A stretch of 52,803 nt of DNA. Origin: a virus. Each line of letters opens with the position of its first letter. Position 1 is the first letter of the stretch. The stretch is taken from IMG/VR virus record IMGVR_UViG_3300006865_000015, positions 1 to 52,803 of that record, one strand, 5' to 3'. Below, piece by piece: positions 1 through 52,803 of this stretch. Made by a program: the position numbers and the translations under genes. Under the pieces are notes generated by a model. The model searched no databases. It was given only the letters and a program-made list of their open reading frames with translations, and was not told the origin of the DNA.

Positions 1-204
1 GACACCGACGATGACGAGTACGACACGCTCCCGCAAAAGCCCGCTGCCAAGAAAGCAGTGAACGCTGGTCTCGCCGCCTACCAAGCCAAGAAGGCTGCTG
101 AGAAGGCTGCACAAAAGAAGCCTGCCGCCAAGACGGTAGCCACCAGCACGAAGGCTCCGGCGAAGGCACCCGTCAAACAGTCTCGCGGCAACAGCGACTA
201 CTGA
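1..204 (+). CDS. C-terminal end of a Lys/Ala/Pro-rich phage protein (partial)
   Basis: The reading frame is open from the window edge to a TGA at 202-204, so only the last 67 residues are visible. They start acidic (DTDDDEYD) and then become a low-complexity Ala-Lys-Pro tail with repeated AAK/KAP units, ending in SRGNSDY. Such tails occur on DNA-binding proteins, but no fold or catalytic motif can be seen here. A terminator-like hairpin follows at once, so this gene probably ends a transcription unit. Function unknown; a single-stranded DNA-binding or histone-like protein is only a guess. Confidence 0.75.
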   Translation, partial: DTDDDEYDTLPQKPAAKKAVNAGLAAYQAKKAAEKAAQKKPAAKTVATSTKAPAKAPVKQSRGNSDY

Positions 205-232
205 ACATCGCAGGTATTTGACCTCGAAACAT

Positions 233-266
233 GCCCGCCCCCACCCAGGGGTGGGCTTCTCCTTTC
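233..266 (+). terminator. Putative Rho-independent terminator
   Basis: A GC-rich hairpin (CCCACC, loop CAGG, GGTGGG, with further GCCC/GGGC pairing possible outside) is followed by a pyrimidine run CTTCTCCTTTCT. It lies just after the stop of the first partial gene and before the next ribosome site. The T-run is weak, so termination may be partial. Confidence 0.55.
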
Positions 267-310
267 TACCCGTTCCCTTCAGGGTCGCCACAATAGGCTT
301 AGAAAGCAAC

Positions 311-712
311 ATGACCAAAGACGACATCGAATACGTCCACATGGAGCACCTCGGTCAGACCCACATCTTCCCGAAGCTCTCCCGCAAAAACATCTCATTC
401 TGGTGGGGCGAAGACGAAACAGACGATTCTATGTTCAAGAACGTCATCGAGAAGGAAATCGCCGAGAAAACAATCACCGAAAACCTACTCGACAAGATCA
501 TCGCGAAGATCCGCGCCGAAAAACCAGATGAAGGCTTTACCTCCAAAGACATTCCGCGCCTGCTACACACTGCCTACCAAGATGTCGTCGTCGAAAAGCT
601 CTGGGAGTACGTCAAAAAGCCGACCAACTACAGCAACATCAACTTCAAGACACTGCAAGTACTGATCTACGCCCGCGTGAAACAAATCAAGCCGGAGATC
701 TTTGGTCAATGA
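311..712 (+). CDS. Hypothetical protein, 133 aa
   Basis: The start is taken at ATG 311 (MTKDDIEYVHMEH) rather than the upstream in-frame ATG at 218, because the upstream stretch covers the terminator hairpin and has no protein-like composition. The protein is soluble, charged and predicted mainly helical, with a central acidic segment (WWGEDETDD) and a Lys/Glu-rich middle. No family recognised. Its TGA overlaps the ATG of the next gene (ATGA), which indicates translational coupling. Confidence 0.7.
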   Translation: MTKDDIEYVHMEHLGQTHIFPKLSRKNISFWWGEDETDDSMFKNVIEKEIAEKTITENLLDKIIAKIRAEKPDEGFTSKDIPRLLHTAYQDVVVEKLWEYVKKPTNYSNINFKTLQVLIYARVKQIKPEIFGQ

Positions 713-996
713 AAGTCAACGTCGCCTTGATGGCACACAACCTGATCGTAAACGGAAACCTCCGTGGTGTTGCTAACCGCCAAACAGGTCGCTCCACCGC
801 ATTGGCTCTCTACTACATCGCTCGTGCTATCGAAAACCCTGGCAGCGAAATCGTCGTGCGAGATCACCACGATAGCGACGCCGCTCACGAGCTACTCCGA
901 GACCGTATCCGCGAGATAATCCACAAACTGGGCCTCCAAGGATTCACCTTCTCACAAACCGCCATCCGCTGCGACTTCGCAACAATCATCGACTAA
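709..996 (+). CDS. Hypothetical protein with a P-loop-like Gly-Arg-Ser-Thr segment, 95 aa
   Basis: Starts in an ATGA overlap with the upstream gene. Residues about 23-31 read NRQTGRSTA, followed by a helix, and then a beta-strand-like stretch EIVVRDHH. This resembles the start of small phage proteins with a loose nucleotide-binding loop, but a full Walker A (GxxxxGK[ST]) is absent. The C-terminal half looks amphipathic helical (REIIHKLGL). Function not assigned. The gene is real on grounds of coupling and codon use. Confidence 0.65.
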   Translation: MKVNVALMAHNLIVNGNLRGVANRQTGRSTALALYYIARAIENPGSEIVVRDHHDSDAAHELLRDRIREIIHKLGLQGFTFSQTAIRCDFATIID

Positions 997-1004
997 GGAA
1001 AGTC

Positions 1005-1430
1005 ATGAAGCGCATCACTCCGGCCATCATCATGGTCTTCTTCCTCCTCGCCCTGGTCTTCTGGACTGACCGCCCGAAGGCAGCCGAACTTGTTGTGCAC
1101 GGTGTGTCGTACCACTTCGACCGCTCGCGGGGGTGGAACGAGCAAAACCTCGGCGCAGGTCTCCGCTTCCAGCACAAAGACGGCTACTCCACTCAGATCG
1201 GCACCTATCGAAACAGCTACTTCCGGCAAACATGGTACGCCATCGGCCAGAAAGAGTGGCCCATCCTGTCAGCCAAAGCAGGTGTGTTCGCAGGCAAAGT
1301 CACCGGCTACAACGCTCCGCTTGCAGCTGGCCTAATGATCTCCACAAACAACTTGACCTTCAGAATCGTCCCACCCGCTATTCCTCAAACCACGGGTGTC
1401 ATCGCGCTCGAATTCCGAAAGGCGCTCTGA
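1005..1430 (+). CDS. Exported, beta-strand-rich protein (outer-membrane barrel-like), 141 aa
   Basis: An N-terminal signal peptide is clear: KR at positions 2-3, a hydrophobic core (ITPAIIMVFFLLALVFW) and a likely cleavage site near KAA-E. The mature part is rich in alternating aromatic and glycine positions (GWNEQNLGAGLRF, YSTQIGTYRNSYFRQTWY, GVFAGKVTGYNAPLAAGLMIS) and ends in a hydrophobic strand close to a terminal leucine, as small outer-membrane beta-barrels do. Similar small exported proteins occur in phages and proteobacteria, and some resemble the lipid A palmitoyltransferase PagP in layout. I see no PagP catalytic set that I can place with confidence. A role in altering the cell surface, such as superinfection exclusion, is inference. 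Confidence 0.65.
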   Translation: MKRITPAIIMVFFLLALVFWTDRPKAAELVVHGVSYHFDRSRGWNEQNLGAGLRFQHKDGYSTQIGTYRNSYFRQTWYAIGQKEWPILSAKAGVFAGKVTGYNAPLAAGLMISTNNLTFRIVPPAIPQTTGVIALEFRKAL

Positions 1431-1434
1431 AAAC

Positions 1435-1785
1435 ATGGCAAACACCTATCGCATCGAGGACTGCGCCTTCCGACGTGATCCTCTTGAGGCAAAGCAGATG
1501 CAGATGCGTCATCGTTTGAAGCCCGAAAGCGTAGACACGACTGACAACTCTCGGATCTGCTACCGCGTCGTTCGAAAAACGACAGAAGACGGGCATGTTT
1601 CAATGCATGCTGAGCACGGTGTTCTCTGTGCAGATGGGAGTCCTCCCACCCGATGGGAAAAGCTCTGCGAAGCCGTATCAGGAGACCGTGCCCTCGCCGT
1701 CACCCTGGCAGCCATCGATCGTGACTTCCGATCACGAGTCCGTACCATCGAATACTTCAAAGTGGAGCCCATGAATGGCTACTAA
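1435..1785 (+). CDS. Hypothetical protein, 116 aa
   Basis: Start chosen at ATG 1435 (MANTYRIEDC), which has a GAAAGG ribosome site just upstream. An in-frame ATG at 1396 would lie inside the preceding gene. The protein is basic with several Cys and His residues but no ordered zinc motif. Residues around 80-110 (LCEAVSGDRALAVTLAAIDRDFRSRV) look helical. No family recognised. It overlaps the next gene by 11 bases. Confidence 0.65.
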   Translation: MANTYRIEDCAFRRDPLEAKQMQMRHRLKPESVDTTDNSRICYRVVRKTTEDGHVSMHAEHGVLCADGSPPTRWEKLCEAVSGDRALAVTLAAIDRDFRSRVRTIEYFKVEPMNGY

Positions 1786-2059
1786 GAAGAAAGTCATCCC
1801 TGCCAAAAAGCAATCTGCAGGAGCCCTCGCGCTAGCAAAGTACCGCGCTGACCTCGCAGCAGCCACTAAGAAAGGCCCGAAGGCACTAGCCGCTTTCAAA
1901 GCTGCACACGCTAAAGCCAAGCCCACAAAGAACGGCGGTGCCACTCCGATGCAAGCCATCAAGCAGTTCTGCCTACACTGCACCGGCGACAAGATGGAAG
2001 ACGTGCGAAAGTGTACCGCGCCGAAATGCCCTCTATACCACCTGAGGCCATACCAGTGA
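1775..2059 (+). CDS. Zinc-binding C4 phage protein with Lys/Ala-rich N-terminus, 94 aa
   Basis: Two parts are visible. Residues 1-55 are a low-complexity Lys/Ala segment likely to bind nucleic acid. Residues about 56-94 hold a compact cysteine module AIKQFCLHCTGD, then VRKCTAPKCPLYHLRPY, i.e. CxxC followed by CxxxxC. This module is common in small phage proteins and is expected to bind zinc. Its biochemical role is unknown. The stop overlaps a GTG start (GTGA) of the next small gene. DNA or RNA binding is inferred from composition only. Confidence 0.75.
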   Translation: MATKKKVIPAKKQSAGALALAKYRADLAAATKKGPKALAAFKAAHAKAKPTKNGGATPMQAIKQFCLHCTGDKMEDVRKCTAPKCPLYHLRPYQ

Positions 2060-2181
2060 GCAAACCTGTTAAAAACAACATCCCTCCCAACAAACACCCG
2101 GACAGGCCACCTGCAGACAGCCCATTCCGAAAGACCTGGGATAAAGCCCACTACTTCTGGCACCCCAATGACTGGTTCTGA
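2056..2181 (+). CDS. Small hypothetical protein, 41 aa
   Basis: A GTG start in a GTGA overlap is preceded by a good TGAGG ribosome site. The peptide is Pro-rich at the start (NNIPPNKHPDRPPADSPF) and ends in an aromatic segment WDKAHYFWHPNDWF. A longer version from ATG 2026 is possible but would sit deep in the upstream gene. No family recognised. Confidence 0.55.
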   Translation: MSKPVKNNIPPNKHPDRPPADSPFRKTWDKAHYFWHPNDWF

Positions 2182-2264
2182 AGAACACGCCCATACAGCA
2201 AAACACCCTGCTACGTAGACTGCTACAAGCAAACTGCAACCACCCTAGTCAAGGAAACCACGTC

Positions 2265-2888
2265 ATGTTCTTCACTCCGGCCCACAAGCAAACTGACCCC
2301 GCCAAGCTGCCTTGTCAAATTCGAAATACCGCGCCTGTGAAAGCCGCTGAATACAAGCCCGCCCACAATGGCTACCCGGAAAAAGAAATGAAGACGATCG
2401 GAGACTACATCAAAAAGGTCAATGCTGAGGAAGGCAAGGTGCCTTGCTACATGGACCGCAGCAACCACTGGATCGGCTTCGACTTCGACCGCACTCTCGC
2501 CACCTACCACAAGTGGGCTGGTCCTGATGAACTCGGCGAGCCAATCATGCCGATGCTCGAACTCCTCAAAGAAACGCACAAAAACACAGAGTGTCGCATC
2601 TTCACTGCCCGTGTCTGGCCGTTGATCTACTTCGACCCACACAGCCTGATGTTCACCTGGGATGAACGACGCCACAACATCCCTGAAAAAGACCAAACAG
2701 CACGCATAGACAGCGCTCTTGCCGCAACACGCGCAATTCGCAAATGGTGTGACAAGCACCTCGGATTCCAACTCGCCATCACCAACGTCAAAGACATCCA
2801 CTGCGTGCGCATCTATGACGACATCGCTGTGCAAGTCGAGCCCAACACCGGTCGTCTTCTTGGTGGCAACAACCTCTGCTGCCAATGA
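2265..2888 (+). CDS. HAD-superfamily phosphatase, 207 aa
   Basis: The catalytic DxD of HAD hydrolases is at D73-x-D75 in GFDFDRTLATY, with D73 as expected nucleophile. It is followed by GEPIMPML, a Thr-containing motif II region (CRIFTARV) and, near the C-terminus, ITNVKDIHCVRIYDDIAVQVEPNTG, where the DD pair fits motif IV for Mg2+. Phage proteins of this type are usually annotated as HAD hydrolases or nucleotidases. The substrate may be a nucleotide or a 3'-phosphate end, but this cannot be read from sequence. AAGGA lies before ATG 2265; an in-frame ATG at about 2388 could give a shorter form that keeps all motifs. Confidence 0.85.
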   Translation: MFFTPAHKQTDPAKLPCQIRNTAPVKAAEYKPAHNGYPEKEMKTIGDYIKKVNAEEGKVPCYMDRSNHWIGFDFDRTLATYHKWAGPDELGEPIMPMLELLKETHKNTECRIFTARVWPLIYFDPHSLMFTWDERRHNIPEKDQTARIDSALAATRAIRKWCDKHLGFQLAITNVKDIHCVRIYDDIAVQVEPNTGRLLGGNNLCCQ

Positions 2889-2915
2889 TCAGGCACACCC
2901 TCTGCAAGGAGCGCA

Positions 2916-3122
2916 ATGAAAATCGTCGCCATTAACATCAAGCGAAAAGGAAAGAAGTTCATGTCACAAGTCACCACCCTAACTGACGGTGAGCGCAGCA
3001 CTCACGAAGCAGAAAGTATATCACCTGAAGATGCCACCTATCAAGCCGTCACCTACGCTACCAACATGTTGCGTGACAAGCTGTACTCCACCGTCAAAAT
3101 CAAACAAGTAGCAACCTTCTGA
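2916..3122 (+). CDS. Small hypothetical protein, 68 aa
   Basis: ATG 2916 follows a GCAAGGAGCGCA ribosome site. The protein starts with a basic beta-like segment (MKIVAINIKRKGKKF), has a Ser/Thr/Glu-rich middle and a helical segment (ATYQAVTYATNML), and ends in a strand (STVKIKQVATF). This suggests a small alpha/beta domain. No known family. It precedes a run of very small membrane-type genes. Confidence 0.6.
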   Translation: MKIVAINIKRKGKKFMSQVTTLTDGERSTHEAESISPEDATYQAVTYATNMLRDKLYSTVKIKQVATF

Positions 3123-3123
3123 C

Positions 3124-3219
3124 ATGACTCTCGTCAAGATCATTCACATCCTCATCTGCCTCGCTGGCGTGGTAGTCATCTGGGTAGGAACCATCAACAC
3201 CGGAAAGGTCTCAACTTGA
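3124..3219 (+). CDS. Single-pass membrane microprotein, 31 aa
   Basis: ATG 3124 to TGA 3219 encodes MTLVKIIHIL followed by a continuous hydrophobic helix (ICLAGVVVIWVGTI) and a short polar tail. It starts two bases after the upstream stop, and its stop lies inside a TTGA overlap that starts the next gene. Coupling on both sides supports translation. The function is unknown; it is one of several tiny membrane proteins in this arm. Confidence 0.5.
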   Translation: MTLVKIIHILICLAGVVVIWVGTINTGKVST

Positions 3220-3659
3220 GCAACAAAAATCACGCAGGATCCCGTAGCTACTACAAAGACCTTGTCCCTGGCTTCGAGTACATGGACATCATGGAGCATG
3301 TACTCGGCTACGAAGGTGTGATCGCACACCTGAAAGGTCAGATCTTCAAGTACACGTTCCGCATCGGCAAGAAAGACAAGGAGTCGAGTGAGTCTGAGAA
3401 AATCAGCTGGTATGCCGCTCGCCTCGACGACGTGATCAAACGGCACGAAGCCGCTGACGGTAGCTTCCCGATCCAGAACCCTCTGGTTCAAGCACTCATC
3501 TCGCAACACGAGCGTGAACTGGAGGCGATGGCTAACCAGTTCGAGGAAGAACGGAAAGTCAGTAACGCTGCTATCGAAGATTTGCGCAAGCGAATCGAAC
3601 CTACCTTCACAGCCCCTCTCAAAGGTGGCAACGGATTCGGAAAGAGACACAAGAAATGA
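3216..3659 (+). CDS. DUF3310-family protein (T7 gene 1.7-like), 147 aa
   Basis: A TTG start in a TTGA overlap has AAAGG upstream. Residues about 10-75 match the DUF3310 pattern: YKDLVPGFEYMDIMEHVLG, then a helix, IFKYTFRIGKKDK, then WYAARLDDVIKRH. In phage T7 the related gene 1.7 protein is a nucleoside monophosphate kinase acting on dGMP and dTMP, so a role in nucleotide supply is plausible here. The C-terminal half is a charged coiled-coil-like helix (HERELEAMANQFEEERKV) with a basic tail. Family assignment is by motif reading, not by search. Confidence 0.75.
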   Translation: MSNKNHAGSRSYYKDLVPGFEYMDIMEHVLGYEGVIAHLKGQIFKYTFRIGKKDKESSESEKISWYAARLDDVIKRHEAADGSFPIQNPLVQALISQHERELEAMANQFEEERKVSNAAIEDLRKRIEPTFTAPLKGGNGFGKRHKK

Positions 3660-3772
3660 GCCCTGAGCTCTTTAACACGACATGGTGGGAATGGGTCTTC
3701 CTGGCAACCGCCATGACGATCTTTCTCTACACCTGTTGCAGCAACGACGACGACCCGCCTGGAGTAGGTTAA
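3656..3772 (+). CDS. Single-pass membrane microprotein, 38 aa
   Basis: Starts in an ATGA overlap with the DUF3310 gene. The sequence has a Trp-rich entry (TTWWEWVFLATAMTIFLYTCC) forming one membrane helix that ends in a Cys pair, then an acidic tail SNDDDPPG. A lipoprotein-type signal is not convincing because the Cys pair comes after the whole helix. Function unknown. Confidence 0.5.
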   Translation: MSPELFNTTWWEWVFLATAMTIFLYTCCSNDDDPPGVG

Positions 3773-3773
3773 C

Positions 3774-3983
3774 ATGCTAATCGTGCTTGTCGTGCTTGTC
3801 GCCGAAACATGGTACCCCACTTGGGCATGGACTATGGATGAAAGATACGATCCGCAGTACCACTTCATGCCTCCGCGCGAAGGTCTCATGGGTATTGCGC
3901 CTATGCAAGCCTGCCACAAGCAAAGAGAGATCATGCAAAGCAAGTTTCCCACCCTGAAATTCAGCTGCGAGCACCGCCTATGA
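3774..3983 (+). CDS. Small protein with N-terminal hydrophobic segment, 69 aa
   Basis: ATG 3774 begins MLIVLVVLVAETWYPTW, a short signal-anchor or signal-peptide-like helix without a leading positive charge. The rest is polar with two Cys residues and several Met and Pro residues, compatible with a periplasmic domain. Its stop forms an ATGA overlap with the ligase gene. No family recognised. Confidence 0.55.
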   Translation: MLIVLVVLVAETWYPTWAWTMDERYDPQYHFMPPREGLMGIAPMQACHKQREIMQSKFPTLKFSCEHRL

Positions 3984-4888
3984 AACGAATCAAACCCATG
4001 CTGCTCTACCGGGAAAACCCCGACACGAGCAAACTCCCGTACCCTGTCTTCGTGACTCCCAAGCTAGACGGTATGCGCGCCGTCAAGCATGACAACGGAC
4101 TGCGAAGCCGTACGCTGAAGCTCATCCCGAATGTCTACGCGCAGGAGTACTTCAAATCAAACGCCTTCAACGGTGCTGATGGTGAGCTCATCTGCGGTGC
4201 ACCAAACGGCCCTGCCGTCCTGAGTGAATCCACCTCGCTGTTTCGATCCGACAGCAAGCCGCTACCCAACGAGTGGGGCTACTACCTGTTCGACTGGCAA
4301 GACGACAGCAATAAGCCCTATGAAGAACGCTACGATGAAATGCGCTACTTCGTGGAGAACGAAAAGATCCCGCACCTCTACGCAGTCCCGCACGAAAAGG
4401 TAGCTAATGAATCAGAACTCCTTGCCTACGAGCAACGCATGCTGGCTGCTGGCTACGAGGGTATCGTCATCCGATGTCGTGGCGGTAAGTACATCGAATC
4501 GCGCACTACCTTGCGGCAGAATAACACATTCAAGCTGAAGCGGTTCACCGACACTGAAGGTCTGATCGTAGGTGCCTTCGAAGAAATGGAAAACACCAAT
4601 GTGGCAGAAGTCGATGAGAACCTGGGCAACACCAAGCGGTCCAAAGCCAAAGCGGGTCTCGTCGGCAAAGGCACTCTCGGTGGTTTCCTCGTGCAAGTAC
4701 CCGGCTTCAAAGAACCACAACGAGTAGGCTCTGGCTTCACGCGTGATCAACGCCACATGTTCTGGAACGAGCGACACAACATCATCAACAAAATGTATGC
4801 CAAAGTGAAGTTCTTCGATCACAACATCAAAGACGAAGCCCGCCACATGATCTTCATAGAAATCCGCGACATGGAGCTTGATGGCTGA
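3980..4888 (+). CDS. ATP-dependent DNA ligase, 302 aa
   Basis: Seals nicks during phage replication. Nucleotidyltransferase motif I is TPKLDGMRA with adenylated Lys28. DGEL at residues 67-70 fits motif III, EGIVIR at 160-165 fits motif IV, and FKLKR at 184-188 fits motif V. Residues from about 190 onward form the C-terminal OB-fold region (GLIVGAFEEM, GGFLVQVPGF). At 302 residues it is somewhat shorter than T7 ligase (359), as minimal viral ligases are. It starts in an ATGA overlap. Catalytic motifs are intact, so it should be active. Confidence 0.93.
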   Translation: MKRIKPMLLYRENPDTSKLPYPVFVTPKLDGMRAVKHDNGLRSRTLKLIPNVYAQEYFKSNAFNGADGELICGAPNGPAVLSESTSLFRSDSKPLPNEWGYYLFDWQDDSNKPYEERYDEMRYFVENEKIPHLYAVPHEKVANESELLAYEQRMLAAGYEGIVIRCRGGKYIESRTTLRQNNTFKLKRFTDTEGLIVGAFEEMENTNVAEVDENLGNTKRSKAKAGLVGKGTLGGFLVQVPGFKEPQRVGSGFTRDQRHMFWNERHNIINKMYAKVKFFDHNIKDEARHMIFIEIRDMELDG

Positions 4889-4940
4889 GCTCCACCGCCC
4901 TTACTCCTGAAGGACATCCGCGTAGATAGTTTCCGCAGCT

Positions 4941-4957
4941 AAGACCCTCATGGTCTT
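4941..4957 (+). promoter_or_regulatory. Stem-loop in the ligase downstream gap
   Basis: AAGACC, 5-nt loop CTCAT, GGTCTT form a perfect 6-bp stem inside a 101-base non-coding gap (4889-4989). It is followed by GGGGAGCG rather than a T-run, so it is unlike a terminator. It may be an RNA-processing or regulatory hairpin. Because N4-type virion polymerases use short hairpin promoters, that reading is also possible but unproven. The rest of the gap shows nothing recognisable. Confidence 0.35.
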
Positions 4958-4989
4958 GGGGAGCGCCACCGTGAATTGGTCAAAGACAA

Positions 4990-5136
4990 ATGTCCGGCTA
5001 CGCCGTAGCATCCTACCTGAAAACCTTCGACAAAGAGCCCTACATACCAAACTGGTTACTGGCTCTTATCAGCTACGCAATCGCTGTCCTCACCCTCTAC
5101 AGCTTCCACAAACATGACTACTCAGAGCATCCTTGA
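4990..5136 (+). CDS. Small membrane protein, 48 aa
   Basis: ATG 4990 to TGA 5136. A polar N-terminus (SGYAVASYLKTFDKEPYIP) is followed by one membrane helix (NWLLALISYAIAVLTLYSF) and a His-rich tail HKHDYSEHP. It overlaps the next gene by 23 bases. No strong ribosome site is visible (GTCAAAGACAA). Function unknown. Confidence 0.5.
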   Translation: MSGYAVASYLKTFDKEPYIPNWLLALISYAIAVLTLYSFHKHDYSEHP

Positions 5137-5830
5137 CTGCTTCAAGATGGCTGGCTTCGATCCTGCCATCTGGGAAGAACGCAATCGTGATGAAGCCCGT
5201 TGGACTGCCCTTGCGCATAAAAATACCGTCTACAACGCCTACCTGAACTGGACTGTACGTCGTGAAGGTGGACCTGACGAAGCCAGCTACAACAAATACT
5301 TTCCTAAAAACCCCAACCCGCAAGCTCTCACCTTAGAAGAGCAGGCTGAAATGGACCGCTTCGCCGAAAAGTACAAGCATCTTCGCAAGCACGGCGAGTT
5401 CCCTGGCTACTGGCTCCTTGCCTACGAGACTCAACGAGAGAGGGTCAAGCTGCTACAGACCACACCACTGATCCAACTACTCGTGGAACAAGACGAGAAG
5501 TACCTTATCGACAACGGTTGGCGTTGGCCTCTCAAGGTAAAAAAGCTCATTGAGGCAGGCTGGATCATGTCAGAGATTCGAGTGACCTTCACCAAAGCGC
5601 CTACCGCATGGTGGACGCAAGGCGCTATGTTCAGGCTCCATGCTGGTGGCTTGCAAACGAAGCTGCACCGCGTCATTAGCATCACAGGAGACACCATCAC
5701 CTACGAACCTGCAGGTTACACCAACTACGGGTACATGCTTATCAAACCCCGTTCAAAGCGACCCACCACAGAGTCTCTCGCAAAGTTTCGCCAACGAGAG
5801 TGTGTTCCTATTATCGCCGTTGCGGCATGA
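5114..5830 (+). CDS. Hypothetical protein, 238 aa
   Basis: A sizeable soluble protein with an N-terminal helical half (repeated Glu/Arg/Ala with NKYFPKNPN and a long charged segment) and a C-terminal beta-like half (WTQGAMFRLHAGGLQTKLHRVISI, then YEPAGYTNYGYMLIKPR). No catalytic motif or family is recognised. Its stop overlaps the ATG of the metallophosphoesterase gene. Coupling to replication-repair genes suggests a DNA-metabolism role, as inference only. Confidence 0.7.
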   Translation: MTTQSILDCFKMAGFDPAIWEERNRDEARWTALAHKNTVYNAYLNWTVRREGGPDEASYNKYFPKNPNPQALTLEEQAEMDRFAEKYKHLRKHGEFPGYWLLAYETQRERVKLLQTTPLIQLLVEQDEKYLIDNGWRWPLKVKKLIEAGWIMSEIRVTFTKAPTAWWTQGAMFRLHAGGLQTKLHRVISITGDTITYEPAGYTNYGYMLIKPRSKRPTTESLAKFRQRECVPIIAVAA

Positions 5831-6348
5831 GTCGAATCATCCTCTGTAGTGATCTCCACTTGGGTCACAAGAACATCTACAAGTATCGCAAGCTCCATGG
5901 GTTAGAGTTCGTCGATGAAGCCGCGCATCGCCACTGGCTCATGGGAGAGTTGTCCCGAGCGTTCAACCCGAATGACCACATCGTCGTGACTGGTGATGTG
6001 GCATTCACCAAAGAAGCTCTTAAGGAGTTTGGCAAGCTGCCCGGTCGAAAGACCCTGGTGCGCGGTAACCACGACAACTTCAAGACGCATGAATACCTTG
6101 AAGTGTTCGACGATGTGCACGGTCTTTGGAACTGGAAGTCTTTCTGGCTGAGCCATGCGCCTATTCACCCGGATGAACTTCGCGGGCGAGTCAACCTGCA
6201 TGGACACGTCCATAGAAGTACGTTAGCTGACCCCCGCTACTTCAACCTCTGCGTTGAAAACCTACAGGTAGTGTTCGGGCGTCCTTGGTGTACTCTCGAT
6301 GAAATCCGCTACCTACGCCCTCGTACTAAAGAACTGGAACAGAAATGA
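5827..6348 (+). CDS. Calcineurin-like metallophosphoesterase, 173 aa
   Basis: All metal-binding motifs of the family are present in order: SDLHLGH (D9, H11), TGDVAF (D57), RGNHDN (N81, H82), LSHAPIH (H110) and NLHGHVH (H125, H127). These bind two metal ions and cleave phosphoesters. Small phage members act on nucleotides or nucleic-acid ends; the substrate is not readable here. The start is ATG 5827 in an ATGA overlap, not the upstream in-frame ATG at 5800, which lies inside the preceding gene. Confidence 0.9.
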   Translation: MSRIILCSDLHLGHKNIYKYRKLHGLEFVDEAAHRHWLMGELSRAFNPNDHIVVTGDVAFTKEALKEFGKLPGRKTLVRGNHDNFKTHEYLEVFDDVHGLWNWKSFWLSHAPIHPDELRGRVNLHGHVHRSTLADPRYFNLCVENLQVVFGRPWCTLDEIRYLRPRTKELEQK

Positions 6349-6387
6349 TCACTGAGCAAGACCTGTCAAGAGTCCTTCGACAGTCGG

Positions 6388-6543
6388 ATGGCTGCTGCAG
6401 GTATCAAACTGCACTCTAAGCGTTGGGAAGAGCAGCTGGAAACCCTCATGCAAGGCGTACTAGCTGCGACAGGTGCAATGAGTATTGCCCGTGCCAATCA
6501 ACTCTACTCCTTCTGCCTCTGTGAGAGGCTTTCCAAATGGTAG
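6388..6543 (+). CDS. Possible small protein, 51 aa
   Basis: The 204-base stretch between the phosphoesterase and the nucleotidyltransferase-like gene holds this frame: MAAAGIKLHSKRWEEQLETL, then a helical stretch and LYSFCLCERLSKW. The frame stays protein-like upstream of the ATG to the TGA at 6346, so the true start may be unusual. A competing 24-codon frame starts in an ATGA overlap at 6345 and ends at 6419. No strong ribosome site favours either. Family unknown. Confidence 0.35.
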   Translation: MAAAGIKLHSKRWEEQLETLMQGVLAATGAMSIARANQLYSFCLCERLSKW

Positions 6544-6552
6544 GTTACAAAC

Positions 6553-7065
6553 ATGAGCATCGCTAATCCTCTCCCCCTCACTGACGCTGAACTCCAAGAC
6601 CCGACCCCTGTCTTGGAAGAACTTCACGCTGAGCCGGTACCTACTGCCCAACCAGCAAGGATCTTTAGTCCTGATGCCAAGCAAAAAGCCATCTCAGATG
6701 CCCATACCGCAGTGCCGGAAGCCTCGAAATACTTCCTTGGGGGTTCCGCTGGCTTGGGTCTAAAAGCAGCTGACATCGACATCTTCATGCTCGTTCCTAA
6801 TGTGAACGAAGTTGCAGCGCGCCTTGCCGACTACGGATTCACTTACCCGCGCTTCAACGACTACGACAACAAAGGCTTCATCCCTTTTAGAAAAGGAGAC
6901 CTCAACATCATCGTCATGGATGATGAGCGTGACTACGACCGGACAGAGATCGCATACAAAGTGTGCCAGTACCTCGTGTCCGAAGGAATCCACCCGACAA
7001 AGGAGCAACGAAAGGTGATCCATCACATCCTGCAAGGCAAGCCTGCTTCATTCGCGACCCAATGA
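6553..7065 (+). CDS. Nucleotidyltransferase-fold protein, 170 aa
   Basis: Residues about 61-80 read FLGGSAGLGLKAADIDIF, matching the GGSxxxG...D-x-D signature of minimal nucleotidyltransferases, with D74 and D76 as metal ligands. A third acidic position could be in the strand LNIIVMDDERD. Residues 1-40 are a disordered Pro/Glu linker. Related phage proteins are annotated as nucleotidyltransferases of unknown substrate; tRNA, protein or nucleotide modification are all possible. It overlaps the exonuclease gene by ATGA. Confidence 0.7.
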   Translation: MSIANPLPLTDAELQDPTPVLEELHAEPVPTAQPARIFSPDAKQKAISDAHTAVPEASKYFLGGSAGLGLKAADIDIFMLVPNVNEVAARLADYGFTYPRFNDYDNKGFIPFRKGDLNIIVMDDERDYDRTEIAYKVCQYLVSEGIHPTKEQRKVIHHILQGKPASFATQ

Positions 7066-7856
7066 AACTACCTCCTACGAAACTCCGCATCTTGCTGCTC
7101 GACATTGAGACAGCGCCCATCCAATCCTACCACTGGAGACTGTGGAAGGAAAACATCAACATCGATCAGGTACAGGTGGACTGGTCCATCCTCTCGTTCG
7201 GTGCTAAGTGGTTGGGAGAACCTATGCGAAAGGCAGTCTACTACGACACCTTCGATGAGAAAGACATCCGAGATGACTCCAGCCTTTTACAGCGTCTCTG
7301 GGAACTCCTTGATGAAGCTGACATTGTAGTAACGCATAACGGCCAGCGATTTGATCTGCGCAAGATCCGTGCCCGCATGTTCACAGCGGGAATGCAGCCC
7401 TTCAGCCCTGTTCGTGTGCTCGACACACTGCAAGAGACTAGGAAGCTATTCGGCTTCACCAGCAACAAGCTCGCCTGGATCGGTACTCTCGTTGGTGTTC
7501 CCAAGTACAAGCACGGCAAGTTCCCTGGCTTCGACTTGTGGACTGAATTCCTCAAGCGAAATCCTGCAGCGCGGAAAGAAATGCGGAAGTACAACATCAT
7601 TGACGTCAAAGTCCTTGAGGAAGTGTACATCCGACTGCGCCCTTGGATTGAAGGTCATCCCAACGTGAACGTTCTGGATAGTCACAGTGATGGTGAATGC
7701 CCTAAGTGTGGCGGCCATAAGATGGTCAAGCGAGGGATGCGTACCACGCAAGTCGGCACCTACCAGCGCTACCAATGCAGCGACTGTGGCGGCTGGTCCT
7801 ATGATCGGCGCAATATGATTCCTACCGCACAACGAAGGAGGCTTCTTGGCAACTGA
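7062..7856 (+). CDS. DEDDy-type 3'-5' exonuclease with C-terminal zinc ribbon, 264 aa
   Basis: Start at ATG 7062 (ATGA overlap). The RNase H-like exonuclease core shows Exo I DIET (D14, E16), Exo II THNGQRFD (D98) and Exo III YNIID (Y177, D181). After residue 210 a zinc ribbon follows: CPKCGG (C213, C216) and CSDCGG (C239, C242), probably for nucleic-acid binding. This exonuclease is separate from the polymerase, which has its own proofreading domain, so it likely works in repair, recombination or RNA processing. The fusion to a zinc ribbon is the notable point. Confidence 0.85.
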   Translation: MKLPPTKLRILLLDIETAPIQSYHWRLWKENINIDQVQVDWSILSFGAKWLGEPMRKAVYYDTFDEKDIRDDSSLLQRLWELLDEADIVVTHNGQRFDLRKIRARMFTAGMQPFSPVRVLDTLQETRKLFGFTSNKLAWIGTLVGVPKYKHGKFPGFDLWTEFLKRNPAARKEMRKYNIIDVKVLEEVYIRLRPWIEGHPNVNVLDSHSDGECPKCGGHKMVKRGMRTTQVGTYQRYQCSDCGGWSYDRRNMIPTAQRRRLLGN

Positions 7857-8079
7857 ACTTGAAAACGAAGACCTACAAAACGGGCCTGACGAAGCCACGG
7901 ATGGTTATGACTGGGCCATCGAGGAGATCCGAGAGATCGTCAATGTGTTGGGACATCAAGAAAATCCGGGGCAACGACCCGGTGGTCCCAAACATTCTCT
8001 CCGCGTGTTCAATCTCATCAATCAACTAGTGGACCTCATCCCTGGCGACGAAGGACTCAATGATGCAGAACCCATCTGA
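7846..8079 (+). CDS. Acidic hypothetical protein, 77 aa
   Basis: A TTG start at 7846 is supported by a strong AAGGAGG ribosome site 5 bases upstream. The product is acidic, with an N-terminal disordered stretch (ELENEDLQNGPDEATDGYD), one helix (WAIEEIREIVNVLG) and a second helix (VFNLINQLVDLIPG). Overlaps both neighbours. No family recognised. Confidence 0.65.
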   Translation: MATELENEDLQNGPDEATDGYDWAIEEIREIVNVLGHQENPGQRPGGPKHSLRVFNLINQLVDLIPGDEGLNDAEPI

Positions 8080-8629
8080 CTCCACCCAACACGGTCTTAC
8101 CCTACGGGGTAGCACCCGCTGGCCTGACACCTTCGAGGCGGCACAAGCAGGTTTGCTTCCAATGCCAGAGCTCATGATCGATAAGATGACTAAGATGCGT
8201 GGCTTTCATGACCCTGATGTGGCTCAACACATCCAAGACGTCATGCGAGCCAATCTGACTGACACCGCTATCGAGGAACGTGCACTGGCCTACAAGCTGG
8301 AGAACCTCTACCCAGGTGCAAACTTCTCAGAGAAGCCTCCTGAATACGAAGCGGGTATGGACCTCGCGCTCGATGACATCGTCATGGAGGAATGTGCAGA
8401 AGTGATCCAAGAGATCTGCAAGGTGAACCGTTTCGGCATGGTAAACCACATCACGCAGGTCAACAATAAGGTGAAGCTGGAAACAGAACTCGGTCAGTTG
8501 CTTGCGGGTATCGAGCGCCTCGCAGAAGCCTGGGATCTCGACAAGGACGTCATCCGCAAAGCTGCGGCAGATAAGTTCAATGCCATCACCAAGTGGGCTC
8601 CGTACTATGAGCGCAATCGACAAAGCTGA
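8060..8629 (+). CDS. MazG-like all-alpha NTP pyrophosphohydrolase, 189 aa
   Basis: Residues about 105-165 show the MazG arrangement. A first helix holds EExxE (VMEECAEVIQEICKVNRFG), and a second helix carries LETELGQLLAGIERL, where families usually have ExxD. The final acidic residue seems replaced by Gln (ELGQ), so metal binding may differ. Members hydrolyse dNTPs or NTPs, or lower alarmone levels. Residues 1-80 form an extra N-terminal helical segment. It sits next to the dCMP deaminase, which fits nucleotide-pool control. ATG 8060 with AAGGA upstream. Confidence 0.75.
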   Translation: MMQNPSDSTQHGLTLRGSTRWPDTFEAAQAGLLPMPELMIDKMTKMRGFHDPDVAQHIQDVMRANLTDTAIEERALAYKLENLYPGANFSEKPPEYEAGMDLALDDIVMEECAEVIQEICKVNRFGMVNHITQVNNKVKLETELGQLLAGIERLAEAWDLDKDVIRKAAADKFNAITKWAPYYERNRQS

Positions 8630-9113
8630 CAAGTGGCTTTCCCGCGCAATACTAGCAGCAACGTGTTCTCGCGACCTAGACCTCCGCGACCGAGTTGGCT
8701 GCGTGATTGTCGATGGAGAGGGCAACACAGTGACGGGCTGGAACCACACGCTGGACGGAACCTGCATGCGGGATGCAGCAGGAAAAGCACGCCCATTCGT
8801 GGTGCATGCCGAGACAGCAGCAATCCAGACCGTACTTAAGTTCTCTGACCCTCACCAATGGGCTTCTCGCTGGCAAGTGTACTGCACTAAAGAGCCGTGC
8901 ATGCATTGCCTTGTGCAGCTGGCTCACGCCGGTGTGCGTGAAGTCCATTACATCGATCCCATTCCTGAGAGCAAAAGTGGAAGAAATCATTTAAGACACT
9001 TTCCATCCATCGAAATATATCAACAGCATGCAGATCAACTTCCCCGACTTCTCCGAGTCCTTGGCATTTACCCTAGGAGCAGCACCGAGTCTCCTCCTTG
9101 CGTGGCTGCTTGA
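8607..9113 (+). CDS. Deoxycytidylate (dCMP) deaminase-like protein, 168 aa
   Basis: Start placed at ATG 8607 (MSAIDKADKW); upstream in-frame codons lie in the MazG-like gene. The zinc deaminase signature is complete: HAET (H67, catalytic E69) and EPCMHC (C98, C101). GCVIVDGEGNTVTGWNH is the usual first strand pair. It probably converts dCMP to dUMP for dTTP synthesis, although no thymidylate synthase lies in this window. Its end may overlap a small downstream frame. Confidence 0.88.
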   Translation: MSAIDKADKWLSRAILAATCSRDLDLRDRVGCVIVDGEGNTVTGWNHTLDGTCMRDAAGKARPFVVHAETAAIQTVLKFSDPHQWASRWQVYCTKEPCMHCLVQLAHAGVREVHYIDPIPESKSGRNHLRHFPSIEIYQQHADQLPRLLRVLGIYPRSSTESPPCVAA

Positions 9114-9216
9114 CCGTGAAGTTACTCAGCGAAAAGCCCTTGGCGAACTGGTTCGATCTCAAGCGAGAGATCTTGCCCTAGTTCAGCCAAGTAAGAACCT
9201 CCACTTTGGAGACTAA
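9028..9216 (+). CDS. Possible small membrane-associated protein, 62 aa
   Basis: This frame fills the 105-base gap after the deaminase and overlaps its end by 86 bases. It has a hydrophobic stretch (LAFTLGAAPSLLLAWLL) followed by a charged helix. There is no clear ribosome site before ATG 9028, so translation is doubtful. A shorter GTG-started 21-codon frame also exists in the same gap. Confidence 0.4.
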   Translation: MQINFPDFSESLAFTLGAAPSLLLAWLLDREVTQRKALGELVRSQARDLALVQPSKNLHFGD

Positions 9217-9218
9217 GC

Positions 9219-9737
9219 ATGGCGCAACCAATCACCCGGGTCAGGGTGACAGCCACCTTCGGTAAAGAGAAGGACTACAAAGAGCTGTTCCGTAGGATTG
9301 TACTTGACTACTGCAAACGGTTCCGAGTCAAAGTGACGCGCAAGCCGTGGGATGTATCAATCGTTGTTGCCGACTACCAAGGTGAAGACGGCTCTACAGG
9401 GATCACCTCAGTGCTCCCTGACGAGAACAAGATCATCGTGCAGATTCAAGACCCGTACTACGGCAACGTCAAGCTGCCCAACAACGAGATCCTCAACCAC
9501 ACTTTCATGGTAGTTCTGTGCCACGAGTTCGTACATTGCTGCCAAGCCTTGACAGGTAGAACGGGTATCCGAGCACGTGTGCTCATGGATGAAGATCTTG
9601 ACGATGAGCTCAACTACGCTGCGTACTTCTTCGACCCGGAAGAAATCGAAGCGCGAATCCTAGACGAGTACTACGTGCGACTGGTTCCTAACAGTTTGCG
9701 CGAGGCGCTAGGTAACCGAAACAAGGAGAACACCTGA
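9219..9737 (+). CDS. HExxH zinc metallopeptidase-like protein, 172 aa
   Basis: The motif VVLCHEFVHCCQAL (H102-E103-F-V-H106) is a zincin site. A downstream acidic cluster FFDPEEIEAR (E141, E142, E144) could give the third ligand, as in gluzincins and SprT-like proteins. Residues 1-80 look like mixed strands. No signal peptide, so it acts in the cytoplasm. Its stop overlaps the start of the DNA polymerase gene, which suggests co-expression with replication. Whether it cleaves proteins is unproven. Confidence 0.65.
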   Translation: MAQPITRVRVTATFGKEKDYKELFRRIVLDYCKRFRVKVTRKPWDVSIVVADYQGEDGSTGITSVLPDENKIIVQIQDPYYGNVKLPNNEILNHTFMVVLCHEFVHCCQALTGRTGIRARVLMDEDLDDELNYAAYFFDPEEIEARILDEYYVRLVPNSLREALGNRNKENT

Positions 9738-11614
9738 TGGCAATGGTGTTTGACATCGAGACAGACGGCCTCTATCCCGGTGTCAGCATCGTCTGGATCC
9801 TCACGATGGAGGATACTAAGACAGGTAAGCAATGGTCGTTTAGTGACTATGATCCTGAGTTGCCACCGCTAGCTGAAGGTCTCGAACTGTTAAAGAAGCA
9901 GAAGATCATTGCGGGGCACAACATCATTGGCTTCGACCTTGTAGTCCTCAAAGAACTACTAGGTTGGGTGCCAGATCGTAGCACAAAGATCATTGACACT
10001 TGGATCTTGTCGCAGATGATGCGATGGAAACGAGGACACCCGCATAGTCTCGAAGGGTGGGGCAAGCAACTTGGATACCCAAAACAAGAGCACGAGGACT
10101 GGACGCAGTACAGCCCTGAAATGCGTTCTCGCTGTGAGACCGACGTAACCCTCAACGTGAAGGTGTACAACAGCCTGATCGATGAAGTTCAGAAAACAGC
10201 CAAGATCAATCCGCTCATCCATGATGGAATTTGGGTTGAGATGCGGTTCGCAGCAATCGAAGCGCGGATCCGTGTTAGGGGTTGGGAATTCGACATGGAG
10301 TCTGCACTTAAGCTCCGTGAAAAGTTAGCCGCCCGTATCAAAGCAATCACCGAGAAATTGGAGCCCAAGATCGGGTTAATCTGCGTTGCGGAAGACTCGA
10401 AGAAAGACTTCAAGACCGTCAAGATTCTGAAGGATGGTCGCTATGACAAGCACACTGCTAAGTGGTTCGGCGTCGCGCAGGAGGATGGGCAAGACGAGGC
10501 TAACCGTGTTTATGAAGGCCCATACTGTCGAATCTCTTTCCAACAAGGAAAATTGTCCTCCGACAAGGTACTCAAAGCATGGCTGTTCAGTCTTGGTTGG
10601 GTGCCCGACGAATACAACTTCGAGTACATCAACGGCAAGCGAGTTGACAAAGGTCCGAAGCTGACGGACTCCTCGTTGGAACCGCTCGGTGACATCGGCA
10701 AAGAGATCATCGAGTTCAACACAGTGAAGAACCGCTATGGAATTCTTAATGGATGGATTGAAGAAGTGGAGAAACGGGGGCGTCTCCATGGTCGTATGTG
10801 GTGCATTGGCACTCCTACCATGCGTTGTCGGCATGAAGTCGTCGCCAATATGCCTGCGCTCAAGTCAGACTATGGCCCAGAGATGCGGGGTCTACTTACA
10901 ACGTCGTTCGACGATACCGTACTAGTCGGCGCAGACTCTGCGGGCAACCAGATGAGAGGCTTGTGCCATTACATCGGCAACGATGAGTACACAGCAGAAG
11001 TTGTGAATGGTGACGTTCACAAAAAGAACCTTGAACCTCTCATGGAGTTCATCGACAAGAAGACAGCTGATACGTACGACAAGCAGCGAGACCGTGCAAA
11101 GCGGTTCCTCTATGCATTGCTGTTCGGCGCGACGGCAGGCAAGTCAGCTGAAATCTTGATGGGCTCTCGCAACAGCAAGATTGGCGAAAAAGCCCAAGCC
11201 AAGTTCGCTGACTCAGTGCCGGGTCTGAAGAAGTTCCTAGAAGGCAAGAAAGCCTACTTGGAGAAGACGCAAGCACGCTTCGGGAGAGAGAATGGTTTTG
11301 TACGTGGCCTTGATGGTCGCATTCTATTTTGTGATCAGCCCCGTAAGGTACTGATGACATTGCTACAGGCGGCAGAAGGCCTCACCTGCAAGGCTGCCGC
11401 TGTCTACCTGGAAGATGCGCTCATCGACGCAGGCATCAAGCACGAATTCCTCCTGCACTACCACGACGAGCTTGTCGTTGAAGTCCACAAGCGAAACGGA
11501 GAGCGTGTGAAAGCCCTTGCGGAAGAAGCATTCCGAGAAGCGCCTAAGTGGTTCGGTGTCTACTGCATGGATGGTACCGCGCAAATAGGCTACAAGTATT
11601 CGGAGATCCACTAG
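9737..11614 (+). CDS. Family A DNA polymerase with proofreading domain, 625 aa
   Basis: Replicative polymerase. N-terminal 3'-5' exonuclease: Exo I VFDIETD (D6, E8), Exo II HNIIGFD (D67), Exo III CETDVTLN (D136). Polymerase domain: motif A GADSAGNQMR (D400), motif B RDRAKRFLYALLFG (R451, K455, Y459), which closely matches the T7 pattern, and motif C HYHDELV (H576, D577, E578). Motif A has Gln405 where Pol I and T7 gp5 have Glu next to the primer-side Leu/Arg. Start ATG 9737 with AAGGAG upstream. No thioredoxin-binding insertion is obvious. Confidence 0.95.
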   Translation: MAMVFDIETDGLYPGVSIVWILTMEDTKTGKQWSFSDYDPELPPLAEGLELLKKQKIIAGHNIIGFDLVVLKELLGWVPDRSTKIIDTWILSQMMRWKRGHPHSLEGWGKQLGYPKQEHEDWTQYSPEMRSRCETDVTLNVKVYNSLIDEVQKTAKINPLIHDGIWVEMRFAAIEARIRVRGWEFDMESALKLREKLAARIKAITEKLEPKIGLICVAEDSKKDFKTVKILKDGRYDKHTAKWFGVAQEDGQDEANRVYEGPYCRISFQQGKLSSDKVLKAWLFSLGWVPDEYNFEYINGKRVDKGPKLTDSSLEPLGDIGKEIIEFNTVKNRYGILNGWIEEVEKRGRLHGRMWCIGTPTMRCRHEVVANMPALKSDYGPEMRGLLTTSFDDTVLVGADSAGNQMRGLCHYIGNDEYTAEVVNGDVHKKNLEPLMEFIDKKTADTYDKQRDRAKRFLYALLFGATAGKSAEILMGSRNSKIGEKAQAKFADSVPGLKKFLEGKKAYLEKTQARFGRENGFVRGLDGRILFCDQPRKVLMTLLQAAEGLTCKAAAVYLEDALIDAGIKHEFLLHYHDELVVEVHKRNGERVKALAEEAFREAPKWFGVYCMDGTAQIGYKYSEIH

Positions 11615-11811
11615 TGAGCTGGAACAACGTCATACCTTGGGAGGCACTCCCGCAGAACAGCGAGGCGCGCTGTGGCAAGGAATCACCTTCATCAAAAGAC
11701 AGACATGCTCCTGCTGAGCGTAGAGAACTCATTACACTTGCCAACCTAGAGCTTGCCGAAGAAATCATCATCATGAAAGAGGACGATGGCAAACCGAAAG
11801 ACAACGCTTAA
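11614..11811 (+). CDS. Small hypothetical protein, 65 aa
   Basis: A GTG start in a TAGTG overlap with the polymerase stop, with GGAG upstream. The product begins SWNNVIPWEALPQNS, has a disordered Ser/Lys stretch and ends with a helix (RRELITLANLELAEEIIIM) and a Lys/Asp tail. An in-frame ATG at 11548 lies inside the polymerase gene and is unlikely. No family recognised. Its position suggests a replisome accessory, as inference. Confidence 0.55.
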   Translation: MSWNNVIPWEALPQNSEARCGKESPSSKDRHAPAERRELITLANLELAEEIIIMKEDDGKPKDNA

Positions 11812-12793
11812 CAACATCCTCCCTGCTGAGAAAAAGGTGAAAATGCCTGATGTTGACCATGTCGTCATCGACGGCGACTCTGCCGTCTATGCCGTGGCAT
11901 GGGGTCCAAAAAGTCAGAAGGAGATGGAAAGGATCTACGACCAAGGGATCACCGACATCATGGAATCGCTGGAAACACCAGCGGCTACAGTCTACGTCAA
12001 GGGCAAAGACAACTTCCGCTATCGGGTCGCACCTGCCTACAAGACAAGGCGTACTCAGCGAGAGATGGATCCTGACTATAAGAGGCGGATCGACAATCTC
12101 TATGCCTATGTTCAGGAACAATATGCCTGCGCAGATGGGGCGGAAGCCGACGACTACTGTTCCGTACATGTTGGCGAACTCCAAGCAGAAAAAAAGGTGG
12201 TCGTGCTGTCGCACATCGACAAGGATTTGAACATGATCCCTGGCTACCACTGGAATCCTAACACAAAGAAGCTGCGGCAGTATCGCCCGGACATGTGTTA
12301 CAACTTCCTTATGAGGCAGATCCTCATGGGTGATGCTGGCGACTCTATCCAAGGTATCCCTGGTATCGGCCCTAAGAGAGCTTGTGAGCGTCTGCATCAT
12401 CAGCAGCCTCAAGAATTCTGGGATACAGTAGTTGGTACCTACAAGAAGGAGTTGGGTAAAGACTGGAAGAAGGTGCTGGTAGAGACCGCCAACTTGATCT
12501 ACATCCGACAGAATTACGAAGACTTCCGCCCACTTGATTGGGATGAACTTCAAGACCGCCTCAAGTGGAAAGGCCCGCTCGACTGCCCCCACTTCCTGGC
12601 GCAGATGGACTATGAGGCAATAAGCATGGAACTGGACCATGGTCTCGCCCGCACGCATGGAGAGAAACGGCTATGGGGAGCACTCCCGACATTGGACACT
12701 GGCAGTGGGACGAAAGTTTCTCGCGCGAAGAAACAGCTAGCTTCGACCCTGAACATTATCGAGGCTTCATCTACCAAGTCACGTTCCTCCTAA
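11786..12793 (+). CDS. 5'-3' exonuclease / FEN-like nuclease (T7 gp6-like), 335 aa
   Basis: Removes RNA primers and degrades DNA 5' ends. Visible motifs: HVVIDGDSAVY near residue 28, YKTRRTQRE in the helical arch region, AEADDYC, SHIDKDLNMIPG and the helix-hairpin-helix GDAGDSIQGIPGIGPKRA. These are the acidic metal sites and DNA-binding turn of the FEN family. The last ~40 residues are Ser/Lys-rich and coincide with an overlapping downstream gene, so that tail may not be under much constraint. GAGGACG precedes ATG 11786. Confidence 0.9.
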   Translation: MANRKTTLNNILPAEKKVKMPDVDHVVIDGDSAVYAVAWGPKSQKEMERIYDQGITDIMESLETPAATVYVKGKDNFRYRVAPAYKTRRTQREMDPDYKRRIDNLYAYVQEQYACADGAEADDYCSVHVGELQAEKKVVVLSHIDKDLNMIPGYHWNPNTKKLRQYRPDMCYNFLMRQILMGDAGDSIQGIPGIGPKRACERLHHQQPQEFWDTVVGTYKKELGKDWKKVLVETANLIYIRQNYEDFRPLDWDELQDRLKWKGPLDCPHFLAQMDYEAISMELDHGLARTHGEKRLWGALPTLDTGSGTKVSRAKKQLASTLNIIEASSTKSRSS

Positions 12794-13224
12794 CCGGAGA
12801 GAAGTACATTGGTAAGAAGGGGTTCCATCGCTATAAAAAGTCGCGGCGAGTAGGTCCATCTGACTGGAAGCGCTACACGACATCCTCGAAATGGTTGAAC
12901 GACCTAATTGCCGAGTATGGAATGGACTGCTTCGAGTTCAAGATCCTGCTGCTTTGCAAGACGCTGTCGTGTCTCTCCTACAGTGAGCAGAACCTCATGC
13001 ACAAGTGGGATGTCCTCACCGTTAAAGATCCGGTATGGGGCCTTCCCGTCTACCTGAACAAACACATCGATGCAATCAGGTGGATACCCAAACCATGTGA
13101 GAACCTCCAGAAGATCGAGAGGATCCACAGATTCAATACCGCCCTGGCTAAAGCTCAGGAAGAAGGAACCGAGCGGCCAGTATATTCTGAAGCCACAACC
13201 TCGCTTCGGTGCAATTGCGCCTGA
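12673..13224 (+). CDS. GIY-YIG endonuclease-like protein, 183 aa
   Basis: Residues 31-47 give G-F-IY34 and Y45-I-G47, the GIY-YIG signature, followed by KKGFHRYKK, W-KRYTTSSKWL and a conserved SYSEQNLMH whose Glu105 fits the catalytic glutamate. Phage members are homing-type or free-standing endonucleases. The first 121 bases overlap the exonuclease gene in another frame, an unusually long overlap. ATG 12673 is the only ATG before the domain. Activity is likely but the target is unknown. Confidence 0.75.
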   Translation: MGSTPDIGHWQWDESFSREETASFDPEHYRGFIYQVTFLLTGEKYIGKKGFHRYKKSRRVGPSDWKRYTTSSKWLNDLIAEYGMDCFEFKILLLCKTLSCLSYSEQNLMHKWDVLTVKDPVWGLPVYLNKHIDAIRWIPKPCENLQKIERIHRFNTALAKAQEEGTERPVYSEATTSLRCNCA

Positions 13225-13237
13225 AAGGACTGATACC

Positions 13238-13492
13238 ATGACTACTAAGAAGAATGTCTCGACCAAAGTTGCCGACAAAAAGGAAGTCGTCATCGCGAAG
13301 CGGGGCTGCGGCTCCCGTCCTGGTGAGCCGCGCCGCAAGGTGACCACCGCCATTGCCAAAAAGATTATCGCCGCTGCTGCCAAGCAAGAAGCCAAGAAAG
13401 GTGGCAAGAACATCGCCGCCCTGGGTCGTCAATTCGAGCTCTCGACCGTGACGATCAACAACGTGCTGAACAACACGTACGGTTACATCTAA
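13238..13492 (+). CDS. Small basic helix-turn-helix protein, 84 aa
   Basis: Start at ATG 13238 with AAAGGA upstream. Residues 1-50 are Lys/Ala-rich (KKNVSTKVADKKEVV, AKKIIAAAAKQEAKKGGK). Residues about 58-80 read NIAALGRQFELSTVTINNVL, a good helix-turn-helix pattern (first helix IAALGRQF, turn, recognition helix STVTINNVL). The protein is strongly basic and should bind DNA, either as a small regulator or as a nucleoid-type protein. A terminator follows directly, so it ends a transcription unit. Confidence 0.7.
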   Translation: MTTKKNVSTKVADKKEVVIAKRGCGSRPGEPRRKVTTAIAKKIIAAAAKQEAKKGGKNIAALGRQFELSTVTINNVLNNTYGYI

Positions 13493-13506
13493 GCAGATCA
13501 CCTGCC

Positions 13507-13538
13507 GCCTGCCCCTCGCCGGGTAGGCTCACTTTTTC
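13507..13538 (+). terminator. Rho-independent terminator
   Basis: GCCTGCCC, loop CTCGCC, GGGTAGGC (8-bp stem with one G-T pair), then TCACTTTTTCT. The stem and T-run are typical. It separates the small basic protein from the primase-helicase and RNA polymerase genes. Confidence 0.8.
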
Positions 13539-13550
13539 TGAGTCCACAAC

Positions 13551-13730
13551 ATGCGCTACAAGGAAAAGCAACAATCCCGAGTTCCATTTGGCATTCCACA
13601 AGAGGAGTTGTACACTCTGAAATTGCCGGAAGACAATCGAGCTCGCATCAAACGACTGGCCCGTAATGAGCGAGACCACAAGAAGAGGGCAGTACGAGAG
13701 CGTCAGCTTGACAAGGACTACTGGAACTGA
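13551..13730 (+). CDS. Small charged protein, 59 aa
   Basis: ATG 13551 to TGA 13730. Starts MRYKEKQQSRVPFGIPQEEL and ends in a long, very basic helix (RIKRLARNERDHKKRAVRER) with tail QLDKDYWN. The ribosome site is weak. It lies between the terminator and the primase-helicase gene, only 5 bases before the latter. Nucleic-acid binding is plausible from charge. No family recognised. Confidence 0.6.
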   Translation: MRYKEKQQSRVPFGIPQEELYTLKLPEDNRARIKRLARNERDHKKRAVRERQLDKDYWN

Positions 13731-13735
13731 GATCG

Positions 13736-15376
13736 ATGGCAAGATGGATACACGCAAACTGCCCCCGCTCTGATTGCGGTTCCAGCGACGCGTTCTCATA
13801 CAAAGACGGAGACAAGTTCGGCTACTGCTTCAGCTGCGGAGAGTCATCTCCTATTGACGAGGATAGCATTGTCCGTGTCAAGAAACCTTCAACCCGAGTC
13901 ACATCAATGACCCTGGACCAGATTCAAGAACTAGAGATCCGAGGCTTCGAGGAGCGGAAGATCAAGAAAAATGTTGCTGCTTACTTCGATGTCCGTGTGG
14001 ACTACGACGAGAGCGGCAACATCAAGGCGCACTACTACCCGTACACTCGTGATGGTAAACTGGTTGCCTACAAGCGGCGTACGCTACCCAAGAAATTTCA
14101 GACCATTGGCGACTGGAAAAATCTTGACCTGTTTGGCCAGTCTAAAGCGCGCGGTTCCGACCGTCTGGTCATCACAGAGGGTGAGATCGACGCCATGTCC
14201 GTGGCTGCTGCTCAGTACGAAAAGTACGGCAAATTCTACCCGGTGGTGTCATTGACGAGTGCTGCGGTCATGGAGCCCCTAATCCGTAACCGCGAATGGA
14301 TTCGCTCGTTCAAGGAAGTTGTCCTCTGCTTCGACCAGGATGACGCCGGTCGAAAGGCTACCGAGGAAGCTGCCAAGATCGTTGGCTATGACAAGGTAAA
14401 GATCTGCACGCTGCCTGAGAAAGATGCCAACGAAGTCTGGCTCAAGCACGGTGGGCAAGACCTGCTGAACGCCCTGTTCAATGCACAAACCTACAGCCCT
14501 GCCGGTATTGTGCGTGGCGAAGCCATCTGGGAACAGTTCACTGCCATCCAAGATGCTGTCATCGTTGCGTACCCGCCCGCCCTGGCCGGTCTGCAGGAGA
14601 AAGTACTGGGTATCCGCCAGGGTGACCTTGACCTGTTCACTTCCGGCACTGGTGCTGGCAAGAGTACCGTCATCAAAGAGATCATGCTCCACCTTCACGA
14701 GAAGACGGAAGACATGATTGGGCTCGTATCGCTGGAAGAATCTATTGGCGACACTGCCGAGAAGTTCGTCGGTATGGCGCTGAAAAAGAACCTTGCTCGC
14801 CTCGACAAGAAGCTCAAGACAGAAGAACTCCGCAAGGGCTTCGAACAGGTGTTCGGTGATGAGCGAATCATGCTGCTGGATCACCAAGGCGCGGTCAGTG
14901 ATGACAGTCTCTTGGACAAGATCGAGTACATGGCCCTCATGGGTTGTAAGTACATCGTGCTGGACCACATCACGATTGCAGTGTCAGAGGGTGCTGAAGG
15001 TCGTACCGGCAACGAGGCATTCGATTTCGTCATGAATGGCCTGCTGAAGATCGTGAAGAAGCATAACATCTGGCTCGGCGTGATCAGTCATCTGCGCAAG
15101 ACCGACAACAAGAGCAAACCATTCGAGCAAGGCTACATGCCATCCCTAGACGATATCAAGGGTTCTGGCTCCATCAAGCAGATCAGCTTCAACGTGATCG
15201 CTTTCTGTCGAGACATGACGCATGCTGACGCAAAGATCCGCAATACCATTCGGTTCCGTGTGCTGAAGGCGCGACGATCAGGCGACACTGGTGACGCAGG
15301 TGCAGCCAGCTACGACCCCAAGACGGGCCGTCTATCAAAGAGTGACATCACTGACTCCGACTTCGAAGAGGAGTAA
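13736..15376 (+). CDS. Primase-helicase, T7 gp4-like, 546 aa
   Basis: Bifunctional replication protein. An N-terminal zinc module has C9, C14, C31 and C34 for template recognition. A TOPRIM primase core follows: VITEGEID (E148, D152) and LCFDQDDAG (D200, D202). The C-terminal DnaB-like helicase has Walker A FTSGTGAGKST (residues 304-311), a Walker B region YIVLDHITIAV and the later IKGSGSIKQIS segment. Length is close to the full-length T7 protein (566). All domains needed for a single-protein primosome are present. Confidence 0.94.
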   Translation: MARWIHANCPRSDCGSSDAFSYKDGDKFGYCFSCGESSPIDEDSIVRVKKPSTRVTSMTLDQIQELEIRGFEERKIKKNVAAYFDVRVDYDESGNIKAHYYPYTRDGKLVAYKRRTLPKKFQTIGDWKNLDLFGQSKARGSDRLVITEGEIDAMSVAAAQYEKYGKFYPVVSLTSAAVMEPLIRNREWIRSFKEVVLCFDQDDAGRKATEEAAKIVGYDKVKICTLPEKDANEVWLKHGGQDLLNALFNAQTYSPAGIVRGEAIWEQFTAIQDAVIVAYPPALAGLQEKVLGIRQGDLDLFTSGTGAGKSTVIKEIMLHLHEKTEDMIGLVSLEESIGDTAEKFVGMALKKNLARLDKKLKTEELRKGFEQVFGDERIMLLDHQGAVSDDSLLDKIEYMALMGCKYIVLDHITIAVSEGAEGRTGNEAFDFVMNGLLKIVKKHNIWLGVISHLRKTDNKSKPFEQGYMPSLDDIKGSGSIKQISFNVIAFCRDMTHADAKIRNTIRFRVLKARRSGDTGDAGAASYDPKTGRLSKSDITDSDFEEE

Positions 15377-15379
15377 TCA

Positions 15380-17578
15380 TTGGATCCTGTTGAATACCTC
15401 ACGCAACGAGTTAGCAAGGTCACGCTGAACTCGAACAAGGTCTTCAATGAGGGAGCACGCATCCTGGCCCATCACGAAGGTTGGGAGGCGCTGCTCCCTA
15501 GCCTAGTGGACCTTGCATGGGACACCCTTGTCAAATTCGCCGTGCGATCGAAGATGAGCATTGCGGGTAACACCGTGAAGCTGACCTTCATCTCTGACGC
15601 CATCGGCAAGATGATCTGCCGCAAGATCGGTGCTGATGAAACCGACTACAAGAGCACCCTCGCTCTCGGCGACTTGCTGCTTGAAGCCTTCCTGCAGGAC
15701 GAAGCGATAGACATCTATCGTGAGTACGAGGGTAGGCAAGCACCCTACGTGGTAACCGTCCTGAACATGCCCGAAGATGTTGGCACTCTCCTGCGGGGCA
15801 CCACCTTCACCAAGCCCGAGCCGGTGAAAGGACTATGGTCGCCCATCACGGGAGAACCCTACATCAAGGGCTGGACAGACAACGCCAAGTTCAAGGAACT
15901 ACTGGATAGACCTTTTGTTCGAGCGCTGAACAAACTGCGCACGAGAGCCTTCGAAGTGAACGTACCTGTCTATGAAGTGCTGAAGGCAAATCCACCACCT
16001 GACTTCTTATGGTTGTGTGACAGTGATGGTGTGCTGTTCAAGCAGAGCATTTTGGGTAGCCTACCGCCGCTGAAGAAGACGTTCCACAAGGACGGCACAA
16101 AGTTCCTGGGAAAGAAAGACGCTCGTCTACAAAAGGCGCGCTCCAAGTGGTTCGAGTACCAGCAAGTTGTGAAGAAGGCCGAGCTTGTCATCGCGGAGAA
16201 CAAACCGTTCTACCAAGAAGTCTCTTGTGACTACCGAGGACGGTTTTACTACTCGGAGACGCTGTTCGGTTATCAGGGCTCTGACATCTCCCGTGCGTTG
16301 TTCCTGTTCGCAGAAGGCACAAAGGTTAGTGAGCAAGGTCTTCGGGCCATGAAGCAGCATGCAGCCTCCTGCTACAACAGATCCTATACGATCCGTGAGC
16401 TCAAGAAGCTCCCCTGGTTGACTACCGACTACGTGGCTCACCTTGAGCAGGAAGGTCTCGACTCCATCAGCCTTGACAAGATGACGATCGAAGACCGAGT
16501 GGCCTGGGCTACGGCGCACATGGACAAAATCACCAACGAGTGGGCTTTTAAGTTGCAGGAGACTGCCGAGAAGCCATACCTGTTCTTGGCCGTCTGCAAG
16601 GAGCTACGCGGCTGGCAAATGGACCCCGACATGTTCGAGTCCAAGCTGCCTATTCCTCGTGACGCATCCAACAACGGCTGGCAACATCTGGCGGCAATGT
16701 CAAAGGATCGTGACGCTGGCATGTTAGTCTCGCTGGTCCCCACAAAGATCCAGAAGGACTTCTATGTCGCAGTGGCTAAAGAGATGATCCACGCAAGGCC
16801 GAAGTGGTACGCTGACAGGAACATCCCGATGAAGCACATCCGAAAGGGTATCGCCAAGAGGGGTTCCATGACACGGGCCTACTCTGCGGGTCGTAACCGG
16901 ATCGCTCGCAACATGTACGACGACTGCCATGTGGAAGGCTTCACCACGAAGTATTCCATTAGTGAGGATGACTGCTACGAGTTGTCTGGCGATCTGGTCG
17001 ATGCTGTGAACCACGTATGCGCTGGTCCGCTGAAGACGACAAAATACCTGCAGAAGATCGCAGCGCACGAATTGGACCAAGGTAAGGAACATCTGGAATG
17101 GACCACACCAAGTGGATTTCCGGTAGTGTACAAGGCAGTGCTGCAGCATGAGCATCGTCAGCGGGGCACTATCCGGGGGATCAAGGGCAACAAAGATGGT
17201 CGCATCATGCATGTTATCCGAGTTGATGTCATCAACAAAGAAACCGGAGGGAAGGTGCCATGCCGAAGAAGCTTCGCCAGCGGTATCAGCCCCAACTTCG
17301 TCCACTCGATGGACGCAGCCCACCTTGCCAACACGGTAAACGCGTTCGATGGTGCATTCTGTGCTGTTCACGATTCGTTTGCGACGCTGTGTGAAGATGT
17401 GGAGCTGCTGACGGACATCGCCAAGATGACCTTCATTGCTCAGTATGACGTTGAGAACTTCTTCGATGTGATCGACACCTTGCTGGTTGAAGACCGTGAA
17501 GCCTTTATCACTAAGCAACCGCCTCTTGGTACGCTAGACGTGAATGAAGTCGTTGACTCTGAATACTTCCTCTCATAA
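15380..17578 (+). CDS. Single-subunit T7-type RNA polymerase, 732 aa
   Basis: A TTG start 3 bases after the primase-helicase stop with GAGGAG upstream. Catalytic motifs: DYRGR (284-288), motif A RDASNNGWQH (D428), motif B RKGIAKRGSMTRAY (K493, Y501), PNFVHSMDAAHL (H642, D645) and motif C AVHDSFAT (H664, D665). At 732 residues it is about 150 shorter than T7 RNA polymerase, mostly in the N-terminal promoter-recognition half. It should transcribe middle or late genes from phage promoters, but I could not find a repeated promoter sequence in the window. A second, virion-type polymerase is encoded at 22235-26053. Confidence 0.95.
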   Translation: MDPVEYLTQRVSKVTLNSNKVFNEGARILAHHEGWEALLPSLVDLAWDTLVKFAVRSKMSIAGNTVKLTFISDAIGKMICRKIGADETDYKSTLALGDLLLEAFLQDEAIDIYREYEGRQAPYVVTVLNMPEDVGTLLRGTTFTKPEPVKGLWSPITGEPYIKGWTDNAKFKELLDRPFVRALNKLRTRAFEVNVPVYEVLKANPPPDFLWLCDSDGVLFKQSILGSLPPLKKTFHKDGTKFLGKKDARLQKARSKWFEYQQVVKKAELVIAENKPFYQEVSCDYRGRFYYSETLFGYQGSDISRALFLFAEGTKVSEQGLRAMKQHAASCYNRSYTIRELKKLPWLTTDYVAHLEQEGLDSISLDKMTIEDRVAWATAHMDKITNEWAFKLQETAEKPYLFLAVCKELRGWQMDPDMFESKLPIPRDASNNGWQHLAAMSKDRDAGMLVSLVPTKIQKDFYVAVAKEMIHARPKWYADRNIPMKHIRKGIAKRGSMTRAYSAGRNRIARNMYDDCHVEGFTTKYSISEDDCYELSGDLVDAVNHVCAGPLKTTKYLQKIAAHELDQGKEHLEWTTPSGFPVVYKAVLQHEHRQRGTIRGIKGNKDGRIMHVIRVDVINKETGGKVPCRRSFASGISPNFVHSMDAAHLANTVNAFDGAFCAVHDSFATLCEDVELLTDIAKMTFIAQYDVENFFDVIDTLLVEDREAFITKQPPLGTLDVNEVVDSEYFLS

Positions 17579-17586
17579 GGACTCCC

Positions 17587-17742
17587 ATGAAAGACTGGAA
17601 AATCACTTGGTACGAGCACGGTCTCAAGACGAAGATCATTAAGATGACCAACATCTACAACCTTCCAATGGACCTCAGTGCAAACGGAATCCCCGAATGG
17701 TGCGTGATCAGAATTGAGCAAGTTCCTGCTGAGATTGTATGA
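17587..17742 (+). CDS. Small hypothetical protein, 51 aa
   Basis: ATG 17587 follows the polymerase gene with an AAGGAC ribosome site and ends in an ATGA overlap with the macro-like gene. The protein (MKDWKITWYEHG, KIIKMTNIYNLP, EWCVIRIEQVPAEIV) looks like a small beta-rich domain. No family recognised. Confidence 0.6.
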   Translation: MKDWKITWYEHGLKTKIIKMTNIYNLPMDLSANGIPEWCVIRIEQVPAEIV

Positions 17743-18116
17743 AACCATTCAAGACAGACTTCTTCTTACCAGGTAGCAAAAGGATATTTGTCTTCGGATC
17801 CAACCAGCTGGGCATACACGGTGCTGGTGCCGCTAAGTGGGCGCTCGACCACGCAGGTGCCAAGTGGGGACAACCCCACGGCGGTCAAGGTCAGTCGTAC
17901 GCCATCCCAACGAAGGACTTCAACATGAAACCACTAAGCCTGGACCATATTCGTTGGGGTGTAGAGGGTCTCATCCGAGAGGCACTCAAGAGACCTGAGC
18001 TCACTTTTTATGTGACGCCTATCGGTTGTGGTTATGCAAGACGAAACCCTGCTGATATCAAGCCCTTCTTCGAGGGGCATCCCGACAACATCATTCTACC
18101 TCCGGAGTTCAAGTGA
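17739..18116 (+). CDS. Macro-domain-like phage non-structural protein, 125 aa
   Basis: Residues about 15-60 show IFVFGSNQLGIHGAGAAKWAL and GGQGQSYAIPTKD, and later FYVTPIGCGYA with PADIKPFF. This is a well-marked phage family (the A1S_2505 type) whose glycine-rich loops and order of strands resemble macro domains that bind or hydrolyse ADP-ribose derivatives. A role in NAD/ADP-ribose metabolism, or in undoing ADP-ribosylation used by host defences, is plausible but not shown. It is tightly coupled to its neighbours on both sides. Confidence 0.7.
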   Translation: MKPFKTDFFLPGSKRIFVFGSNQLGIHGAGAAKWALDHAGAKWGQPHGGQGQSYAIPTKDFNMKPLSLDHIRWGVEGLIREALKRPELTFYVTPIGCGYARRNPADIKPFFEGHPDNIILPPEFK

Positions 18117-18430
18117 CTATAGAACTGGTTCAGCTAAAGCAGGCACCTTCGCAAGATGGTGAGTATCTCAACATCGACCTCCTCTTCCAAATCGACGACA
18201 AGTGTTATTGGCGTCATATCGAATTGGACGACACGCCGACGGTACTTGCTGATGGGTCTACTGTTGCTGGCTGGAAGGAACTAATGTACATCATCAATAA
18301 GCAGCTAAAGTCTGTTGAGAAAGAGCACTTCCTCAATGCAGACGCTGTGACGCGGAAGCTGTCACCCGATCCGATCCATCCTGACCTGATGGACACGATC
18401 ATTCGCCTCGAACAGCTTGTCAAGGCATGA
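18113..18430 (+). CDS. Hypothetical protein, 105 aa
   Basis: A GTG start in a GTGA overlap with CCGGAG upstream. The N-terminal half reads as beta strands (IELVQLKQ, YLNIDLLFQIDDKCYWRHIEL) and the C-terminal half as helices (ELMYIINKQLKSV, LMDTIIRLEQLV). No family recognised. It is flanked by two genes with nucleotide-binding folds. Confidence 0.65.
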   Translation: MTIELVQLKQAPSQDGEYLNIDLLFQIDDKCYWRHIELDDTPTVLADGSTVAGWKELMYIINKQLKSVEKEHFLNADAVTRKLSPDPIHPDLMDTIIRLEQLVKA

Positions 18431-18789
18431 AGGTCATTGTAGCAGGCTCTCGCAACTGGACTAAGCGAGACTGGCTCTTTACGGAGTTAGACAAGTTGCG
18501 CAATACGCTACCCATCACAGAAGTAGTGTCCGGTGGTGCTAAAGGAGCTGACTCCCTAGGTGAATTCTGGGCTGAAAAACGGGGAGTACCACTCACCCGG
18601 TTCCCTGCGGAATGGCTCCGTGAGGATGGTACTGTGGACAAGGCAGCTGGCTTCAAACGCAACGTGAAGATGGCAGAGTACGCAGATGCCCTTGTCGCTT
18701 TCTCCACTGGTACAAAAGGTACCGCTCACATGCTGAAAACAATGAGTATCAAAGGGAAGCCGACATTCCTCTTCTCGGCAACCACTTGA
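18427..18789 (+). CDS. SLOG-domain (DUF2493/YspA-type) protein, 120 aa
   Basis: A Rossmann-like nucleotide sensor fold: VIVAGSRNW at residue 3, VVSGGAKGADSLGEFWA around residues 33-50, FPAEW, then RNVKMAEYADALVAF and GTKGTAHMLK. The GSR and GGAKGAD motifs are the ligand-binding loops of the SLOG superfamily (YAcAr/DUF2493 group). SLOG proteins bind nucleotides or nucleotide-derived signals. Phages commonly carry this version; its exact ligand is unknown. ATGA overlap with the previous gene. Confidence 0.8.
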   Translation: MKVIVAGSRNWTKRDWLFTELDKLRNTLPITEVVSGGAKGADSLGEFWAEKRGVPLTRFPAEWLREDGTVDKAAGFKRNVKMAEYADALVAFSTGTKGTAHMLKTMSIKGKPTFLFSATT

Positions 18790-18842
18790 GCCGGACCCTA
18801 AAGACAACCCTCCCACCTACCTAACACAAGAGGATCACCTAA

Positions 18843-20714
18843 ATGACCCCGTACCAAGAATTCATCGCCAAGAGCCGCTACGCCCGCTACCTGCCAGACG
18901 AGGCCCGTCGAGAGGACTGGCCTGAGACGGCTCAACGATGGATCAATTTCTTCAAAGCGCAGTACCCACAGGCTCCGGAATGGATCTGGCCTGAACTGCA
19001 GAACTCCATTCTGAACCTCGAAGCCCTGCCCTCAATGCGCAGCATCATGACGGCTGGTCCTGCTCTGGAGCGTACCCATGTCTCGGCCTACAATTGCAGT
19101 TATCTTCCCGTTGATCATCCGCGCAGTTTCGACGAGGCAATGTACATCCTGCTCTGCGGAACAGGTGTAGGTTTCTCAGTTGAGTCTCAGTACACGAGTC
19201 AACTGCCAGAAGTGCCGTCCCGTGTTTCGGCTTCCAACTACGTCATTGTTGTTGAAGACAGCAAAGAGGGTTGGTGTTACGCTTACCAAGATCTTCTACG
19301 AAATCTTTGGGAAGGCAAAATCCCAGAATGGGATGTATCTGGTGTGCGTCCTGCAGGAGCACCGCTCAAGACTTTCGGAGGCAGAGCCTCTGGCCCCGGG
19401 CCTCTCGTTGATCTGTTCAACTTCACCGTTAGCAAGTTCAAGGAAGCTGCCGGACGTCAGCTGACCACGCTAGAATGCCATGATATCATGTGCAAGATCG
19501 GTGAAGTTGTCGTCGTGGGTGGTGTCCGCCGCTCCGCGATGATCAGCCTGGGAGACCTTGCCGACGAGCAACATGCGACAGCGAAAACGGGACCGTGGTG
19601 GGAAGCCCATCCGGAACGCGCCCTCGCCAACAACAGCGCGATTTACGCAGATCGTCCTTCCCATGAAGATTTTCTCCGCGAGTGGGATACTGTTAGGAAT
19701 TCAGGTTCCGGTGAGCGCGGTATTATCAATCGTGCTGCACTCCAACGACAAGCGGCGCGCTTTGGTCTGAGAAGCATCGACGATAACTACGGCACAAACC
19801 CCTGCGCCGAGATCATCCTGAAGCCCTACCAGTTTTGCAACCTGTCCACAGCGGTAATTCGGTCTGACGACACCCGCGCTGACATCCGTCGCAAGATTGT
19901 GCTGGCCACCATCTTCGGCACCATGCAGAGTGGTCTCACCGACTTTGATTACCTCCGCCCTATCTGGAAGGAGAACACCGAGGCAGAGAACCTTCTGGGT
20001 GTGTCCATGACGGGTATCTTCAGCAATCGGCACCTCACTGGCCTGAGCCCGACTCACAAGGCATTCCGCAAGGAGCTTCGGGAGCTGGCTCGCATGATCA
20101 ATGAAAAGTGGGCTCCGCGACTCGGCCTCAAGCCCTCTGCTGCGGTGACCTGTGTCAAGCCCGAAGGTACTGTGTCTCAGCTGGCACTTACTGAGAGTGG
20201 TCTGCATCCAGGTCATTCTGAGTACTACATTCGTCGGGTGCGCCAAGACCGAAAGGATCCTCTGACTCAGTTCATGATCGAGCAAGGTGTGCCTTACGAA
20301 GCTGACGTCATGAAGCCGAATGACACCGTGGTGTTCTCCTTCCCGATGAACTCCAAAGGTATTGTGCGGAAGGACATCACCGCTGTTGAGCACCTTGAAC
20401 TGTGGCTTGCCTTCCAGGAAGAGTACTGTGAGCACAAGCCTTCTGTCACGATCTCCATCAAGGATCACGAATGGAAGGAAGTTGGTGACTGGTTGTTCAA
20501 GAACTTCGACAAGTGTACTGGTGTTTCGGTCCTGCCTGATGATGGTGGCACCTATAGGCAGGCACCGTATGAGGAGATTGACAAGCAAACTTACGACAAA
20601 CTATCTGCTGAGATGTCTCACATCAACTGGTCTCTGTTCCGTGAGGAAGAGGACACGGTACAAGGTGCTCAGCTTCTAGCCTGCACTTCTGGTGCTTGTG
20701 AGATCAACTTTTGA
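18843..20714 (+). CDS. nrdJ: Adenosylcobalamin-dependent (class II) ribonucleotide reductase, 623 aa
   Basis: Makes deoxynucleotides from ribonucleotides. Key residues can be placed: SAYNCSYLP (C85), the active-site NPCAEI (N319, C321, E323) with YQFCNLST, and the C-terminal redox pair CTSGAC (C614, C619) just before EINF. No separate small subunit is encoded nearby, and the layout fits monomeric class II enzymes, which need vitamin B12. It is shorter than Lactobacillus RTPR (739). A thioredoxin-like gene follows two genes on. GAGGAT precedes ATG 18843. The host must supply or import cobalamin. Confidence 0.9.
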   Translation: MTPYQEFIAKSRYARYLPDEARREDWPETAQRWINFFKAQYPQAPEWIWPELQNSILNLEALPSMRSIMTAGPALERTHVSAYNCSYLPVDHPRSFDEAMYILLCGTGVGFSVESQYTSQLPEVPSRVSASNYVIVVEDSKEGWCYAYQDLLRNLWEGKIPEWDVSGVRPAGAPLKTFGGRASGPGPLVDLFNFTVSKFKEAAGRQLTTLECHDIMCKIGEVVVVGGVRRSAMISLGDLADEQHATAKTGPWWEAHPERALANNSAIYADRPSHEDFLREWDTVRNSGSGERGIINRAALQRQAARFGLRSIDDNYGTNPCAEIILKPYQFCNLSTAVIRSDDTRADIRRKIVLATIFGTMQSGLTDFDYLRPIWKENTEAENLLGVSMTGIFSNRHLTGLSPTHKAFRKELRELARMINEKWAPRLGLKPSAAVTCVKPEGTVSQLALTESGLHPGHSEYYIRRVRQDRKDPLTQFMIEQGVPYEADVMKPNDTVVFSFPMNSKGIVRKDITAVEHLELWLAFQEEYCEHKPSVTISIKDHEWKEVGDWLFKNFDKCTGVSVLPDDGGTYRQAPYEEIDKQTYDKLSAEMSHINWSLFREEEDTVQGAQLLACTSGACEINF

Positions 20715-20872
20715 ACCTAACCTACGTCTTCTTAGGTGTGCCACTGACAATGTACATTCTTCAGGCTCTCGTGGTGTACGCACCGCAGGGCCGATGGGGG
20801 ATGTGCCTTGCTCTGCTGGCGTACGCACTAGCTAACGTGGGCCTCATCTGGGACGCAATTGTCAACTCATGA
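20711..20872 (+). CDS. Small two-helix membrane protein, 53 aa
   Basis: A TTG start in a TTGA overlap with the reductase stop. Two hydrophobic helices (LTYVFLGVPLTMYILQALVVY and WGMCLALLAYALANVGLIW) flank a short loop APQGR, giving a hairpin in the membrane. It ends in an ATGA overlap with the thioredoxin-like gene. Location between reductase and reductant is probably positional only. Function unknown. Confidence 0.55.
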   Translation: MNLTYVFLGVPLTMYILQALVVYAPQGRWGMCLALLAYALANVGLIWDAIVNS

Positions 20873-21138
20873 AAATCCTAAGCTTCTACGGAAAGAACTG
20901 CGAACCCTGTAAGGCCCTTAAAGGGCTCCTCAGCATGCCTGAGTTCGGGGAAATCGATGTCGAGTACATTGATGTCTACTCGAAGAAAGGCTACAACATT
21001 GTTCTCGAACGGGGCCTTGACAAGATCCCAACCCTGGTCAAGGTCTGTGATGATGGAGCGGAAACGATGATCATCGGACTCCCTACGATCAACTACCTCG
21101 CGGCCTTCTGTGGCCTGCAACCTACTCAAAAGGACTGA
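20869..21138 (+). CDS. Thioredoxin/glutaredoxin-like protein, 89 aa
   Basis: The fold starts MKILSFYGKNCEPCKALKGLL with the redox motif CEPC (C11, C14), followed by a strand VEYIDV, the cis-Pro segment KIPTLV and a second strand. Length and motif fit small phage glutaredoxin-like proteins. It probably reduces the C-terminal cysteine pair of the ribonucleotide reductase encoded just upstream. Confidence 0.85.
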   Translation: MKILSFYGKNCEPCKALKGLLSMPEFGEIDVEYIDVYSKKGYNIVLERGLDKIPTLVKVCDDGAETMIIGLPTINYLAAFCGLQPTQKD

Positions 21139-21141
21139 ACC

Positions 21142-21270
21142 ATGTACTACCGCCACATCGAAACCAACGCCAAGGCTAAGGCTGAACACGACCGCAACCA
21201 GAAAGATGCCGCGTTGGAGCGTGCAGACAAGCGGCGTGCCTGGAATAAGGCCAACAAGAAGGCGCAGTAA
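21142..21270 (+). CDS. Small charged helical protein, 42 aa
   Basis: ATG 21142 follows AAGGACTGAACC. Almost all of the peptide is one charged helix (NAKAKAEHDRNQKDAALERA, KRRAWNKANKKAQ). Its stop TAA overlaps the next ATG (TAATG). No family recognised. Confidence 0.55.
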   Translation: MYYRHIETNAKAKAEHDRNQKDAALERADKRRAWNKANKKAQ

Positions 21271-21362
21271 TGCGCGGCATCCCACGTAGCAGAGCCACGT
21301 TCAGCTGCTCTCCCCGAGAGCTTTGGCTAGGGCGTCGCGTCAAAGAGCTCTGGAGCAAGTGA
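21270..21362 (+). CDS. Possible basic microprotein, 30 aa
   Basis: Starts in a TAATG overlap and ends in a TGATG that could start another frame at 21362. The product is basic (MRGIPRSRATFSCSPRELW, LGRRVKELWSK). There is no independent ribosome site, so it would depend on coupling. Low confidence. Confidence 0.35.
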   Translation: MRGIPRSRATFSCSPRELWLGRRVKELWSK

Positions 21363-21413
21363 TGGAATCATTCGACGACTTTCAACTTCGACGTTTCAAA
21401 GAGGAGAAAGCAA

Positions 21414-21530
21414 ATGGGCAAGGGCAGTACTCGCCGACCGACCGACGAGAAGACGTTCCGGGAGAACTACGACAAGATCTTCGGCAAGAAACCACAGGCA
21501 CCGCAGCCTCTGGAGAAGCAGCCGCAGTGA
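21414..21530 (+). CDS. Small phage protein of the MGKGS-RRP type, 38 aa
   Basis: ATG 21414 is preceded by a strong GAGGAG site. The peptide MGKGSTRRPTDEKTFRENYD then KIFGKKP and a Pro/Gln tail resembles a short conserved protein seen in many phages. Function unknown. It overlaps a longer alternative reading in another frame that begins at 21362 (MESFDDFQLRRF), which I judge less likely. Its stop overlaps a GTG start. Confidence 0.65.
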   Translation: MGKGSTRRPTDEKTFRENYDKIFGKKPQAPQPLEKQPQ

Positions 21531-21817
21531 CAATGGAAGACGCATACGTTTTGGACTGCGCAGGGCAGAAAACCCGTGTGGGCGACAGCTTCTCCTACGC
21601 CACCCGGCGCGGCAGCAACCTGCAGGTCAACTTGTATGTGCTCGATTCCATTGAGATGTCCTCTGTGAAGGCGACCATCATCGGTGGTCCTGCCTATGAG
21701 CGGCGTGCTAAGACGTACGACCGTAAGAGGGGTAGTTACGTAGATAGCAAACCTAGGCAGAGCAACCTGGGTTGTTTTGGCAAGCGAGCTACCCGTGTTG
21801 GAGGCATCTTTGGGTAA
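21527..21817 (+). CDS. Hypothetical protein, 96 aa
   Basis: Start taken at GTG 21527 in a GTGA overlap with GGAG upstream; ATG 21533 is the alternative. The sequence looks beta-rich (AYVLDCAGQKTRVGDSFSY, NLQVNLYVLDSIEM, VKATIIGGPAYERR) with a basic C-terminal part (KTYDRKRGSYVDSKPRQ). It suggests a small barrel fold. No family recognised. Confidence 0.6.
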   Translation: MTMEDAYVLDCAGQKTRVGDSFSYATRRGSNLQVNLYVLDSIEMSSVKATIIGGPAYERRAKTYDRKRGSYVDSKPRQSNLGCFGKRATRVGGIFG

Positions 21818-21866
21818 AGTCGTAATCAACCCTGCACTCTTAGCGGCTCTCAATCAAGGTCATTGA
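21810..21866 (+). CDS. Possible 18-aa peptide
   Basis: A TTG codon with a very good GGAGG site 5 bases upstream opens an 18-codon frame, MGKVVINPALLAALNQGH, ending at TGA 21866. It overlaps the upstream stop. Only the ribosome site supports it. Confidence 0.25.
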   Translation: MGKVVINPALLAALNQGH

Positions 21867-21923
21867 AGACCGCCTAAAAGTGGGGTGGAGAGCGCCTCTA
21901 CGAAAGATCATGAAAGGATTGCA

Positions 21924-22181
21924 ATGAAGAATTACAACATGTTCGCCCTAGAAGGCGACACCGATACCAGTGACATGGACGTCTGTCAGACCCTCGGGCT
22001 GGACATCAACCTAGCTGGTACTCCTCAGATCAATGATGCTGCCATCGAAGCCATGATGCGTCAGAACATCAGCATGATGGTGCGAGCTGGTATGAGTGAA
22101 GCTGAGGCGCAGCATCAGGCTAACGTACTCGCTGACCAGACGCGTAAGCGGGTTCAACTCGCAATGTCAAATCAGCAGTAA
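21924..22181 (+). CDS. Hypothetical protein, 85 aa, last gene of the plus-strand arm
   Basis: Start chosen at ATG 21924 (MKNYNMFALEGD) with AAAGGA 6 bases upstream; the in-frame ATG at 21885 lacks this. An acidic N-terminus (EGDTDTSDMD) is followed by helices rich in Met, Ala and Gln (AIEAMMRQNISMMVRAGM, EAQHQANVLADQ). No family recognised. The bidirectional terminator follows within 11 bases. Confidence 0.65.
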   Translation: MKNYNMFALEGDTDTSDMDVCQTLGLDINLAGTPQINDAAIEAMMRQNISMMVRAGMSEAEAQHQANVLADQTRKRVQLAMSNQQ

Positions 22182-22191
22182 ACAAAAGAAG

Positions 22192-22225
22192 AGCCCCCAC
22201 CTGTGGATAACCACGGGTAGGGGCT
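22192..22225. terminator. Bidirectional terminator between the converging arms
   Basis: AGCCCCCACCTGTGG, loop ATAA, CCACGGGTAGGGGCT forms a 15-base stem with two imperfect pairs. On the plus strand it is followed by TTTTCATT; on the minus strand it reads into CTCTTCTTTTGTTT. It serves both the 85-aa gene (plus) and the virion polymerase gene (minus), which stop 10 bases away on either side. Confidence 0.88.
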
Positions 22226-22234
22226 TTTCATTGC

Positions 22235-25200
22235 TTAGAACGGTAGGAAGTCTTCATCGAAGTTGTCTTCGATGTTGTCAACTCTCTTGTACGCAGTCGG
22301 CTTGACTTCCGTTTTGTGCGGAGGCTTCTCGCCACGCTCATCCTTTGCCTTCACAGGCGGTTCCCACTTGGGGATGGACTTCAGCGGCTTACTACCACCA
22401 GACGGGCTCATCTGGAACAGGGTGTTTCCAAAGAACTTACCTTGAGTGAAAAGGTTCTTCGCAGTCGCCTTGACACGGCTATCGAAGTTGGCTACCCACG
22501 AGCGGAACTGGTCTTTGGGACCAGCCAGCCGCAGGGACTCTTTCGACAGATAGACCAGCGACTCAAAGTCCTTCGGTGATACCGCAAGGTACTGCCGAGC
22601 ACGGCGCGGCATCTCCGCCGAGGACACCCATCCGTAGCTGCGTGCTTCCTTCAGGATGCCTTCCATCTCAGCGAGGCGTTCTTTCGACAGGGGTTTGCCT
22701 TCATAGGCCGCGCTGCCTGCCCTTTTCTGGAGCTCAGTGTCAAGACGGTCTTGGATCTCGTCAAAGAAGGCTCCTAGCGCGGGGAAGTCGCCACTCTCGC
22801 CGATACCCACGGGCTTGGGCGTGCCAAACGAGCTCACGTTTTTACGGACTCGTTGGAAAGCCTGTTGCTCTGCACCCTTCAACAATCCCTCGAACATGCG
22901 ACCGTAGTCGGCGATCTTCGGGATGGCATTTCGGATGGCCACGTTGTTGTAGGCATTCCGGTAGACTAACGCGCCAAAGGGCGTGCTGATGATCGAATCG
23001 TGAACCCACAGAGCCGGTACCGGAGTCCGAAGACCACGGTTCACGTACAGAGTAGTCCATTTCAGAAGGTCACCGTCCATTGCCTGGATCGGCATCACCG
23101 CCATCATGCGAGACTGGCTCGTGCCAAGTGCGTTCTGAAACAGATCCCACTTCTTAGTGCGCCGCTTAAAGTGCATCTGCGAGCCCTTGGAGAAGCTCGG
23201 TTGATAGGTCAACTCGGTGGATTCAATCTGGACGTCACCACGCGGAGTGCGGAAGACATCAACTTCCCTGTTGGGAAGCTTCATGTACACTTTCTGCCCA
23301 TTAGGCAGGGTCTTCTCAGTGTACGACGAATCATCCACACTCTTGTTGATAGGTTGCAGCCCCGGAGGGCTGAACACAGCTGTGTCTCCGGAGAGACCTT
23401 CCATGTAGACTGCCGTGTCAAGGATAGCCGTGTAGCGCCCAATCGACTTCATCATCTGCGCATACTTCGCGTTGATGATCTCACCCAGGGTAGCCTCAAT
23501 GCCTGCGCCAAGCACACTGTAAGCTTCCTCACGAGTGGGAAACACAGCGTCAAGATGCTCTACAGCAAGGTCTTCAAGCTCAGATGAGTACTCCTCCATG
23601 ATCTCGAACGGATAGTCCTGGAACACAGTGGCATGCTTTGAGTAGGCGTTTTGCATCAAGGGAGCCTTGAAGAAAACGTTGGCCAGCTTCTGGCGTCCCA
23701 TCTTTTCTTCAGCAGCAGCCAAGAAGCTCTTTAAGCCAAGCAGCTTCTCTTTGTCGTCCTTCAGGATGTTACCCAGCTGCAGTTTGATCTTGTTCAGAGC
23801 AGCACCGCGAAGGTCTTCCTGCTTGGGGTTAGCAATACCAAGGCGGATCGCGTTGTCGGTAGAGCCAAAGAACAGAGACTGCAAGAAGATACCGTTCTGG
23901 GTACCGTCATCGAAGTTGTGATGCGTCAGCGCAAGCGGTTGGCCATTCGGGCGAGTCTCTAGCTGGTAGAGATCATCCCACAAGTTCTTCGCACCCATGG
24001 ATTCGCCACGTTCCATTGCGGCAAGGTAGCGAACGATGTCAGCTTCCATGTCCGGGTTGAGCAGCCACTCGTTGTACTGCTTGCCGAGCTCAGCCAGCTT
24101 CGATGCCATCTCAGGACGGTACCTGCGGATGACATCTGCTTCGTGGGTCTTCGTGATGGCCGGTTGAGGGTCGATCGTCGTGTAGTAGGCAACCACAGTC
24201 GTGTACATCAGGCCAATAGCGCCTTGCTCACGCGGGCTCAGAGCCATGAGTGCTTCGTGCTTCTTGTCACCTGGGAGGCGCAGGATGCGGTCGAACTTCT
24301 GCTGGTTGTACTGCACCTTAGTCGCGTTGAACAAGTCTTCCTTGTAGACAATGTCCTGCTTTGCAAGACCCATTGTGTCACGGATCACGTTCTTAGAGGA
24401 CATGTAGTCAGTGTCGAAGTTCGCAGGGAACATCCGCTGGTTCGAGAGAGAGTGCATGTACTTCGTGAAGCGCACTCCCGGTGATCCCTTGATGTTCTGC
24501 ATGTCGAACTCGATCGCCTGGAACTTCTGCAGCATGACTTCTGCCGCATGCTTCCGCTTGAACGACTCGATGTTTTCCGGCTTCACACCATCTTGTCGGA
24601 GATTCTCCGGGAGAGTGGCGTTCGAACGGGCAGCAGCGTAGTCCTTGCGGCCAACGCCATAGCGCTCTGCAAAGACAGAATGACTGAACAACGGGTAGCC
24701 CGTGTCAGGGTCGTTCTCCACCTTGGCAGCAACGTCAGCAAGAGCAATGTCAGCGAACAGGACGTCCTTCTGGCGGAACACCGTGCCTACGCGGCCCATG
24801 ATGTCTTTCACTGCTTCCGCAGCAGACGTAACAAGGCCCTTGGCGCCGAAGCTCTTGGCAGTGAATAGCTGACCTTTATCCAGCAGACCAGCGCCACTCG
24901 GGTTGGGTGTCGTCGAGGATCGGCCCCGAGACTGGTCTCCAAGCATGACTTCAGACATTCGTTCCAGCGAGCGGGCATTCTCTTTAGCATGCTCCGACAT
25001 GGTGACATATGGACGACCCGTGTTCGGATCATGCACAACGACCGCGTCACCTACTTCAATAGCGTCCTGCGCCATGACCTTCGCCAGCTGCTCCACGCTC
25101 TTCGGATCCAGCTTGATACCAGCATTCTTCAGGCCATTCGATGCGAAGTGTTTGATGCTGTTGACATAGTCGCTGAAGAACATACCATCCGGCACGGCAT

Positions 25201-26053
25201 TACCGGTGTGGTCACGCACAATGGCCCGCTCAGCTTTCTTCGATTTGTCTTTGTAGTCAAGCGGCACCTGCATGTTGGCCTTCGCCGAGGCGACACCAAA
25301 CACGGTAGCGATTGTGTTGCGGTCTTCAGGAGAATCGATGCCAGCATCAAACAGAATTTTCAGACCTGCCGCGTAGTGCTGCGTCGGCATGCCCTCTTCC
25401 ATATGTTCCATCGTCACACGGGCATCCGGAGAGAGCAGCGCGGCCTTAGCAGCCAGCACCGTGTTCACCAAAGGCGAGCTAGACTCATCAGCCACACTCT
25501 CGATGAAGTCCTCACCATACTGCTCCGCACGAGTGTTCCCGCTCTCAGTGGCGGCGTTGCGGGCGTTTAGCATGGACTGCGAGGCAAGAATTGCGGTAGA
25601 CGGATCCTGCGCGATGGCCTGGATGTCGCTGGCAATGTCTAGCTGGTTTGCAAGTTCTTGCTGGTACTGGCTGTTGTAGTCCTGCGGCGTGACCGTCCGC
25701 ATAATAGGTGCCCCTGTCATGGGGTCCACTTGCATGTTGCCAGCCTCATCCAGCACAGGCACATCTGTAGTAGCCGCTGCGTAGGGGGAGCGCGACACAG
25801 CAGCAACGTCTTCCATGCTCTGAATTTCTTCAGGCATGTAGGTGGTATCCGGCGTGGGGATCAGTTCAGGGTTGCGAAGCCGGTCGTAGACCAGATCACG
25901 TGGATCATAAGCAGCTACTTCGGGAACCGCAACCGAGGAGTGCATGTCTCCTTCTTGTTGTACCAGAGCGCTGAGGCTCCGCCGTTGCGGAATGAGTTCG
26001 TCTGCCGTCAGGGCAGGCCTTCCGAGTGGCGCACCGCCAGTCTTGATAGCCAT
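22235..26053 (-). CDS. Putative virion RNA polymerase (compact N4 vRNAP-like), 1272 aa
   Basis: Last gene of the structural operon. The middle of the protein carries the single-subunit RNA polymerase motifs in order. SNQRMFP (R540) fits the DxxGR-type loop; motif A is FDDGTQNGIF with D716, matching T7 FDGSCSGI; motif B is FFKAPLMQNAY with K796 and Y804; MPIQAMDGDLL (D993) matches T7 PNFVHSQDGSHL; motif C is WVHDSI with H1018-D1019-S1020. Residues 1-480 and 1060-1272 are extra domains without recognised family. The arginine four residues before the motif B lysine in T7 (R627) is Asn792 here. Its place after the ejection proteins suggests it is packaged and injected to start transcription, as N4 gp50 does, though N4 gp50 is about 3500 aa. 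GAGGAG precedes ATG 26053. Confidence 0.8.
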   Translation of the reverse strand: MAIKTGGAPLGRPALTADELIPQRRSLSALVQQEGDMHSSVAVPEVAAYDPRDLVYDRLRNPELIPTPDTTYMPEEIQSMEDVAAVSRSPYAAATTDVPVLDEAGNMQVDPMTGAPIMRTVTPQDYNSQYQQELANQLDIASDIQAIAQDPSTAILASQSMLNARNAATESGNTRAEQYGEDFIESVADESSSPLVNTVLAAKAALLSPDARVTMEHMEEGMPTQHYAAGLKILFDAGIDSPEDRNTIATVFGVASAKANMQVPLDYKDKSKKAERAIVRDHTGNAVPDGMFFSDYVNSIKHFASNGLKNAGIKLDPKSVEQLAKVMAQDAIEVGDAVVVHDPNTGRPYVTMSEHAKENARSLERMSEVMLGDQSRGRSSTTPNPSGAGLLDKGQLFTAKSFGAKGLVTSAAEAVKDIMGRVGTVFRQKDVLFADIALADVAAKVENDPDTGYPLFSHSVFAERYGVGRKDYAAARSNATLPENLRQDGVKPENIESFKRKHAAEVMLQKFQAIEFDMQNIKGSPGVRFTKYMHSLSNQRMFPANFDTDYMSSKNVIRDTMGLAKQDIVYKEDLFNATKVQYNQQKFDRILRLPGDKKHEALMALSPREQGAIGLMYTTVVAYYTTIDPQPAITKTHEADVIRRYRPEMASKLAELGKQYNEWLLNPDMEADIVRYLAAMERGESMGAKNLWDDLYQLETRPNGQPLALTHHNFDDGTQNGIFLQSLFFGSTDNAIRLGIANPKQEDLRGAALNKIKLQLGNILKDDKEKLLGLKSFLAAAEEKMGRQKLANVFFKAPLMQNAYSKHATVFQDYPFEIMEEYSSELEDLAVEHLDAVFPTREEAYSVLGAGIEATLGEIINAKYAQMMKSIGRYTAILDTAVYMEGLSGDTAVFSPPGLQPINKSVDDSSYTEKTLPNGQKVYMKLPNREVDVFRTPRGDVQIESTELTYQPSFSKGSQMHFKRRTKKWDLFQNALGTSQSRMMAVMPIQAMDGDLLKWTTLYVNRGLRTPVPALWVHDSIISTPFGALVYRNAYNNVAIRNAIPKIADYGRMFEGLLKGAEQQAFQRVRKNVSSFGTPKPVGIGESGDFPALGAFFDEIQDRLDTELQKRAGSAAYEGKPLSKERLAEMEGILKEARSYGWVSSAEMPRRARQYLAVSPKDFESLVYLSKESLRLAGPKDQFRSWVANFDSRVKATAKNLFTQGKFFGNTLFQMSPSGGSKPLKSIPKWEPPVKAKDERGEKPPHKTEVKPTAYKRVDNIEDNFDEDFLPF

Positions 26054-26055
26054 TG

Positions 26056-29000
26056 TTACTCCTCAGTGAGTTGTTTCGCCACACCTTGACCGATCGCCGG
26101 GAATGACCCGACAACAGGAAGTGAACGGAAGATTTGTGCCGTGCCCACCCTAGGATTACCATCCGGGCTGGTCACGTTGTAGACACCACGCACTGCGCGG
26201 TCACCCCATGAAAGAACAGGAGACATGTCCTTAGCGCGATCCCACATTCCAGGGTTCTTACGCTCAGGATAGAGTGGGCTGAACAGGTTGGCAACCGCCT
26301 CGCCCTTGCCAAGCAGACCAGCAGAATACACCGTACGTTGCGCTCTGCGGAGTTCATCTCGAATGAACGGGTTGACACCGTCTTCGTAGGCGAGTTCGTC
26401 CTTCAGAGCATCCGCGAAGGCGGCAAACATCAGAGCAGTACCGATGGTCACAAACGCTTGGTAGCGCATTGCGGCTGAACCTTCCTTGATGTAGTTCTTG
26501 TAGAGATTCGGCAGGACGGTGGTAGTCTGAGCAGCCACGAATCGAGTCATTGCAGTGATGATTCGGAAGCGCGGATCGTAGTAGTACTTCGGCAGGTTGT
26601 GTGCCTGCGGGTTGACGATCTTCGAGTCGATAAAGTTAGAGAGGGCACTGAGGATGTTCTCCTGCACATCTCGCTCGGCAGCATCGACATCTTGGGCCTG
26701 CAGCCAGTCCGTAGCAAACAACGCGTTGGACTCTACCTTATGAGCATCAAGGAAATCTAGCACAGCAGGAACATTCATCCCGAACTGTGTCAGCTCCTTG
26801 ACAGCCTGCGCTTGCTCGTTGGTGAGGCCCGTGTAGTAGAGGATCTGCTGCGTGCGCGTTTGTCTCGGTAACTGCGAGAGAATCCCAAGCTTGTGAATGA
26901 AAGAGTCAGAGGCCATTGCAAGAGCAGCCATACGGTTACCGTCTGTAAGAGCCCGGAGACCGATGATCTCGGCAAAGACCTGCATCATCTTCTTCATGTT
27001 GGCATAGGGAAGCTCGTACTTAGCCTGCGTGTTGTAGCTGGTTTCGTTGTAGCCTAGTCTCTCGAATAGGTTCCGGCCGAAGTCGCGCCGCCACATCGTC
27101 TGGATGTCATCTGCCAATGCCTTCACCTTAGCAGGATCTGCATTAGGATTGGTCATCAGAGCATCGTATCTCTTTTGGAGATCTTCCACCTTGGCGTACT
27201 GTGTTTCAGTGTCGTACACATCACGAGCGTAATGTAGACCCAGTGACGCACTGACCATGCCAGTCGTCTTGTTGAAGTCTGCGCGCCACTCTCGCATGAA
27301 CTCCTTCACGGCAATGTGAGTTTGCTGCACCATCTTGTTGCCAGTCGTGCCGAGCATAGCGATAGCCATCTCAGGCAAACTAGAGATTGTGGCTTTAGCC
27401 AGACCAGCAAGCATCGTAGCAGTGGTTCCCCACCCAAGGGCTTTCTCAATCAGGGGGTAGTCCTTCATCGGGTTGTAGTCACCCATCTCAATAGCATACC
27501 ATGCCTTGACTTGTTCGACAGCGTCCTTGTACTCGGCTTCAGAGTCAAACTCACCCGCCTTGTAGGCTTTCTGCAGCAGGTTGGCTAGCACCTTGCCATC
27601 TTCACCGAGAAACACCCTGTTGGCAATACGGCTGGCGATATTCTGCTTGACAGTTTCCATTGCCGCGAAGATGTTGGGCTCGAACAGGTCGTTCAAGTCC
27701 TTGTTGGCATAGACACCAGTCTTACGCAGCATTTCAGCAGCAGGTGCAGCACGTTCAGGATTACCCGACACGATGCCATCGATCGTCTGAATTGCTTGTC
27801 GCTCAGTCAAGCCCTTATCTTTCAAATGAGCAAGTAGTCGAGCGCGATTCTTGTTGATCTGCGACGGACGGACCAGCGCAGACTGCAGCAGGAAGTCTTG
27901 CTCTGCCAACTCAGGCATCTCAATGCCGAAGCGCGCAGCGGTGTTGATCATGTGGGCACGGTTTTGCTCAACAGTGTCTTTCCACTTCTGCAGGATAGCC
28001 GCGTTAGGATAATCCTCCGGCAATGCCTCTCCTTTGATCCAGAAGTCCTGCGCAGCGTCTCGCAACATGTAAGCAGCTTGATAGGTGTTGGTGCCAAGGC
28101 GAGCAGCCAGCTTGTCCAGCGAATCACCGCTCCATGCCCCGAGCAGCCTCTGCTTGAAACCAGAGTAGTTCTCCCCCGGGAGCAGACCAGAGCCAGACAT
28201 GATGGCCTTCAGGATGCCACGGTACTCTCGGAAGGTGCCATCAGGGCGGGCCACATCACGAGTGATCGTACGGGCGAGACCGCGCACAAGGCGAAGCGGA
28301 TCTGAGATGATCGCACGCATTCCACTCCATGTCCCCGGGTCACCTTCAAGGTCAGACAGCTTCGTCTCAGCATGAATGTTGAAGTGTTGTGCAGCTTCAG
28401 CAATCGACTTGAACTGGCGGCCTTCCTCGCGGATACCCTCAGTCTGCATCTTCGTGTTGAACCGATGATTGTCTTCTTGTGCTCGCTTGTTCGTCTGGAT
28501 AGCGTCGATGGCAGAGTGCCACTGCGCAGTGTCATAGAGACCTTCTCCGAGACGGAAAGCACCACCGATGGCACCACCAGCAAGAGCGGCGTTGATGAGT
28601 TCCGTCTCAAAGTCCTTCTCATAGATCAGGTCTTGAAGAGGCTTCCCCTTCGTTGCGAGCATCTCTAACAACGTCTGAGCAGCTTCAGTACTGCCTTCAG
28701 TGAGGGAACCCGCAGCGAGGGCCAGACTCCCCTTTGCAAGGCGATCTACAGAGGAAAGTTCGCGCTTGGCAAATTCTGCGGAGTGCTCCACAACATCAAG
28801 GATCTCCTTGCGAGTAGCATTGAGCAGGAGCTGGTCTGCTTCTGCGGCAGACTTTGCGATCCCACGCTCCACCAGCATAGCAGTAGCTTCTGCCCGACCC
28901 GCTTTGGTGAGGATGTTCGTACCCATCATTCCGTTCAGACCCACACGATCGAGCACTGCGGAAGGAATCCCGTACATCAGCGCCTTCACGCTGTCCTTCT

Positions 29001-30156
29001 TGTCTTCGGGTTGCTCAGCGTAGTACTGGCCAGAGTAGAGAATTGCAGCAGGCATGGCAGCAGCAATTGGTGCGCCGATGCCCGTTGCGCCAACAGCAGT
29101 GGCCACACCGCCACCAGCCACCAGCGCGGCCATCATCGGAAGGCTAGACGCCAAATTGTTCCCAACGTAGAGAGCCGTGTCAGACACCGTAGACCAGGGG
29201 TCTTTAGTGTCAATGTCTTTGTAGCTGGAGAGTGTCGTCGGTAGATCGCGCTGGAGAATCTTCTCCTTGGTCACGATCTTCTGACCTTTCTCAGACAGCC
29301 AGCTCCACTTAGACTCGTCTCCTACCATCTGAAGGATACCACCAAACGACTGGTAGGCAGACGACAAACCCAGGCTCCAACTAGTCTTCAACTGGTTGCG
29401 TGCCTGATTCATGATATTTCGATCAGGCTGGCGGACATAGACGCCCCCAACAGGATCCTGCGTAGTAGCGGCAATCATGAGGTTCTCACGCTCAGTGGCC
29501 AGCTTAGCCTCAGTCTCCGCCTTGATGTGAGCAGGCGCATCTGGATCGTCCATGATCTTTGACAGACGATTAATCTCCTCGATGCTCTTCTGCACGGCTG
29601 CGATGCCGAGGGAGTTCTTGATACCAGCGTACGCGGCTTCATCCGCAACAACTGCCTTCGGGAAGTAAACCTGCGTTTCGCCTTGCGCTTGCTGCTCCTG
29701 CCTGTCTAGCGCCTTCTTGACCACAGGGTTGTGGCCGCGCAGCGAGGGGAACAAGGTGGCTGCAGCACGCATCGCAGCTTGATCACGAACAACAGACAGA
29801 TCTGTGGAAGGCGTAATGTTGGTGATTCCAAGGAGAGTGGCCTGATCGCCTAGGTTGAGGCCACGAGCGTTGACCTGATCTGACAGGGATCGACCATAGG
29901 GGTCCGTTTTGCCAGTTGGTCGCAGATCCGTGAACCCGCCTTGTTGAGCGAGTTCATTGATCAGTTGAGCGGTATCGTCCCCAGACACCTGCCCAGGAAC
30001 GAAGATGCCACCTTGCACTTTGGCAGTCTCAGGGGCATTCAGCCCGGTAAGACGGTGGCGTTTGCCATCCACTTCAACAGTGTCGGCATCAATCTGCTTG
30101 ACACGAGAGGGATCCACGGGCTTACCGTCAATCGTCAAGATAGCGTTGTTACTCAT
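26056..30156 (-). CDS. Giant internal virion (ejection) protein with N-terminal SNase-like domain, 1366 aa
   Basis: Start placed at ATG 30156 with AGAGGAAC upstream (an in-frame ATG 5 codons earlier is less likely). Residues 1-115 resemble staphylococcal nuclease: IDADTVEV (D23, D25), HRLTGLNAPE (R35, E43) and DPYGRSL (R89), matching the catalytic Arg35, Glu43 and Arg87 of the family; the usual Asp40 is Asn40. Further along are long helical stretches and a hydrophobic segment (ASSLPMMAALVAGGG, ATAVGATGIGAPIAAAMP) able to enter membrane, as in ejected podovirus proteins. Two bases separate its stop from the start of the polymerase gene. Nuclease activity is inferred from residues only. Confidence 0.8.
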   Translation of the reverse strand: MSNNAILTIDGKPVDPSRVKQIDADTVEVDGKRHRLTGLNAPETAKVQGGIFVPGQVSGDDTAQLINELAQQGGFTDLRPTGKTDPYGRSLSDQVNARGLNLGDQATLLGITNITPSTDLSVVRDQAAMRAAATLFPSLRGHNPVVKKALDRQEQQAQGETQVYFPKAVVADEAAYAGIKNSLGIAAVQKSIEEINRLSKIMDDPDAPAHIKAETEAKLATERENLMIAATTQDPVGGVYVRQPDRNIMNQARNQLKTSWSLGLSSAYQSFGGILQMVGDESKWSWLSEKGQKIVTKEKILQRDLPTTLSSYKDIDTKDPWSTVSDTALYVGNNLASSLPMMAALVAGGGVATAVGATGIGAPIAAAMPAAILYSGQYYAEQPEDKKDSVKALMYGIPSAVLDRVGLNGMMGTNILTKAGRAEATAMLVERGIAKSAAEADQLLLNATRKEILDVVEHSAEFAKRELSSVDRLAKGSLALAAGSLTEGSTEAAQTLLEMLATKGKPLQDLIYEKDFETELINAALAGGAIGGAFRLGEGLYDTAQWHSAIDAIQTNKRAQEDNHRFNTKMQTEGIREEGRQFKSIAEAAQHFNIHAETKLSDLEGDPGTWSGMRAIISDPLRLVRGLARTITRDVARPDGTFREYRGILKAIMSGSGLLPGENYSGFKQRLLGAWSGDSLDKLAARLGTNTYQAAYMLRDAAQDFWIKGEALPEDYPNAAILQKWKDTVEQNRAHMINTAARFGIEMPELAEQDFLLQSALVRPSQINKNRARLLAHLKDKGLTERQAIQTIDGIVSGNPERAAPAAEMLRKTGVYANKDLNDLFEPNIFAAMETVKQNIASRIANRVFLGEDGKVLANLLQKAYKAGEFDSEAEYKDAVEQVKAWYAIEMGDYNPMKDYPLIEKALGWGTTATMLAGLAKATISSLPEMAIAMLGTTGNKMVQQTHIAVKEFMREWRADFNKTTGMVSASLGLHYARDVYDTETQYAKVEDLQKRYDALMTNPNADPAKVKALADDIQTMWRRDFGRNLFERLGYNETSYNTQAKYELPYANMKKMMQVFAEIIGLRALTDGNRMAALAMASDSFIHKLGILSQLPRQTRTQQILYYTGLTNEQAQAVKELTQFGMNVPAVLDFLDAHKVESNALFATDWLQAQDVDAAERDVQENILSALSNFIDSKIVNPQAHNLPKYYYDPRFRIITAMTRFVAAQTTTVLPNLYKNYIKEGSAAMRYQAFVTIGTALMFAAFADALKDELAYEDGVNPFIRDELRRAQRTVYSAGLLGKGEAVANLFSPLYPERKNPGMWDRAKDMSPVLSWGDRAVRGVYNVTSPDGNPRVGTAQIFRSLPVVGSFPAIGQGVAKQLTEE

Positions 30157-30194
30157 GGATGTTCCTCTCATGTCTATAGACCCGCAGCGGGCCG

Positions 30195-32171
30195 TTAGGG
30201 TTTCTTAGTACGACGATCTTCGATCCAGCGTAGAAAGCCGGTCATTCCGATCTTCCCATCTGCTGCACTTTCGTACCGCTCTCGAACAGAAGCAGGGAGC
30301 TTGTCCCACTCTTTGATGATCTCGTCGCTTGCTTGTTGGACGCCGTAGCTAGGATCAGCAACCTTGTTTTCGGCGATCTTCTTGTTGAGCTCATCTACGA
30401 ACTGGGCATGCGCCGCAGCATTGATCTTACCTGTCTTCGTGCGGAACAGGCCCGTGTCGTTAGGACGCAGTGCCATTACAGCATTCAGGAAGAAAGACTT
30501 CCGCAGGGCTTCACCTGCTACAGCACCATCCGCGATTTGATGCGGCTCCAGGCCTGAGATCGTGATCTCTGCCATCTTCGCAAACTGCGCGGGAGTTACA
30601 TGACGACCGAGTTCATACTTCAGAGAAGCGAACTCATGGGCCAGTGCCTTTGACTGAGCGTCGGCATCTTGGATTCGACCCTTGCCGAACATGGTACGAA
30701 GTTTGGCCTCCAGCATCTGCTGAGTGCTCTTCGTTACGTCCTCGTAGTTCTGACGGAATGCAGTCTTGCTCTCGAACTCAGTAGGATCAATGGGGATCCA
30801 CTTGCCATTCTGAGAGACCATTGCCTGCTTACCACCATCCGTATAGGCCATGACAGCGTCTTTGCCTCGCCAGAAGCCAGCTTCGTGGTTGGTGAACTTC
30901 GTGCTGCTATTCGGGTTACTGCCATCGTCCAGGTCCGGAGACGCTGTCAGCAGCATGTTTGCACGGCGATAGAGCTCCCGCGCGGATTCATACTTGCCTT
31001 GGAGTTCCAGAGCTTTCGCCTTGTTCATCCAGTCGATGGCTTGGGCTTGAATCTCAGGTGCCTTCTTGGCAAGAGCCTTGATCGAATCAGAGTCCATTCG
31101 GCGGAGATCGGCCCGAAGTTCCCGTTGCATCTGAGCCTTGGCAGCTTCTTGTGCCTTGCGCTCTGCAGCCTCTTGCGCACGACGAGCATCGCTAGCTCGG
31201 AGGGTCTCCAAGCCAGCGTACCGGAAGGAGCCACCCACAGAGCCACCCGTCAGGAGGCCACCCGTGGCGATGACTGCGAAACGAGCCAGATCCTTCTTGT
31301 CGAAGAGGCCAGTCGGTCCCCAGAGCTCGCTGATGGCGCTCTCCAGGAAAGATCTCCGCTCAGGGGTATCTTCCTGCGTCGGAAACTGCTCACGGTCTTG
31401 TTGCTGAATCACTTGCAGGTGGTTCCGGATATTCGGTTCCTGCAAGGTGGCTTCGATGCGAGCGGCACGTTCCTCGTCGGTGTCAGGAGCATCCACGGTG
31501 ACTTCTGCGACCGGCGACCGCTTCGGAGGATCTACTCGTTCGAGAGGCATCACAGGGGCTTGGCTGTCCTTGACCATGCGGGCTGCCTCCCTCTGTTTGA
31601 CTTGATTGAACTCGCCAACAGAGAGGTTTTCGTTACCGGGCTCGTAGATCGCCTTCATACCAGCACGACGCAGCGCAACATCCGGCCTTAGACCCCGGCT
31701 CGGAGTGCCAGCAGGGAGGGTGGCCACCGGAGTGGGTTCACCAATCGTAGCACCAGGACTGTCTGTGATTGCGCGACTGCGGGCGAGTTCCCCTTCGAGG
31801 ATCTGCCGAACGCGCGGGTCTTTGGTATTCTCCAGCTCGGCTTTGATTGCGATGACATCAGACGCCGCGCGACGGCGGGCGGCAGCACCAGCATCAAGCT
31901 CTTCTTCTTGCTGAATACTACGAACACGAGCGAGTTCTTCTTGAATCAAGATTCGATCTTCAACATTGGTAACGCTACGAAGATCATTCTCAAGCTGCCT
32001 GACTCTGTCCGCATTGGTCGGTTGAGCAGCGGCGTCTGCTTTGATATCAGCAACGACGTTAATACCCGAATTGCGTTGACCCACCTTGTGTCGGCTAGCA
32101 ATGTCAGAGCCCGTACCAGTCGGAACAAGTTGGAACATACCACGGCCTGCCTCTTGGGCTTCCGGGTACAT
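30195..32171 (-). CDS. Internal virion protein, probably made as a -1 frameshift extension (658 aa from ATG, 678 aa from the slip site)
   Basis: The frame contains ATG 32171 but has no ribosome site there, and it stays protein-like upstream of that ATG (VGPSLLTPEQEAARAEF then NRMYPEAQEAG) back to the slippery site at 32231-32237. A -1 shift would join residues 1-178 of the upstream 184-aa protein to 678 residues of this frame, giving about 856 aa. The sequence is mostly long charged helices, with two similar coiled segments (RVRQLENDLRSVTNVEDRIL and the later IKAELENTKDPRVRQILEGE) and a basic C-terminus. A role as ejection protein is inferred from its place between other internal proteins. 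A true upstream mutation is the alternative explanation. Confidence 0.8.
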   Translation of the reverse strand: MYPEAQEAGRGMFQLVPTGTGSDIASRHKVGQRNSGINVVADIKADAAAQPTNADRVRQLENDLRSVTNVEDRILIQEELARVRSIQQEEELDAGAAARRRAASDVIAIKAELENTKDPRVRQILEGELARSRAITDSPGATIGEPTPVATLPAGTPSRGLRPDVALRRAGMKAIYEPGNENLSVGEFNQVKQREAARMVKDSQAPVMPLERVDPPKRSPVAEVTVDAPDTDEERAARIEATLQEPNIRNHLQVIQQQDREQFPTQEDTPERRSFLESAISELWGPTGLFDKKDLARFAVIATGGLLTGGSVGGSFRYAGLETLRASDARRAQEAAERKAQEAAKAQMQRELRADLRRMDSDSIKALAKKAPEIQAQAIDWMNKAKALELQGKYESARELYRRANMLLTASPDLDDGSNPNSSTKFTNHEAGFWRGKDAVMAYTDGGKQAMVSQNGKWIPIDPTEFESKTAFRQNYEDVTKSTQQMLEAKLRTMFGKGRIQDADAQSKALAHEFASLKYELGRHVTPAQFAKMAEITISGLEPHQIADGAVAGEALRKSFFLNAVMALRPNDTGLFRTKTGKINAAAHAQFVDELNKKIAENKVADPSYGVQQASDEIIKEWDKLPASVRERYESAADGKIGMTGFLRWIEDRRTKKP

Positions 32172-32184
32172 GCGGTTGAATTCT

Positions 32185-32237
32185 GCCCGCGCTGCCTCTT
32201 GCTCAGGGGTCAGCAGCGACGGGCCAACGGGAAAGGG
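32185..32237 (-). promoter_or_regulatory. Programmed -1 ribosomal frameshift signal
   Basis: Read on the minus strand, the heptamer CCCTTTC (32237-32231) is in the X XXY YYZ phase of the 184-aa frame (GT C CCT TTC). A 6-nt spacer CCGTTG follows, then a stem GCCCG-T-CGCTGC paired with GCAGCG-CGGGC: 11 base pairs with one bulged T and a 17-nt loop (32212-32196). The zero-frame stop TGA (32212-32210) lies in the loop. Slip sequence, spacing and stem all fit canonical -1 signals. Confidence 0.8.
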
Positions 32238-32764
32238 ACAGCGGTCGTCCCATCCGCGTAGCCTGCGGCCTTATCTACTTGCATATTGATCTGCTGGCCG
32301 CGACCCGCGAGCAGGTCTCTTGCCTGTCTTGCAGCCCCCGTGCCAATAGGCACCGCGCTAGGGTTCCCCGTGAAGTGCTGCATCAGACCTTGCAGGGCCT
32401 TGTTGGCTTCACGCCCCTCCTGCACGAGACGAGCGATGATGCCTTGGTTCTTCGGGTCTTGCGCGGCCGGAGCCGGGATGACAGCCTCACCAGGGGTGAG
32501 CATTGCCGGTTGCACATCAGTAGGTTGAGGTGCAGGTGCAGCCAGCGGGGCGCGAGCAGCAGGCAGCGGCGAGCGGGTACCCACACGAGGCTCCACACGT
32601 ACAGGCGCTTCCACGCCATACTTCGCAGCCAGGCCCCTCATCTTCAAGGCGTGCTCTTCTTCTTTCTGACGCATCCTCTGCGCCGCTTCGAGCGATTTGC
32701 GCTCTTGGTCAGCAGCCACAACCCAATCGTTGCGACGTTCTTCACCACTCAGTGGTCCACTCAT
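32210..32764 (-). CDS. Internal virion protein, short (zero-frame) form, 184 aa
   Basis: ATG 32764 has an AAGGAGAA site. The N-terminus is a charged helix (EERRNDWVVAADQERKSLEA), followed by a Pro/Ala linker and the conserved phage virion motif QPAMLTPGEAVIPAPAAQD. It ends GYADGTTAVPFPLARRC. The ADGTT-VP motif also occurs in the neighbouring 276-aa protein. The slippery site is in codons 177-178, so this would be the product when ribosomes do not shift, and the N-terminal part of the longer fusion when they do. Confidence 0.8.
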   Translation of the reverse strand: MSGPLSGEERRNDWVVAADQERKSLEAAQRMRQKEEEHALKMRGLAAKYGVEAPVRVEPRVGTRSPLPAARAPLAAPAPQPTDVQPAMLTPGEAVIPAPAAQDPKNQGIIARLVQEGREANKALQGLMQHFTGNPSAVPIGTGAARQARDLLAGRGQQINMQVDKAAGYADGTTAVPFPLARRC

Positions 32765-32775
32765 CTTGGTTCTCC

Positions 32776-33606
32776 TTATGCACCGCCAACTTCGACGTTG
32801 TCATACATCGGGTTGTAAAAAGGTCTGTAAGGGATCTGCATTTTAGGTAACGGTGCCGGTGCTGTGGCTGTCGGCATCACAATAGACGATCGACGCGGTT
32901 GCGCTGCTTGAGCGACACCTGCCAGCGCGGCATCCTTACCGCCAGCCATTGCGTTAGCACGAGCAGGGATCATAGGGATTGCGGCTCGACTCGGTACGCT
33001 CGGTGCATTCACAGCACTAAACAACTCAGGAGCAAAGCGGGCACCAGCAGCGGCGCGAGCAGCAGCCCTATCCACGCCAGAAAGCGGAGCAGGTACGCTC
33101 GTTGTTCCATCAGCAAGGCCAATCAGCTTGGTGGCGTACTTTGCAGCAAGACCCCCTAGAGGGCCAGCTACAGCAGTACCAGCTGCCTGAGCGCCAGCCT
33201 GCACGTACTCTCCTTCAGCGAGGCTTTTCAGCACTCCCGCGAAAGGCACCGCAGTCATGCCAGAAGTGGCAGCTTCTCCGACCGCATCGGTAGCCGCTCC
33301 AGAGGCAACATCCGTAGCTGCCGTGCTCATCGGAACACCATAGCCGACATCACTAAAGAGAGCCGCCTTCGTGGCGGAGTCTTGAGCTACAGAGCCAACG
33401 CTAGCAGCCGAAGGAGCCATCGCCTTGTCAAGCGCCTTCATACCGATGGCTGTGCCCACTTCGCGCATGACCCTCTTGTTGGGATCTTCCGGAAGCATCA
33501 CGTTCTCAGGCATTGAGGGGGCGCTCGCAGCAAGAGGCGCTACAGTATTGCCCAGAGGAGCAGCCGCACGTTGCGGTTGCCAGCCCCAAGGTTTGTTGTA
33601 GTCCAT
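32776..33606 (-). CDS. Putative internal virion protein, 276 aa
   Basis: Ala/Gly/Pro-rich throughout, with hydrophobic glycine-alanine segments (AATDVASGAATDAVGEAA, AGAQAAGTAVAGPLGGLAAK) that resemble membrane-inserting parts of ejection proteins. It begins MDYNKPWGWQPQRAAAPLG. LADGTTSVPAPL near residue 170 repeats a motif found at the end of the 184-aa protein. The start overlaps the upstream stop by one base. No named family; role inferred from position and composition. Confidence 0.7.
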   Translation of the reverse strand: MDYNKPWGWQPQRAAAPLGNTVAPLAASAPSMPENVMLPEDPNKRVMREVGTAIGMKALDKAMAPSAASVGSVAQDSATKAALFSDVGYGVPMSTAATDVASGAATDAVGEAATSGMTAVPFAGVLKSLAEGEYVQAGAQAAGTAVAGPLGGLAAKYATKLIGLADGTTSVPAPLSGVDRAAARAAAGARFAPELFSAVNAPSVPSRAAIPMIPARANAMAGGKDAALAGVAQAAQPRRSSIVMPTATAPAPLPKMQIPYRPFYNPMYDNVEVGGA

Positions 33607-34286
33607 TACTTACCCCCTTCCGAAATCGTCTGTTGACGGTTCGGGTTAGCGAACACAGTAGATGCGTAGCGTTGGAGTGCCTGCCAGGGAGCATCCACCT
33701 GCTGCTGCTCGATGTCACGAGCCGTACCACCCAGGTTCTGGAAGCCTTGCACCGCGCTGGTAGTGAGACCAGCCGTTGCGTTGACATTCTGCCCAATGGC
33801 ACCTTCAGCAGCCATCTTGTTGATGAAGTTTTGCTGTGCTGCTTCTTGATCGATCTTGGCAAACTGAGCTGCAGTTGCGGCGTCGTTAGCACCTTGTTGC
33901 ACAGCTTGTCGCGCCGAGCCGAGAGTGCCTGCCGCTCCGTAGTTCTTACCGAGTTCGGCAGTCTTCATGCCAGCTTCGAGGATGGCTGCATCCTTGAGAG
34001 CACCTGTATTGTAGGCACCACTTGTAGCAGTAGCCTTCAAGCGGTCTCGTTGGGCTTCCATGTCCTCGATGCCCATTCCGGTAACGCCAGCGATCTGCCG
34101 TGCGCCAGAGCCCATAGCAGCTTGAAGCAGCGGATTCACACCAGCGACGTTGTCTAGCTCGCCAGTGTCGTAGAGGTCTCCAGCCTCCCGCATGGCGCCT
34201 TCAATGTAGGGGCGCATCCATGCAGGGATCGACTCAGTGGTCTTGGAGCCACCACCGCCCCCTCGGCGGATCTTGATATTGTTCAT
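33606..34286 (-). CDS. Putative internal virion / head-tail protein, 226 aa
   Basis: ATG 34286 with GGAG upstream. A Gly-rich basic start (IKIRRGGGGGSKTTES) precedes IPAWMRPYIEGAMREAGDLY, then long Ala/Gln-rich helices and a conserved end PWQALQRYASTVFANPNRQQ. This layout is common to small internal proteins encoded just before the large ejection proteins in podoviruses, comparable in place to T7 gp14. Function inferred from context. Confidence 0.75.
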   Translation of the reverse strand: MNNIKIRRGGGGGSKTTESIPAWMRPYIEGAMREAGDLYDTGELDNVAGVNPLLQAAMGSGARQIAGVTGMGIEDMEAQRDRLKATATSGAYNTGALKDAAILEAGMKTAELGKNYGAAGTLGSARQAVQQGANDAATAAQFAKIDQEAAQQNFINKMAAEGAIGQNVNATAGLTTSAVQGFQNLGGTARDIEQQQVDAPWQALQRYASTVFANPNRQQTISEGGK

Positions 34287-34288
34287 GT

Positions 34289-34720
34289 TCAGGTGACTCC
34301 TTGAGGTAGGTCTTTGCGCATCACTTGGTAGACGGGTCTGTAGCCGGGGATCAGCTTAGGCAGTACCTTCGCCCAACCGGGTCTCCCCCACTGCTCCACA
34401 GCGATGGCACCTGCCTTGCTGGCAAAGCCTTCAACGTAGGAGTGAAGATGTGCCCACTCAGCGAAAGAAACGCCAGCGCATCCAACAATGTGTAATGTCT
34501 TATGCGTGTTGTAGTTGAGGAACTGCGTCAGGCAGACGCCAACAAGCTGGTCGGCGTCATCTGTGATCGCCCACAGCTGCGCTTCCAGAGCCATCAACCT
34601 GCGAAGATACTCAGCCAGCTTAGTCTCACCGCAGCCATGGTCCAATGCCTTATTGAGCAGAGGAACATAGTTCCCCCAGGTTAGGACAAGCTCGTCTGGC
34701 ATTACGATTCGTGTCTTCAT
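34289..34720 (-). CDS. GNAT-like acetyltransferase-fold structural-region protein, 143 aa
   Basis: The sequence follows a GNAT pattern: AQLWAITDDADQLVGVCLTQF (strands 2-4), then LHIVGCAGVSFAEWAHLHSYVEGFASKAGA, then VEQWGRPGWAKVLPKLIPGYRPVYQVMRKDL. The end motif GRPGWxKxLxK is shared by many phage proteins in the tail region. The acetyl-CoA loop (R/Q-x-x-G-x-G/A) is not clear, so it may be inactive. AAGGAC precedes ATG 34720. Confidence 0.7.
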   Translation of the reverse strand: MKTRIVMPDELVLTWGNYVPLLNKALDHGCGETKLAEYLRRLMALEAQLWAITDDADQLVGVCLTQFLNYNTHKTLHIVGCAGVSFAEWAHLHSYVEGFASKAGAIAVEQWGRPGWAKVLPKLIPGYRPVYQVMRKDLPQGVT

Positions 34721-34729
34721 GGAGAGTCC

Positions 34730-36622
34730 TTAGATCTTGAGTTCTACCATCGAGATCTCGTAGCTTGTAAGCACCGAGGACATGTTGGCTAGAAGTGTAC
34801 GGTTAGAAGTGTAGCAAGACACCGTCACTTGAGCATAGAGGCGGTACTCGCGCCCAGTGACAATGCTACCAATATCATGCGGGGTGGCGATCACCACAGG
34901 GAAACGGTAACTTGCCGCAGTGTCAGTTCCGGTGATGACGCTACTCTTGTATTCGCTGACAAGAGCCGTGTTGATCCAGCTAGAGCCGTTGTACTCATCT
35001 CGCCAGAGTGTCACGGTGATATCCAGGAAGGACTGCGTGGCCGTCTTCAACCAGACTGCAATGCTCTGGTTGAGAAAGCAAAGGATGTTAGGCTTCTGCA
35101 GGTTACGAGACACGTACTGCCCTGCCATAGTCAACGTGGCAGACGCAAAGTTGACAGCAGGACCTGTATGCACAGCCACGTTAGCCTGTGTTGCCCTAGA
35201 GTTGGCGTAGAATCCGTTCAGATAGATCTCAGAGCCGTTGTAGGTGAGATTCTGTGTCGCTTTCCCTAGCACAAAACGACCATCATCGTAGAATCGAGCA
35301 CCAGAGCCAGCCATGGTGGTCCCGCTGATGGCGGGGCTGGAGCCTACAGAAAGCTCTCCTGAGATGGTCAGGTTGGTGCCGTCCCACTTGAGGTTCTTTG
35401 CTGCGTTGCCAATGGAGAGGCGCGGTGTTCCAGCGTCGTTCCCCAAGAAGAAACCTGCAGTAGTGTCCGCAAAAGATGTCTTTCCACTGTAGAGGGCACC
35501 TGCGGATGCGATCGACACAACCCCTAGGTTGGCTGTAATAGCGGACAGGGAACCTACCTTCAGGTTGCTCAGGTAAGGGGTCTGCCATACCGTGTTGCCA
35601 GTCGTTGCGGAGTAGATACCATCTGATTGGAAAAGAGATTCACCAGCGACGATTACCGGAGGCGTCTGCTGCCACGTTAGGCCGGACACACCAAAATGGG
35701 TCCCTGTGTCGGGGAAGCTGGAACCACCTGCCGTGGTAGCCGTCGAGCCGGGTGTGAACGTAGTAGCAGAAGCTGCTTTGGCGTACATCATACGCGCACT
35801 GTTACCTGGGCTACCCTGCGGCCCGATAGAGCCGTCTTCACGGTAACCGATAGAGCCTTCCACTGCAGCGGCCCAGTCTGCCGAGGTCGTCACAGCGGTT
35901 GCTGTTGCAACTAGCGTCAGCGAGATCATGTACAACGTGTAGCCGGTACCAGGGGCAACAGGGGCAGCAGTAGACCAACCCGCAGGCAACGCGCTGATTG
36001 CGCCAGTCGCCCAGGTGTAGTTGAATGCTTGCGTGTGACTTGGGATACCGCTGTTAGACCAACGGAACAACTGCAGAGTGATTGCCTTAGTGCCGTCTAC
36101 ACCGTTAGCGCCTGCTGCACCAGTAGCGCCGGTAGCACCTGTAGCTCCAGGCGGCCCTTGCGGCCCTGCAGGGCCAACAGCCGTCGTGATGACGTCGAGG
36201 TCAATGGGCGCTCCAGGATCCTCCAGCCAAAGAGCATCGATTGGTGCAGTGTTGACATTGAACTGGATCTGCCGACCGCCAGTCACTTTGTAGTACAGCT
36301 TTTTCGTTGTGCTGAATCCACCACCAGAGACCTGATACCAAGTGTACAACGCGGGGTTGGTAGACTCGGTAGTCTCGTCAGTGTTGCGCACACCATAGTA
36401 CAACCTGTTGGTCTGGGCGTTCGACAGGTTGGTACCGATACGATCATCAGCGTACTTGATGTGGATGTACTTGTAGAGGTAGCCTTGAATGACTCCGTTC
36501 GCCTTGATTTCGCCGGTCTCTACGTTCGTCTCCAAGATGCCGAGTTGGCCCAACAGCATGGACAGTCGGTAGAGGTAGCTGTCCAGCTCAGCATTACCGG
36601 TTTCCGGTGGTGTTAGAATCAT
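34730..36622 (-). CDS. Tail fibre / tip protein with collagen-like segment, 630 aa
   Basis: Residues 1-150 are an N-terminal virion-attachment part (ETGNAELDSYLYRLSMLLGQ at the start). About residues 150-175 hold a collagen-like run of Gly-X-Y triplets (GPAGPQGPPGATGATGATG), which forms a trimeric rod. The rest is beta-rich, with repeated Gly/Ser/Thr-rich strands and a segment on ATTFTPGSTATTAGG similar to phage tip proteins. The trimeric fibre likely contacts the host receptor. It is the second fibre gene of the phage. Confidence 0.8.
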   Translation of the reverse strand: MILTPPETGNAELDSYLYRLSMLLGQLGILETNVETGEIKANGVIQGYLYKYIHIKYADDRIGTNLSNAQTNRLYYGVRNTDETTESTNPALYTWYQVSGGGFSTTKKLYYKVTGGRQIQFNVNTAPIDALWLEDPGAPIDLDVITTAVGPAGPQGPPGATGATGATGAAGANGVDGTKAITLQLFRWSNSGIPSHTQAFNYTWATGAISALPAGWSTAAPVAPGTGYTLYMISLTLVATATAVTTSADWAAAVEGSIGYREDGSIGPQGSPGNSARMMYAKAASATTFTPGSTATTAGGSSFPDTGTHFGVSGLTWQQTPPVIVAGESLFQSDGIYSATTGNTVWQTPYLSNLKVGSLSAITANLGVVSIASAGALYSGKTSFADTTAGFFLGNDAGTPRLSIGNAAKNLKWDGTNLTISGELSVGSSPAISGTTMAGSGARFYDDGRFVLGKATQNLTYNGSEIYLNGFYANSRATQANVAVHTGPAVNFASATLTMAGQYVSRNLQKPNILCFLNQSIAVWLKTATQSFLDITVTLWRDEYNGSSWINTALVSEYKSSVITGTDTAASYRFPVVIATPHDIGSIVTGREYRLYAQVTVSCYTSNRTLLANMSSVLTSYEISMVELKI

Positions 36623-36633
36623 TCGTCGCTCCT

Positions 36634-38178
36634 TTACTTCGCGCCTGAAGGCTTGGCCTCAATACCTAGCAGGGCAATCCGCCAGTGGCCTGTACAAGAC
36701 ATCCTGTACGAGTAGAAACGACCATGCGATCGAGGATCAACCTTGTAGCCTTGTGTGCCAAGATCTTTTGGTTTGAAGTTCATGACATCGCGGCCTGACG
36801 CATTGGTCCAGTCTTCAGGAGCCAGCGCGGTGTTCTTGCCGCGCACATGGACGAGGACAGTCGGGTTTGCTTGATCCGTTTCGATGACAGGGCACAGAGC
36901 AGTGATCAGATTAGCATCTAGCGCGTTGCCCGAGAATAGGTTCAGCCGCTCTACGTACGACGTGAATGTAGAGAGTGCAGTCCCGTTCCAGAACTGGTAG
37001 CCTGATTCGTTAGTCAGCACGGTAGCTGTTCCCAGACACTGCACGACCTGCTCATCAGCATACTGGTACGCGCCACCTGAGATGCCATACGATGTGAACA
37101 TGCTGACAGGATTGCCAGTGAGGTCACGGAAGTACCAGACATTGTCCTTGTAGTTGAAGATCATTGCCTCATTGCAGACCGTGGATGCACCTTTCGGGTA
37201 ACACACCCAGATCTCCTGCGTCTTCGCATGCTTCTGCACAAACACCTTATGCGAATAGGCTTTGTTGAGCCCATTGAAGAAGTACTTGCGAAGACGCTTG
37301 TCAACTAGAGACCGAGGTAGACCACTACCGTTGTGAGCGTAAATGTCATTACGATCAACAACAAAGTGATTGCCATCAAATTCAGTGACACAACCAGTGT
37401 TGAGCACACCGTAGCCCTTAGCGTAGGGTACAACTCTTGAGTTGCCCGTGTTGATGGTGAGTACATGAATGGTGTCCGAAGAGTAGAGGAACATACTACC
37501 CCGGAGTTCAGCGCCATCCAGAAGAGGACTGGTCGAGTTGACTTCGAACTCATCTGCGGTATCCGTAGTGAACCCTGGGAGCCAGATGTCGGGGAAGGCA
37601 CCCGTGGCAGCTTGCACGCTGATTCGCACAGTGGACGGCGCATTCGTGATGGTAGACCCGTTGTTGATCGTCAGATTGATTGCCACTAGAGAGTACCCTA
37701 GCGTCCTGATTGCCTTCGCGTAGATGGTGAGACCAGAGTGGTTCCAGTTCGGAAACGGTTGAAAGGTAGAGCCTGCAACAGGATCCCCATAGAGCGCGTA
37801 CAGCGGTGTACTCTTCCCGTTGTTGATGATGACTGCGTAGCCACCATTGAAGAATTCAGTCTGCCAGACGGAGTCAGTGTAGTCTGCCGATGCGCTGTTT
37901 AGCATGAAGGCTTCCGAGCCTCCAGCATCGACACGTACTGCTTTTCCGTCTTGCAGGTAAATGTCGTAGCCCTGGTCTGGGCGACGCCAGTGGATGCCAT
38001 ACTCAGGGAGATTGTTAGTCACTGTACGACGAACAACTTCCCCTTTCATAGACTCCACACCATTGTCGACGCAGCGCATGTTACGGATCTCCGTGAACAT
38101 GTTCTCGCCAAGTTGGACACTCGGGGTGTCCTTCACGACACCACCAGCGCCGAGTTGCTGGATCGGTTTTGCTGGCAT
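36634..38178 (-). CDS. Putative tail nozzle / stabilisation-type tail protein, 514 aa
   Basis: Begins PAKPIQQLGAGGVVKDTPSV followed by ENMFTEIRNMRCVDNGVES, a pattern shared by tail-tube and nozzle-like proteins of podoviruses (P22 gp10 or T7 gp12 position). The rest is strongly beta-rich with repeated short strands and Asn/Gly turns, as in beta-propeller nozzles. GGAG precedes ATG 38178. Assignment rests on the N-terminal pattern, size and context. Confidence 0.65.
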   Translation of the reverse strand: MPAKPIQQLGAGGVVKDTPSVQLGENMFTEIRNMRCVDNGVESMKGEVVRRTVTNNLPEYGIHWRRPDQGYDIYLQDGKAVRVDAGGSEAFMLNSASADYTDSVWQTEFFNGGYAVIINNGKSTPLYALYGDPVAGSTFQPFPNWNHSGLTIYAKAIRTLGYSLVAINLTINNGSTITNAPSTVRISVQAATGAFPDIWLPGFTTDTADEFEVNSTSPLLDGAELRGSMFLYSSDTIHVLTINTGNSRVVPYAKGYGVLNTGCVTEFDGNHFVVDRNDIYAHNGSGLPRSLVDKRLRKYFFNGLNKAYSHKVFVQKHAKTQEIWVCYPKGASTVCNEAMIFNYKDNVWYFRDLTGNPVSMFTSYGISGGAYQYADEQVVQCLGTATVLTNESGYQFWNGTALSTFTSYVERLNLFSGNALDANLITALCPVIETDQANPTVLVHVRGKNTALAPEDWTNASGRDVMNFKPKDLGTQGYKVDPRSHGRFYSYRMSCTGHWRIALLGIEAKPSGAK

Positions 38179-38187
38179 GCCGATCTC

Positions 38188-38670
38188 CTATTTCTTGGGT
38201 TTGACCCAGACAACGCATTCAGCCTCTCTGCGAAGCTGTAGTCCTCGCAGTACCTTACCACCGCCCTTGTCCCACTTGCGTAGTTCATGTGGTACTTCAT
38301 CCCAACGCTGCGCCAGGATCCTTTTGCGAAGGGTACTGATCTGCAGGTTTCCAGGGCCAAGGTTGTATACGAAGTCCAGGATCGCGTTGATTCTTGCCGG
38401 GTTGTTTGTAACGAAGTAGTCTGCCACCAGTGTCGGACATAGCCGGAGTAGCTGAGGTAGAAACTTTCCAACCAAAGTGTGCTTGAAGAGCTCTCTCGCA
38501 CGGGACTCTAAGATCGGAGGATCTTTAAGAGTCACACGAGTGCCGTCTTCGTAGAAAGTGGAGCCGTAACCGATTGTTGGCACCTTAGCGGGGCACAGGT
38601 ATGGAAAGGGCTTGAACCCCTCGAAGTGGTGGCCGAGGATTTCAGCGTCCGTTGTGTCGATGGGGTTCAT
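38188..38670 (-). CDS. Endolysin, GH24 (T4-type) lysozyme, 160 aa
   Basis: HHFEGFKPFPYLCPAKVPTIGYGST carries the catalytic Glu (E17) and the TIGYG of the GH24 family; the position of T4 Asp20 is Cys here (YLCPA), a change common in phage lysozymes of this group. The downstream NPARINAILDFVYNLGPGNL matches the second conserved block. No signal-anchor is visible, so release should depend on a holin. It is encoded next to two or three membrane proteins. Confidence 0.88.
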   Translation of the reverse strand: MNPIDTTDAEILGHHFEGFKPFPYLCPAKVPTIGYGSTFYEDGTRVTLKDPPILESRARELFKHTLVGKFLPQLLRLCPTLVADYFVTNNPARINAILDFVYNLGPGNLQISTLRKRILAQRWDEVPHELRKWDKGGGKVLRGLQLRREAECVVWVKPKK

Positions 38671-38674
38671 GCTG

Positions 38675-38926
38675 TTACTTGTCTGGTTTGAGTACTCGCC
38701 GGATGTAGTCGTCTACACGCCCAATCGCCTCCAGAACTTCAGAGCGAAAGGTGTGGAAGTCATCCCTCCGAACGTAGCTGATAGGGAGATCCCCCTTCAA
38801 AGACGAAAGCTCCTTCTGCATCTCTTTGTGGAGAGTCCAGAGCTCACGCGCCAAGTACGAGATGACTGCAGCAAACAGAGTCAGGAGACCCAGTGCGACA
38901 TCCTCCAGTTCTAATGCAATATTCAA
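38675..38926 (-). CDS. Small membrane protein with coiled coil (lysis cassette), 83 aa
   Basis: A TTG start in a TTGA overlap with AGAGG upstream. One N-terminal membrane helix (VALGLLTLFAAVISYLAREL) is followed by a charged helix (TLHKEMQKELSSLKGDLP) and a basic end. This layout fits an inner-membrane spanin or a holin-associated protein. It lies between the holin-like gene and the endolysin. No partner outer-membrane lipoprotein was found. Confidence 0.65.
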   Translation of the reverse strand: MNIALELEDVALGLLTLFAAVISYLARELWTLHKEMQKELSSLKGDLPISYVRRDDFHTFRSEVLEAIGRVDDYIRRVLKPDK

Positions 38927-39426
38927 GATAGCCGCCTCTTAGCGAGAGTACGATCGAGGAACCAGTAGTTGATCACACCACTGACCATGGCGATGAAATC
39001 AGGCGTCATCACCAGCTTGAAGGTCTCAGCTGCGGACAGAGAGGACATGATTGCCAGCCAGATGTGCATTCCAGACCAAACAGCAAGCAGCCAGTAGGTG
39101 ATCGTCGGTCGAACCAGGGCAGACATACCGGCGATGAAGCCCGCCCACTTGGTTCCAGCCGCCCCCTTGACGAGTTCGACTTGCTGGTCAACAGCAGCAC
39201 GCATAGCAGCAAGAACGCCCTGATCGATACCAGCCTCTGCGGTTGCAGTGACTTCGCGCAGCTTCAGGTCGCCCTGGAGTTGCACTAGTGCAGCCTGCTC
39301 CTTGAACATGAGGAGCTCGTGGGCGCGTTCGTTCTTCTTGTCCATCCAGGAGAGGACTTCTGGCGCGAGCCGGAAGACCCCACCAAGAAGACCACCGAGA
39401 ACGCTGCCGCCGAGTAGGGATTCCAT
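38923..39426 (-). CDS. Holin-like protein, 167 aa
   Basis: Starts MESLLGGSVLGGLLGGVFR with LAPEVLSWMDKKNERAHEL, then a charged helical linker and a C-terminal region with three hydrophobic helices (GFIAGMSALVRPTITYWLL, WSGMHIWLAIMSSL, FIAMVSGVINYWF). The sequence resembles the 3-TM phage holin group (GTA holin type). It probably forms the membrane lesion that releases the endolysin. AAGGAGA precedes ATG 39426. Confidence 0.7.
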   Translation of the reverse strand: MESLLGGSVLGGLLGGVFRLAPEVLSWMDKKNERAHELLMFKEQAALVQLQGDLKLREVTATAEAGIDQGVLAAMRAAVDQQVELVKGAAGTKWAGFIAGMSALVRPTITYWLLAVWSGMHIWLAIMSSLSAAETFKLVMTPDFIAMVSGVINYWFLDRTLAKRRLS

Positions 39427-39437
39427 GTTGTGTCTCC

Positions 39438-39710
39438 TTACATTGCGTCAGTCACGAAAACGCCACCGACCGTCCAGAAGAAGTCAGCCCAGGTAGGATC
39501 ACCCTTCTTCATTAGCCAATCGTAGATGACTTCCTTACCGCCTGCTAGTGCGACACCAGTAGCAGCAGGAAGCCACCGTTGAACTTCCGGTTGCGCAAAG
39601 AACGGGAAGAAGGCAGCGAGAAGGAGTACACCTGCACGGACAGCCGTGGTGAACAGAGCGCCCCACACGAAGTGGTTTGCCCAATCTTGTCGAATCAGAA
39701 GTCTGTCCAT
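39438..39710 (-). CDS. Multi-pass membrane protein, 90 aa
   Basis: Begins MDRLLIRQDWANHFVWGALF with helices TAVRAGVLLLAAFFPFF, WLPAATGVALAGGKEVIYDW and ADFFWTVGGVFVTDAM. The H-x(3)-G and GGKEVIYD segments resemble VanZ-like small phage membrane proteins. It could be a second holin or an antiholin. Function unproven. GGAGA upstream of ATG 39710. Confidence 0.6.
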   Translation of the reverse strand: MDRLLIRQDWANHFVWGALFTTAVRAGVLLLAAFFPFFAQPEVQRWLPAATGVALAGGKEVIYDWLMKKGDPTWADFFWTVGGVFVTDAM

Positions 39711-39732
39711 GGGACGTCTCCTAGGTAGTCGG

Positions 39733-39930
39733 TTAGTCGGTCAGGCCTGCCTTGACAGGCTCCACGGGCTCTTCAGCCGGAAGGGCCGGAGGCGGGTTCA
39801 GCTGCGCGGTCGCTTGACCTTGGATGAGTTGGAACACCGAGTCTGCGACGCGGCGCGGTTGCTCGTTCACAAGGGTCAGAAGCCACTCAACGACGGGAAG
39901 AGGGAGCGTGAGGGTGATTTGCTTGTCCAT
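39733..39930 (-). CDS. Small conserved phage protein, 65 aa
   Basis: Pattern MDKQITLTLPLPVVEWLLTL then PRRVADSVFQLIQGQATAQL, with a Pro/Glu-rich tail, resembles small proteins often found next to phage tail or lysis genes. Expected to fold as a short strand plus two helices. Function unknown. AAAGGA before ATG 39930. Confidence 0.6.
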   Translation of the reverse strand: MDKQITLTLPLPVVEWLLTLVNEQPRRVADSVFQLIQGQATAQLNPPPALPAEEPVEPVKAGLTD

Positions 39931-39979
39931 GATAACGTAGTCCTTTCAGGGGTAGGTTGTTTCTGCCTTAGGCACCGGC

Positions 39980-40402
39980 TTAGGCGTCCTTCGTCGCAGT
40001 GAGAGTCACGTTGACAGAGGCAACAAGCTGAGTGCCACCTGAGTCAGAGAAGATCTCTAACGTGAATGACACGGAGCTCGTCCCGATTGTCGTCTGTGAC
40101 CGAGTCCAACCTGCACCGCCCGAGAGCGACTGCAGAGAAGTAGAACCTGACGAGAACGAACCAGAGATAATCGTTGCCTTGCACCAGTAACTTGAGCCGA
40201 CACCCGGAGTAGTTGGCGTAAACCAGTTGGGCTTTGTAGCTGGATTGTTACCTGCGCCTGTCGTACATGTGCCGTCTGACAGAAGGTCAAGGGAGGCTGT
40301 TGCGTTAACAGGATCGATCGTAGTTCGAGAGATTGTACCGCCAGCAAAGTCTTCAAAGGGCGTTTTAGCGCCACCAAGCAGCATCAAAGTAATGCCGCTC
40401 AT
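39980..40402 (-). CDS. Small Ser/Thr/Gly-rich tail-region protein, 140 aa
   Basis: Start at ATG 40402 in an ATGA overlap with the tail fibre stop. The N-terminus MSGITLMLLGGAKTPFEDFA is followed by a beta-rich domain with many Ser, Thr and Gly residues (ATIISGSFSSGSTSLQSLSG, SVSFTLEIFSDSGGTQLV) like an Ig-type or carbohydrate-contacting domain. Possibly a fibre accessory or chaperone. No family recognised. Confidence 0.65.
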   Translation of the reverse strand: MSGITLMLLGGAKTPFEDFAGGTISRTTIDPVNATASLDLLSDGTCTTGAGNNPATKPNWFTPTTPGVGSSYWCKATIISGSFSSGSTSLQSLSGGAGWTRSQTTIGTSSVSFTLEIFSDSGGTQLVASVNVTLTATKDA

Positions 40403-42969
40403 GACAGACCTGCCCCGCTGATAACAAACACGTTCGTACCGACACACAGGATCGTTGCCAAGCCACGCTGAGCCAGCGTTCGGTTGCCCGTCAAGGCGGT
40501 ACCTGCTAAACGCAGAGTAGTGCTCGCGCCCTGCGTGATCGTGATATTTCCAGTAGTGTTGTTGAAGACCGTAACTGCATCTCCAATGCTGAAAACACTA
40601 GCAGGTACGGTAACACCGCCAGAGGCAGACACATGCTTTGCGGCATCAGCCGCAACGAGGTTTCCGCTTGTGGTGCTCGACTGCGGTACTCGACGCCAGC
40701 CGAGTTCAAGGCCACTACCGTCTCGTAGGGAGCCACTTGAGGTCAAACGTAGACCAACTGTAGTGCCACGCGACAGGATTAGATCACCCTCAGAGCGAAG
40801 CACAAGTTCTGATTGAGCCCCGCTGGTAACCAGCGCAGCGCCCGAGCCCAAGTAGCCTAGGACGGTGCTACCGTCATTGCGTAGGAACACTGCATAGTTT
40901 GTTCCAGACGTTGAAGAGTAGAATTGCCCCCAAGCAGTAGCGCCACCGTTAATATTCAGTTTCGCGCCACCACTAAACAGACCAAGTTGCGCCAACCCAC
41001 CAGCAGTAAGCCGCAACACCTCCGCACCATTGGTGTAGAAGGACATTCGCGTGTTGGAACGATTGATGATATCTACGTTGCTTGAAGAATCCTGCTGCAA
41101 GTCAAACGAGCTACTCCCTGGTGTAGTCGCATTACCGCCAAGTCGAATTCCGGCGATAGCGCCTGCTCCAACGCGAACATTGACGTAGGCAGCTGTCGTA
41201 CCTAAGAAGTCAGCCACTTGCGAGCCGCCAGAGTTTACCTGAAGCACTCCGTAACCACTATCAGTGTTGCGGTTCACGAAGACAAGGCCACTCCCTGTGA
41301 TGCTCATGCGCAACGTTGAAGAGAGCAGCTGCGAAGTTCCAGTCTCAGCGCCCGCGTTGTAGGTGTAGAAATCAAGACCACCGCCATAGGGTCCAGTGAT
41401 TAGTGCCCCGCCTTGCATTCCAATCCCTGAAGGTTGGACGTACTGCGGAGAAGCTACGCTGGTATCTGCATAGGCACCAAAGCCAATAGCAGGTCCGTAG
41501 ACCGCATTGGCGCCAAGCCCAGGTTGCACATAGAAAGGCCGGTTAGTACCCCCAAAGCGTGCAGTGGGCGTGTTAGCTCCATTGGCAGATGGACTAACAT
41601 CGAGCGTGAAGCCAGAAGTAGGCGAGTTCAGCAGCAGACCACCTGTGGTCGGAAACCGCGCGGCTTCCCCGGTATTCATCAGGATGGAAAAGGCATGATT
41701 GCTGATCGTGCCAACAGCGCCCCGCGCAGAAGCCGTGCCGAATAGCACTTGCTGAGTGCCGTTGCTGTAGCGGTAGCCGTTACCATCGCCTGCCAAGGCA
41801 TCAACCTTGTATACCGGAGTCAGTCCAAAGCCGATGTTACCACTTGTGTCAAGGAGAGCCTGCGTGACGTTAGCGCCGTTACCAGAAAAGTACAGGCCAG
41901 CGCTGCCTGCAATACGGAGACCTTTAACGCCACCCGTTTGTGAGTAGCCACCAATCAGGCCAAGACCGTCTGCATCTTGTTCGAAGCCAATCGCGCTTGC
42001 AGCACCGGTTTGTACCCAGAACTTCCGCAGAGGGGCAGCACCGACACCAAAGCCAGCGCTGTTTAGTCGCAGTGCTTCCGCGCCAGCGATGCTCCATGCT
42101 TGCGTGTCAGCCGCAGGTGCCCACCAGCCATTGCTAGTATCGCCGCTAAATGAAAAGCCAGGGGCACCAACCGTACCGGCAATTCCTAGCAGAGCACCGG
42201 TCATAGTGCCGCCTGCCTTGGGTAGATAAGCGGAGCCATCTACCGGAGTGAAGCCAAGCGCCGTGGTCACATCTGAACTCGTCAGTGTAACAGCGCCAGT
42301 CCGGGAGTTGAATGATAGAACGCCAGGAATGCCGATCCAGGCAGAACCCGTGTACATGCGCAACTCATTGCTGCCGGTGTTGAAGTACAGCATACCAGCC
42401 GCGAGAGCACCACCTTGGTTGTTCACCGTGGGGTTTGCTGCCTTCGCGCCAAGATACTTCTGGTCCATAGCCACGAAGGAGGCAGCAGCATTGTTCTCAG
42501 AGATCAAAGCGGCAGCGGCACTGGCAGCGGCGGCACTGGCCGATGCGCTGGAAGCTGAAGCCGAATTGGCGGAGTTCGTAGCGCTGGTCGCAGCCTCAGA
42601 TGCACTCGCGCTAGCGGCGGATGCGGAGTTGCCAGCGTTAGTGGCGCTCGTAGAGGCAGCGGCAGCAGAGCCAGCAGCACTCGTGGCTGCAGTCGATGCG
42701 GTAGAAGCTGAGGCGCTCGCAGCAGAGGCACTGCCAGCGGCTGCACTCTCAGAGGCAGAAGCGGCAATAGCACTCGCATTAGCCGCGTTCTGAGAAGCCA
42801 ACGCAGCGGCTGCACTAGCAGCTGCGGCTGCGGCAGACACAGCGGCAGCAGCTACGCTTGACTCGACTAGGGTCTCGATTAGGATGGCCGGATCATTTGG
42901 GATCGGGCTGTATACACCGCCGTCGAGAGTGGTAGGGTCAGTGGACCCTGGAACGGCATCGTACGGCAT
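40399..42969 (-). CDS. Tail fibre with long Ala/Ser-rich coiled-coil shaft, 856 aa
   Basis: After a short head (PGSTDPTTLDGGVYSPIPND) residues 35-165 are almost only Ala, Ser and Asn in heptad-like repeats, forming a trimeric coiled-coil shaft. A linker with AGMLYFNTGSNELRMYTGSAW and LSFNSRTGAVTLTSSDVTTA is typical of phage fibres. The C-terminal ~600 residues are beta-rich repeats, probably a receptor-binding region. There is no recognisable chaperone domain at the end. AAAGGAGA precedes ATG 42969. Confidence 0.88.
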   Translation of the reverse strand: MPYDAVPGSTDPTTLDGGVYSPIPNDPAILIETLVESSVAAAAVSAAAAAASAAAALASQNAANASAIAASASESAAAGSASAASASASTASTAATSAAGSAAAASTSATNAGNSASAASASASEAATSATNSANSASASSASASAAAASAAAALISENNAAASFVAMDQKYLGAKAANPTVNNQGGALAAGMLYFNTGSNELRMYTGSAWIGIPGVLSFNSRTGAVTLTSSDVTTALGFTPVDGSAYLPKAGGTMTGALLGIAGTVGAPGFSFSGDTSNGWWAPAADTQAWSIAGAEALRLNSAGFGVGAAPLRKFWVQTGAASAIGFEQDADGLGLIGGYSQTGGVKGLRIAGSAGLYFSGNGANVTQALLDTSGNIGFGLTPVYKVDALAGDGNGYRYSNGTQQVLFGTASARGAVGTISNHAFSILMNTGEAARFPTTGGLLLNSPTSGFTLDVSPSANGANTPTARFGGTNRPFYVQPGLGANAVYGPAIGFGAYADTSVASPQYVQPSGIGMQGGALITGPYGGGLDFYTYNAGAETGTSQLLSSTLRMSITGSGLVFVNRNTDSGYGVLQVNSGGSQVADFLGTTAAYVNVRVGAGAIAGIRLGGNATTPGSSSFDLQQDSSSNVDIINRSNTRMSFYTNGAEVLRLTAGGLAQLGLFSGGAKLNINGGATAWGQFYSSTSGTNYAVFLRNDGSTVLGYLGSGAALVTSGAQSELVLRSEGDLILSRGTTVGLRLTSSGSLRDGSGLELGWRRVPQSSTTSGNLVAADAAKHVSASGGVTVPASVFSIGDAVTVFNNTTGNITITQGASTTLRLAGTALTGNRTLAQRGLATILCVGTNVFVISGAGLS

Positions 42970-42990
42970 GTTGTTCTCCTTTTCGCCAGG

Positions 42991-43857
42991 TTAGATCAGA
43001 CCACCCGCATTGACGTTCATCTGGACGTTGCCGCCCTTGGCCCGTCTCATTACTTCTTCGTTGTTCAGCCTTGCCACTTCATCGTTGACCTTCTTCTCGT
43101 ACCGCTTCTCCATCTTGTCATCGTCGAGATAGGCACCGATGTGCTTGAGAGAAGCCCAGATCAGAAGACGCTCGTTCGAATCACGCATCCAGTTGGGCGC
43201 TTCCTTACCAAGCAGCTGCACCTGCGCTTTGGTACCACCATTTAGGGTAATCCAAGCATCTGCTTCCGCCTCGGTGTCAAAGCCGTAGATGTTGCTCACG
43301 ATCCACAGGTACTTCCCAGAGGATGCGCTAGCTTCGAGGAAAGGCTGCGACGCCAGTAGAGTGCCGTCTAGCCAGTTGTTGGCAGACACCGTGAAGGTAG
43401 CGTTCAGAGCGGGAAGCCGTCGGTAGTAGTAGATCTCAAGCTGAACGCCTTCCGCCTGTTGCGGCGTGATCCAGATCTCATTTTCGCGCCACATGTAGCG
43501 CGCACCTGAGTAGTGTTCTTGCCACGGGTCTAGAAAGGAACGTACATCCGTTACCTGATTGAACACGTAGGGCGAGTCACGGCCACCAGATTTATCCAGC
43601 GGGCGAAGCATGACAAATTGTGCCATGTCAGAAGGAATCGGGATGACCGTGTATCTATCGTTTGCGTTGTTGTCAGCGGCACTTACTGTGTAGGTCCGAG
43701 AGAACTCAAGCGGAGGGATCCGTAGGTTCTGGTAGAGGTCGTCCACACCGTAGCGGATGCAGTCCTCAATAATCTCGGAAGGGATGGTCGCCGACTCAGG
43801 ACGGTTGCTCCAGTCACGGACCTTCGCCACGAGGGCGTCGTAGAGAGGCGTTGCCAT
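42991..43857 (-). CDS. Putative head-tail adaptor protein, 288 aa
   Basis: Starts with helices (TPLYDALVAKVRDW, PSEIIEDCIRYGVDDLYQNL) and then IPPLEFSRTYTVSAADN, a mix typical of podovirus adaptor proteins that sit under the portal. ENEIWITPQQAEGVQLEIYY and WILVSN-type strands follow, then a helical end with a basic tail. Fits the size and place of T7 gp11-type or DUF6682-like proteins. GAAGG before ATG 43857. Confidence 0.7.
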   Translation of the reverse strand: MATPLYDALVAKVRDWSNRPESATIPSEIIEDCIRYGVDDLYQNLRIPPLEFSRTYTVSAADNNANDRYTVIPIPSDMAQFVMLRPLDKSGGRDSPYVFNQVTDVRSFLDPWQEHYSGARYMWRENEIWITPQQAEGVQLEIYYYRRLPALNATFTVSANNWLDGTLLASQPFLEASASSGKYLWIVSNIYGFDTEAEADAWITLNGGTKAQVQLLGKEAPNWMRDSNERLLIWASLKHIGAYLDDDKMEKRYEKKVNDEVARLNNEEVMRRAKGGNVQMNVNAGGLI

Positions 43858-43861
43858 TGTG

Positions 43862-44185
43862 TTATACCTTCTTCATGTTCGACGTCATCAGATGAGGATA
43901 CTCTGACAGGATGATCTTCTTGAGCCGTCGATAGTTGTTCGGGTCTTCCATGAACTCCGGCGCATGGACGTTCAGGCCGTACTTTATCAGGATGTCGATC
44001 GCAACGATGTCAGGCAGGATGAACGAGGAGCGGTACTGTCGGTTGCTAGGAACTTCACCATCAAGGGCGCGTTGCAGCTCTGCGTACTCTTTGTAAGCAC
44101 TGGCGCTCTGTTCAAGTTGGAAGCCACGCTCATCAGTCTTCACCACGAAGCTATGCGGGTTGTTATCTTGCGAGCGGAAAGCCAT
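43862..44185 (-). CDS. Hypothetical head/tail protein, 107 aa
   Basis: ATG 44185 with AAAGGA upstream. Contents: FRSQDNNPHSFVVKTDERGF, helix EYAELQRALDGEV, SSFILPDIVAIDILIKYGLN and a basic helical end. Possibly a head-completion or adaptor partner, given its place between capsid genes and the adaptor. No family recognised. Confidence 0.6.
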   Translation of the reverse strand: MAFRSQDNNPHSFVVKTDERGFQLEQSASAYKEYAELQRALDGEVPSNRQYRSSFILPDIVAIDILIKYGLNVHAPEFMEDPNNYRRLKKIILSEYPHLMTSNMKKV

Positions 44186-44205
44186 ATTAGGAGTCCTTTC
44201 AAAGA

Positions 44206-44223
44206 GGCCCGTTGGGGCGGGCC
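44206..44223 (-). terminator. Putative Rho-independent terminator
   Basis: Minus strand GGCCC, loop GCCCCAAC, GGGCC, then TCTTTGAAAGG. It lies in the 44-base gap after the 101-aa gene. The short T-run suggests only partial termination within the structural operon, which could set protein ratios. Confidence 0.6.
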
Positions 44224-44229
44224 GCTAGG

Positions 44230-44535
44230 TTAGAAGTTGACAGCGCGGTTCGACAGGATGACCTGAAACGAGCCATCGGGGCTCAGACAACCAAATTCGT
44301 ACAGGTCGTTTGTACCGTTGTAGGCAGGGATGGAACTCACCACAACAAGAGTGGGAACAGCTGCGTTGATACCGTCGAGGTACTTCACTTGCGTGATTGG
44401 GCCACGGGTGATTCGGCCACTTGCCATAGCAGTATCAGCACTAGTAGTATCTGCAGCCGTACTGATGAGCACAAGAGCTGACTCGCTGATCCAGGAGCGA
44501 GTACCTGCAGCGGCAGTGATTCGAAGGAATTTCAT
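44230..44535 (-). CDS. Small capsid-region protein, 101 aa
   Basis: ATG 44535 with GGGAG upstream. The sequence is beta-rich (MKFLRITAAAGTRSW, LVLISTAADT, TLVVVSSIPAYN, SFQVILSNRAVNF). Small proteins after the major capsid gene are often decoration or head-completion proteins; that role here is inference. Confidence 0.6.
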   Translation of the reverse strand: MKFLRITAAAGTRSWISESALVLISTAADTTSADTAMASGRITRGPITQVKYLDGINAAVPTLVVVSSIPAYNGTNDLYEFGCLSPDGSFQVILSNRAVNF

Positions 44536-44547
44536 GGGGTCTCCCGA

Positions 44548-44664
44548 TTAGCCCGTCAACGTCAGGGCCGTAATGTTCGGGGCCACGTAGCCGTTGATGG
44601 AAGAGTAGGTGGTGTTGACAGCGGCGAGTCGGTCGGCAGTGAAGCCGTCTTCGATCACAGGCAT
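44548..44664 (-). CDS. Small protein after the capsid gene, 38 aa
   Basis: ATG 44664 preceded by CAAGGAGACATC. Product MPVIEDGFTADRLAAVNTTY then SSINGYVAPNITALTLTG. The good ribosome site and the fit between two structural genes support it. Role unknown. Confidence 0.55.
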   Translation of the reverse strand: MPVIEDGFTADRLAAVNTTYSSINGYVAPNITALTLTG

Positions 44665-44683
44665 GATGTCTCCTTGAAAGTTG

Positions 44684-44719
44684 AAAAGGGAGGCACAGGT
44701 TGCCCCATACCCCCCTTTT
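44684..44719 (-). terminator. Terminator after the major capsid gene
   Basis: Minus strand AAAAGGGGGG ... CCTCCCTTTT forms a 10-bp stem with a G-T pair, with an inner GGCA/TGCC pairing, just downstream of the capsid stop. The plus-strand reading also ends in a T8 run (to 44723), so it could work in both directions. Termination after capsid would limit expression of downstream genes. Confidence 0.75.
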
Positions 44720-44730
44720 TTTTAGATAGA

Positions 44731-45846
44731 TCAGGCCCCGTTGAGACCGAAGATCAGACCGCAGCCCTTCGGGTTACGGCACTCCAGGGTGCCTTCTTCC
44801 ACGATCTGGCCGATGATCGAGTCACCGAGTTGGCCCAGATCAACTTCCTGCGTCGGACGCAGAACAGCCCACGCGAACCACATCGGATCGTACACCAGCG
44901 CCGAGAAGTTGGCCGTGGTATCGAGACCGGGGACACCCGTGTAGGCAATACCCATCACGTAGTTCGGAACGACCATGATCGCGCCGAAATCCGACTCGTA
45001 GAATTCCACCGACTGGCGGAGCTTGCCCGACGCATCGATGCTACGACGCACGTTGCCGTCGCCAGCGTTCGTGGTCGAGGAGCCAGCCAGCTGGGCACGA
45101 GCCGAGAAGGCACGGCGGTTCGACGGAGACAACATCAGCCTGGAAGCCTTGCCGCCATTCTCATAGATCGCCTGCATCACCGTGTCAACGTGAGCCAGCT
45201 GCAGCGGATTCTTGTCGGCAGACGTCACCGTGGTGAACGTGCCAGCCACACCGCCGCCCGGGTTGGTCGGAGCGGTGTACTCTCCCGGGGTCGTCAGCAC
45301 GTTGAGCGCCGTCGCCGGGGTGCTCGTTGCAGCCGTGTAGTTGACCCACGCTTGATAGCCACCGAACGTGCGGATACCAGCGCCGTTGCTCGACTGCCAA
45401 GTGTTGACAGCACCGAACTCGATGTCACGACGCATTTCCACACCACGCTTCTTCAGCTGGTAGGCGTACTCGTCGGCGACACCGGCCTGATCCACAGCGC
45501 GCTTCGAGCCAGTGACGGTCACGGTCTTGCTGTTGATCTGGCAGTAGTTACCCAGGCGGGTACGGTGCGGTTCAGCGGCTTGCGCAGCGTGTTGCGTCGC
45601 GTACGACACGCCTTCAGCCACAGCACCTTGGACCGGAGGGGCCAGTTCGTCGGTCTGCCACTCGTGCAGAATCGCCTTGGCCTTGGTCTTGCCGATCGAG
45701 CTCAGGAACGGGGTCTCGTCGCGCGAGATCATGCTGATGAAGTTGGCGAGATCTTCCTTCTCACTCGCGTTCGCCGCGTTACCGGTGGCAGCGGCCGAAC
45801 GAATAGCGGCCTTCGGACCGCCAGTGGCAAAGGTATTGCCAGCCAT
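44731..45846 (-). CDS. Major capsid protein, SU10-type (DUF5309), 371 aa
   Basis: The HK97-fold family of phage SU10 is recognised by DETPFLSSIGKTKAKAILHE and HEWQTDEL (61-68), followed by GVSYATQHAAQA and GNYCQINSKTVTVTGSKRAV, and later FGAVNTWQ and YESDFGAIMVVPNYVM. Residues 1-40 are a short Ala-rich N-terminal arm that could be processed or ordered on maturation. It follows the scaffold gene, as usual. Hairpins on both sides (45874 and 44684) suggest control of transcript level. AAAGGA before ATG 45846. Confidence 0.9.
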   Translation of the reverse strand: MAGNTFATGGPKAAIRSAAATGNAANASEKEDLANFISMISRDETPFLSSIGKTKAKAILHEWQTDELAPPVQGAVAEGVSYATQHAAQAAEPHRTRLGNYCQINSKTVTVTGSKRAVDQAGVADEYAYQLKKRGVEMRRDIEFGAVNTWQSSNGAGIRTFGGYQAWVNYTAATSTPATALNVLTTPGEYTAPTNPGGGVAGTFTTVTSADKNPLQLAHVDTVMQAIYENGGKASRLMLSPSNRRAFSARAQLAGSSTTNAGDGNVRRSIDASGKLRQSVEFYESDFGAIMVVPNYVMGIAYTGVPGLDTTANFSALVYDPMWFAWAVLRPTQEVDLGQLGDSIIGQIVEEGTLECRNPKGCGLIFGLNGA

Positions 45847-45873
45847 GTTCTTTTCCTTTCAGTAGAGGCGGAG

Positions 45874-45891
45874 AGACCTTCTTCGAGGTCT
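45874..45891 (-). other. Hairpin between scaffold and capsid genes
   Basis: AGACCT, 6-nt loop CGAAGA, AGGTCT on the minus strand, followed by CTCCGCCTC rather than T-run. It may be an RNA-processing or weak attenuation site. Its core AAGACC...GGTCT resembles the plus-strand hairpin at 4941-4957. Confidence 0.4.
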
Positions 45892-45903
45892 TGCCCTTGT
45901 TTC

Positions 45904-47058
45904 TCACTTCAGCTTCTTGGAGATTGAGCTGATGCCTTTGAGGAAGTCCAGTTGCTGACCAGCGTCACCTTTGCCGCTCAGGACAGTGCTACGCAGGCTA
46001 GCTTGGCTCTTCTTCGCAGCGACGGACGGCGGAGTTCCCTTCTTCACAGGCACAGCCTTTGAAGCAGGAACCTTCTTTTCCGTACGCTTAGACGCACCTT
46101 TCTCAACCGCCTCTTTGAGACTGCGGTAGTCATTGATGAATTTCACTACACGGGCGTCATAGATGGTCTCTAGCAGCGATTCCGGAATGCCTTCTTTCAG
46201 AGCGAAGTCGCGGCACTTGACCGCCACTTCGTCAGTGTAACCCGCGATGAGTTGAGGCGCTTCCTCGGCATATTTCTTCGCCAGGGCTACTTGCTCATCT
46301 TGCACACGCTTCTGGTAAGCAATCGCAACCTTCGCCAGCTTCTCCTTGCGGTTCTGCTGCGCTGCGGCGTATTCTTCTTGGAGCTCACGCATCCGCTCGT
46401 TAGCTTCGCGCGCGGCGTAGGTGTCCCCATTCTTCTTTGCCTCGTCACGGGCCTTCTTGACTTCGCCGTATTGCGCCGCGATAGCGTTCTCCGCAGCAGC
46501 CAGTTCCGTGTTGAGAACATCTGCCAGTTGGATTACTTCAGCCAGTTTCGTTTGACGCTCAGCCTCAACGGCCTTCTTCAAGTCGCCGATTTCTCGACCC
46601 TTCTGCGACAGATGCTGGTCCGTGGCGTATCCCCTGCGGAGATCACCCAAGGAGACTTTGACTACCTTACCGTCAATCTTGACGGGGACAGTCGCCGTCC
46701 AGTCGATCTGCTCTTCTTCGAAATGTGCAACTTCAGTGGTAGACTGCTCGTCATCACCTTGGTCGTCATCTTCGTCGGAGGGCGTCTCGGCTTCCTCACC
46801 TGCGGTTTCTTCGGACGATTCATCGGCATCGGGATCTTCCAATGAGTCATCCTGAGTCGTGTCGCCTTGCTCCTCTTCCTCGTCGGTGGGTAGCGATTCA
46901 TCACGTTCAGCAGCAGCCTGAAGCACAGGGCTACGACGGAGAATGGCATCCAAGGAGGGCAGCGCCGCCTCGCCAGCACTATAAGAGTCGAAGTCAGCCG
47001 ACGAGATTTCGCTCGCGGCGGTCGATTCTACAGCACCAGTGGTATTCTGTTGAGTCAT
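45904..47058 (-). CDS. Scaffolding protein, 384 aa
   Basis: Strongly acidic N-terminal third (ESLPTDEEEEQGDTTQDDSL and following Glu/Asp-rich stretch), then a segment VPVKIDGKVVKVSLGDLRRG typical of scaffold proteins of this group, a long charged coiled coil (KEREIGDLKK to KVAIAYQKRVQDEQVAL) and a Lys-rich C-terminus that would bind the capsid protein. It lies directly before the major capsid gene. Internal assembly scaffold, absent from mature heads. Confidence 0.85.
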   Translation of the reverse strand: MTQQNTTGAVESTAASEISSADFDSYSAGEAALPSLDAILRRSPVLQAAAERDESLPTDEEEEQGDTTQDDSLEDPDADESSEETAGEEAETPSDEDDDQGDDEQSTTEVAHFEEEQIDWTATVPVKIDGKVVKVSLGDLRRGYATDQHLSQKGREIGDLKKAVEAERQTKLAEVIQLADVLNTELAAAENAIAAQYGEVKKARDEAKKNGDTYAAREANERMRELQEEYAAAQQNRKEKLAKVAIAYQKRVQDEQVALAKKYAEEAPQLIAGYTDEVAVKCRDFALKEGIPESLLETIYDARVVKFINDYRSLKEAVEKGASKRTEKKVPASKAVPVKKGTPPSVAAKKSQASLRSTVLSGKGDAGQQLDFLKGISSISKKLK

Positions 47059-47081
47059 GTTATTCTAGTCCTCGTGATGGG

Positions 47082-47402
47082 TTAGCGATGGTGATTACGC
47101 TTTGCAGCTTTGGCCTCACGGGCTTCTCGCATGCGCTTCGCAAAGGGATTTTCGACTTTGCCTTCTTCGGCTACTGGGCCTTCACCCTCATTGGCTTGAG
47201 CTTCCGCGTCTTCCATCTCCACCACAAGGTCTTGCAGCTGAGAGAGACCCGTCAGGACGAAACTCAGGGCAGGAGCCTGGGAAATGATGCGGTGAACACC
47301 GTTGGAGCCTGCCTTCCGGGCAGAGATGATGGCACGAACGTTGTCTTCGAGAGCGTCTTGGAGCCCTTCGATGGCATCATTCAGTTGGGTTTTGGTCAGC
47401 AT
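47082..47402 (-). CDS. Small helical virion-region protein, 106 aa
   Basis: Start at ATG 47402 (MLTKTQLNDAIEGLQDALED) with AAGGGA upstream; an in-frame ATG at 47447 lies inside the preceding gene. Helical with an acidic middle (EMEDAEAQANEGEGPVAEE) and a basic end (FAKRMREAREAKAAKRNHHR). Overlaps the upstream gene by 26 bases. Possibly scaffold-associated. No family recognised. Confidence 0.6.
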   Translation of the reverse strand: MLTKTQLNDAIEGLQDALEDNVRAIISARKAGSNGVHRIISQAPALSFVLTGLSQLQDLVVEMEDAEAQANEGEGPVAEEGKVENPFAKRMREAREAKAAKRNHHR

Positions 47403-47784
47403 TGTCAGTCCCTTCTTGACTTGATCTTGCATGGGCTCCAGCCTCATCTAGCAGTCGTTGCTGCGATTGCAGGTACTGGGTATTTCTGCCGAGGTTGGAA
47501 AAGTCGATGAGCTTACCCTTGACAGAGCCAAGGGCCATTGCGGTGGCGTAGAGAAACTCGCGCTCCTTCACGCAGTGAGCTTCGGTCTTGAGCCATGCCA
47601 TGAAGATGTCCGATAGGACTTCCCCAAAGGCGGCATCAAAGAATTGCTCCTTCATTTGGTCCGCGAACGAACCCCTCACGATTGCCTCCTGTGCGCTCTG
47701 GGCTGCTTGCGCAGTGGTCACAGTGGCAGGAAACTTGCTACGGACAGCGTTGCGCAATGCAACCTGCTTCCGATCATCAGACAT
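47377..47784 (-). CDS. Hypothetical virion-region protein, 135 aa
   Basis: Start at ATG 47784 (MSDDRKQVALRNAV) with a strong AGGAGG site; the in-frame ATG at 47820 has none. Helical protein with FADQMKEQFFDAAFGEVLSD and DFSNLGRNTQYLQSQQ. Position between portal and scaffold suggests a head-assembly role. No family recognised. Confidence 0.65.
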   Translation of the reverse strand: MSDDRKQVALRNAVRSKFPATVTTAQAAQSAQEAIVRGSFADQMKEQFFDAAFGEVLSDIFMAWLKTEAHCVKEREFLYATAMALGSVKGKLIDFSNLGRNTQYLQSQQRLLDEAGAHARSSQEGTDNADQNPTE

Positions 47785-47861
47785 GTTAGTCCTCCTAAGT
47801 GGTTCCCTCTCCTGGACCAACGAATTAACAGTCCGCTGCGCTAAGAGGGAGTAGGTGCGAG

Positions 47862-47887
47862 CCTACCCCGGTTGGGGCCGGGATAGG
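47862..47887 (-). other. Hairpin after the portal gene
   Basis: Minus strand CCTATCCCGG, loop CCCCAA, CCGGGGTAGG, a 10-bp stem with one G-T pair, in the 132-base gap (47785-47916). No T-run follows, so RNA processing or attenuation is more likely than full termination. Nothing else is recognised in the gap apart from the ribosome site of the next gene. Confidence 0.45.
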
Positions 47888-47916
47888 TTCTGTCTGTTAG
47901 GTACCGGCTAACCGGA

Positions 47917-50217
47917 TCACGCGCCTTGAGCGTTGACCCCTGCAGTCGGGTTCATCATACCAGCGGCAGGCCCGGGAAGCTCCTCGATGGGAGGGGTGCT
48001 GATAGGAGTGCTGGCATCAGTGTTGACCAAGGCCATTATCTCCTTTAGGATACCAATGGTATCAGGCTCAGGCGGCAACTTCGTGGTGTCAATGCCTTCT
48101 TTAACAGCAGCTACGATGGTTTTCATGTATTCCTGCTTGGCCTTGACGACAGCAACCAGAAGTTGTCGAGCATTGTCCTGCATAGCGTTCTTGGTCTGCA
48201 CATTCGTCAGAGCCAGGTTTGCCTGCTTCGTGCTGATGTCCAGCTGCTTGATCTGCTCATCGAGTTTGCGACCCTTCTCAGCAGCTTCGAGCTCTGCCTT
48301 ACGAGACGCTGCGGCCTGCTTCTTGAAGTCCTCAGAAGTGTAGTCCACCAAGAAGTCCAGCGGATCAAGGTCCATCGCTTCGATTGTCTTGCAGGCGATT
48401 CGCACCGCAGCTTCAGGATTGATGGCACCACCAGCACCGGCTTCTTTCAAAGCGGGCAGGATCTGCTTACCAATTACGGACATCTTCTTGATGATGTTCG
48501 AGTTGGAGTGGTCTCCGACGTCAGCGTTGACGTAAAAGTTCATTTCCTCCGGCAGTTCCTTAGGGTCGACACTCTGCAGAAAGTCGTTGTGATCGTAGTA
48601 CTGCATCTTAGTGCCGCCCATCTGCTTGCGCAAGGTTCGGTAGATGCCCTCAACGAGCCGCTTGAAGCCAGTCTCCACAAGACGCCGAGCAATGTACTGG
48701 ATGCGCACTTGCGCCGCCGACATGACGCGATTCAGCTTCTCCTCAGAGTTGCCACTGACGTAGAGCGTGTCGTTCAGACCCTGCGCAGCCTTGGACAGAC
48801 CGTGTGCCTGCTCCTTGTTCTGCTGAAGAACTTGGAGAAGCGGGACCGTACCAGTGCTGATGGTGTCAGGGCTGAGCGGTGCTACGGCGTTCTGCGGGTT
48901 GCCATTCGTAGGGATCAGCTGCTTGGGCTTCATGTTCTGAAGCGCACTGAAGTCCACTACGTTCGGATCAGCCAGCTTGGGCGAGTAGTTCGTCAAGTAG
49001 ACGTTTTCCACAAAGCCACGCAGGATTGCCGTCGAAGCCAAGGTGCTCGGGCGAGCGATGTCTGCTACAGACAGGCCCAAGAACTCGTGAGGAATCTCGA
49101 ACGGGCATAGGCTTGCCATCGGGATGAAGTCACAGTCTTCTTCGACCAGGATTGTCTTGCCTACCGTGATGAATCGCTTGAGCTCAGCAATACCGTCTCC
49201 GTCACGGTCCACTCGGAACCAAGACTCGACCACAGTGATCGGCGTGTTGGCTTCCGTGGTGAAGACGTCGCGAGCATGGTTGTTCATCCAGTATTCTTGC
49301 CCGGTCAGCATCTTGCGAATGGCAGACTCCTCAGTGTACTTCGAAGCCCAGTCCATTTCGCCGTCACCAACTTCGCTCCAATTCACGAGCTCAGCCCGCT
49401 CAGGCCAGTAGGTACGGATCTCCGAGCGAGTCATCTCATAGGTGACGCCCAGGTAGGATGCGTCTTCGATGCAGGTGGCATCACGCGTGACGCGGAAGTT
49501 CTCCGGAGGGACCGTGTTGATGGCGATCCGGTTGCGAGAGATCTTCTCCCGAAGTCGAACGTCCTTGTATACGTTGGTGTACTCCGTAGCGTCAGGCGTC
49601 AGAAGTTGAGGCTCGTATTGAAGCTCACCGACAACTTCTACGTTCTCCTTGGCAAGCTCCAGATCGAGTTCCATCTGTGTGATGGTCTCGAACTCACGGA
49701 ACTTGTACTCGTGGTCTTCGACGAAGCCCCACCGAATGATGGAGTTCTTCCACATCAGAGCTGACTTGAGCCAAGTATTGAGCTTCGCCCAGCCGTCGTT
49801 CTGACGGAAGACGACGTAGTTCACAAGGTCCGAGGCTACGACTGCTTGATGGATGGCGGTCGGGCTATGGCTGGTCGGTACGAACTTCGCAATCTTGTTG
49901 TTGTTCAGCAGCAGTTCTGACAGGATTGCGGTGTAACCCTCGATAGCCTCCACTGTGTCAGAACTCACAAGCTGACTCACACCTTGCGGGGATAGATGAC
50001 CCACCGGCAGCATACCGTACTCCAGCGTACTCTTTTGGCGCTCTGTGGCCAGTGATGCTGAATTGAGGAAGTCACCTACGGAGTTCTTGATGCCATCCGA
50101 GATCATCGTGATCAGGGTGTCATCGTCAACTGCAACTTGGTAGCCGTCTGGGGCGGGCGGAGCGGTTGTTGCGTGCTCCTCGTTCTGATCACTCAGATCA
50201 ACACGGTCTTCAATCAT
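47917..50217 (-). CDS. Portal protein, 766 aa
   Basis: Forms the ring through which DNA enters and leaves the head. The start is ATG 50217 (MIEDRVDLSDQNEEHA) with AAAGGA; an upstream in-frame GTG at 50286 falls inside a hairpin. The long podovirus-type portal is read from LSELLLNNNKIAKFVPTSHS, WLKSALMWKNSIIRWGFVED, VPPENFRVTRDATCIEDASY, WFRVDRDGDGIAELKRFITV and EIPHEFLGLSVADI, with a C-terminal helical crown region. At 766 aa it is in the P22-like size range. Confidence 0.88.
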   Translation of the reverse strand: MIEDRVDLSDQNEEHATTAPPAPDGYQVAVDDDTLITMISDGIKNSVGDFLNSASLATERQKSTLEYGMLPVGHLSPQGVSQLVSSDTVEAIEGYTAILSELLLNNNKIAKFVPTSHSPTAIHQAVVASDLVNYVVFRQNDGWAKLNTWLKSALMWKNSIIRWGFVEDHEYKFREFETITQMELDLELAKENVEVVGELQYEPQLLTPDATEYTNVYKDVRLREKISRNRIAINTVPPENFRVTRDATCIEDASYLGVTYEMTRSEIRTYWPERAELVNWSEVGDGEMDWASKYTEESAIRKMLTGQEYWMNNHARDVFTTEANTPITVVESWFRVDRDGDGIAELKRFITVGKTILVEEDCDFIPMASLCPFEIPHEFLGLSVADIARPSTLASTAILRGFVENVYLTNYSPKLADPNVVDFSALQNMKPKQLIPTNGNPQNAVAPLSPDTISTGTVPLLQVLQQNKEQAHGLSKAAQGLNDTLYVSGNSEEKLNRVMSAAQVRIQYIARRLVETGFKRLVEGIYRTLRKQMGGTKMQYYDHNDFLQSVDPKELPEEMNFYVNADVGDHSNSNIIKKMSVIGKQILPALKEAGAGGAINPEAAVRIACKTIEAMDLDPLDFLVDYTSEDFKKQAAASRKAELEAAEKGRKLDEQIKQLDISTKQANLALTNVQTKNAMQDNARQLLVAVVKAKQEYMKTIVAAVKEGIDTTKLPPEPDTIGILKEIMALVNTDASTPISTPPIEELPGPAAGMMNPTAGVNAQGA

Positions 50218-50279
50218 TGGGGTTCCTTTCACAGCGGCGTCTAGCACAGACAGCCCTAGCTGGATGTTGTATGGTGAGA

Positions 50280-50393
50280 GGCCCACCCGAGGCTTCTAGC
50301 GACAGGGTGGGCCAATGTTGATGCTTCTCCCATAGGGGCGCATCTTCCTAAGCCCCTCGGCCTTGCGGCCAGCAGGAGGACTAGGCCTGCTTT
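50280..50393 (-). other. Cluster of hairpins between the 71-aa gene and the portal gene
   Basis: The 177-base gap holds several inverted repeats. One is a perfect 9-bp stem GGCCCACCC/GGGTGGGCC (50280-50288 with 50305-50313). Others are GGCC-TTGC-GGCC at 50359-50370 and GCAGG/CCTGC at 50372-50390, the last followed on the plus strand by TTTTT. They could terminate, attenuate or process the late transcript before the portal. Confidence 0.5.
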
Positions 50394-50394
50394 T

Positions 50395-50610
50395 TCATCG
50401 CCCGTCGCTCAGTTTCTTGAGCGGCAGGGTTTTGTCCGCCTTGGTGATGCCTTTCGGCTTCGCCTTGTCTTTCTCTGCGAGACCACGTACGGGGAGTACC
50501 TTAGCTGCAGGGGTGTACTTCTCAGGTTGCGTCTTGGCAAACTTCGCAATCGTCTTCGGGCTAAGGACATCTTTGATGCCTTGCGTCGTCTTAGGGTCCA
50601 TGAAGTTCAT
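50395..50610 (-). CDS. Small basic protein, 71 aa
   Basis: Start at ATG 50610 (MNFMDPKTTQGIKDVLSPKT) with GAGGAGAG upstream; the in-frame ATG at 50703 lies in the upstream gene. Very Lys/Pro-rich (KYTPAAKVLPVRGL, KDKAKPKGITKADKTLPLKK). Could be a small DNA- or head-associated protein. No family recognised. Confidence 0.6.
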   Translation of the reverse strand: MNFMDPKTTQGIKDVLSPKTIAKFAKTQPEKYTPAAKVLPVRGLAEKDKAKPKGITKADKTLPLKKLSDGR

Positions 50611-50621
50611 GGTGTCTCTCC

Positions 50622-50957
50622 TCAATAGGTGGAGGGTCGTGCGATCGAGCGCAACAGCTTCATGAAGCCGACTTGGAAGTCCGTGTCCGCGAGAGCAGCC
50701 CAACGGGCTGGGCTTAGACGGGTCACACCGTCCTGCTCCAGCGGGTGGTTCTCAGTGAAGTCGCGCACATCCGTGACCAGATGAGCGACTTCCTCCGCTA
50801 CGGCTTTCACACGGTTGATGAGGGCCTGCTCCTCCGGGCTCAGCTGGTGGTAGCCTGCGGTCGAAACTTTGGCGGGGTTAGCCATCCGGGTGTCAAATCC
50901 GAGTGAATGCTTCTTGGGGACTTCGATTCGATGATCGTCTGCTTTTACTTCGTACAT
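50622..50957 (-). CDS. Acb2/Tad1-hairpin-like protein (candidate anti-CBASS/anti-Thoeris), 111 aa
   Basis: Residues about 36-111 fit the small helical-hairpin family of phage Acb2 (DUF7681): YHQLSPEEQALINRVKAVAE, a second helix EVAHLVTDVRDF, then RWAALADTDFQVGFMKLLRS and the ending IARPSTY. Family proteins act as sponges for cyclic oligonucleotide or gcADPR signals used in CBASS and Thoeris defence. Residues 1-35 are a basic extension. The call is by recall of the pattern, without a search. It sits between the terminase and portal genes. GAGAGGAAC before ATG 50957. Confidence 0.7.
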   Translation of the reverse strand: MYEVKADDHRIEVPKKHSLGFDTRMANPAKVSTAGYHQLSPEEQALINRVKAVAEEVAHLVTDVRDFTENHPLEQDGVTRLSPARWAALADTDFQVGFMKLLRSIARPSTY

Positions 50958-51044
50958 GGTGTTCCTCTCTATTAGAGTCTGTAGTATGGACCGACCACCA
51001 AACTGCCTGGAGTGATCTCACGGGCTATACCTTAGGAGTCAATT

Positions 51045-52715
51045 CTACAACCACACAGTGGGTTCCTGCCTCCATGCGAGGTTCTTCTCGCGGAAGCCGA
51101 TCTTGGTGTTCGTCAGCTTGTCTCCGTGCGTGCGGAGCATCTCAAGCCCGATAGCAGTCGCCATGACTGTATCGTCATTAGATCCCGGCTGAGCTGCCGT
51201 CTTGCCAGTTTCATCCTGCACGTAGGTCATGAGCTCAGAGATGATCACCGGATCGGGGATCCAGATCTCCTCATTCTCAATGGCGTTCTTCAGGTAGCCG
51301 ATGATGGCAGGTTTTGATGTGTGAGTCGTGCGCCAGCCTGCTTTTGCGCCTTCTTCCATCGAGACGTTCGCTGTTTTGGTTTGGTAGTACAGGTTCTGGC
51401 AGTTCATCTGGATGAGCCGGTTCAACGTGGCGATTCCCATGCTGTTAGACTCCACTCCGATGAGCGCATTGTTGTAGTACCGTGCAAGGTAGAATAGCAA
51501 GTCGCCATACTTTGAGGGATCTACCATGTTGTTCCTGTAGACTGCGCAGATTTGCCGCTTCGGGTTGAGCACTACAGCGGCACTGTAGTCCTTCCCAACT
51601 CCGAGGCTCACGTCGGCTGCTAGGACGTACAGTCCCGATGAAGTCGGCGGAATGAAAATCTTTAAGCTGCCAATCTTGTCATCTTCCCACTGCATCTTCT
51701 CGAAATTGAACTCTTGACGATACTTGATGGGTTGAGGAATCAGAGCGTTGAGCTTTTCAAGGTCGAAGACGTTCGCGCCGGACACCAGGAAGGCTTCTTC
51801 CGCGTGAGCTGGGTACTCTTGCTTGAACTTGTCTTCGCCACCTTCAGCAATCTTCAGACGTCGCCAATAAAGCTGTTCCTTCGTGAGGAGGTAGCCGTGC
51901 TTCTCGTAGATCTTGAGTGCGTAGGCCGCTTCCTCTGGCGTTTTCTCGAAGTTTGGAGGGGCTTCTCGGGCGTACTCGGGTGTGAGAAACCAGGGAATGA
52001 AGATGGCGAGGTACTCGTTCTCACCTTTCACTGCGCCTTCCCAGAGGCGATGGAACTCATTGCCCACGCCGTTGGCAGTAGACTCCAAGATGACTTCCGT
52101 GCCGTTAGCCTGGGAGATGCCCTGAAATAGGCCAGCCAGGATCTTGTCGTCATGCTGCCAGAATGCTACTTCGGATAGGTGCGCCACAGTAGGCGTCATG
52201 CCACGGCCTGCTTCGGGGCTACCTGCCGTGAAAAGGCGGTATCCAGACTCGTTGTGCTCGAAGACAATCTCCTTGGCGTTGGACTTCTTGATGCCGGGTT
52301 GCCATTCCGGTTCCATGTTATTGATCGCTGCTCGCGACATGGTGAACAGGGCGTCGGAAGTGGCAGAGTCATGCGCCATGACTACCGATTTTTGGAGTCC
52401 GTGGAAGTAGCACTTCCAGAATACTCGTGCAGTGGTGTAGGTCGAGATACCTTGCTGGCGGGCCTTCAGGATGATGGCTCTAACTCGCCCAGTTTCTCGC
52501 AGTTGTTTCTCGATCTTGTCGTTGATCAGCCTCTGAGCTGCGTTCAGCTTCATCGGGATGTAGCCTTGAGAGCTATCCTTTGGCAGAATCCTGATACGTT
52601 CTTCCGCGAACAGGGCAAAGTTGGTCTTGTAGACTTCTTCCTGCTCCTTTTTCTTCAGCAGCTTAAGTAGTTTCAGCTTCTCAGCATTTGTGACGGGCTT
52701 CTTTGTGGTCGCCAT
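51045..52715 (-). CDS. terL: Large terminase subunit, 556 aa
   Basis: Packaging motor. The ATPase part shows a Walker A-like KARQQGIST (84-92), a Walker B LSEVAFW (180-186, with Glu182) and ESTANGVGNEFHR near residue 211. The nuclease domain has VLAADVSLGVGKDYSA (D368), GVESNSMG (E422) and SNDDTVMA (D514/D515), which match the three acidic metal sites. AGGAGG precedes ATG 52715. The small subunit is not in this window and may lie just beyond the right edge. Confidence 0.94.
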   Translation of the reverse strand: MATTKKPVTNAEKLKLLKLLKKKEQEEVYKTNFALFAEERIRILPKDSSQGYIPMKLNAAQRLINDKIEKQLRETGRVRAIILKARQQGISTYTTARVFWKCYFHGLQKSVVMAHDSATSDALFTMSRAAINNMEPEWQPGIKKSNAKEIVFEHNESGYRLFTAGSPEAGRGMTPTVAHLSEVAFWQHDDKILAGLFQGISQANGTEVILESTANGVGNEFHRLWEGAVKGENEYLAIFIPWFLTPEYAREAPPNFEKTPEEAAYALKIYEKHGYLLTKEQLYWRRLKIAEGGEDKFKQEYPAHAEEAFLVSGANVFDLEKLNALIPQPIKYRQEFNFEKMQWEDDKIGSLKIFIPPTSSGLYVLAADVSLGVGKDYSAAVVLNPKRQICAVYRNNMVDPSKYGDLLFYLARYYNNALIGVESNSMGIATLNRLIQMNCQNLYYQTKTANVSMEEGAKAGWRTTHTSKPAIIGYLKNAIENEEIWIPDPVIISELMTYVQDETGKTAAQPGSNDDTVMATAIGLEMLRTHGDKLTNTKIGFREKNLAWRQEPTVWL

Positions 52716-52803
52716 GCCGTAGTCCTCCTGCTTGGGTGTGCTTTGACGGTCCTCTTTGTCTTTCTGTGTTAATCCACATCAAGTGGTGCCATGCTACATG
52801 GTC
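52716..52803 (-). other. Region upstream of the terminase gene
   Basis: It holds the terminase ribosome site (AGGAGG). One minus-strand frame from the window edge ends at TAA 52771-52769 after about 10 residues (PCSMAPLDVD), which could be the tail of the preceding gene, but this is too short to support. No promoter was recognised. Confidence 0.3.

Follow-up and report, generated by a model that had tools for sequence, protein, structure and literature searches.

A late gene of a short-tailed phage is broken between two reading frames at a module joint, and a lineage-specific -1 frameshift at the break may yield the N-terminal module on its own as well as the complete fusion; we put the probability of this reading at about 0.52. 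The gene lies on a 52.8-kb viral contig, analyzed over its whole length (the window), which carries its late genes on the minus strand. The weights given here to frameshifting, to a deletion, and to two ordinary genes are judgments made without calculation.

A late gene divided between two frames

Genes recognized in the window encode a portal, a scaffold, a major head protein, a terminase, a DNA polymerase, a T7-type RNA polymerase, and a primase/helicase-like protein; neither Rfam families nor tRNAs were found in it. The portal shares 52% identity with its counterpart in Roseobacter phage CRP-7. The closest relative found is IMGVR_UViG_3300029171_000235, a contig of 6.4 kb whose portal shares 78% identity with that of the window; this contig ends short of the split gene. 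The elements considered below are as follows.

32210..32764, minus strand: 0-frame ORF of 184 aa, with a good Shine-Dalgarno (SD) sequence (-9.3 kcal/mol)
32210..32212, minus strand: TGA stop of the 0 frame, at the top of the stem
30195..32270, minus strand: -1 open frame, the C-terminal part of the predicted 856-aa product (658 aa if the start is ATG 32171)
32169..32171, minus strand: first ATG of the -1 frame
32136..32138, minus strand: second ATG of the -1 frame, a candidate independent start with an SD-like AAGAGG
32231..32237, minus strand: slippery heptamer C_CCT_TTC, in phase (codons GTC CCT TTC CCG of the 184-aa frame)
32225..32230, minus strand: spacer CCGTTG, 6 nt
32185..32224, minus strand: GC-rich stem-loop (arms 32224-32212 and 32196-32185, 5 + 7 pairs, bulged U at 32219, 15-nt loop)
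26056..30171, minus strand: 1371-aa late gene downstream of the -1 frame, a conserved neighbor that served to find relatives
44731-45846: major capsid gene (phrog_1328), distinct from the split gene

The 184-aa ORF forms the N-terminal module of a long virion-type protein, with the motifs GPLS..., LTPGEAVIPAP.AQDP, and GYADGTTAVP, and is homologous to the N terminus of 50 relatives in which the gene is continuous. The -1 frame is homologous to the C-terminal part of the same proteins. The -1 frame has no stop between 32270 and 30195 and shares 58 nt with the 0 frame. The predicted products have the lengths given in the original prediction, 184 aa without a shift and 856 aa for the fusion with one.

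Synteny and the muralytic domains of relatives make this plausibly an internal virion or ejection protein. Such domains (SLT or Pesticin-like) are present in three IMG/VR relatives (L075, L008, and L103) and in CRP-7. The window's own protein gave no PHROG assignment, no significant Pfam match, and no recognized muralytic domain. A worn SLT domain in its -1 frame (AEFNRMYPEAQEAGRGMFQLVP) was judged by eye and set aside, as no search backs it.

The split gene is followed by the 1371- and 1272-aa genes, a late position with large neighbors. The 1371-aa gene starts at 30171, 23 nt past the stop of the -1 frame, with a ribosome site that is unusually weak for this phage (-3.2 kcal/mol). The N terminus of its family (29900-30171, minus strand) carries a conserved stretch, IDPDTVK...YRL.GFNAPE, that resembles a thermonuclease-type motif and was not recognized in a Pfam search; two Rhodopseudomonas genomes match the 1371-aa protein in this stretch only.

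Coding character runs through the junction. The 30 codons of the -1 frame from the slip site to ATG 32138 have a codon score of 7.9, compared with a coding mean of 7.8 and with -14 and -17 for the other two frames, and shuffled sequence equals this score with a P of 0.0002. These values bear out the view that the -1 frame is protein-like upstream of ATG 32171 up to the slip site; since it is codon-typical across the 0-frame stop, its translation begins, or once began, ahead of that ATG. No ATG, GTG, or TTG stands in the -1 frame ahead of 32171. This first ATG had been said to lack a ribosome site, which holds to the extent that its site is weak (-3.6 kcal/mol), but ATG 32138, at long spacing, pairs well with the anti-SD sequence (-8.2 kcal/mol versus a late-gene median of -6.7). 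Taken together, these results make a second start less likely than continuous translation, whether through a frameshift or through a frame that the real genome has intact.

The same evidence bears on an arrangement of two ordinary genes, in which the N-terminal module would end at its stop and the second gene would start at ATG 32138 or 32171 by re-initiation. We consider this improbable. While the SD sequence at ATG 32138 is fair, the 24 codons that separate it from the 0-frame stop are, read in the -1 frame, as codon-typical as real genes (score, 6.6), the 71-nt gap is long for the tightly packed genes of this phage, and the heptamer and hairpin would become a coincidence.

The slip site, its hairpin, and chance

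CCCTTTC stands in the correct phase of the 184-aa frame, as originally predicted, reading C_CCT_TTC at 32237-32231. The motif C_CCU_UUC is among those with high-level frameshifting in Escherichia coli, and the usual distance from heptamer to structure is 5 to 8 nt (Sharma et al., PMC4066793). The stem starts 6 nt past the heptamer, inside this range; the spacing and the single bulge are as first described, but the stem has 12 pairs, not 11. The 42-nt hairpin has a stability of -23.2 kcal/mol. A second in-phase heptamer, T_TTC_CCG at 32234-32228 on the minus strand, overlaps C_CCT_TTC, and the combined slip site (32228-32237, minus strand) reads CCCTTTCCCG.

If this site is a frameshift signal, the majority of ribosomes on the gene would terminate after 184 aa. 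The hairpin 6 nt downstream would pause a fraction of them, and paused ribosomes would slip one base back on C_CCT_TTC, with new pairing of the Pro tRNA to CCC and of the Phe tRNA to TTT. Slipped ribosomes would then read the -1 frame to make the 856-aa protein, the counterpart of the single long protein of the relatives, and the signal would have arisen recently, in this lineage alone. From the sequence we infer the occurrence of slippage, its efficiency, and the use of both products.

Such a heptamer is rare in this phage. Of 8488 late-gene codons, 12 carry an in-phase X_XXY_YYZ motif, and two of the 12, the slip site included, belong to classes that are efficient according to Sharma et al. 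(PMC4066793); the sole case of H_HHT_TTY in these 8488 codons is the slip site, in phase within the 58-nt overlap. The hairpin ranks in the top 0.3 to 0.4% of late-gene 50-nt segments by stability. When its GC-rich stretch of 61 nt is shuffled, it does not stand out from the local composition (z of -1.2, with 23 of 200 equally good), which counts against the frameshift.

The gene may instead be one continuous frame, as in its relatives, on a contig that is short one base near the junction, whether by an assembly or sequencing error or by a recent natural deletion. We regard this as a serious possibility, though one with less than even odds. Deletions and assembly errors also arise at strong GC hairpins and in short homopolymers, and the junction is a string of short homopolymers beside a strong hairpin, crossed by coding character with no start codon. 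A search of viral contigs with the DNA pattern of the junction returned 15 unrelated contigs, and it is because no second copy of the phage was found that a deletion, as artifact or mutation, keeps its weight. On the other hand, an efficient in-phase heptamer with so stable a hairpin is rare under deletion models. Among 4000 simulated random one-base deletions in the window's late genes, 0.7% placed an efficient in-phase heptamer in the frame overlap, and none of the 4000 combined a heptamer with a hairpin of -17 kcal/mol or below. Deletions within homopolymer runs produced any heptamer in 6 to 9% of cases; for runs of at least 3 the share was 6%, and 0 of 916 had a hairpin of -20 kcal/mol or below. 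Both models leave aside that strong hairpins may themselves provoke indels. Over the 31 kb of the window that have homologues, this is also the only frame break observed. In its sequence, the site has what a -1 frameshift signal requires, and its origin by chance is unlikely.

The joint in related phages

IMG/VR was scanned with the 514-aa, 226-aa, 1371-aa, and C-terminal proteins, which gave about 200 loci, and continuity was counted over 51 distinct copies, each covering both halves of the gene. All are distant, with at most 60% identity in the well-conserved 226-aa neighbor. Exact-peptide scans of viral contigs with the 658- and 1371-aa proteins yielded no relatives, two scans of genome contigs gave nothing useful, and CRP-7 was the sole match among annotated phages searched for the syntenic genes.

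The gene is a continuous frame of 708 to 1212 aa in 50 of the 51 copies, and the slip motif is absent from the joint in all 21 continuous relatives scanned; in the continuous L008, the joint reads GYQDGTTGV-TLTDEDVVRRESGGNP. Programmed frameshift sites are usually conserved. Conservation of the heptamer and stem had been proposed as a check and failed, the one other split copy having an ordinary ATG. Relatives with a single frame and no slippery site had been named in advance as pointing to a sequencing error or a broken gene, and this is largely what we found. Both this failure and the single contig that represents the phage count against frameshifting, and the continuity of 50 copies, among them three of the window's four closest neighbors in the 226-aa tree, favors the loss of one base. 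To call the site a textbook programmed frameshift is thus too strong for a single contig with a nonconserved signal, although the sequence features and the coding-like -1 frame stand.

The sole split relative (L103/L088; IMGVR 3300005525_000062 and 3300005528_000269) was recovered from two samples, with one mismatch over the 14.8 kb compared. It is cut at the same module joint as the window, right past the GY..GT motif. A GAGG Shine-Dalgarno sequence and, a few nucleotides on, an ATG serve the second ORF, whose protein begins with an SLT transglycosylase-like domain; there is no slippery site. A TAA stands directly ahead of the ATG in the same frame, so a frameshift from further upstream cannot join the two ORFs. 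This genuine split speaks for two ordinary genes in the window as well, as do the separate N-module ORFs, with ordinary starts, of CRP-7 (gp36/gp35) and of L178 and L180. CRP-7 probably shares the two-gene arrangement of L103/L088; as evidence for frameshifting its split was ruled out, for no heptamer lies in its overlap and gp35 starts at an ATG with an ordinary SD. For the frameshift reading, it is a favorable point that the window breaks exactly where another relative is genuinely split, which also counts against the loss of a base.

Several lineages have this family divided at the N-module joint or close to it (L103, 3146-5908; L001, 11697-16474; L178, 4963-5760; L180, 6622-7440). Where it is split, the second ORF tends to open with a muralytic-looking domain (SLT or lysozyme-like). 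Some continuous relatives have a muralytic domain at the same place inside the single protein, and its type varies between phages.

In the 226-aa tree, the window and four relatives (L150, L117, L120, and L123) group together with support, and within this group L120, the split contig of L103, pairs with the continuous L123; the 1371-aa tree gave the window no resolved place. Because L103's contig groups with a continuous relative, two separate splits are likelier than one, and a split inherited from an ancestor common with L103 is disfavored. The break in the window was therefore probably its own event, as judged from this tree.

Comparison with known frameshifting systems

More tentatively, and at somewhat less than even odds, we propose that an ejection-type gene of a short-tailed phage uses frameshifting to make the N-terminal module and the fusion in a fixed ratio, with a sister lineage making the protein in two parts through a normal second start. 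If real, this would add a further class of virion protein to those made by programmed frameshifting, and the dose of the free module would matter in DNA ejection or virion assembly. The relatives offer a natural comparison, since they make the same protein as a single chain, as two genes, or as a putative frameshift pair.

In short-tailed phages, frameshifting has been described for the capsid genes of T7, T3, and phiEco32-like phages such as Privateer (PMC5009743, PMC7881722). We found no description of it in ejection or internal virion proteins in the open-access literature, in line with the original prediction, which knew of no such case; this lack of precedent weighs against the frameshift. 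The split gene is neither a major capsid gene of the T7 10A/10B type nor a tail chaperone of the lambda G/GT type. Like gene 10A/10B of T7 and T3 and the phiEco32-like capsid gene (GGGAAAG in Privateer), it is a putative podovirus structural gene, whose protein would come in two lengths through -1 slippage. Yet those are major capsid genes whose long form is observed in virions, whereas the window's is a different late gene with a predicted long form, which would be more than four times the length of the short one, unlike in the capsid genes. Lambda G/GT likewise has an X_XXY_YYZ heptamer, with the -1 shift late in a short first ORF, but it encodes an assembly chaperone of long-tailed phages and is conserved across relatives, in contrast to the nonconserved signal of this short-tailed phage.

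Among homologues, the single-frame podovirus proteins of IMG/VR (such as L008, L015, L123, and L104) have the same N-terminal module, C-terminal domain, and gene order as the window, but they are continuous ORFs of 708 to 1212 aa with no slippery site at the joint, and L008 and L075 have an SLT domain after the N-module. L103/L088 is cut at the same joint, with the second frame -1 relative to the first as in the window; it differs in having its own SD and ATG there, no heptamer, and an SLT domain at the start of the second protein. CRP-7 gp36/gp35 likewise has an N-module-type ORF followed by a long ORF, but with an ordinary SD and start, a rearranged N-module, and a lysozyme-like (Pesticin) domain at the start of gp35.
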